Below, in pieces: positions 1-32,853 of a stretch of 32,853 nucleotides of DNA. Source of the DNA: a virus. Made by a program: the position numbers and the translations under genes. The stretch is from IMG/VR virus record IMGVR_UViG_3300025767_000075, positions 1 to 32,853 of that record; one strand, written 5' to 3'. The notes under the pieces are model-generated. The model ran no database searches and had not been told where the DNA came from. It was given only the letters and a program-made list of their open reading frames with translations. The first letter of the stretch is position 1. Each line of letters opens with the position of its first letter.

Positions 1-3000
1 TCTACCCAATTTACTTCATCGAACGTAGCATCGTCACTAATAACTTTGTAATATACGTCAAAATCCGCAACAGAAGATCTATTAGCAGCAAGGATAATTT
101 TTAATCCAAGCGCGCTAGCTGCAAGAGTAACCGGTCGTGTGATATGTTTAGATAGTGAAGTACCACCAGTTTTATCGGTCTCGGGAACAAAATTAATAGG
201 AGTATTAATGTTAGTTAAGCTTGATCCGCTAGAATCTTGATTATCGATTTTGTTATGTGTTAACCATAACGATGCTCTTTGCATATCAAGTACAGGACTA
301 ACAAATTGTGAAGAAGATTGCATATCAACTTTAATATCAGTTGATTTTTCTCCTGCAGGCAAGTTAGCAGTTTCTATAGTAGAATTGGCTACTAGGGCTG
401 GAGCACTAAGAAAGTTATTTTCTTTTAGTACAAGATTTACATATGTAGTATCTTTACTATACGGAGTTTCATTTCCAGCAATCGATTTGCCTGAAGTAAA
501 TCTACCGCTTACCTGAATTGCAGTAGATTGCGGAATGTTAGTTTCAATATATGGAAATACACTTTCAAACGAATAGTTCTGAGAACTAGACATAAGCAAT
601 CCGCCAAGTGATACTGATGTACTAGCAGCAGAATCAGCATCAAACGTAAATGTATTATTATCAGCGCTATCGATAACTCTATTACCGATAATAGATGTGG
701 CATTTATTCCAGCGTATGTTTGCGAAGAATCTAATCCTAAGATTTTAACAGTATCTCCTACCTGCATCCCGTGATCATCGTGCGACATGACCATACGTGT
801 TTTACCAGATGTAGTTACAATAGGATCTGTGTCTAGTAATCTATTAGGAACATTTGCGTTTCGTAAAACAGCACTTGAAGCTGCAGTACTAAAGTCCGCC
901 CTAAATAATTTAAACATCATATCTCTTGTTTGATCCGCAGACCATGTAGTAGCATTTTGTGATTTAAACAAAGAACCAAGAGTAGGCTGTGAAGTAATTC
1001 GTTTTTCGGTAGAACCTAAAACAAACTGCTCAGTTTCTGCTACATAGACATTATAGTTGTCTGTCTCTGCAATAAGAACTATAGCATATTCTTCATATGG
1101 CATTAGGAATACCGGCTCATCAAATTCAAACGTAGTCGCAACAGATGCATTAGCGCTTGTAGATATAGAAGATGGCGATTTAAATACAATTGAACCAGGA
1201 ACAACATCAGTAGAAGCTGGGTGACCTTGAATCATTGGTCGTATTTGCAATTGTACTGGAATAGTATCATCTTTGGTTTTGAAGAAAACTTCAACCTTAC
1301 TTAAGAAAACACCATCTTGATCTGGAACAAAGAACGACTGAGCTAATGGATCTATTTGCCGTACAGTTCGTGGAGGAGTAGTAACGACACCGTTAACACG
1401 GCGTTCTCCAGTTACTACATTCCAAATATTAATATTAGCTTGGCCGGCTCGAGTTGTACTTGAAGAAGAACTGCTACTTGTAGTACCAGTTACGATATTT
1501 CTAACACGAGTAGTTTGAATGGTACGCTGACGTGTTTCTAATACTCCGGTTGAAGCAAATGCAGCTACCGCTACAGATGTTGCATCATTTTCGTTATCGA
1601 CCGAAATATCAAGAAGTTTAAGCTCTCTTGTACCAGTTCTAAATACTCCACTTTGAATAAAAAATTCACCTTCTACAACGCCTTCAGCATTTGTAAATAG
1701 AGAAGTAGCCCCATCCGGGTGTCCAGTGTTTCTATTATACCTATTGCCAACTTCATTATTAGTTGTAGCAATTCTGGTAAACGTATCTGATTTTACCCAG
1801 TTATCTACACTAACGCCATCAAAGAATGGGAATACTCTAGTGTTAGGTTTCATGCCTTGACATTTAAAACTAACTCTTCGAGATCTCATAAACGGTATCA
1901 TTGCAACATCAATAACTCTATTACCTACAACGCTTCGTATTGTAGAGAATGAGCTTACTCTAGCAGTAGCACTTGTTGTGGTGGTTGATCTAGTTACTAC
2001 AGTATTAGTTCTATCCCATGAACCTCTCCAGTTACCAACGTTTGAGACAATACCAGAATTCTGCCTTTGAAAACTTACATTGGAAGATGATGAAGAGCCA
2101 ATGACACTCGACCTAGATGAACCGACTGTTGATCCAGCCCAATTCCATTGTGAGTTATTAAACAGCTGAGATTGATTTCCGCTAAATGCATTTACTGTAC
2201 CACCACCAGTTATAACATCAGCTGCTTGTCTTGTTTCTCTCCATTCGTCTGATGAAGGAGAAAGTTCAAGAGCTCCTAGATTTGTTATAACTGCAAATGG
2301 GTTAATGTTCATAACACCAGATACTTGCGGCTGATTGATGTATTCTACATGATTAAATTTCTTATAGACGTTATCACCTTTAAGAATAGTGTTAGTAGAA
2401 AGATCAGAGTCGTAGATTAGGCGAATAGCTTCTTCGCTAAACGTAGGTCTAAGTATTTCGTTTTGTGGATCGATAGATGCTCTATATTCAATATTATTAA
2501 AGCTAGAACCTAGTTGATCTTTAAATCCATCAACTAAGAATCCAGATTTAGTTCTATCATTTCCAGTTGAGTCGAACACCGCAAAATTAGATAGACCAGT
2601 TTCAATAAGTGATAGTGCTGTCAAGTCATAAAGCGCATCTAATTTAGATGAAATACTACCAATATCGTCCATGTTATATAGTTTTGTTTCGTGAGGAGCA
2701 AGACCCAAGTCAGAATCGCTTTTAGTAAAGCTCTCTAGTTTGACATCTGTTAGTAGCAAGTCGCCATTTGGAATTTCAGGAAACTGTGGTTCAAGTGCTG
2801 AGTTACCTTGTACTACCTTAATATTGCCATCTTGATCAAGTACTATTTTATCAAATCGTGGAAGATAATATTCAGCATCAAGTGTAATAAGATCTGTGTT
2901 TGTAGGTATTTCGTTAATACGAGCAGTACCACCAGTAAAGTCCGAATCTCTATCAGTTTTACGTGGTCTAAAATCAAGCACGTCAGTTAAAGGAATAACC

Positions 3001-5036
3001 GAACCATCGTTTAACGTATGAGATGGAATATCTGAAAAATTCACCTGGCCGGTATAAGAGTTAACAGCAAAGAAATCGCCTGATGCGCCGTGCGTAAAAT
3101 ATCTAAACCGAGCAAAAACGTTTCCACTTGGAGCGGCTTTATCACCCTTAAGAATTAGTCTTGCTGGACCATACCAGTTATCTCTCTGGCCGTTATCAAC
3201 AATAAAGTCGCTTAGTCTATCAGCGCCGTCAGAATCAGAATCGCGCAATCTATCTAGTTTAAACAAATCCGGTTTATCTAGTTTAATGAATGCAGTACCA
3301 GTACCATCAGATTCTACTTGTTTTGTAATCGTAGTTTCGACTAGAGTTTTAGTGCGAACACTACCTGATGATTTATTAACCTTAGCAATGATTTCAATAT
3401 TTGAGTTTGTTGGACCACCACTAATTGTAGCAGCCTGAGTTCCAGCCCCACTAATTGTAGGAGAAATAATTGCCCCATCGGAATCAACAGAAACTACCCA
3501 TTCGTTTACACTACCAAAGGTTTCTCCGGTAGCGGTAAGAGTAAGAGTCGCAGCACCACTCGGGTCAAGCGAAGCGTTAAATGAACGATATACCTCTAGC
3601 GATATATCAGATAATGTTTTAGGTCTTGGGTTAGGTAATCCAAAGAATAGATTATTACCACCTACGTCATTTAGTACTGCGCTGCCGCTTTCTAATACTA
3701 GGTTGGCATAGTCAAACGCGTTACCGCCGATTGACTTTACGTCAGCAAAAGATTGACCAGCATTCATTGAAATGTCAAAAATATAATAACGGTAATATGC
3801 TCCGTCTTCTTCAACAGAGCGAATTCTACATGTACCAATAGTAGATCCGCCATGGCCTACAGCTGACCTAAGATTCCTTTGTTGAAACACATTAATGTTT
3901 GGAAGACCAACTAAGTCTGTAACAGTAATATAGTTGCCATATGAGGCTGCAACCACTTCGTTATTTTTGATAATAGTATCTCTAGCCTTTGCAACTCTGA
4001 GACGTGTCGGAAAGGTTTTCTCCACTCTATAACCATTAACATACGCAAGGCCAGAAGATACTACGGCTTGTAAAATGTCATCATCAGAGTCAGGTTCGTA
4101 ATTTATAATAAATGGATTTATAAAGAAATCGCCATTGATGTCTTTAGTTCGTGTTGCCAATCTATCTTCAATTTTTGAATAAGCATCATTTCCAGTTACT
4201 GTGTCAAATACTACACCGTTTCGCACTCTACAATAATATACAAAGTTTTGATCCGAGTCAACTTCAGTATCTAATGCTAGTGTCATGCGAATGCGATATC
4301 TGTCAGCACCCGGGGCAGATGTATTAGGAGTAGCACCCTGGTTGTCATACAAGAGTTCTGAATCTGAAGCTGTGACAATGTCTTGGGTAACTTTAAATCC
4401 TACTGTACACGTAGGAAGTTGATCGTATTTGCTTATAATCTTTGATTGACGCTCACAGAAGACAAAATGTCCCTGGGTAAAAAAGTCCCCGCGGTCTACA
4501 GAAAAGCGTGTGCCAAATCCTGTTGCCGGGTTTGCAGTAGTATTAGTAGTTTGTACGGTAAGTGTAACGCCTGAATTAGTACCAACAATATCTTCACCGG
4601 CAGAAACCTTATTAGAAGATTGGAATGATGACGCAGCTAGCGTATCTGTATACGTAACATATAAAGTAGCAGGATCCGTAGCAGTTGCAGCTACTATTTC
4701 CAATATCTTAAATTTAAATGTTGAGTTTTGTCCGGTGAACTCATCTCCAACCACAGTAGTTAAATTTGCTGGTAGTTGGTTAATCGATGTATTTAATTTG
4801 ATAAATTCATATCGTGTATTGATACTTGGTCCGCCAGGATTTACTGATGAGCCTTCTTTAAATATGTTTCTGGCAAATCTCTCCAGTTCTTTGTGCGCAA
4901 TAGTTTGGGATTGAGTTAACTCCCGAGCCTGTAGAGCACGACCAGAATTAAACATAATTCTGTGGTAGTTGTTACTATCTTTATAGTCGTCCTTATACGT
5001 GTCGCTAAAGACTTTTTCTGTGAAATTTGTCGCCAT
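1..5036 (-). CDS. Giant virion structural protein, DUF4815 type (3' end outside window)
   Basis: An open frame runs from ATG at 5034-5036 to the left edge with no stop, giving at least 1678 residues; the C-terminus is missing. The N-terminus reads MATNFTEKVF, followed by the motif YHRIMFNSGRALQARELTQ, typical of the DUF4815 family of large structural proteins in marine T4-like phages. Further in, QGHFVFCERQSKII and long Ser/Thr/Asn/Asp-rich beta-type stretches suggest an extended tail or fibre protein. It lies 12 bases after the gp8 stop, as the last visible gene of the baseplate operon, a place where T4 carries its gp9/gp10 and fibre-attachment genes. Function is therefore inferred as a baseplate-periphery or tail-fibre component. 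Family assignment is from memory of the N-terminal motif; the precise role is not known. Confidence 0.8.
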   Translation of the reverse strand, partial: MATNFTEKVFSDTYKDDYKDSNNYHRIMFNSGRALQARELTQSQTIAHKELERFARNIFKEGSSVNPGGPSINTRYEFIKLNTSINQLPANLTTVVGDEFTGQNSTFKFKILEIVAATATDPATLYVTYTDTLAASSFQSSNKVSAGEDIVGTNSGVTLTVQTTNTTANPATGFGTRFSVDRGDFFTQGHFVFCERQSKIISKYDQLPTCTVGFKVTQDIVTASDSELLYDNQGATPNTSAPGADRYRIRMTLALDTEVDSDQNFVYYCRVRNGVVFDTVTGNDAYSKIEDRLATRTKDINGDFFINPFIINYEPDSDDDILQAVVSSGLAYVNGYRVEKTFPTRLRVAKARDTIIKNNEVVAASYGNYITVTDLVGLPNINVFQQRNLRSAVGHGGSTIGTCRIRSVEEDGAYYRYYIFDISMNAGQSFADVKSIGGNAFDYANLVLESGSAVLNDVGGNNLFFGLPNPRPKTLSDISLEVYRSFNASLDPSGAATLTLTATGETFGSVNEWVVSVDSDGAIISPTISGAGTQAATISGGPTNSNIEIIAKVNKSSGSVRTKTLVETTITKQVESDGTGTAFIKLDKPDLFKLDRLRDSDSDGADRLSDFIVDNGQRDNWYGPARLILKGDKAAPSGNVFARFRYFTHGASGDFFAVNSYTGQVNFSDIPSHTLNDGSVIPLTDVLDFRPRKTDRDSDFTGGTARINEIPTNTDLITLDAEYYLPRFDKIVLDQDGNIKVVQGNSALEPQFPEIPNGDLLLTDVKLESFTKSDSDLGLAPHETKLYNMDDIGSISSKLDALYDLTALSLIETGLSNFAVFDSTGNDRTKSGFLVDGFKDQLGSSFNNIEYRASIDPQNEILRPTFSEEAIRLIYDSDLSTNTILKGDNVYKKFNHVEYINQPQVSGVMNINPFAVITNLGALELSPSSDEWRETRQAADVITGGGTVNAFSGNQSQLFNNSQWNWAGSTVGSSRSSVIGSSSSSNVSFQRQNSGIVSNVGNWRGSWDRTNTVVTRSTTTTSATARVSSFSTIRSVVGNRVIDVAMIPFMRSRRVSFKCQGMKPNTRVFPFFDGVSVDNWVKSDTFTRIATTNNEVGNRYNRNTGHPDGATSLFTNAEGVVEGEFFIQSGVFRTGTRELKLLDISVDNENDATSVAVAAFASTGVLETRQRTIQTTRVRNIVTGTTSSSSSSSTTRAGQANINIWNVVTGERRVNGVVTTPPRTVRQIDPLAQSFFVPDQDGVFLSKVEVFFKTKDDTIPVQLQIRPMIQGHPASTDVVPGSIVFKSPSSISTSANASVATTFEFDEPVFLMPYEEYAIVLIAETDNYNVYVAETEQFVLGSTEKRITSQPTLGSLFKSQNATTWSADQTRDMMFKLFRADFSTAASSAVLRNANVPNRLLDTDPIVTTSGKTRMVMSHDDHGMQVGDTVKILGLDSSQTYAGINATSIIGNRVIDSADNNTFTFDADSAASTSVSLGGLLMSSSQNYSFESVFPYIETNIPQSTAIQVSGRFTSGKSIAGNETPYSKDTTYVNLVLKENNFLSAPALVANSTIETANLPAGEKSTDIKVDMQSSSQFVSPVLDMQRASLWLTHNKIDNQDSSGSSLTNINTPINFVPETDKTGGTSLSKHITRPVTLAASALGLKIILAANRSSVADFDVYYKVISDDATFDEVNWV

Positions 5037-5048
5037 TTATTAAATACT

Positions 5049-6425
5049 CTACAGTTGGATGATAACTTTAATATCTTCGGTTTGCGCAGGATCTCGTTCG
5101 ATCGCAGCTCTATTGTCGATGTATAACAATTCGCCTGACAAAGGACTGACCGTTCCTTTTATATATGCGAGAGTGTCACCGTCTACAGAGGCAGAATCTA
5201 AGATGCCCTCACCGTTACCATCGGTTTCAGTAATAGTTTCGCCTTCAATAAATGAAGTAAACCCAGTTGAGTCAGTCTGGTGATACCAGACATAACTAGA
5301 ATCGGCATTGTCGATATATGCTTTAGCCGCTGAGCTAGAGCCTAATATAATTTTATCTTCACTAAATACCTGAGCTATAGAACCAAACTTAAGTTTGTTC
5401 AAGACATTACCAGCGGTACCCTCAAAATCAGAGTCAGTTAATAGTGGACCAACTTTAGGATTTTTTATAAGACCGATTTGTCTATAATCATTACTGGTAA
5501 TCAATGCATTTGTTTCATCGCCAATAAGCTTAGTATTGAACATTAAAGCTGATGATCTAAGATCGTCTCTTGGATCTCCTCCAACACCTTTTGGAGGAGA
5601 AATCACTGCTCTACCGTGCGCGCCTGAACCGCCACCTCCAGAGAATATTACTGAGGCATAATCGTAATTTTTACCAAAAGCCTTACCTGACCCAGAATCA
5701 TCCATTTCTATTTTAACAACCGAACCGTTATAAACAGTTGCAGTAGCTTTTGGCGCCTTTGTACCGTTTCCAGTAAATGTAATAGTTGGAGCAGATGTAT
5801 AACCTGTCCCACCGTTGTTTAATTTAACTCCGATGACTTCTCCAGGTATTGCAGCATTTTGAATAGCGTATTGTTCCTGCTCAAGCGCTGGATAAGTTAC
5901 ATCAGCAGAATCAATAAATTGAATTGGAATATAATTGGCCGAAGTATACTTAGTAGATCTCAACGCGGTTTGACCATACAAATATTTCCATACATAACCA
6001 TCCGATGTAGTAAAAGGAGTTAAAAGCGTTCCGGTAGGTTTAGTAGTTGACGTAACCGCATTACCTTGAAGGTCCCTACCTTGTTGCAGGCAAATATAAA
6101 CAGCAAGTTCATCGGTCATAACATAATATGCGTTTGATGGATAACCTTGAACATGATCATCATATCCACTATAAATTGTACCAGAAGACCAGTTATAGCG
6201 AGGAACGACATATGAGACGTCTTCGCCCTTTTTCATAGATTGAAGATTAAGACGAAAATCTCTTTCTTCTTTTGCTGTGTTTAAAGGCGTAGGAGCTGCG
6301 TCAGTTGCATTCCAATCATTTGATCTGCCAATACCTACGTAATACGTAGCAGCAGAATCTGTAACGTTTGTATAGATGTCGGCTAGAACTTGCCGTTTAA
6401 ATTTATCTGTAATAATTGCAACCAT
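5049..6425 (-). CDS. 8: Baseplate wedge protein gp8
   Basis: This 458-residue protein matches T4 gp8 at several places along its length: the N-terminal TDKFKRQVLADIY and YYVGIGRSNDW, then VPRYNWSSGTIYS, SDGYVWKYLY (about 141-150), YRQIGLIKNPK (about 314-324), and the C-terminal GELLYIDNRAAI followed by QTEDIKVIIQL. gp8 is a dimeric wedge component that binds gp6, gp7 and gp10 in the T4 baseplate. It is longer than T4 gp8 (about 334 residues). Much of the extra length is a Gly-rich stretch at about 195-285, with NNGGTGYTSAPTITFTG and FSGGGGSGAHG, and a second stretch at about 350-410 containing FIEGETITETDGNGEG. The start has AAGGAA upstream. It lies between the fibre-like protein and the DUF4815 gene. 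Confidence 0.9.
   Translation of the reverse strand: MVAIITDKFKRQVLADIYTNVTDSAATYYVGIGRSNDWNATDAAPTPLNTAKEERDFRLNLQSMKKGEDVSYVVPRYNWSSGTIYSGYDDHVQGYPSNAYYVMTDELAVYICLQQGRDLQGNAVTSTTKPTGTLLTPFTTSDGYVWKYLYGQTALRSTKYTSANYIPIQFIDSADVTYPALEQEQYAIQNAAIPGEVIGVKLNNGGTGYTSAPTITFTGNGTKAPKATATVYNGSVVKIEMDDSGSGKAFGKNYDYASVIFSGGGGSGAHGRAVISPPKGVGGDPRDDLRSSALMFNTKLIGDETNALITSNDYRQIGLIKNPKVGPLLTDSDFEGTAGNVLNKLKFGSIAQVFSEDKIILGSSSAAKAYIDNADSSYVWYHQTDSTGFTSFIEGETITETDGNGEGILDSASVDGDTLAYIKGTVSPLSGELLYIDNRAAIERDPAQTEDIKVIIQL
5575..5600 (-). other. Perfect 10-bp inverted repeat inside gp8
   Basis: TCTCCTCCAA at 5575-5584 is the exact reverse complement of TTGGAGGAGA at 5591-5600, with a 6-base loop. In the gp8 mRNA it forms a GC-rich hairpin whose 3' arm contains a Shine-Dalgarno-like GGAGGAG. 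No U-run follows on either strand, so it is not an ordinary terminator. It encodes the SPPKGVGGDPR turn that ends the Gly-rich insertion. Confidence 0.55.
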
Positions 6426-6435
6426 TTTAGATTCC

Positions 6436-7422
6436 TTAGCTCACTGTTCCGCCGTAATTACCAATCAACTGCCAATTGGTTCCATCCCATATCATTTGGC
6501 ACCCTTGATGTTGAGCAAGAGCGATGCTTGTTCCAGGACCAAAAGTAGTAGGAGTAATTGTGGCAGTACCTGCGCCTTTGTTCGTAAATATTTTTTTCTC
6601 TCCAACTACAGTTGCGTTTGCCATACCTACAGCAAGAGCAGTACCAGAGTTGCATATAATAAATGTGTGTAATGTAGAAGCATTTCCTGCAGATGTTATT
6701 TCTGAAGAAGTATATGAAGCCTTTTTCAGATTAACAGAACCCGTACCCTTACCTTCAATAACAATATTAATATTAGTGTCATCTCCGTGGGCCGCTAGTT
6801 GAGGATGCCCGCCCGCCGCTGCGTTATGCACATCGACATGATTAACTGCATTTACTGCTGGAGATATACCAAATATCTCAGCACCGTTAACATCATTAAG
6901 GGACGCTATTATAGCTGGAGTATTTAAAGCTGGAGAAGTTAATGTTTTATTTGTTAAAGTTTGACTCGCATCTGCAAAAACAAAAGTATCACTATCAATC
7001 AAGCTAGGTAAATTAAGATTTTGATTCGCAGACAATGAACCCGCAATAATATCATATGTATGAGAAGCATCAAGATCTTGTATTTTGACTAAACTTAATA
7101 CAGGAGATGTTAATGTTTTATTTGTTAATGTTTGGGTATTGGTATCTAATACGATATTGCCAGAAGCATTTGGTAAATTAATAGTATGATCTAGTGTAGG
7201 ATCTATTGCTTTAAGACGAGTTTCATAACCGTCAGCTGTCACTCCTTCAAATGCTAGACCGTTCCCTGTAACAGAAATTTCGCCAGTCAATACATTACTA
7301 TCTCCACCAAGTTTTTGGTAAAGTTCTATAAAGTTTTCATTAATTTTCTGACCAGCCTGACGAAGCGTATCACCACTTCCATCATTAGCATATGTGCCGG
7401 TTGCTAGGTTTTGACGAGTCAT
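6436..7422 (-). CDS. Fibre-like virion structural protein with LTNKTLTSP repeats
   Basis: A 328-residue protein. Its N-terminus, GSGDTLRQAGQKINENFIEL at about 16-35, is a short module often seen at the start of marine phage structural proteins, probably a virion attachment segment. Two copies of QTLTNKTLTSP (about 96-106 and 154-164) are a typical fibre shaft repeat. The C-terminal third (GVGANATVVG-like beta stretches, then QHQGCQMIWDGTNWQLIGNYGG) resembles fibre-tip ends in which a solvent-facing Trp-rich strand closes the fold. A late promoter sits 24 bases before the start. It lies between the S8 protease and gp8, and its stop is 10 bases before the gp8 start. Role inferred: short fibre or decoration. 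Exact function not recognised. Confidence 0.7.
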   Translation of the reverse strand: MTRQNLATGTYANDGSGDTLRQAGQKINENFIELYQKLGGDSNVLTGEISVTGNGLAFEGVTADGYETRLKAIDPTLDHTINLPNASGNIVLDTNTQTLTNKTLTSPVLSLVKIQDLDASHTYDIIAGSLSANQNLNLPSLIDSDTFVFADASQTLTNKTLTSPALNTPAIIASLNDVNGAEIFGISPAVNAVNHVDVHNAAAGGHPQLAAHGDDTNINIVIEGKGTGSVNLKKASYTSSEITSAGNASTLHTFIICNSGTALAVGMANATVVGEKKIFTNKGAGTATITPTTFGPGTSIALAQHQGCQMIWDGTNWQLIGNYGGTVS

Positions 7423-7445
7423 TCTATACCTCTAAACGTTTAATC

Positions 7446-7453
7446 TATTTATA
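7446..7453 (-). promoter_or_regulatory. T4-type late promoter before the fibre-like gene
   Basis: The minus strand reads TATAAATA, the T4 late -10 element used with gp55, gp33 and gp45. It lies 24 bases before the start at 7422 and overlaps the TAA stop (7449-7451) of the preceding protease gene. Confidence 0.7.
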
Positions 7454-9497
7454 CTACTTTACTGAGCCTAACAGCTCCAGATAAGCCAATACTTCCATCG
7501 ATTTTAAAATCAGCAGGATAAGGCGTACTTACAGGAATGGTTGCCTGATATAGTATTCTTCGATCAGCTCCTTGGAGTTTGTTATAATCAGTCCATCCTG
7601 AAGTAGGACTGGTATCATCTATACCTTCATACATGTCAGACGTTGACTGCTCATCCACATTACTCTGAATCCAGTTACGAAGATTCTCATATGTCCATGC
7701 CCTGTTATATTGCAGTACTGTTGCAAGAAATCCTGCAGCAACAGGGCATGCCGCGCTTGTACCACTAAATCTTACATCTCGACATTCAGCTATAGCCGTT
7801 AAATCAGCATATACCCCATCGCTTCTTGAAGTGTCAGTTCCGTAAGAAGCATCTGGACAAGCTGCTAATGTACCATCACCCGGAGCAAATAAATCTATAG
7901 CACTTCCCATATCGCTATAGCCAACCTTTCGATCTTGCTCATAGCTATTAACTAGAAAATCATCTAAGCAACCAATATTAATTGCAGGAAATTTAACAGT
8001 GCTATTGCCGAATGAGGTTTGTCCTTCAGTTTTTCCGATATGTTGAGGAAATCCACGGCGGTTAGTTGTACCTGTTACACTATATCCAAATGACGTAAAT
8101 GTGTCTTGATACATGGTGTTTGTATTGTTAGCAGATATCCTATTATCGTAATCGACATGATCAGGATTGTGTTGAACCTGATTACTATTTCCTGCGGCTG
8201 CAATAAAAATAACTCCAGCTGCAGTAAGTTCGTCTCCAGCTGTTGTCATGCTATTATCGTAGAATTCGCTTTTCCAACGACCGCTGTCTCCTTGACTTCC
8301 AAGCACACTAATAAATTGTGGCTCTGAGCCAGATCCTCCATATGATGCTGAAGACTCTCTATGATAATAATGAGATCCGCTTTTATCTGATGCCCTAAAT
8401 CCCCAACTATTACTACTAATTGTAGGATCTTTTGTTCCAAATATTGGATTTACTGGTTTATTCTGATGAAATATCTTTTGTACATCAAATCCTATTTCAA
8501 AGCTTCCTACATTATATACCGAACCATACAAATTCAAGTGCCACTTGTTTGCGTTATATGCCCACCCGTGTGTGCGGCCATATATTAAACTAGCGCATTG
8601 GGTACCATGATCAGCATCGAAAGCTGTTTGATCTGGGCTACCATGTACGTTGTCTCTACTATAATTAGTACTTACTAATATACTTCCGAAAAATGCAAAC
8701 TGGCTACTACGTTGAGATGTAATTCGCCACCAGTTTTGAGCAGCGGAGGTTGTAGGAACAACTGTCCCATCCCATCTTGTTTCTAATCTATTATCAGGAT
8801 CAGCGTTAAACCAATCAGGGTCAATATAGTATGGTCCGTCAAGAACTACATCGAGAACGTCACAATATCCAGCTCTGTTAAGAACATTGCCTGATTTGTA
8901 ATCAATTGGATTGACAGCGTTGTCAACGCCTTTATTAATGAATTCACTATGAGCAATCCATGTTCCGTTATCAGCGCAAATGATGTCAACATTTTCACCA
9001 GCACCATACTGTTCTACTTTGGCATTAATAGGTGAAGCCGCGGCTGTAGTTGCGGTTTTCCACGGGTTTTGTTTTGTCTGCATTCTATATAACGCAGTAC
9101 TTCTATTTATTGTGGGTTCGACGCTTGAAAAACTACTTTCAATAGTACCAAATGCAGTTGTCCACGACTGCCAGTTATTGTAAGGCTGATCGTATCTGTC
9201 TTTTTTACTGCACCATATTTGATTCTTTAATTCGTCTGGCGGGGGCATAAACGTTTCAGGGTAACGATTAGGACTTAGGTTAATTACTTTTATCCGCGGA
9301 TCGACTGAAAGGCTATCGGCCTCGTCTTCAGTTAATAAAAATTCACCACGCGTATCGCTATGCTCTTTAGCATCAGTGCATTCGACCGATCTATCTGGTA
9401 TCGTAGCCGGAGTAGAATCAGATGTCTTTAGCTCAGCTTCTATTTCAGTAAACTCGGCTTTATTATTTGTGACTAGAACGTAATACTTCTCAGACAT
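7449..9497 (-). CDS. Subtilisin-family (S8) serine protease, probably virion-associated
   Basis: A 682-residue protein with all four S8 landmarks in order: Asp176 in IICADNGTW, His297 in DADHGTQCAS, the oxyanion Asn437 in FIAAAGNSNQ, and Ser581 in FSGTSAACPVAAGF. These predict an active Ser/His/Asp endopeptidase. Residues 1-90 (YYVLVTNNKAEF then a Pro-rich PPPDEL) look like a separate N-terminal domain, perhaps a propeptide or virion anchor; no signal peptide is visible. There is a large insertion of about 100 residues between the Asp and His motifs. The gene sits inside the baseplate operon, between two fibre-like genes, 7 bases after the cupredoxin-tipped protein, with AGGTGA before its ATG. 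Inference: a tail-borne protease that cuts host surface proteins or matures fibres. Substrate unknown. Confidence 0.88.
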   Translation of the reverse strand: MSEKYYVLVTNNKAEFTEIEAELKTSDSTPATIPDRSVECTDAKEHSDTRGEFLLTEDEADSLSVDPRIKVINLSPNRYPETFMPPPDELKNQIWCSKKDRYDQPYNNWQSWTTAFGTIESSFSSVEPTINRSTALYRMQTKQNPWKTATTAAASPINAKVEQYGAGENVDIICADNGTWIAHSEFINKGVDNAVNPIDYKSGNVLNRAGYCDVLDVVLDGPYYIDPDWFNADPDNRLETRWDGTVVPTTSAAQNWWRITSQRSSQFAFFGSILVSTNYSRDNVHGSPDQTAFDADHGTQCASLIYGRTHGWAYNANKWHLNLYGSVYNVGSFEIGFDVQKIFHQNKPVNPIFGTKDPTISSNSWGFRASDKSGSHYYHRESSASYGGSGSEPQFISVLGSQGDSGRWKSEFYDNSMTTAGDELTAAGVIFIAAAGNSNQVQHNPDHVDYDNRISANNTNTMYQDTFTSFGYSVTGTTNRRGFPQHIGKTEGQTSFGNSTVKFPAINIGCLDDFLVNSYEQDRKVGYSDMGSAIDLFAPGDGTLAACPDASYGTDTSRSDGVYADLTAIAECRDVRFSGTSAACPVAAGFLATVLQYNRAWTYENLRNWIQSNVDEQSTSDMYEGIDDTSPTSGWTDYNKLQGADRRILYQATIPVSTPYPADFKIDGSIGLSGAVRLSKVV

Positions 9498-9504
9498 ATA
9501 TCAC

Positions 9505-11118
9505 CTATACAATGTTAATGGTGTTACCCATGCCCGAGTGTGCAGTACATTGGTAATACAATGTTGCTGGTGCACCCATCGGCACTTTAAATACAACCGT
9601 TCCTACAGCTTGCGTATTTCCTGTTATGCCCTCAGCATAAGCAGATCCACCGTTACTTGTTCGTATTTGAAATGGATGACCAGAAGCATTGACTTCAAAG
9701 TAGTATGTCTCACCTCTACGCAAATAAAGAACAGGATCATTTGTTGATGAAGTAAACCAATGATTTTCTGGATCGTTAAACACATAATCGCTAGAACCAC
9801 TGCTTGTTACATTAAAGACATTAGAGCCTTTAGTCATTGGATGCCACGCGCTATGTTCGTATATTTCTATTTGATTATTTGTCGTATTGTAGATCATTTC
9901 TCCGTTTGAAGCAGAAAGAGCATTCCGTTGAGTAGTTGTAATATTTGCCAGTCTGAATCCACCGCCTGCTCCACCGTTCTGGCCTACAATAACAGAAGTA
10001 CCAACATTCATTGCAATAGAAGAACTAGATTGGATAGTAGGAGTACCAGGATCTGTAGTAGTAATATTATCAATGACAAGTCCAGTAGAATTAAAATATC
10101 CTACATCCGTACCACCAATTTTAATATCAATCTGATCATCGGTACTTGCATGCAAAGATGTATCGCCATCGATATCTAATACTAACTCAGTGCCGTTCAT
10201 ATCAATTGTTTGGCCTTGACCAACATACGAACCAAAATCACTAATCTGAGATTCAGTAATTGACAATGCAGCTTGGTGCTGGGTTACGTTACTTTGAGCT
10301 ACACGGTTATTATTTAAAGTTCCAGAACTAACTTGACTTGCGCCGATGGTTATAGCAGACGAATGTTGAGATACAGCAGATGCTGGAACGTTTGCGTCAG
10401 GTATATTAGCCCAAGTAACGTTAGCGGTCAAATCATTTGTTTCAGTGTAACTTGTCAGATAGCCAGAAAGATCTGGTGGAGTATATGTTGTTACACCTGT
10501 ACCATCATTATATGATAAGTTAGCTGTTCCTGCAGCTGCGACGGATACGCTAAAGTCAGTATATGCCAGACCTCCACCGCCTCCACCGCCACTTACATCA
10601 GAAGCAACAATGAATTTAGCTGTGTCAGAATCCCATTTAAGGATTTTGTTATTTGAAATACCAGACATATTAACGTTAGTTAGTCCGCCAATACTATCAG
10701 TACCTTCTCTTGCTTGCACATATGCACTGTCAATAAGAGCAATAGTCTTGGCCGAGTCAATACCAGTTCCAAGATCTGCATTATTAGCAAGCTTTACCCA
10801 AGCTCCGCCGTGTGCAAAGTATCCTGCACCAGTTCCATGGACATGAGCAAACATACCATGATATGTCGAAGCGTTTGGAAGAGCTCCTTCAGAATCCCAC
10901 ATATTGGCATAGTAGATTTTTTTAGACCCGAAATCTACGTCTGAATCGCCTGCTAGTGAATTAATATGTGAAGGAATAACCTGCGCGTTATCTAATGCTT
11001 GTGCAATAGATGTGACTGCAGCTGAGTCAAGATCAGCGTTTTGTAATGTGGTAAAGTTGGCATCGAGTTCGACGTGGGTCAATGCCGTCCCTTTACTATT
11101 TCTTAATACTATTGCCAT
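9505..11118 (-). CDS. Fibre-like structural protein with C-terminal cupredoxin-like domain
   Basis: A 537-residue protein. The N-terminus (VLRNSKGTALTHVELDANF) is a short conserved leader of marine phage fibre-type proteins. A shaft of beta-type, Ser/Asp/Asn-rich sequence follows, interrupted by a run of seven glycines near residue 180. The last 100 residues, from about 440, look like a cupredoxin fold: RRGETYYFEVNASGHPFQI carries His481, and LYYQCTAHSGMGN at the end carries Cys524, His527 and Met530. That is the His...Cys-x2-His-xn-Met ligand set of type 1 (blue) copper proteins, although Cys-x2-His-x2-Met is tighter than the plastocyanin spacing. It sits between the probable gp7 equivalent and the S8 protease. 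Virion location is inferred from context; copper binding is a prediction from ligands only. Confidence 0.78.
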   Translation of the reverse strand: MAIVLRNSKGTALTHVELDANFTTLQNADLDSAAVTSIAQALDNAQVIPSHINSLAGDSDVDFGSKKIYYANMWDSEGALPNASTYHGMFAHVHGTGAGYFAHGGAWVKLANNADLGTGIDSAKTIALIDSAYVQAREGTDSIGGLTNVNMSGISNNKILKWDSDTAKFIVASDVSGGGGGGGLAYTDFSVSVAAAGTANLSYNDGTGVTTYTPPDLSGYLTSYTETNDLTANVTWANIPDANVPASAVSQHSSAITIGASQVSSGTLNNNRVAQSNVTQHQAALSITESQISDFGSYVGQGQTIDMNGTELVLDIDGDTSLHASTDDQIDIKIGGTDVGYFNSTGLVIDNITTTDPGTPTIQSSSSIAMNVGTSVIVGQNGGAGGGFRLANITTTQRNALSASNGEMIYNTTNNQIEIYEHSAWHPMTKGSNVFNVTSSGSSDYVFNDPENHWFTSSTNDPVLYLRRGETYYFEVNASGHPFQIRTSNGGSAYAEGITGNTQAVGTVVFKVPMGAPATLYYQCTAHSGMGNTINIV

Positions 11119-11127
11119 TTTTTACCT

Positions 11128-12138
11128 CTAAGTAAGTTGTACGTAATTTGAGTCGACATATCCAATTGCCATATATCTTGGATTACCTGCATCAGAATCA
11201 TAGAACCATCTATTTCTATCTAATGTTTCAATGTCATTACTCATTCTTACGCCGTATGCGTATACAGCGTCTTTTGCCGAATCATCAAATGTCGGCGAGT
11301 TAATATCTTTTGCCTGATCAATTCTACCATAAGAAGCAGCAAATACATCTGCTGGCATATCTTTGAATCGATTTACTGTTGCTTTCAAACTGATGCGTTC
11401 TATTACACTATCAGAATCTCCATCGTCTGGTAATATACCTAACGTTTCTACAAGTCCAAATGGAATTAGAGCGTTTGCGGTACCTTCTACAACAAGAGGC
11501 GGCGGAGGCTCAGCTATGTTATCTGGCATAACCAAAAGTTCAGAGTTAGTAGACGGTAGTTCGAGAACAACTTCACCACCTAAAAAGAATCCAGCCGGAT
11601 GCACAAACTTTTTATATAGATCTTTCCACGTATTAAGCGGAATAGCCGATTTAATAAGTACTGAGAATATTTGGTATAACCCGCCGTCCTGTATATAATG
11701 CAAAGACTCAGTACCAATAGTCGACTGTGAAGAATTTAATGTAAATATTCTATTTTTAGGATAATCTACTTCAACATCAATACCAAAGAAAGCTCTAAAG
11801 AAACCTTCGGCAGAATATTTTGTGCCCTTTACTCGATAAAAGTTTGCAAAGTTACGAAGAACTTCTCTTGGCTCATTAAAGTATGTAGCGTTAGCGCCAT
11901 CAGCGATTGTCTTAAATATAAATTCTAGATTTTCTAGATCAGTACTTTCAATATCATATAGACTGAACATCTCATGAATAGAACTAATTGACTGGTCAGA
12001 ATCAATGTATTCATAATAACCTTCAAGAAAGCTAATTAGATTCGGATATTCACTAGTAAAATACTGAGGCAGTACCTCGGTAACACTATAGTTCCTAAAA
12101 CTAGGGCTTATACGATTAAAGTCTGCCTTATGAGCCAT
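11128..12138 (-). CDS. Baseplate structural protein, probable gp7 equivalent
   Basis: A 336-residue protein located directly after gp6 and, apart from three cargo genes, before gp8; this is where gp7 lies in T4 (order 25-6-7-8). Visible segments: PQYFTSEYPNLISFLEGYY near residue 25, NFANFYRVKGTKYSAEGFF around 97-113, AFFGIDVEVDYPKNR after it, and KKFVHPAGFFLGGEVV around 186-201. This pattern is familiar from T4-like marine phage virion proteins and the FVHPAG element recalls tail proteins of the P2 gpI class. It is about a third of the length of T4 gp7 (1032 residues), so if it is the gp7 counterpart it is a reduced version. Its start overlaps the gp6 end by 11 bases and a late promoter lies inside gp6 just upstream. 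Confidence 0.6.
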   Translation of the reverse strand: MAHKADFNRISPSFRNYSVTEVLPQYFTSEYPNLISFLEGYYEYIDSDQSISSIHEMFSLYDIESTDLENLEFIFKTIADGANATYFNEPREVLRNFANFYRVKGTKYSAEGFFRAFFGIDVEVDYPKNRIFTLNSSQSTIGTESLHYIQDGGLYQIFSVLIKSAIPLNTWKDLYKKFVHPAGFFLGGEVVLELPSTNSELLVMPDNIAEPPPPLVVEGTANALIPFGLVETLGILPDDGDSDSVIERISLKATVNRFKDMPADVFAASYGRIDQAKDINSPTFDDSAKDAVYAYGVRMSNDIETLDRNRWFYDSDAGNPRYMAIGYVDSNYVQLT

Positions 12139-14011
12139 AGCTTACGGTCACTCCAACGCCAGTATTTATATTACCACTTAGAGTTACCTCAGTGTCTTGT
12201 CTGTCGATTTGACCAGTTGTAAACGATGGACCTTCATCTAGATCTAAGATATAGCTACGTAGCGGGCGAATTGTTGCTTGATTTCCTGGAGTGCATGATA
12301 TTTTAATATAGTTAACGCCAGCTGTAATAGCATCAGGAGCAAAACCAGTAATTGTAACAATTCCGTTTAATCCATCATATGATCCGATATTATCAACTTC
12401 AACCGTACCGGTATTATCAAGAACTTGAAGTTTTGTTGAGCTTAGAGCATTCTTAATTGAGCAAACTTTATTATTAAAGATAAATGTAGAAGATGTAATA
12501 ATATTATCTGTAGTAGATGGCGAAGAGATTTCAACAGGAAAGTATATATCGTACGAAGCACTTTGCGTTAAATCTGGCATAAATCTCTGTTGCATTTTAA
12601 CTGTTGCTTTAGAGTTTAGAATCGCTCCACTTAAATCATCAATCTGCGTTAAAAGTTCTGACCGCCTAAATACACCACTAAATTGTTTAAGATTAGATTC
12701 AACGTATCTTTTCAGTTCATTAAACACGTTAGCTTCTGTAGCTTTAATTGTTTGACCGGTTAAACTGGGGTCAAAGTTAAATGTAAGAACGATTTCTAAA
12801 TATGTCGTAATTGGATCTGAAAATTCAGTATCGATAGAAAGAATTGCAAGGTTAGATGATATGTCAGTAATAATGGCATTTTTAACTGCAGTTTTCTGTT
12901 GCTCTGTAGTACCATCTTCAAATACAAGAGAGACCATAACTTTACCAAACTTAGCCGGTACATTATCTTCTCCACCCCAAGCAATAGAATCTACAACAGT
13001 CGGATAGTTTCTTTGAATAACCGCTTTATAGTCATCAGCAGTAACAAGGCGCTGTTGTGCAGCAAAAGCAATAGGAGCGTTAAGCCTAATTGATTCTATA
13101 GATTGTTTTGGCCCGCCAACTCCTGATCTAGCAATAGTCGTAATCTGTAAAGTATACTGTTGTCCATTTACTGTCACTTGACTTGTAGGCGAGAATACGT
13201 TTGCCCCATTCGCGGCTGCACCTATACAACTTAGATATTGTACCTGGATAAGAGATCCAGCATCCGGAGCTTTACCAAATGATATGCCATCGCCAAAGTT
13301 TAATTCGTAAAAGCCGTTAGGCGCTTCTGATATTTGATAATAACGTGATTGAGAATTAACTGTTACAGCACTTGTAATTGGCGTATACGTAACATAGTTT
13401 GAAGAACTTGGCGTATCGTATACACGAATATCCGTGGTTGTTGTATCAATTGTATCATCTTGTATAACGTACAGCTGGCGCTCTCCGGTTTCACCGACAT
13501 AAAATCTTTTTTGTGCAATCGTTCCTTCGTAAATTAGAATGTCACGTGTTCCATCTGAGTTTAAGAAGTTATACACACCAGTACCATTATCAGTAGCAGT
13601 CAGATCGGCAAGCGTTCTATACGTATATGTTGTTTCTCCAACAGCAGAAGTAAAAGTTGTACCAGCTGGTAATATAACTGCAGATGGACGATTGGCTAGT
13701 CCTGCAAGGTTGATTGCCAAATTTACTGTAGCGCGGGATGCAATGCGAGATCTCGGTACATAACCCAAAGTTGCGGCATGTGAGACCACAGAGCTACGTA
13801 GCTGAGCTGTGGTTAAGAAAGCTTCATTCAGTGCAAAATTGGCTGTTAGTGCGTTATAGTGAGTATTATATGCTAATACATCAAGAATATTTGAAATACC
13901 TGAGGCTTCAAAATTAAAGTCAGCAAATTCATTTTTGTTTTGTAAGAAAGTTTTTAAATTATTCTTAATATTATCAAAGTCAAGTTGTGTATTTTGTATA
14001 GTAGTTACCAT
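12128..14011 (-). CDS. 6: Baseplate wedge protein gp6
   Basis: A 627-residue protein close in length to T4 gp6 (660). The N-terminus, with QLDFDNIKNNLKTFL, then FNFEASGISNILDVLAYNTH and LRSSVVSHAATLGYVPRSR, is characteristic of gp6 and its gpJ/baseplate_J-like relatives. The C-terminal half has the usual DDYKAVIQRNYPTVVDS and IAWGGEDNVP segments. gp6 forms the inner ring of the wedge, joining neighbouring wedges, and interacts with gp7, gp25 and gp53. It starts one base after the gp25 stop, so it should be translated from the same message. The last 11 bases overlap the next gene. Confidence 0.93.
   Translation of the reverse strand: MVTTIQNTQLDFDNIKNNLKTFLQNKNEFADFNFEASGISNILDVLAYNTHYNALTANFALNEAFLTTAQLRSSVVSHAATLGYVPRSRIASRATVNLAINLAGLANRPSAVILPAGTTFTSAVGETTYTYRTLADLTATDNGTGVYNFLNSDGTRDILIYEGTIAQKRFYVGETGERQLYVIQDDTIDTTTTDIRVYDTPSSSNYVTYTPITSAVTVNSQSRYYQISEAPNGFYELNFGDGISFGKAPDAGSLIQVQYLSCIGAAANGANVFSPTSQVTVNGQQYTLQITTIARSGVGGPKQSIESIRLNAPIAFAAQQRLVTADDYKAVIQRNYPTVVDSIAWGGEDNVPAKFGKVMVSLVFEDGTTEQQKTAVKNAIITDISSNLAILSIDTEFSDPITTYLEIVLTFNFDPSLTGQTIKATEANVFNELKRYVESNLKQFSGVFRRSELLTQIDDLSGAILNSKATVKMQQRFMPDLTQSASYDIYFPVEISSPSTTDNIITSSTFIFNNKVCSIKNALSSTKLQVLDNTGTVEVDNIGSYDGLNGIVTITGFAPDAITAGVNYIKISCTPGNQATIRPLRSYILDLDEGPSFTTGQIDRQDTEVTLSGNINTGVGVTVSYGS
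12163..12170 (-). promoter_or_regulatory. Late promoter inside the 3' end of gp6
   Basis: The minus strand reads TATAAATAC. It is 24 bases before the start of the probable gp7 equivalent (12138), the same spacing seen at other late promoters in the window, although it lies in gp6 coding sequence. Confidence 0.6.
13785..13813 (-). other. Inverted repeat in gp6 with a nested 12-bp palindrome
   Basis: ACCACAG (13785-13791) pairs with CTGTGGT (13807-13813). Between them lies AGCTACGTAGCT, a perfect palindrome. The bases encode the conserved LRSSVV stretch of gp6, so the pattern may be only codon-driven. Confidence 0.35.
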
Positions 14012-14012
14012 A

Positions 14013-14456
14013 TTATCTTAGCCTCGATAAATTCGTTTCTATTACAACCTGTTGACCAGTATTAATAATGCCAAACGTTGTAGTGATATTAACTCTGTTT
14101 GAATCTGGAGCAAAAATTATTCTAACAGATTTAACAGTGGCCCGTGGTTCAAATGTTTGAACTGCAAGTTTAATAGCTAATTCTATTTCAACTTCGGTAT
14201 CTTCATCAAAGTTTTCAAAAAGCATATTGCCAAGACCACCACCAAATCCGGCTTGAAACGGTCTTTCATGATAACCAGTCATAAGAATATTTTTGACTGC
14301 CTGTTTAACCGCAGCAATATCTACTTTCTTATATAGATCACCGGTAGGTGTAGCTAGAAAACTAAGATCGATATCAGAATAATTTTTGTTACGGGAAGTA
14401 ACTATACTCCCGGTTGCCAAATTACCATCTTCGATTGCAAATGCTCTTGTTGCCAT
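14013..14456 (-). CDS. 25: Baseplate wedge protein gp25 (GPW/gp25 family)
   Basis: A 147-residue protein, close in length to T4 gp25 (132). It has the family features: an N-terminal segment NYSDIDLSFLATP, the central VKNILMTGYHERPFQAGFG, and the FEPRATVKSV segment containing the conserved E-P-R of the GPW/gp25 fold. gp25 is a core wedge protein that also helps nucleate the sheath and is conserved in contractile phages and type VI secretion. A late promoter is 22 bases upstream in the 36-base gap after the unknown gene. The gp6 start follows one base after its stop. Confidence 0.95.
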   Translation of the reverse strand: MATRAFAIEDGNLATGSIVTSRNKNYSDIDLSFLATPTGDLYKKVDIAAVKQAVKNILMTGYHERPFQAGFGGGLGNMLFENFDEDTEVEIELAIKLAVQTFEPRATVKSVRIIFAPDSNRVNITTTFGIINTGQQVVIETNLSRLR

Positions 14457-14478
14457 GTTTTTTCCAGATATTTCTATC

Positions 14479-14486
14479 TATTTATA
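14479..14486 (-). promoter_or_regulatory. Late promoter before gp25
   Basis: TATAAATA on the minus strand in the gap 14457-14492, 22 bases before the gp25 ATG. It is one of the few true intergenic gaps in the baseplate block, which supports it. Confidence 0.75.
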
Positions 14487-14492
14487 AGGTTC

Positions 14493-15134
14493 TTAGGCGA
14501 GTATTTCTATAAGTTCACCAGTTGATTGTAAATTACCGTTATATAATGTCTCTAATTCTTTTTTAAACTTTGTACTATAGTTTTCAGGAATTTCTGGCAT
14601 TTGTAATATTACATGACACTCTAAAGATTTATCAGGATTAAATCGATCGTAGTCTAATATTACTTTATCATATAACAAAACATCTTTCCAGTACACAGCT
14701 AAATCAAACATCATAGCGTGATCTGGTTTTCCATTAGCGTCGATCAATTGATACACTACAACCTGTCCCTTTGAAGCCAGGTCATTTAATCCACCGATTA
14801 CAAGGTTCTCATTTGCGGCTTTGCGATATAGGCCTTCAATGACAATCAGCCTGTGATGCTTAAATTTGCCGGTAGAAGAGTTAATTCTTGCCATTGCTTC
14901 GGCTTGTGGATATAGATTGCGAGCAATCTTTAATCTATCTGCCTGTGCAGGTATGTGATTCAGATTCGTTTTCTCTCCTACACCACCTAGAAATTTACCA
15001 ATACTTACACCTTTTGCCAGCTTAGTACTAGCGCTAATAAATGAAACATTATTAGGATTGTACTGCGGATCTGGTATAATTTGCTTTTGGCCAGGATTAG
15101 GTTTAAAATATTCACTTCCACCGTATTGTGTCAT
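14493..15134 (-). CDS. Conserved virion-region protein of unknown function
   Basis: A 213-residue protein between the gp5-type spike and gp25. I do not recognise a catalytic domain. The N-terminal 90 residues are Pro/Asn-rich and low in structure (NPGQKQIIPDPQYNPNN). From about 95 the sequence looks folded: KFKHHRLIVIEGLYRK, GGLNDLASKGQVVVYQL, HAMMFDLAVYWKDV, YDKVILDYDRFNP, then the C-terminal CHVILQMPEIPENYSTKF. No signal peptide or membrane segment. AGGAG precedes the ATG with good spacing, and the stop of the spike gene is 8 bases upstream. Position suggests a baseplate, hub or spike accessory. A peptidase M15-type role was considered, but the needed His/Asp motif is not visible. Confidence 0.75.
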   Translation of the reverse strand: MTQYGGSEYFKPNPGQKQIIPDPQYNPNNVSFISASTKLAKGVSIGKFLGGVGEKTNLNHIPAQADRLKIARNLYPQAEAMARINSSTGKFKHHRLIVIEGLYRKAANENLVIGGLNDLASKGQVVVYQLIDANGKPDHAMMFDLAVYWKDVLLYDKVILDYDRFNPDKSLECHVILQMPEIPENYSTKFKKELETLYNGNLQSTGELIEILA

Positions 15135-15142
15135 AATATCTC

Positions 15143-16651
15143 CTACTGCGCAAAGTTGTCTACGTTTTCAGTTACAGAAGGACTAGAGCTAGCTGATCTT
15201 CCAAGCTTAGATGGGTTTGGAGAAGAATATCCTGCATCTAGTTTACCTTCAGCAATCTGAGTTGCCGTAAAGTCAGTATTGTTTCTATTGTTATTATCTC
15301 TCATCTTAGATCTCACCTCAGAAGAAGTCAACTGTCTATCCGCTACACCACCTGTTGCTTTAGATCTGACAAGACCTTCGGACATAGCATTGTTAGGATC
15401 TACTTTAACCTTTTGAATACCAAAGCTAGACTGCTGATATGTAGTTGCAACAGCAGCATTTGGAATTGCCGTTGCTTTGATATCATCAGGAAGTATGTCT
15501 GTATCGATAGCATTGTTTGTGATAGGTGCTCCTGGGGCACCTACATTACCTGCTGAACCTGGACCTGTGTCCGGATCAGAATACAGCTGGTGTCTAGACT
15601 GTCGTGCTTCTTCTGCGACACCATCTAAATCCCCATGAAATGTTGGGCTTGTCATACTATTACTTGCCACAATATCACCAGTCACTTCGACACGTACAGC
15701 ACGAATTGTATCAACGTTAATAGTACCTGATCCACCTTCGCCATCACCTAGCCATAATGTATTACCTAAATGGTGGTTATATGAATATAGTACAATGTTT
15801 TCACCGCCAAATGTACCGACATCGCCAAAGACCGATAAATCTGTTGCATGAATATTTGTATTAGGTGACGTCATGTTCTGCTGTGTCTCTGATGTAATAC
15901 GCTGAGATCCTGAGGCAAAGACTCCCATACTACCTTCGCATGCGATTTCCATATTACCTTTAACAGCTTGTGTACTTCCGGCAAGAATTATCTCTGATTT
16001 CGATTTGTTTATTGTGTTTGAGTAGTGACCCTTGACTGTATTACCATAGTTCTTTTCAACAGTAGTACGTTTACCGCCATCAACTTGTTGAACGATATCA
16101 CCTGATATAACTTGATTTAAGTTACCACCGACATTCATATTGTAATCACCAGCAACATCAACGTTCAGATTTCCTTGGTATGTCATATGAGCATTGCCTT
16201 CAACGACAACGTGTGCATCATTACCAGTACTTACAAGCATATCATTTATAGAACTAAGGTACACTGTACCATCTGGTTTTATCTCTATACCTGCACCTGA
16301 ATGATGACGAATCATCATACGCTCATTACCTAGTGTATCGTCCATCTCAATGATGTGACCACCTGGTGTTTCCCACACAGTATTGTGTGGATACTGCGGT
16401 AAAGGAACAGCTGCATTTTCTTCAGGAGTACCAGTACGGGTCTTTTGTAATGTAGGAATACCGCCATTTGTTGCGAGATCATTTCTTTTTGCAGCCCTTG
16501 CAGCACGGTTAATAGACGACTGATATGAGTAATCAACACGTGGAAAAACTCCGGACGGATCTTGAAACCCTGTCGGAAATACTCCTTGAGTATAAATTTG
16601 TTGACCGAAAATCTGTTCTCGGTTTTGTAGGTCGTCATTATCTGTTGTCAT
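15143..16651 (-). CDS. 5: Tail spike beta-helix protein, C-terminal half of gp5
   Basis: A 502-residue protein matching only the C-terminal part of T4 gp5. Residues about 93-135 carry the gp5/VgrG junction: WETPGGHIIEMDDT, then NERMMIRHHSGAGIEI, then PDGTVYLSS. After it, about 145-260, come gp5-style octapeptide repeats with V-x-G spacing (HVVVEGNAH, NVDVAGDY, NVGGNLNQVISGD, TVKGHY), which form the trimeric triple-stranded beta-helix needle. There is no OB domain and no lysozyme; both are on another gene upstream. The last 150 residues are Asn/Asp/Ser-rich and low in complexity. T4 gp5 is cut between lysozyme and helix after assembly; here the two parts are separate genes from the start. Its ATG overlaps the amidase stop (ATGA). 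Confidence 0.85.
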   Translation of the reverse strand: MTTDNDDLQNREQIFGQQIYTQGVFPTGFQDPSGVFPRVDYSYQSSINRAARAAKRNDLATNGGIPTLQKTRTGTPEENAAVPLPQYPHNTVWETPGGHIIEMDDTLGNERMMIRHHSGAGIEIKPDGTVYLSSINDMLVSTGNDAHVVVEGNAHMTYQGNLNVDVAGDYNMNVGGNLNQVISGDIVQQVDGGKRTTVEKNYGNTVKGHYSNTINKSKSEIILAGSTQAVKGNMEIACEGSMGVFASGSQRITSETQQNMTSPNTNIHATDLSVFGDVGTFGGENIVLYSYNHHLGNTLWLGDGEGGSGTINVDTIRAVRVEVTGDIVASNSMTSPTFHGDLDGVAEEARQSRHQLYSDPDTGPGSAGNVGAPGAPITNNAIDTDILPDDIKATAIPNAAVATTYQQSSFGIQKVKVDPNNAMSEGLVRSKATGGVADRQLTSSEVRSKMRDNNNRNNTDFTATQIAEGKLDAGYSSPNPSKLGRSASSSPSVTENVDNFAQ

Positions 16652-18204
16652 GCTGTTGCACTCGCTCTGTATGTTTGTAATTCAGCCACGGTTAATGGTT
16701 GAGATGTTGCGCTACTAACATTCTTTTTACCAAAGTTTGTAAATACATAATTTGCCACACTAAAGCCTGGATCTATTTTTTGTGATGGATCAGTATCCAT
16801 ATGGCCAAATGCCTGTCCTCCTGGAAATGCTTTATAGAATGTAGCCATGAATCTTTTAAACGCAACGTTCTGTGCAGCAGTAAACGAAGAAGATCCTGTA
16901 GGTGAGTTAGATCCATTACCTGTACTTGGAACAGTATATCCACCAACAAACGATACACCTATGCTTTGATTATTGTGACCGTTTGCCTGCGCATGCGCTC
17001 CAGCATAGTTAATAGGTCTACCGCGTTCTATTGTACCGTCTCTTCGAATTACATAATGATACCCACAACCCGACCATCCTCGGGCCTGGTGCCATGAGTG
17101 TACATCCTCTGCACCAATGTCCTGATCTATATATGTTCCAGTCCAGTGCACTACAACTTCAGTTATATCCCTTGTTGCAGATACAAAATCAGCTTCTAGT
17201 TCTTCTGTTCCGGCCACTGTTGTAAACTGATATGGAATACTGCTATTTCCTGTGCCGGAAGTTCCTGACCCGTATCTATTTGATGGTGTAAATTGGCCTT
17301 CCCATCCAACAGCGTTAGATCCAATTTCAAACGTAGGTAAATTAGTAGATGCTGTATATGTTACTCGTGTAGTAAACTTAGTATCAATACCATAGATTCT
17401 ATCTTCTATTACGCCTATTGGTAAATCAGAACTAGCTGCTGTTAATGCTATAGCCGCAGCGTAATTTCCGTTGGATATAAGAGATATAATATTGTTTCGC
17501 GCTATATCAGTAAGCCCACCGCCCGTAAGATCATTAATAACAAATCCTATCGGTGTGTCAATTGTATCAACAATTGCCTGTAATATTGGCTTAATCGCCG
17601 TACCGATAGTAAGATCTACTTTTTTATTAAACTCTGCAATAATAGGATTAATGATTGCAGAGATATCTCGGTTAAACGCCTGAGTCATAAATCCCTGAAG
17701 ATTTCCACTTTGTGCTGCACTGACAGCGCCTACAATCTGTGCTAATGGATTTGACGAAGCACTTCCAAGTAATCCTTGCATACCATTTGCAGACGATGCA
17801 CCATAATAGCTAAGTAAGAATCCTTTTGCAGGACTTGATCCCGTTAGTACACCAAGGGTACCTAATACAGTAAGCACATCAGTAAAATTTGCATTGCCAG
17901 AAGCTACACCGCTAAATGCTCCTTCTATCTCTGTAATCAAATCAGCTGCAAATCCACTTACACCTTCGGTTAGCTTAGCAATACCGATACCAAATAACTG
18001 ATTGCCGCCTTGACCTGGATAATCTTGAAGTTGGTTTACCGACATAAATCCGTTTAACGTTTGGCCAACTAGCTGACCTAGCGGAGATGTTATCGCAGCA
18101 TTATATTCACCTGTTAGCGAAGGTACAGCATTTTGAAAAGGCTGAGTAGATAAACGCTGGTCAAGAGTTGACATGTAGCTATTTGTTTTTGTAAACGTAA
18201 CCAT
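16648..18204 (-). CDS. Hub-associated N-acetylmuramoyl-L-alanine amidase (Amidase_2 type)
   Basis: A 518-residue protein. Residues about 345-490 are an Amidase_2/PGRP-type domain: ITEVVVHWTGTY (Zn ligand His353), GCGYHYVIRRDGTIERGRP, AGAHAQANGHNNQSIGVSF, and GHMDTDPSQKIDPGF (His468, Lys476 and Asp478, matching the H...K-x-D-P-G ending of AmpD-type enzymes). This cuts the bond between N-acetylmuramate and L-Ala in peptidoglycan. The first 330 residues are Gly/Ala/Ser-rich with amphipathic segments, of unknown fold, and probably fix the enzyme to the tail. It lies between the two halves of gp5, with TAATG and ATGA overlaps at its ends, so translation is probably coupled. It could act in wall penetration or as an endolysin; the context favours penetration. 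Confidence 0.82.
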   Translation of the reverse strand: MVTFTKTNSYMSTLDQRLSTQPFQNAVPSLTGEYNAAITSPLGQLVGQTLNGFMSVNQLQDYPGQGGNQLFGIGIAKLTEGVSGFAADLITEIEGAFSGVASGNANFTDVLTVLGTLGVLTGSSPAKGFLLSYYGASSANGMQGLLGSASSNPLAQIVGAVSAAQSGNLQGFMTQAFNRDISAIINPIIAEFNKKVDLTIGTAIKPILQAIVDTIDTPIGFVINDLTGGGLTDIARNNIISLISNGNYAAAIALTAASSDLPIGVIEDRIYGIDTKFTTRVTYTASTNLPTFEIGSNAVGWEGQFTPSNRYGSGTSGTGNSSIPYQFTTVAGTEELEADFVSATRDITEVVVHWTGTYIDQDIGAEDVHSWHQARGWSGCGYHYVIRRDGTIERGRPINYAGAHAQANGHNNQSIGVSFVGGYTVPSTGNGSNSPTGSSSFTAAQNVAFKRFMATFYKAFPGGQAFGHMDTDPSQKIDPGFSVANYVFTNFGKKNVSSATSQPLTVAELQTYRASATA

Positions 18205-19103
18205 TATACAGCAGTTCCTTCAGTCAATTGTAATACTCTATATGCTTCTTGTATTCTCTTTTGTAAGTGTGCACCGCTACTTCTTTCGTACTGGCTGTCA
18301 AACACAAAAGCAGCTTGTTCTACAGTACTAGAACTTTTTAAATTAGTGTTAGCATTAACGTTTAAGTTGCCACTCTCGTTATCTGGATTATTTAATTCAT
18401 GCACGATAAAATTTAATTGATCGTTAAATGTGCTTTGTGACCAAGACTTTCCATATACTTGTTCAAATATAGCTCTGCGGCCTGGTCCCCATTGCGCAAT
18501 ACCTCTTGCATGTTTACCAGGGCCTTGGTCGTTATGAGCTACTGCCGAGAAGTTTAACTCTTCACCCTTATATCGTGACTCGACCATAAGGTTTCCTACA
18601 ACAGCTGCAGCTTGTTCTTTTGAGTAACCTTGATTTCGAAAGAACGTGTATGCTTCTGTAATTCTTTCTGAGTTAGTACCTAACGGAGCCTGATAATTGT
18701 TACTCTCAACACTTCCGTCTGTTCTTGCACCAGGATCCGCACTAGCTTCTTTACCAGCGGCACCTTCTTTCCATTGAGCATTTGCCAGTTGTTGTTCAGA
18801 AGGTATTTCTATTTTTGGCATCACTCCGACGACACATGGAGCCTGTGAACCTTTACCATCTAGGAATATTCCCATGACTTGTGCACCGGGCAAAAGCTGT
18901 GGGGTAATACCTATTCCAGAAGTACCACCGTTATTTGTTTGTAATACAGTTGCCCATGGCAAAGCTCCGGTAGGAATTTGCAGGTTGTCTCGTGAATGTA
19001 TGCCAAAGATTCTAACCTGAGCTCTACCCAATTCTAGCGGATCGAGCACGTTAACTACAACACCAATCCACCACCTGACGTTATCTCCATAAAATTCCAT
19101 CAT
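18204..19103 (-). CDS. 5: gp5 N-terminal half: OB-fold hub domain fused to phage tail lysozyme
   Basis: A 299-residue protein. Residues 8-100 match the T4 gp5 N-terminal OB domain: WWIGVVVNVLDPLELGRAQV, RIFGIHSRDN, IPTGALPWATVLQ, and GIFLDGKGSQAPCVVG. This part sits on the gp27 trimer. Residues about 145-295 are not T4-lysozyme-like. They fit the Phage_lysozyme2 (tail lysozyme) family: AAAVVGNLMVESRY with probable catalytic Glu175, and ARGIAQWGPGRRAIFEQVYG. There is no beta-helix; that is encoded two genes downstream. Two ATGs are adjacent; the first makes an ATGA overlap with the gp27-like gene. Predicted action: local cutting of the glycan strand as the tail tube passes the wall. Confidence 0.85.
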   Translation of the reverse strand: MMEFYGDNVRWWIGVVVNVLDPLELGRAQVRIFGIHSRDNLQIPTGALPWATVLQTNNGGTSGIGITPQLLPGAQVMGIFLDGKGSQAPCVVGVMPKIEIPSEQQLANAQWKEGAAGKEASADPGARTDGSVESNNYQAPLGTNSERITEAYTFFRNQGYSKEQAAAVVGNLMVESRYKGEELNFSAVAHNDQGPGKHARGIAQWGPGRRAIFEQVYGKSWSQSTFNDQLNFIVHELNNPDNESGNLNVNANTNLKSSSTVEQAAFVFDSQYERSSGAHLQKRIQEAYRVLQLTEGTAV

Positions 19104-20548
19104 TGTGCACCACCTGCATCAAAGTCATAACCTGGAGGTGTATTATACACAGAGGTATTACCTTTGTAGTTTGATAATTTAACTAAACTCATTTTTGTCT
19201 GATAATTATCTTTTGTAAACATATGCCTTGCCGCATACACCAAATAGTCTCCAGATCTTTTTCTGTCAATTGGTTCATCGACTTGTTTAGTATCACCTAA
19301 TGATATAAACGAAATTACTCTGCCTATCGTTTTGTTTCCGTTTTGGCCTTGAGGCATTGTGTGCAAACCTGGAATCATAATTTCGATGGCTTCTTGGCCT
19401 ATCAGTTTTCTTAAAGATTTCTGAATAGCTTTAGATGTATGCGCTGCTGTATTATATTCTTCGTACGGATTTTTCTGATCATAATATAATAATGACGGAG
19501 CAAGCAGATTAAATCTTTTAGTCTGGTATTTACTTATTGCTTTAGAACCAAAAGGAGATTTTGTATCTGCTACAGGATAAGCTTCGGCTCCAAGTATATT
19601 TTGAAGTGTAGTATCTAAGTCGTAGTTAAAACTGTATTCTAATGCATGGGTCGGATCTACAAACTCATATGTGGCTCCGAGATCACCATCGAGCAATAAC
19701 TGAAGTGTGTTATCGTTTGATGTCGTAGTCATCTCAGATGCGATGCGTGTAATATCTACATTAATATTGGCGTTCTGTGTTATATATGATGAATAAAAAT
19801 ACGGCTCAGCACCATTAATACTTGGCCTACGAATCAATGTGTAAAGATCGTAGAATCTCAGATTATTATCAGCTAACGTTGCATAGCAATAGAACGGAGA
19901 ACCAGTCAGTCCGGTTGCACGTGTTGTGATAGCACGAATAGCTTCAAATATATTTAGATTAGGAACAATGTATCTAAACGCAGCTTGCATCTCTGCAGCA
20001 TTTTCTTCAGTAAGTGCAGCCAATACACCTTCTGGTACTTCATTAGCCGTATTCCAATTTTCTTGAGCCATAATTTCTTGGCCCTGGGCACGTACTGCAA
20101 TCTTTTGTCCACCAAAAACATCTCGCATCATGTCGTTAACTATTTGGCCGGGTTTACCCTGATAGGCTTTGTTTAAAAAACGAAGTGTTCCGACAAACCC
20201 ATCATACTCGATGAGGTTTAAACTGATTACATCATCGGTATCAGTAGATGGTACAATATTCTGAACGTTTCTAACAATAAATCGTTTTTCTATAAAGATA
20301 TCATTTTGGTGTAACTTAAACTTAAAGTCTACAACCTCTGTACCTTTAAAATCAATTATCTCTAAAATACGATTTGTATCTGCAAACGTAATATCTCCAG
20401 TAAGATATGGCTTATCCATATGCTCAAAGATATTAAAATTAACAATACCTTGAGTAATATCAACCTGATGCAAATTTCTTTCAGTTTTTATTGTAACCGA
20501 AGATAACTCGTATTCCTTTGGATCAAACGGTTTATAAGTGCTAGGCAT
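19100..20548 (-). CDS. Baseplate central hub protein, gp27-like
   Basis: A 482-residue protein, larger than T4 gp27 (391), directly before the gp5 OB-domain gene as expected for its trimeric partner. The N-terminus forms a first barrel-like unit (VNFNIFEHMDKPYLTGDITF, then EVVDFKFKLHQNDIFIEKRF). The C-terminus has the hub signature around 435-465: RKRSGDYLVYAARHMFTKDN, then a strand YQTKMSLVKLSNYKG. That ending is shared by gp27/gp44/gpD hub proteins. Sequence similarity to T4 gp27 itself is not obvious to me, so the call rests on the C-terminal pattern and position. It overlaps gp53 by 8 bases at its start and gp5 N-half by 4 at its end. Confidence 0.7.
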   Translation of the reverse strand: MPSTYKPFDPKEYELSSVTIKTERNLHQVDITQGIVNFNIFEHMDKPYLTGDITFADTNRILEIIDFKGTEVVDFKFKLHQNDIFIEKRFIVRNVQNIVPSTDTDDVISLNLIEYDGFVGTLRFLNKAYQGKPGQIVNDMMRDVFGGQKIAVRAQGQEIMAQENWNTANEVPEGVLAALTEENAAEMQAAFRYIVPNLNIFEAIRAITTRATGLTGSPFYCYATLADNNLRFYDLYTLIRRPSINGAEPYFYSSYITQNANINVDITRIASEMTTTSNDNTLQLLLDGDLGATYEFVDPTHALEYSFNYDLDTTLQNILGAEAYPVADTKSPFGSKAISKYQTKRFNLLAPSLLYYDQKNPYEEYNTAAHTSKAIQKSLRKLIGQEAIEIMIPGLHTMPQGQNGNKTIGRVISFISLGDTKQVDEPIDRKRSGDYLVYAARHMFTKDNYQTKMSLVKLSNYKGNTSVYNTPPGYDFDAGGAQ

Positions 20549-21269
20549 TTCTTATGACTTCCTGAAACTCTTTAGCAACATCATTTACCACTCTTGGATT
20601 TAACACTTTAATTTGCTTAAGCTTATCATTCTCTTGTGCATAATATTCATATTGAGTAACAGGTGCATATAGCGATGGTCTATCAGCGTGAGGATCAATG
20701 TCGTAATGATTCATATCCGCATCTACATAATATCTTACAGAATTGGGTTCATCAATTGCGCCAATCAATGTAATAGATTCCACAGTATCACCAACCTGAG
20801 ATGTAATAGTTTCTGTAGAATTAAACGAAAGTGAACCTTTAATCACCAATTGACCTAGGTCTAAATTTCTATGAATAATCGTGCCAGTTGCACCGGTCGA
20901 TGAACCAGTTACAGTTTGACCCACTTTAAATTTTCCGGCAATAATATCTTTTGTAGTAAGCACTGTATTAGGATGCAGTTTGCCAACCTTTTTAACTAGT
21001 TCAGGATAAGAGAGAGTCCAACCTTGTTCTCTGATATGGTCATTAAGTAAGTAAAAGGTCCAATAGTATTTCATATCACCATATATGTATTGTGAAACCT
21101 GATCGGCTCTGTCACCTTCTTGAATATTATAATATCCATAGAACGCAACGTTGTCTTTTACTTGATCGATAATATCAACGTACGCTGTTAGATTTTGCCA
21201 TCCTACAAACGGCAATCCAGAACCAAAGCTATAAGCATTTTGTGGGAAATTTTTAAAATAGTCACTCAT
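20541..21269 (-). CDS. 53: Baseplate wedge protein gp53
   Basis: A 242-residue protein. It fits gp53 by EGDRADQVSQYIYGDMKYYW (about 51-70), the following TFYLLNDHIREQGW, and the ending YEYYAQENDKLKQIKVLNP. gp53 (196 residues in T4) clamps wedges together and has a LysM-like domain in T4. The extra length is mainly an inserted stretch at about 95-165 with FKVGQTVTGSSTGATGTI and SLSFNSTETITSQVGDTV, a small beta module. The ATG overlaps the gp48 stop (TAATG). Confidence 0.9.
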   Translation of the reverse strand: MSDYFKNFPQNAYSFGSGLPFVGWQNLTAYVDIIDQVKDNVAFYGYYNIQEGDRADQVSQYIYGDMKYYWTFYLLNDHIREQGWTLSYPELVKKVGKLHPNTVLTTKDIIAGKFKVGQTVTGSSTGATGTIIHRNLDLGQLVIKGSLSFNSTETITSQVGDTVESITLIGAIDEPNSVRYYVDADMNHYDIDPHADRPSLYAPVTQYEYYAQENDKLKQIKVLNPRVVNDVAKEFQEVIRNA

Positions 21270-22513
21270 TATTGTGGCCCACCCTTATCATAGTCATATG
21301 TTATATTTGAGTAGACATCTCCATTTTGGAATCTTGCCTCTGGCATATATTGAGGATCTTGATACGGATTATATTGTACAGGATTCGATGTGCCCCATGG
21401 AGGATTATTTTTATAATCCCCTGCTTCATTCATATAATTAGTTTCCATCCAGTGCGGTGAACCAGCTTCAGTGCTATTAAGGAATCGTGTAACTTTGGCT
21501 GGATTTGCAGGAACGTATGGTGGATAACCTTTAGATGCAGACCGAGAAGGCGCAGGTGATGAACCAGGCGGTCCATAGTTAGGCTGATAGAATATATCAC
21601 CTAATATTGCATCAACAGCATCAGGATTGTCTAGCTCATTAAATCCTGCACGTATGTCCTGTTTATCAAGTGCTCTGTATTCTCTAAAGTTAAGTGTTAG
21701 ATCTATCTCTTGCATCTCGCCATCACCATAAAACGCCATGGCAGTAGGGTTATAGTTAGTGCTCATCGTTATAAGGTGTGCCGGTAAAAGCTGAGTTACA
21801 ATATCAGAATTAACTCCATATTTCATTTGTATTAAAAACTTATTTGGAAACTCATAACCAACGTTAAGATTTCTGACTTTAATTGGCTCAGGATACAACT
21901 CTAATCTAAACCAGTCTATGATAGACCTTACCTCTTGCGCTTCAGCGGCACTCCGCGGAATAAATTTAAACGTAAAACTATGCTCTCGTAAGTTAACTGA
22001 TCTAAAGATTGCTCTGATATTAGGATTCAAAGTAGTTTGCAAAGCGCTGTTTGTTACGTTTTGTGCTTTCTGATTCATGCTTGCCACACCAGCTGCAGTA
22101 GCGCGAGCTACCTCAGGAGATTGGATCTGTCCTAATATAGCTTTAATATCACCTAAGCCAAACGTAGATGATGCCATATCAGCCAAACTACCTGAGCCTC
22201 CGGACATGGCGCCGTCAACTACTCCAGCTCCTCTAATACCCATCTCAGCATTATCGAAAGATACCCCATCTTGAACCTGAATTCCAGGAGGTAAATAGAG
22301 TCGAACAGTATCACCTTTAGTACGTGTGCCACCTCTGATTGGAGCTGTAAATACGTTTCCAAGAGTATTAAGTGCACCAGTTACTGTACCTTGATTCGCT
22401 TCACGTTCAAAGGCAGAAGTATCAATAGTCGGCGGAGTTTCGATTATAGTAGTAAATAGAATTCTAGCCTTATAGTCATCCTGATTTACTAATGGGTACT
22501 TATATTTTGGCAT
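21269..22513 (-). CDS. 48: Baseplate tail-tube cap protein gp48
   Basis: A 414-residue protein, first of the minus-strand baseplate operon. The N-terminus (MPKYKYPLVNQDDYKARILF) and the central blocks FRSVNLREHSFTFKFIPRSA and EVRSIIDWFRLELYP, followed by PNKFLIQMKYGV, match gp48 of T4-like marine phages. gp48 sits on the gp5-gp27 hub and, with gp54, starts tail-tube growth. The middle (about 95-145) is Gly/Ala/Ser-rich. The C-terminal 110 residues are rich in Pro, Asn and Tyr and look disordered. A late promoter lies 34 bases before the ATG and overlaps the start codon of divergent gp4. Confidence 0.88.
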   Translation of the reverse strand: MPKYKYPLVNQDDYKARILFTTIIETPPTIDTSAFEREANQGTVTGALNTLGNVFTAPIRGGTRTKGDTVRLYLPPGIQVQDGVSFDNAEMGIRGAGVVDGAMSGGSGSLADMASSTFGLGDIKAILGQIQSPEVARATAAGVASMNQKAQNVTNSALQTTLNPNIRAIFRSVNLREHSFTFKFIPRSAAEAQEVRSIIDWFRLELYPEPIKVRNLNVGYEFPNKFLIQMKYGVNSDIVTQLLPAHLITMSTNYNPTAMAFYGDGEMQEIDLTLNFREYRALDKQDIRAGFNELDNPDAVDAILGDIFYQPNYGPPGSSPAPSRSASKGYPPYVPANPAKVTRFLNSTEAGSPHWMETNYMNEAGDYKNNPPWGTSNPVQYNPYQDPQYMPEARFQNGDVYSNITYDYDKGGPQ

Positions 22514-22522
22514 GAATTTTCC

Positions 22523-22530
22523 GATAAATA
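22523..22530 (+). promoter_or_regulatory. Late promoter (GATAAATA) before gp4
   Basis: The plus strand reads GATAAATAC, one base off the TATAAATA consensus, 24 bases before the chosen gp4 ATG at 22554. Transcript start would be near 22536. Confidence 0.5.
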
Positions 22531-22546
22531 CAAAGAAAGTTAGAAC

Positions 22547-22554
22547 TATTTATA
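22547..22554 (-). promoter_or_regulatory. Late promoter before gp48 (divergent from gp4)
   Basis: The minus strand reads TATAAATA, 34 bases before the gp48 ATG. Its outermost base is the first base of the gp4 ATG on the other strand. Transcript start would be near 22541, so the two divergent messages would overlap by a few bases at their 5' ends. Confidence 0.65.
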
Positions 22555-23036
22555 TGGCTTATTCAGGTAAATACAAAGTTAAAAACCCAAAGAAGTACGC
22601 TGGTGATCATACTGCCGTAATATTTAGGTCTATGTGGGAACGACACTGTTTTAAATGGTGCGATGATAATCCCAATGTTAAGTCTTGGTCAAGCGAAGAA
22701 GTTGTAATACCATACTATTACGATGGCGATAAGCGGTATCATAGGTACTTTCCAGACCTTAAAATTGTAATGGAGAACCAAACATTGCTGGTTGAGATCA
22801 AACCTGATAAAGAGACTAAACCTCCAAAGGGCCAAAAGCGTACAAAGAGATATATTAACGAAGCATTTACTTATGTAAAGAATATGAATAAGTGGGAAGC
22901 TGCACAAAAATATTCTACGGATCGTGGTTGGGTATTTCAGATATGGACTGAAAAGACTTTACAAGAGATGAAAATTATGCCTAAGTACATCAAGCCGCTA
23001 AAACCTCTTGGCCCTGTGAGAAAAAAGAAAAAATAA
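22554..23036 (+). CDS. 4: Head completion protein gp4
   Basis: A 160-residue protein, near T4 gp4 (150). MAYSGKYKVKNP, FRSMWERHCFKWCDDNPN, VKSWSSEEVVIPYYYDGDKR and YHRYFPDLKIV match gp4 closely. It has nuclease-like PD-(D/E)xK landmarks: Pro67-Asp68, then VEIKPD with Glu81 and Lys83, and Glu29 in the WER motif, as in TnsA-like endonucleases. T4 gp4 acts with gp50/gp65 after packaging so that heads can join tails. An in-frame ATG at 22512 would add 14 residues, but the family starts at MAYSG, and the late promoter lies between the two ATGs. No clear Shine-Dalgarno. It is the first gene of the plus-strand block. Confidence 0.9.
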   Translation: MAYSGKYKVKNPKKYAGDHTAVIFRSMWERHCFKWCDDNPNVKSWSSEEVVIPYYYDGDKRYHRYFPDLKIVMENQTLLVEIKPDKETKPPKGQKRTKRYINEAFTYVKNMNKWEAAQKYSTDRGWVFQIWTEKTLQEMKIMPKYIKPLKPLGPVRKKKK

Positions 23037-23051
23037 CAGTATAAATACTGT
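23036..23051 (+). promoter_or_regulatory. Late promoter TATAAATA inside a 16-base inverted repeat
   Basis: ACAGTAT and ATACTGT flank two A residues, and the plus strand reads TATAAATAC at 23040-23048. The element starts in the gp4 stop codon and ends one base before the next ATG. If used, the message would begin at or close to the AUG of the gene at 23053. Confidence 0.5.
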
Positions 23052-23052
23052 C

Positions 23053-23637
23053 ATGAGTAATATATTTCAAAAGCTAGAGTACGAAGCATTTCGTGCAGGT
23101 ATAACGCCACGATCTAAAGAATCTATGGCCTGGTTTCGAAAGAAAGCCCAGGCTATGGGAAAAGTGAATCGTAACGCGTTAATGAAAGAAGACCCGGTTG
23201 AATTAAAAAGCCGTGGTATTGTAGGAAACATGTACATGTACTTCTACGATCCTAAAACAAAAGAGACAATGCCATACTATGACACTTTCCCTTTGACTAT
23301 TGTTGTAGGTCCTGCACCTGGCGGATTCTATGGTTTAAATCTACACTATTTACCTATACCGCTTAGAGCTAAGATGCTAGACTCTCTAATGGAAATTACA
23401 AACAATAAAAAGTACGATGAGACCACAAAATTTCAGGCTGCATATAAAACGCTAAAAGGTGCTTCGAGCCTTAAGTATTATAAGCCGTGCTTTAAGCATT
23501 ATCTTAATTCACAGGTAAGAAGCAGATTTGCGTACGTACCTCCACCCGAGTGGGAGATTGCTACGTTCTTACCAACAGCCGATTTCCAAAAATCTGGTAA
23601 GTCTGCAGTATATAAAGATTCTAGGAGTATGATCTAA
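23053..23637 (+). CDS. T4-like virion protein next to gp4, possible gp2-type DNA end protector
   Basis: A 194-residue protein seen next to gp4 in marine T4-like phages. Recognisable stretches are FQKLEYEAFRAGITPRSKES, WFRKKAQAMGKVNR, MYMYFYDPKTKETMPYYDTF, and GPAPGGFYGLNLHYLP. It is basic overall and has no membrane segment. In T4, gene 2 (terminus-protecting protein) lies beside gene 4, and proteins like this one are sometimes annotated that way; I cannot see a strong match to T4 gp2 (274 residues), so the call is tentative. No Shine-Dalgarno precedes the ATG. Its stop overlaps the next ATG (TAATG), which suggests coupled translation. Confidence 0.65.
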   Translation: MSNIFQKLEYEAFRAGITPRSKESMAWFRKKAQAMGKVNRNALMKEDPVELKSRGIVGNMYMYFYDPKTKETMPYYDTFPLTIVVGPAPGGFYGLNLHYLPIPLRAKMLDSLMEITNNKKYDETTKFQAAYKTLKGASSLKYYKPCFKHYLNSQVRSRFAYVPPPEWEIATFLPTADFQKSGKSAVYKDSRSMI

Positions 23638-24239
23638 TGCCTATGTCAGTTGACCAGTTAAAAGGCGCATTGCGTAATGGTCCAGCTCGAAGCAATATGT
23701 TTCAGGTGGTCATGCCGGTATTACCTGGGCTTGTTGGAGAAACTCGCGAACTAAATCTTCTTTGCAGGGATGTACAGCTTCCAGGACGTCAAGTCATTAC
23801 GAATGAACGCGTCATTGGCATGAAGCAGGTTAAGCAGGCATACGGTTATGCTACCGAAGATGTGTCAATGACTTTCTTGGTTACAAACGATTACGGTGTC
23901 AAAACTTATTTTGAGCATTGGCAAGATTTAGCTGCAAACTCGTTAACAAAAGAATTAGGCTACCCAAATACATATACACGAGATGTTACTATTCATCAGC
24001 TTAAACATGGTATTGGATACGACATACCGGGTTTCCTTGATGAATCAAATGCGTTTAACATTGGTCCGCTTACTATAACTATTGATGGAGACGTATATTC
24101 TGACGAACAGAAGATATATAGTGTAAAACTAAAAGATGCATTTTGTACTACACTGAATGCAATACAATTGAACAATGATCCAAATGGATTGGTTGAACTG
24201 AATGTCCAGCTTTCATATAAAGACTGGGTAAAAATTTAA
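23637..24239 (+). CDS. Tail-tube-family protein, probably gp54-like tube initiator
   Basis: A 200-residue protein of the T4 gp19/gp54 tube fold. Landmarks: ALRNGPARSNMFQVVMP at the N-terminus, LCRDVQLPGRQVITNERVIG (about 42-61), VSMTFLVTNDYGVKTYFEHW, and the C-terminal strand LVELNVQLSYKDWVK. T4 gp19 and gp54 share the tube fold, and gp54 starts tube polymerisation on gp48. Here the gene lies with gp4, gp26 and the tape measure and not with sheath and portal genes, so gp54 is more likely than gp19; sequence alone does not settle it. AGGAG lies 9 bases before the ATG. An alternative start is Met3. Confidence 0.72.
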   Translation: MPMSVDQLKGALRNGPARSNMFQVVMPVLPGLVGETRELNLLCRDVQLPGRQVITNERVIGMKQVKQAYGYATEDVSMTFLVTNDYGVKTYFEHWQDLAANSLTKELGYPNTYTRDVTIHQLKHGIGYDIPGFLDESNAFNIGPLTITIDGDVYSDEQKIYSVKLKDAFCTTLNAIQLNNDPNGLVELNVQLSYKDWVKI

Positions 24240-24256
24240 GCTTATGAGGATATATA

Positions 24257-24958
24257 ATGGCTTTACCAAAAATCAACGCGGCACCTAAATACGAAGCAAC
24301 GGTACCGTCGACAAAACAAGAAGTAAGATTTAGACCTTACCTTGTAAAGGAAGAAAAAGTTTTGATGTTGGCTATGGAGTCTGAGAACCAGGCTCAAGCA
24401 ATGAACGCAGTAGTTGATACAATTCTAGCGTGTGTGCAAGAGCCGATTGATAAAAGTGTGTTGACTACATTTGATGTGGAATATTTGTTTACACGAATTA
24501 GAGCAAAATCAGTAGGAGAAACTACAAAGATTGGACTTAAGTGTACGGAATGCGAACATCCTACGGAGACTATAGTTCCTATAGAAGATATTGTCATTGA
24601 AGTACCAGAAGTCGAGACCAAAGTTGAGGTTACAGATAATCTAAAGCTATCATTAAGATGGCCACGATATAACGATCTTGTAGACTTAGGAGCTATGGAA
24701 TCCACCACAGCTATGACATTTGCAATGGTTTCACGGTGTATTGAAGCAGTTGAAACTCCGGAAGAAAGAATTAATTTTAATGATGAAACAGAAGCTGATA
24801 AACTAGAATTTATTGAATCTTTAAGTGCAGAACAATTTGGAAAAATCCGGGACTTTATGGATAAGATGCCAACACTAAAGCATGAAATAGATTATAACTG
24901 TGAAAAATGTGGGCATGCTAATAATATAGTATTGCAGGGTATGAACGATTTTTTGTAA
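24257..24958 (+). CDS. 26: gp26 (T4 baseplate hub / probable tail assembly chaperone)
   Basis: A 233-residue protein of the T4_baseplate (gp26) family. Visible: VRFRPYLVKEEKVLMLAMES (24-43), FDVEYLFTRIRAKSVGE (72-88), two Cys pairs Cys96-x2-Cys99 and Cys215-x2-Cys218 that probably bind one zinc, and LRWPRYNDL. In T4, gp26 is needed for hub assembly. Here it lies directly before the tape measure, where most long-tailed phages keep their tail assembly chaperone. The gene ends GAT TTT TTG TAA, which includes a -1 slippery heptamer, and the -1 frame continues open for 63 codons. GAGGA precedes the ATG. Confidence 0.88.
   Translation: MALPKINAAPKYEATVPSTKQEVRFRPYLVKEEKVLMLAMESENQAQAMNAVVDTILACVQEPIDKSVLTTFDVEYLFTRIRAKSVGETTKIGLKCTECEHPTETIVPIEDIVIEVPEVETKVEVTDNLKLSLRWPRYNDLVDLGAMESTTAMTFAMVSRCIEAVETPEERINFNDETEADKLEFIESLSAEQFGKIRDFMDKMPTLKHEIDYNCEKCGHANNIVLQGMNDFL
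24949..24955 (+). promoter_or_regulatory. Candidate -1 ribosomal frameshift site
   Basis: T TTT TTG in the gp26 frame fits X XXY YYZ and sits directly before the gp26 stop. A weak stem is possible 11 bases downstream (24967-24972 with 24982-24987, with G-U pairs). Slippage would move ribosomes into the frame that ends at 25146. Confidence 0.65.
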
Positions 24959-25146
24959 TATGCCTTTCTCATGAATCTCTTGTGGGATATTTTAAAACGA
25001 ATTTCTCATTGATGCAAAATCATCATTATTCGTTAACTGAAATAGAAGAGATGATACCATGGGAGAGGGAAATATATTTGACGTTGCTTATCGAACATAT
25101 TAAAGAAGAAAACGAACGAGCTAAACAACAGAATACGGGTAGATAA
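24955..25146 (+). CDS. Minus-1-frame extension of gp26 (T-like tail chaperone segment; gp51 position)
   Basis: After slippage the ribosome would read GTA ATA TGC and on, adding 63 residues (about 296 in total). The added part is protein-like: CLSHESLVGYFKTNF, then SLTEIEEMIPWEREIYLTLL, then a charged helix ending KQQNTGR. The pattern of a His/Leu segment, an E-x2-x-I-P-W/F-E-R-E-I-Y motif and a charged tail recalls the T part of G/GT chaperones. A separate 44-codon ORF could start at ATG 25012, but no Shine-Dalgarno precedes it, and the frame is open all the way back to the slippery site. In T4, gene 51 follows 26, so this may correspond to gp51. Its stop touches the tape-measure ATG. Confidence 0.7.
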   Translation, partial: VICLSHESLVGYFKTNFSLMQNHHYSLTEIEEMIPWEREIYLTLLIEHIKEENERAKQQNTGR

Positions 25147-27624
25147 ATGGCCGACACCACGTTAACAGATCTTATAAAAATCATGCGTTCAGAAATGAAG
25201 CAGTCTGATGAAATAATCGAAACTCAAAAAGAGACGAAAGCATCTATTGACGCGTTGACCGCTGTATTCATGAAGAAGTTTAAACGAGAAGAACGTGGTG
25301 GTTTAGACAAACTAGAAGATAAAATAGAAGCTCCTAAATCTCAAACCGGTGGCTATGATATTAAACTGCCTGATCTTCCAGGTAAAGGTATGTTCGATAA
25401 CCTTATAGTTATGGGAGCTCGGTTACTAAGTACAATAAATGGTATTGCATTAGGTATTGCTGGAGTTGTAGCTGCATTTGCTGGTATACGTGGCTGGGAA
25501 TTAGATGCAATTAAAAACATAGAATCTATAGGGAAAAGATTAAAAGGATTATTTCCTGGAGCTATTGCTACAAAAATCGGCGATGCTATGGATCTTCTGA
25601 GAGTAAGCGTTGCTAAATTCTTTGGCATAGATCCCATGAATGGAAAACTTTTAGCGAATGGTTCTAGGGTTGGGCCAAAAGGATTTCTTCCTAAGGTGGC
25701 ATATGCAAAAGGCTTCACTCAAATAATAGGTGAAGCCTTTGATTTATTTAGATCAAGCATCTTGACAAAATTTGGTATTGATCCGGCAACCGGTAAAATG
25801 TTAGCATTAACAGGAGATTCTGCCAAAGATGCAACGCCCATAGCAAGAGTAATTGGTAGACTTGGAATACAACTAAGAAGCTTATTTAAGCCGGTGCGAG
25901 CTATGGCAAGTGCCTTAGGAGGTTTCTTTAAAGGCGACACATTTAAAGGTATATCAAAATTTGTTGGAGCAGGCGGTAAATTAATTCTTGCTGTGTTTAA
26001 GAAGGTTTTTTATCCTATCGGACTTGTGTTTTCTGCATTTGATGGAATTAAAGCTTTTATGGATAGCGATGCGCAAACCATAATAGGAAAACTAGGTGAT
26101 GGTGTTGGAGCCTTTGTCGGTGACTTTATTGGTGCACCATTTGATCTTTTAAAGTCAGGAATCAATTGGGTCTTTGACAAAGTATTTGGCGTAACACGAG
26201 ATGAAAACGGTAATGTCACTTCCCAAGGATGGGCAAGCTGGGCATCCACTAAAATGTCTGAGTTTAGTTTTGAGAAAGTAATAGGTAGTATTATTGCTGC
26301 GCCATGGAAAGTAATAGAAGCTGCATGGCTTTGGATAAAAGACTTATTCACAGATCCAGTTGGAACAATAAAGAAAAGCTGGGAAACACTTACAGGAGCA
26401 TTTACCAGCTTCGGAACTTTTATTTACGACAGCATGCTAAAGCCAGCATGGGACTGGGTTAGTGGAATATTCGCAGATCCAGTCGGAACAATAAAGAAAA
26501 GTTGGGAAACACTTACAGGAGCATATGCAAATTTTGGCTCTTTCATTTACGATAAGGTGCTTAAGCCAGCGTGGGATTGGGTTAGCGGAATATTTACGTG
26601 GCTAGACACTGATAAGCCTGAAGATTCTGAAGGTTGGTCAATATCAAAATTAGTTACAGGCGTATTTAAAAGTGTAAAAACGTTTCTTAGTGGAATGTTC
26701 TCTTGGACCAAGCCTAAAGATTCTGAAGATTCTGAAGGTTGGGGAGTATCAAAATTAGTTAAAGACGTATTTCAAAATGTAAAAACGTTTCTTAGTGATT
26801 TATTTACGTTTGACTCATCAAAAATAACTCTGGCAGACATTGCAGGTAAAGCAGTAGACATTTATATGATTGTTCCAAATCTAGTACTTAAGGCAGTCAC
26901 GGGAATAGGCAGCTGGTTAGCAGGGTTATTTGGATTTAAAGAAACTGAAGCGAAGCTAGAAGAAGCAGGCAAGTTTTCTATTAGTGAGTTAGCAATGAAA
27001 GCATTCAGTGGTGTCAAGAACTGGATTACAGAAAAATTCTCAGGTGAGATTAAAATAGGAAATTTTTCAACCAATATTGGCGATATCATAAAAAGCGTAG
27101 GAGACAGTCTTAGCTTAGTTAAAGATATATTAACTGCGACAGTTCAATATGAAATTACTCGTATTAGTAATGGTTTTAAAAATTCATTTGATCGCATTGC
27201 AAACTTTATCAACAACCTAGGCGATAATCTTTATATTATCGCATCAAAGAATTTACAATTTGAATTAGCTCCAATTGCTATCAAAAATCCTTTTACCGGT
27301 AATACTCTTGTCGAAATACCTGGATTTAAAGCTGGTGTTGGAGATGCAGAAACAAGAGCAGCTGCTCAGAGCAGAATAGATACAAGAACCACTTTATCTC
27401 AAAATAGAATTACGGCTCGTGAATCAGAAACATCTGCAGCCATGTGGGCCGTACAGGCCAAGCAAAATGAGTTAGCAGCTACCGTTCAAAACTTTGTTGT
27501 TAACAATATTAACAATAGTCAAACCAATGCTAACACAAACAATGCTAGAAGTTACGTTGCCACTGGCAGTACATCAGATACATTTGATCTAGTTGGCAGC
27601 GGCAACGTACAAGGTGCTTTTTAA
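25147..27624 (+). CDS. 29: Tape measure / baseplate hub protein gp29-like
   Basis: An 825-residue protein. It has a charged coiled-coil-like N-terminus (1-65), a hydrophobic segment at about 84-114 (Ala/Gly/Ile-rich), and long helical, repeat-containing central regions with hydrophobic stretches, ending in an Asn/Ser/Gln-rich tail. This is the usual build of tape measures, which set tail length and leave through the tube at infection. Internal repeats: a FGIDPxxGK unit near 155 and 210, a 41-residue unit twice in tandem (about 403-484), and a DSEGWxxSKLV unit twice (about 493 and 528). It begins right after the gp26 extension stop and ends against the gp32 stop. No recognisable lytic domain. 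Confidence 0.82.
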   Translation: MADTTLTDLIKIMRSEMKQSDEIIETQKETKASIDALTAVFMKKFKREERGGLDKLEDKIEAPKSQTGGYDIKLPDLPGKGMFDNLIVMGARLLSTINGIALGIAGVVAAFAGIRGWELDAIKNIESIGKRLKGLFPGAIATKIGDAMDLLRVSVAKFFGIDPMNGKLLANGSRVGPKGFLPKVAYAKGFTQIIGEAFDLFRSSILTKFGIDPATGKMLALTGDSAKDATPIARVIGRLGIQLRSLFKPVRAMASALGGFFKGDTFKGISKFVGAGGKLILAVFKKVFYPIGLVFSAFDGIKAFMDSDAQTIIGKLGDGVGAFVGDFIGAPFDLLKSGINWVFDKVFGVTRDENGNVTSQGWASWASTKMSEFSFEKVIGSIIAAPWKVIEAAWLWIKDLFTDPVGTIKKSWETLTGAFTSFGTFIYDSMLKPAWDWVSGIFADPVGTIKKSWETLTGAYANFGSFIYDKVLKPAWDWVSGIFTWLDTDKPEDSEGWSISKLVTGVFKSVKTFLSGMFSWTKPKDSEDSEGWGVSKLVKDVFQNVKTFLSDLFTFDSSKITLADIAGKAVDIYMIVPNLVLKAVTGIGSWLAGLFGFKETEAKLEEAGKFSISELAMKAFSGVKNWITEKFSGEIKIGNFSTNIGDIIKSVGDSLSLVKDILTATVQYEITRISNGFKNSFDRIANFINNLGDNLYIIASKNLQFELAPIAIKNPFTGNTLVEIPGFKAGVGDAETRAAAQSRIDTRTTLSQNRITARESETSAAMWAVQAKQNELAATVQNFVVNNINNSQTNANTNNARSYVATGSTSDTFDLVGSGNVQGAF
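25708..25740 (+). other. Perfect 11-bp inverted repeat within the tape measure
   Basis: AAAGGCTTCAC (25708-25718) is the exact reverse complement of GTGAAGCCTTT (25730-25740), with an 11-base loop. It codes for KGFTQIIGEAF between two FGIDP repeats. On the minus strand the stem is followed by TGC, with no long U-run; on the plus strand by GATTTATTTAG. Confidence 0.5.
26353..26598 (+). repeat. Tandem 123-bp repeat (41 codons, two copies) in the tape measure
   Basis: Copy 1 starts at 26353 and copy 2 at 26476. Each begins GATCCAGT and codes DPVGTIKKSWETLTGA, then a variable middle, then LKPAWDWVSGIF. The ends are nearly identical in DNA; the middles differ, mostly at third positions. Confidence 0.85.
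26623..26797 (+). repeat. Second in-frame repeat pair (105-bp period) in the tape measure
   Basis: About 70 matching bases start at 26623 and again at 26728, coding DSEGWxxSKLV followed by VFxxVKTFLS. The second copy is preceded by an extra GATTCTGAA, duplicating the DSE motif. Confidence 0.75.
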
Positions 27625-28533
27625 TTAATCAACTTCTGCAAGTTTAGCAAAATAGCTGAGTGTGTCATCGTCATCTTCGACTTTAACATTCTCTGCTGTT
27701 ACTGGTGCTTGAGTACGTTGAGGTTCAGGAGCTGACTCAGGCTCGTTCATTTGTCGAGTCTGAGCAATAGTCGGTTCACCTGCATTAGCAAATTCTCCAA
27801 GTACTGTCATCAACTTAGTTTTAAGTTCATCATAAGTTTTATAGCTTGTAGGATCAGACCATTCGGCTAGATCATACATTTTATCATAAATGGTTTCTAG
27901 TTGACTGTCATCGCCACCCAAGAGTGGAGCTGGACGAGCAAACTCAGATTTATCATAGTTACGATAGCCTTCGACATTACGAATCTTAAGTTTAAAGTCT
28001 GCGCCTTCCCACATATCAAATGGATTTACTGCATCTTCATCAGCAAATTCAGGTTGCATCATATCCATAATCTTGTCATGGATTTTCTTACCAAACTGAT
28101 ACAAGAAGACTTTGCCTTCACGCTCAGGATTAGATGGATCAGATACAACATAGACGTTAGTTACATAATGCAACCGACGCTTTTGCCGACGTGCAGCCTC
28201 TTTGTCTTCTTCGATACCAGTATTCCATAGTCTAGAATTAAGTTCACCGACTGGATCGTTTTGACCGATTGATGTGAGGGATTTTTCGATATACCATTGA
28301 CCAGTTGGTCCTTTAAAACCATGGTCCCAGTACCGTGCCCAAGGTAGTTCGGCTCCTTCACGGGCAGGAAGGAATCGTAGAATAGCGTAACCATTACCGG
28401 CTTGATCTACTGTAGGTTTCCACAGGCGGTCATCCGCATAAGACTTCTTCTCGCCACCGCCGCCAGCGCCTTCGGCTGCCTTGATGAGTTTAGAGATGTT
28501 ATCTTTGTTACGTTTTAGATTTGCAAAAGACAT
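27625..28533 (-). CDS. 32: Single-stranded DNA-binding protein gp32 (zinc-less type)
   Basis: A 302-residue protein starting MSFANLKRNKDN. It fits gp32 by WKPTVDQAGNGYAILRFLP, DHGFKGPTGQWYIEKSLTS, LHYVTNVYVVSDPSNPEREG, KVFLYQFGKKIHDKIMDMM, and WEGADFKLKIRNVEGYRNYD. The acidic C-terminus (VEDDDDTLSYFAKLAEVD) is where gp32 binds replication partners. The T4 zinc site (His and three Cys) is missing: that region has no Cys, as in cyanophage gp32. The frame extends to ATG 28581, but the start at 28533 has TAAGGA upstream and the family-typical first residues. It has its own TGTACA promoter. Its stop abuts that of the convergent tape measure. Confidence 0.92.
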   Translation of the reverse strand: MSFANLKRNKDNISKLIKAAEGAGGGGEKKSYADDRLWKPTVDQAGNGYAILRFLPAREGAELPWARYWDHGFKGPTGQWYIEKSLTSIGQNDPVGELNSRLWNTGIEEDKEAARRQKRRLHYVTNVYVVSDPSNPEREGKVFLYQFGKKIHDKIMDMMQPEFADEDAVNPFDMWEGADFKLKIRNVEGYRNYDKSEFARPAPLLGGDDSQLETIYDKMYDLAEWSDPTSYKTYDELKTKLMTVLGEFANAGEPTIAQTRQMNEPESAPEPQRTQAPVTAENVKVEDDDDTLSYFAKLAEVD

Positions 28534-28569
28534 ATATTTTTCCTTATTTGCTGTAGTATTGACTGTATT

Positions 28570-28598
28570 ATTATACACCATTCATACGTTGATGTACA
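28570..28598 (-). promoter_or_regulatory. Early-type promoter before gp32 (TGTACA-17-TATAAT)
   Basis: TGTACA at 28593-28598, 17 bases, then TATAAT at 28570-28575 (minus strand). The predicted start is near 28563, giving a leader of about 30 bases with TAAGGA before the gp32 ATG. It is the best -10 match of the four-member family. Confidence 0.78.
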
Positions 28599-28604
28599 CT
28601 GTAT

Positions 28605-29621
28605 TTATTCAAAAACAATTTCTTTTTGTAAACTGTTTTGCTTATCTATCTCTTCAAACTGTTCACGTTTAATTGAGATAACTTGACATGCTTCAACAGA
28701 ACTACATGGATGACCTATCTCTGTAAATCTTCCTTGCTCTAGTTTTTGAATGAATTCTAATCTTTTTATAGAGTAATATATTTCACCCATTGTTTGATCG
28801 TATAAGTTACCTAGTACTAAATCATTATTATCGTCTAAACAACAGGCGTACCAATCTCCGTTTGGAGCAATGTATGATTGGATTTTAATTCTTTCTATCT
28901 GCGGACAACTTAGGTTTGACTTTTTAGTTACGCCTAACAATCCTTGTTTAGCTAAACTTCTCTCTGACCATAATCCTGGTTTGCTATGGTGTATTTCAAT
29001 ATGATCGGGGCAAAACTCTCTTAGCATATTTCTAGTTAAATCGAAATTGCTATATGCTACTGCTTCACCTTCTTTTACTTGATCTGGATTTTTTCCAGAA
29101 TATAGCTTAATAGTAGTTGCGTATTCAATTGCTGGCATCACCATTATATCAATCTTTATTGATGACTGATTTTCTGTATGTAGATCTATAAATGTTTTAA
29201 GTTGTTTAATAACACTTTTGAAACTAATCTTTTTAACTGCACGATAGGATGCTTCATCATGACCATCGACGTTCACGCCAACACAATCAATTAAATTTTC
29301 TTCTACCATTGCGGCAGATATTTTGCGTGACATTAACGCAAAATTGCTAAGAAAATTTATTTGTATATGAGGAATTTGCTTTCTAATATATCTTAAAATA
29401 TCTAAAAAGTCTTTATGATATACAGCCTCACCGTTTTCTGATATATGAATAGCTTTTAATTCTTTAAAAATGCCGTCTTTATCATCTTTTATTTCATCAA
29501 CTATCTTATAAACTAATTTGGTTTCCATATCAAAGTTATGTTTGGTGCCCCGTGATGTGGGACACCAGATGCACTTTGCATTACATCTATTGGACAGTGC
29601 TAGATTTACCTGTTTTAACAT
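28605..29621 (-). CDS. Radical SAM enzyme with SPASM/twitch-like C-terminus
   Basis: A 338-residue protein. Cys13-x3-Cys17-x2-Cys20 in LSNRCNAKCIWCPTSRG is the radical SAM [4Fe-4S] motif, and HISENGEAVYH (about 59-69) has the GE motif that contacts SAM. The C-terminus has Cys239, then 15 residues, Gly255-x4-Cys260, and Cys306-x5-Cys312, as in SPASM or twitch domains holding an extra iron-sulphur cluster. Such enzymes usually modify peptides, proteins or small metabolites through a 5'-deoxyadenosyl radical. The substrate here is unknown. It is the last gene of an operon with gp33 and a 58-residue basic protein whose end overlaps its start by 35 bases. RBS weak. It lies between gp33 and gp32, so it is an accessory insertion among replication and transcription genes. 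Confidence 0.85.
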   Translation of the reverse strand: MLKQVNLALSNRCNAKCIWCPTSRGTKHNFDMETKLVYKIVDEIKDDKDGIFKELKAIHISENGEAVYHKDFLDILRYIRKQIPHIQINFLSNFALMSRKISAAMVEENLIDCVGVNVDGHDEASYRAVKKISFKSVIKQLKTFIDLHTENQSSIKIDIMVMPAIEYATTIKLYSGKNPDQVKEGEAVAYSNFDLTRNMLREFCPDHIEIHHSKPGLWSERSLAKQGLLGVTKKSNLSCPQIERIKIQSYIAPNGDWYACCLDDNNDLVLGNLYDQTMGEIYYSIKRLEFIQKLEQGRFTEIGHPCSSVEACQVISIKREQFEEIDKQNSLQKEIVFE

Positions 29622-29763
29622 TTAATTTTGATTTCTTTCTTCGGAGTTTTCGCATTTTCGTATAAAAGCTATCGGTCCTCGATAGTAAAGTTTGCTTAAG
29701 GTTTCTGCGTTTAATACGAGCAGCTTCAGATTTTGCCATACGTTCGTCACGAGATGTGGACAT
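29587..29763 (-). CDS. Small very basic protein, unknown function
   Basis: A 58-residue protein, MSTSRDERMAKSEAARIKRR onwards, with about a third Lys/Arg and no acidic C-terminal half. AGGAG lies 7 bases before this ATG; an upstream in-frame ATG at 29781 has no such site. It could bind nucleic acid or the host polymerase, or it could be a substrate of the radical SAM enzyme that follows, since its last 35 bases overlap that gene. It lacks Cys and has no leader-core pattern that would clearly mark a RiPP precursor. I do not recognise the family. Confidence 0.65.
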   Translation of the reverse strand: MSTSRDERMAKSEAARIKRRNLKQTLLSRTDSFYTKMRKLRRKKSKLNVKTGKSSTVQ

Positions 29764-29773
29764 TTGTATTCTC

Positions 29774-30004
29774 CTATTCAAAAAGTAAAGTGTTTCCTTT
29801 CGGAAGAAAGTTAAGCCGCATTGCTTCGGCTTCTATTTTATCTCGAATCGGGGTGGATATAAATTTCTTTACATCCTCAGGATCAATGGCATTTTTATCA
29901 CAGACGTCGAGAACTGCATCCATGTATGTCATTTTCTGTTTGATGACAGCATTCTCAATAAGAACACTGAATTTTGATTTAGTTAAGAATTTTGATTCAA
30001 TCAT
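29774..30004 (-). CDS. 33: Late transcription co-activator gp33
   Basis: A 76-residue protein from ATG 30004: MIESKFLTKSKFSVLIENAV, then MTYMDAVLDVCDKNAIDPED, VKKFISTPIRDKIEAEA and LNFLPKGNTLLFE. The middle and the LxPKxN ending agree with cyanophage-type gp33; T4 gp33 is longer (112). gp33 binds the beta flap of host RNA polymerase and links it to the gp45 clamp so that gp55 can use TATAAATA promoters, several of which are present here. GGAG precedes the start, and the ATG overlaps the upstream stop by 8 bases. The frame extends upstream to 30076, but that part is inside the previous gene. Confidence 0.78.
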   Translation of the reverse strand: MIESKFLTKSKFSVLIENAVIKQKMTYMDAVLDVCDKNAIDPEDVKKFISTPIRDKIEAEAMRLNFLPKGNTLLFE

Positions 30005-30479
30005 AGTCGCTCCAGACAGTACCGATATCTTCATAGAAGACACCATGCGTACGCTTGATTTCACCGTCTTTATCATAGGCAGGTACAGCGCAACGCCATT
30101 TGATCAGAGACTTACCGTACTCACCATAGAAATCATCAGCATATACGCCATCACGCAAATAGCGTTCTAGGTTTCGAATATAGGCTTGACAATTATGAAA
30201 CCGACTATATGCACCGGTTTTATTATTAGTATCCAGCTTCATAGCTTTACGCTCTGCGGACATAAGATCTTTTTGTGTCTTAATCCAGTTACGTACACTC
30301 TTGAGAGACATAGGCTGATCCTCTGGTACAGCTAATACATCAGGATGTATATTCTTATACGTTGGAGGATTTTTTGCCATACGCTTCTCACGTGCTAACT
30401 TAAGGCGTTCACCTGCAGCTGCGCGCTGCTCTTCTGACATTGGCTTACGTTTTTTACGAATTTTTACAGACTTGTTCAT
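29997..30479 (-). CDS. Conserved phage protein of unknown function, gp33 operon
   Basis: A 160-residue protein. It has a strongly basic N-terminus (KSVKIRKKRKPMSEEQRAAA, then RLKLAREKRMAKNPPTYKN) that looks helical and nucleic-acid-binding. A middle helix, SLKSVRNWIKTQKDLM, is followed by YSRFHNCQAYIRNLERYLRD, and the C-terminus (WRCAVPAYDKDGEIKRTHGV) is beta-type. Similar genes occur beside gp33 in marine T4-like phages. AAGGAG precedes the ATG. First gene of the operon led by the promoter at 30504-30532. Function unknown. Confidence 0.75.
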   Translation of the reverse strand: MNKSVKIRKKRKPMSEEQRAAAGERLKLAREKRMAKNPPTYKNIHPDVLAVPEDQPMSLKSVRNWIKTQKDLMSAERKAMKLDTNNKTGAYSRFHNCQAYIRNLERYLRDGVYADDFYGEYGKSLIKWRCAVPAYDKDGEIKRTHGVFYEDIGTVWSDYD

Positions 30480-30503
30480 AATGTACTCCTTATTGATAAT
30501 ACT

Positions 30504-30532
30504 ATTCTAACACAGTTTTAATCGGATGTACA
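30504..30532 (-). promoter_or_regulatory. Early-type promoter before the gp33/radical SAM operon (TGTACA-17-TAGAAT)
   Basis: TGTACA at 30527-30532, 17 bases, then TAGAAT at 30504-30509 on the minus strand, in the 56-base gap after the small membrane protein. The flanking AACTG before TGTACA is shared with the promoter at 32795. Confidence 0.75.
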
Positions 30533-30535
30533 CAG

Positions 30536-30739
30536 TTATTTTTCGTCTAGGGGAATTAATTCTATTTCGCCATCGCTGTGGCGTTTCCATTTTACCATAT
30601 TTTCTTTAATAAGATAATCAATAGTCGAGTTGACTATATCATCTCTAAAGTCATCGCCGTCCCGTTTGCCGAGACGGTAGGTTGCATATGCCGTAACAAC
30701 TGTTACAACAGCAAAAACGTACTCTAATGGAATGTACAT
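30536..30739 (-). CDS. Small single-pass membrane protein
   Basis: A 67-residue protein, MYIPLEYVFAVVTVVTAYAT, then YRLGKRDGDDF. One membrane helix at about 7-20 is followed by a positively charged residue cluster, so the C-terminal 45 residues probably face the cytoplasm. Short proteins of this build (MYIPxEYV... YATYKLG) are common in marine T4-like phages, with no known role. AGGAG precedes the ATG. It has a late promoter of its own although it lies among early genes. Confidence 0.72.
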   Translation of the reverse strand: MYIPLEYVFAVVTVVTAYATYRLGKRDGDDFRDDIVNSTIDYLIKENMVKWKRHSDGEIELIPLDEK

Positions 30740-30757
30740 ATTATCTCCTATATTAGA

Positions 30758-30765
30758 TATTTATA
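30758..30765 (-). promoter_or_regulatory. Late promoter inside the early gene cluster
   Basis: TATAAATA on the minus strand, 19 bases before the membrane-protein ATG, overlapping the TAA stop (30761-30763) of the upstream gene. It would allow that gene alone to be switched on late. Confidence 0.65.
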
Positions 30766-31036
30766 CAGGAGATGCAGTAAAGTCAATTACTGAGTCAACT
30801 CGAAAAGATCGCCATCCTTTATTTTCTACGTCCCATACTGCTAGGACATTATCATTCCGCGCTTTTACTTCGCGTTCTGCAATTTTACCATTCTCAATCA
30901 GTCGATCGTTAAGCGTACAAAGCATACGTCTTTCTGTACCATCAACTTTCTTAAAAAGAACACTACACTCGCGGAGCTGCAAATGCTTAATCATTTCGCT
31001 ACGTTCCACCGTAACCTCCATTGTCATTTCACTCAT
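30761..31036 (-). CDS. SH3-like beta-barrel phage protein (WYL_2 / DUF2693 type)
   Basis: A 91-residue protein. The core CSVLFKKVDGTERRMLCTL followed by LAVWDVENKGWRSFRVDSV is the signature of this widespread small phage family. Its fold is predicted as an SH3-like barrel and its function is not established. The start at 31036 is chosen because GGAGG lies 11 bases upstream; the ATG at 31054 contains that site itself, and ATG 31027 is also possible. It overlaps the stop of the previous gene by 8 bases. Confidence 0.75.
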   Translation of the reverse strand: MSEMTMEVTVERSEMIKHLQLRECSVLFKKVDGTERRMLCTLNDRLIENGKIAEREVKARNDNVLAVWDVENKGWRSFRVDSVIDFTASPV

Positions 31037-31331
31037 CACTGCTTTCGCCTCCATTAAATAATTCAGGTTTGAGTCGAATTACCTTCTCATCCCTTTCGTC
31101 CTTTTCATAAGAACTTTTTAAAATAAATTCATCAATATCGATGACTGCATCGCTATCATCGATCCAACTGGAAATTCCTATTTCCTCTTTAATCAGATCC
31201 ATACTTTCGGTCAGATGCCTGTTAATATTATCAATGCTTTCATTCCAAGCTAACGTTACTTCGCATAGAGCATTGATCTTCTTATCCATGTCATCAAGCT
31301 GAGCCTTAATAGGGTTCAGCATTAATTCCAT
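31029..31331 (-). CDS. Coiled-coil small protein, unknown function
   Basis: A 100-residue protein starting MELMLNPIKAQLDDMDKKIN. Residues 5-55 have heptad-like Leu/Ile spacing and should form a coiled coil. The remainder is acidic (SSWIDDSDAVIDIDEF, then ELFNGGESSDE at the end). The open frame runs back to 31487, but that part overlaps the upstream gene; the ATG at 31331 follows that gene's stop by 10 bases and has GGA 6 bases before it. Not recognised. Confidence 0.6.
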   Translation of the reverse strand: MELMLNPIKAQLDDMDKKINALCEVTLAWNESIDNINRHLTESMDLIKEEIGISSWIDDSDAVIDIDEFILKSSYEKDERDEKVIRLKPELFNGGESSDE

Positions 31332-31341
31332 TTCAATTCCA

Positions 31342-31614
31342 TTAATCCCACTCGTTGTCGTATCTGGTTGTTTCATACAAGGTTTCTCCATAATATTCTT
31401 TAGCATACTTTGATGCATCGGTCCAAGCATAAACATTATCTCCTTCTTTAGGAATGTCCATGAACGAACGGGCTTTTTTAGGTACACGTTTTGTGAGAGT
31501 TTTTGAGCTGGCCTTTACTTTAGCCATCCGCAGTTTTGTTGCTTTTTCGACTTTTTGTTTATGTGCGATTTTAGCGATAAGTGCAAGACGGTCTGCTTTT
31601 TGTTGATCAGTCAT
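31342..31614 (-). CDS. Small basic protein, unknown function
   Basis: A 90-residue protein: a Lys/Arg/Ala-rich N-terminal helix (MTDQQKADRLALIAKIAHKQ) to about residue 50, then ARSFMDIPKEGDNVYAWTDA and YAKEYYGETLY. The start at 31614 has GGAGAA upstream; the ATG at 31626 overlaps that site. First gene after the promoter at 31638-31666. Not recognised. Confidence 0.65.
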   Translation of the reverse strand: MTDQQKADRLALIAKIAHKQKVEKATKLRMAKVKASSKTLTKRVPKKARSFMDIPKEGDNVYAWTDASKYAKEYYGETLYETTRYDNEWD

Positions 31615-31637
31615 ATTATTCTCCATGTTATAAAATC

Positions 31638-31666
31638 ATACTACACTAAAAACATACTAATGTACA
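31638..31666 (-). promoter_or_regulatory. Early-type promoter (TGTACA-17-TAGTAT)
   Basis: TGTACA at 31661-31666, 17 bases, TAGTAT at 31638-31643 on the minus strand. It heads the three-gene group 31614-30761. A 7-bp inverted repeat touches its upstream side. Confidence 0.72.
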
Positions 31667-31683
31667 TGTGACAGGTTGTCACA
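31667..31683. other. 7-bp inverted repeat adjoining the promoter (operator or terminator candidate)
   Basis: TGTGACA and TGTCACA flank a 3-base loop and overlap the stop of the gene at 31679. No U-run follows the stem on the minus strand, so an operator next to the TGTACA box is as likely as a terminator. Confidence 0.45.
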
Positions 31684-31912
31684 CCCTTTTCGTGTTTGTT
31701 ATAAAGAATCCTTCTTTATGCTTCATTGCTTCTATCAGTTCGTTAAACATCTTATGACTCATTGTTACTAAATCATACTTATCGAGCTGCTCATTGTATT
31801 GACGAATAAAGACTCCGTGATCGTCAATGAACAACACTACATCTTCTTCTGCACCGGTATCGTCCATGACAGTTGTCACAGTTTCATCCCACTCGATTTC
31901 ATTAGTAAACAT
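31679..31912 (-). CDS. Small acidic conserved phage protein, unknown function
   Basis: A 77-residue protein: IEWDETVTTVMDDTGAEEDV, VLFIDDHGVFIRQYNEQLDK, YDLVTMSHKMFNELIEAM. The pattern WDETVxTVxDDTGAxEDV and FIRQxNE is familiar from marine T4-like phages, where it is a hypothetical protein. A weak TGGAAA precedes the ATG. It overlaps the end of the 38-codon gene by 11 bases. Confidence 0.7.
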   Translation of the reverse strand: MFTNEIEWDETVTTVMDDTGAEEDVVLFIDDHGVFIRQYNEQLDKYDLVTMSHKMFNELIEAMKHKEGFFITNTKRV

Positions 31913-32018
31913 ATTTCCAAACCACTTTTATATAATGAGCGTCAAGAATATCTCTATATTCAATAGCATCAAGCACACATTTAAACGCTTTACCGTTAAC
32001 CTCGTAAGCCGATATCAT
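31902..32018 (-). CDS. 38-residue protein joined by ATGA overlap
   Basis: An ORF reading MISAYEVNGKAFKCVLDAIE, then YRDILDAHYIK and VVWKYVY. Its ATG overlaps the TGA of the gene at 32015-32281, and its stop lies inside the start of the gene at 31679-31912, so it fills what would otherwise be a 100-base gap. Mixed helix/strand composition, no membrane segment. The tight coupling on both sides supports a real gene; no family recognised. Confidence 0.55.
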   Translation of the reverse strand: MISAYEVNGKAFKCVLDAIEYRDILDAHYIKVVWKYVY

Positions 32019-32281
32019 CCCCAGTCTTTCCAGTCTTGGTTAACGGTTTCGTTATACTCAAAACCGGCATAGTATTCTGCTATCTCAGTTTCAAGCATTT
32101 TATTTGGCTCTACACGCTCAGAAGTACCAGTGCCGTTAACATAATAATGAGGCCGAAGGCCACGACAGTAATAACTGTCAGCCGATCCACGATCGAACGG
32201 ACCTCCATGGCGGACTGTTTCAGATTTGTTAAATGTGACGTCATAGTCAATTCCTTTGTAAGTAAAAATTTCTCTTTTCAT
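32015..32281 (-). CDS. Conserved RHGGPxDRGSADSYY protein, unknown function
   Basis: An 88-residue protein. The central VRHGGPFDRGSADSYYCRG, followed by RPHYYVNGTGTSERV, and the C-terminal EIAEYYAGFEYNE with DWKDWG match a small family common in T4-like phages; its function is not known. The start at 32281 has GGAG 8 bases upstream and overlaps the stop of the 25-codon gene (ATGA). The open frame extends to 32338, but that part is the other gene. Confidence 0.75.
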   Translation of the reverse strand: MKREIFTYKGIDYDVTFNKSETVRHGGPFDRGSADSYYCRGLRPHYYVNGTGTSERVEPNKMLETEIAEYYAGFEYNETVNQDWKDWG

Positions 32282-32355
32282 TCGAAGATCTCCACGATTG
32301 CAGTTACCAGAACTAGTGCTACGAAGAACACTGCACATCCAATAAACGTACCCAT
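32278..32355 (-). CDS. 25-residue membrane micro-protein
   Basis: An ORF coding MGTFIGCAVFFVALVLVTAI then VEIFE: one membrane helix and little else. A strong AAGGAGGT lies 8 bases before the ATG, and its TGA overlaps the next ATG. It lies between the gene at 32368 and the RHGGP gene, filling the gap exactly. Probably a small inner-membrane peptide; function unknown. Confidence 0.65.
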   Translation of the reverse strand: MGTFIGCAVFFVALVLVTAIVEIFE

Positions 32356-32367
32356 TACGCTACCTCC

Positions 32368-32745
32368 TTAAGCTGCGATTGCAGAATTGTCAAAAGCAAC
32401 GAAACCAACTGGATCAATAACTGCTACTGTTCCATCTTCAGCTACAATAACATCACCAACTGAGAGTGAAGACATACGAACTGTAATACGCTCGATTTGA
32501 TCATCTGGACCAACGTTACCAACTTCGAAGCAATCGTCGAAATCGTCAGCTGTGATGTTAGCAACATGAGTGTAGTAACCAGCATCAAACGCATCAGAAG
32601 CAAGACCACCAATTTTGTCAGCGTCAGCCATTTTCATTTTTATCTTAGCTGCAAAGGCCGGTACTGAGTCAAAGTCATTTTTTGACTCGTTGATTGTTTT
32701 ACGCTGAGCTGCAGTGATTTGGATTTGGTAGATTGCGAATTTCAT
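32368..32745 (-). CDS. Small phage protein with YodL-like C-terminus
   Basis: A 125-residue protein from ATG 32745 (GGAG upstream, family-like MKFAIYQIQIT start). The C-terminal RMSSLSVGDVIVAEDGTVAV with IDPVGFVAFD resembles the YodL-like motif (RSLSVGDV...G...V...GF) found in many phage and mobile-element proteins. The middle has FDAGYYTHVANITADDFDD. The function of such proteins is unknown. First gene after the rightmost TGTACA promoter. The frame is open to 32844, but the added part would include the promoter. Confidence 0.7.
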   Translation of the reverse strand: MKFAIYQIQITAAQRKTINESKNDFDSVPAFAAKIKMKMADADKIGGLASDAFDAGYYTHVANITADDFDDCFEVGNVGPDDQIERITVRMSSLSVGDVIVAEDGTVAVIDPVGFVAFDNSAIAA

Positions 32746-32771
32746 AGTGTTTCTCCTCATTTGATGTAACC

Positions 32772-32800
32772 ATCCTACACTATTCAGAAGTGTTTGTACA
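32772..32800 (-). promoter_or_regulatory. Early-type promoter (TGTACA-17-TAGGAT)
   Basis: TGTACA at 32795-32800, 17 bases, TAGGAT at 32772-32777 on the minus strand, about 27 bases before the ATG at 32745. A 12-bp AT-rich palindrome TTTTTGCAAAAA (32814-32825) lies 14 bases upstream and may serve as an UP-like element. Confidence 0.75.
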
Positions 32801-32853
32801 CAGTTAATTTCGCTTTTTGCAAAAATAGTTTTGTTGAGAATCAATCACTTATA

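Follow-up and report, generated by a model that had tools for sequence, protein, structure and literature searches.

A tail assembly chaperone gene with a probable programmed −1 ribosomal frameshift in an uncultivated marine T4-type phage

In the viral record IMGVR_UViG_3300025767_000075 of IMG/VR (positions 1 to 32,853; these 32,853 nucleotides are referred to below as the window), gene 26 of a T4-type phage is followed by an open −1 frame and by a probable tape measure gene. The features at this locus are:

24257..24958, + strand: gp26 (233 aa), matched by the PF12322 and phrog_150 profiles
24935..24940, + strand: CAGGGT, a weak Shine-Dalgarno-like stretch where relatives usually carry GAGG(G/T)
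24949..24955, + strand: slippery heptamer T_TTT_TTG, with T_TTT_TTN in frame in 168 of 170 dereplicated relatives
24956..24958, + strand: 0-frame stop codon TAA, immediately 3′ of the heptamer
24955..25146, + strand: −1 frame extension of 63 codons plus TAA, the predicted TAC-C domain (phrog_634 match, pN/pS and structure model)
24967..24987 (approximate extent), + strand: possible weak hairpin TTCTCATG/TGTGGGAT, 3′ of the heptamer
25147..27624, + strand: probable tape measure protein, 825 aa with W/F-rich internal repeats (from position and a weak match)

The final codons of gp26 are GAT (24947), TTT, TTG and TAA (24956-24958), and T TTT TTG fits the X XXY YYZ rule at the coordinates given in a preliminary description of the window. 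Read in the −1 frame from 24955, translation would continue as V-I-C-L-S-H and onwards to a TAA at 25144-25146, and the ATG of the next gene stands at 25147, one base past this stop. The predicted fused product has 233+63 = 296 residues, with NDFLVICLSH across its junction; the open frame, the position of its stop and the length of about 296 residues had all been described correctly. Among the 9,766 codons in the genes of the window, T_TTT_TTN occurs in frame only twice; the second copy is followed by just 8 open −1 codons. A run of 63 open codons has P = 0.0097 under the local base composition.

The gp26 protein matched PF12322 at 4.9e-61 (206.6 bits against a curated cut-off of 24.5) and phrog_150 at 1.2e-61, over positions 5-232 of the 282 in that profile, and it contains zinc-ribbon-like CxxC pairs. 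AF2 models were made separately for gp26 and for the extension. The best match of the gp26 model (pLDDT 89) among 350,542 PDB chains was the HK97 tail assembly chaperone 2OB9, with a probability of 0.91 but an E value of 0.29, which is weak; 3FGX was likewise among its fold matches. Searching the PDB by sequence with gp26 and the extension gave no meaningful match. The extension itself matched phrog_634, “baseplate hub assembly catalyst” (that is, gp51), at 4.5e-28, while Pfam and NCBIfam returned nothing credible for it. Its model is all-helical (pLDDT 84), with helices from the first residues that could continue a short helix at the end of gp26. The PF12322 family, shared with T4 gp26 and gp51, and the weak HK97 fold match support the earlier proposal that gp26 is a tail assembly chaperone. 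Two forms with a common N-terminal domain would be encoded, gp26 alone and gp26 with the −1 extension, and their assignment as TAC-N (short form) and TAC-NC (long form) is supported.

IMG/VR yielded 80 loci in a first scan, and a poly-T site with an open −1 frame was visible in the 79 that were examined. Further scans and 17 records of annotated phages raised the total to 264 loci, which dereplication at more than 8% difference around the site reduced to 170. The end of gp26 carries T_TTT_TTN in frame in 168 of these 170, and the stop codon lies 0 or 1 codon past the heptamer in 165 of the 168. Every one of the 168 carriers has a −1 extension, which measures 56-69 codons in the 167 complete ones. 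The slippery site is found in Kyanoviridae, in Pelagibacter and Methylophilales phages and in Caulobacter phage Cr30, as well as in Pseudomonas phage pf16, Rhizobium RL2RES, Stenotrophomonas BUCT608, Aeromonas Ah1 and one KVP40-like Vibrio phage. In three Pelagibacter and Methylophilales phage loci (L082, L085 and L086), one or two additional small genes separate the extension from the tape measure gene, while the window has none.

Two of the 170 loci do not keep the heptamer in frame. In L261 an early stop interrupts gp26, and the protein is 99% identical to gp26 of the Pelagibacter phage HTVC008M; either a sequencing error or a broken gene would account for this stop. The other, the very distant Vibrio phage 1.255.O (L093, coordinates 1702-2594), reads TCA CTT TTT CGC TAA at the site, and the ATG of its gp51 overlaps the stop (TAATG), which makes it a candidate for a lineage where frameshifting was lost in favour of reinitiation.

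Conservation of the site goes beyond what the protein would demand. With amino acids alone conserved and the codon usage of the same genes, 72.5 intact heptamers would be expected among the 168 relatives, where 168 were observed. In 100% of them the heptamer has TTT for Phe, against 52-88% in other conserved Phe columns, and the codon preceding this TTT ends in T without exception. The relatives, dereplicated as they are, remain related by descent, and a summed probability for the heptamer is not to be taken literally. Over 1,187 pairs, pN/pS of the extension was lowest in the −1 frame, at 0.23, with values of 0.99 for frame 0 and 2.5 for frame +1, and judged by these ratios the extension is under purifying selection in the −1 frame only.

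Whether the −1 frame could instead be a separate small gene 51, at which ribosomes restart at or next to the gp26 stop (TAATG type), depends largely on its start codons. In the window, the −1 frame contains ATG at 25012 and 25051, GTG at 24982 and TTG at 25009, 25078 and 25084. The preliminary description had named the ATG at 25012 as the only internal one; it is indeed in frame, but so is the one at 25051, and neither lies upstream of the conserved FVICLSHES stretch, where no start codon is present and just an ATA is found. For 122 of the 168 relatives, the −1 frame lacks an ATG before codon 10 past the heptamer; 75 lack ATG, GTG and TTG alike upstream of the conserved core. No start codon is conserved. 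An ATG at or near the gp26 stop does occur in 39 of the 168, with TAATG or TGATG at the stop itself in S-CRM01, Cr30, RL2RES, BUCT608 and R10Z, yet the heptamer is kept in 39 of these 39. With a universal heptamer and an ATG that only some relatives have, reinitiation cannot serve as the general route, but may be an additional one. Public records could be cited in its favour, as every annotated record inspected leaves the two frames unjoined and nearly all give a separate gp51. The annotated gp51 starts, however, vary from phage to phage and often fall inside the conserved domain, cutting the LSH motif. In four records (L083, L086, L087 and L081; OQ984149, KC465899, KJ019088 and AJ630128), separate “gp51 / baseplate hub assembly catalyst” genes have internal or stop-adjacent starts, and these annotations mostly appear to be truncated −1 extensions. 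We therefore regard reinitiation in place of slippage as very unlikely at this locus. A less exclusive variant, with frameshifting giving TAC-NC and lineages of the TAATG type producing a free gp51 domain as well, finds some support in the roughly one quarter of relatives that have both the heptamer and a stop-codon ATG; the window's own lineage has no sign of it and the ATG is not conserved, and we consider it unlikely, though clearly less so than reinitiation alone.

The long product could also arise if RNA polymerase rather than the ribosome slipped on the T run. Runs of six or more T do exist among these sites, but in the window and in relatives of the TTC and TTG types the run is six T only. 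A run of six is short for known transcriptional slippage. In addition, all 168 of 168 carriers have the site in one and the same phase to the 0 frame, and the spacing of the Shine-Dalgarno-like stretch fits ribosomal slippage; transcriptional slippage is, in our estimation, even less probable than reinitiation. As for a chance heptamer beside an untranslated open stretch, which AT-rich DNA might well provide, it is dismissed because of the conservation in 168 of 170 dereplicated relatives, which is decisive, and is further refuted by purifying selection and homology to T4 gp51, leaving it a practically negligible probability. The comparison of relatives, with the heptamer in 168 of 170 and the open −1 frame in 168 of 168, clearly favours the programmed −1 frameshift that had been proposed for the window. 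A destroyed heptamer together with a clear start codon, the finding named beforehand as speaking against it, was encountered in the very distant L093 only. On these sequence comparisons, gene 26 very probably encodes a tail assembly chaperone and undergoes programmed −1 ribosomal frameshifting.

Elements that may stimulate slippage were sought on both sides of the heptamer. GGAG, GAGG or AGGA ends 7-11 nt (nearly all 8-11) upstream of the heptamer in 64% of the 168 relatives, against 40% of synonymous shuffles. Where a Glu codon lies at this Shine-Dalgarno-like site it is GAG in 66 cases and GAA in 37, as compared with about 25% GAG elsewhere (p 1e-7 to 1e-11). On the downstream side, 30% of relatives have a hairpin that beats synonymous shuffles (p<0.05), compared with 7% and 16% for control stretches farther downstream, with striking ones in S-PM2, P-SSM2, S-CRM01 and Cr30. 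In the window no significant downstream structure was detected, the weak hairpin having a z of −0.07 against dinucleotide shuffles and a p of 0.40 against synonymous shuffles. A downstream RNA hairpin was accordingly rejected as a stimulator in the window for want of a signal, though it is clear in several relatives.

From the above we infer the slippage itself, its rate and the role in assembly. Most ribosomes would stop at the TAA at 24956 and release an abundant short form, TAC-N (gp26, 233 aa), while a minority, modest in rate, would slip by −1 on T_TTT_TTG right ahead of the stop codon to give the 296-residue long form. This TAC-NC (gp26-gp51) would carry a helical C-terminal domain in the role of lambda T. 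By analogy with lambda gpG/gpGT, many short and few long subunits may coat the tape measure protein encoded next, the C-terminal domain recruiting tail-tube or hub subunits, and both forms together would make the tape measure protein ready for assembly of the tube.

The product of 25147..27624 is probably this tape measure protein, as suggested by its position and a weak match. The same slot is annotated “tail tape measure” in HTVC008M and Cr30, and the protein shares 27% identity, across 241 aa, with the one that Melnitz has there; no family profile confirms this identity. Elsewhere in the window, on the minus strand, gp5-like tail lysozyme regions are seemingly split over neighbouring genes (15143-19103), with an amidase domain (phrog_822) between them at 16648-18204, and a region at 18204-19103 matches part of the tape measure family phrog_9570. 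Also on the minus strand, at 28605-29621, a Radical SAM domain protein adjoins a gene for a phage single-strand DNA binding protein.

It is worth considering how the two forms relate to T4 genes 26 and 51, which are homologous to the window's locus through PF12322 and phrog_150. T4 gp26 and gp51 both match PF12322 and are paralogues. T4 gp51 spans phrog_150 from 13 to 280 of 282, extension included, and T4 gp26 from 14 to 235; because of these spans, T4 gp51 corresponds to the whole fused product and gp26 to the short form. The earlier suggestion that the extension is the counterpart of T4 gp51 hence needs refinement: it holds for the C-terminal ~50 residues of gp51, whereas gp51 as a whole, with a gp26-like domain of its own, matches the whole fusion. 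Unlike the window, T4 has both forms as separate genes, which are neighbours and divergently transcribed (L084, 3803-5229), neither with the heptamer. No in-frame T_TTT_TTN was found in these genes of T4 (end and junction inspected), JSE, KP15 or Acj61. In a family tree the gp26s form one group and the gp51s another, on long branches that leave the root and the position of the duplication uncertain. In 2022, Vladimirov, Gautam and Davidson reportedly found frameshifting to be conserved across several groups of T4-like phages, with T4 itself relying on separate genes 26 and 51. Both T4 proteins have been described as hub assembly chaperones, gp51 being essential but of unknown function, required and yet absent from the final particle (PMC3004832). 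Our comparison lends independent support to the view, already published, that gp26 is the short and gp51 the long form of the chaperone.

Perhaps the whole family shares one frameshift cassette whose stimulators can be exchanged. Most lineages would have the Shine-Dalgarno-like GAGG about 10 nt ahead of the heptamer, some (S-PM2, P-SSM2, S-CRM01 and Cr30) strong hairpins lying a few to about 15 nt past it, and about a quarter an overlapping ATG that additionally yields a free gp51 domain; T4 would have replaced slippage by a duplicated gene pair. We offer this tentatively, as an idea that is doubtful but not far-fetched. If true, one could trace how a fixed protein ratio evolved through frameshift, dual and split-gene states.

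The arrangement recalls lambda gpG/gpGT, where a short chaperone with a −1 slippery site near its end is followed by an extension domain and then by the tape measure gene, as covered in review. The likeness is one of gene arrangement. The lambda slippery sequence differs from T_TTT_TTG. The TAC locus of Vandenendeviridae and Andersonviridae (phage Adele, PMC12846349) has a poly-T −1 site (GTTTTT) at the 3′ end of TAC-N; these are different phage families, likened to the window by site layout, and the Adele-type extension is elsewhere annotated as a hypothetical gene. The same source also treats poly-T −1 signals as known in TAC-N genes of T4-like phages. For T4-like tail assembly chaperones, frameshifting was already proposed by Vladimirov, Gautam and Davidson (2022, Virology 566:9-15). 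These chaperones reportedly belong to the same gene family; their TAC-N gene ends in a poly-T −1 site, the next frame encodes TAC-C, and the tape measure follows. The window is the same in kind as this class, of which it would be an uncultivated marine relative. The locus is thus, on good support, a new example and not a new phenomenon, the class having been published in 2022. Its comparison with relatives indicates that marine T4-type phages retain the frameshift, and that what is annotated as a separate gp51 gene in genomes of cyanophages and Pelagibacter phages is often a truncated reading of the frameshift extension.
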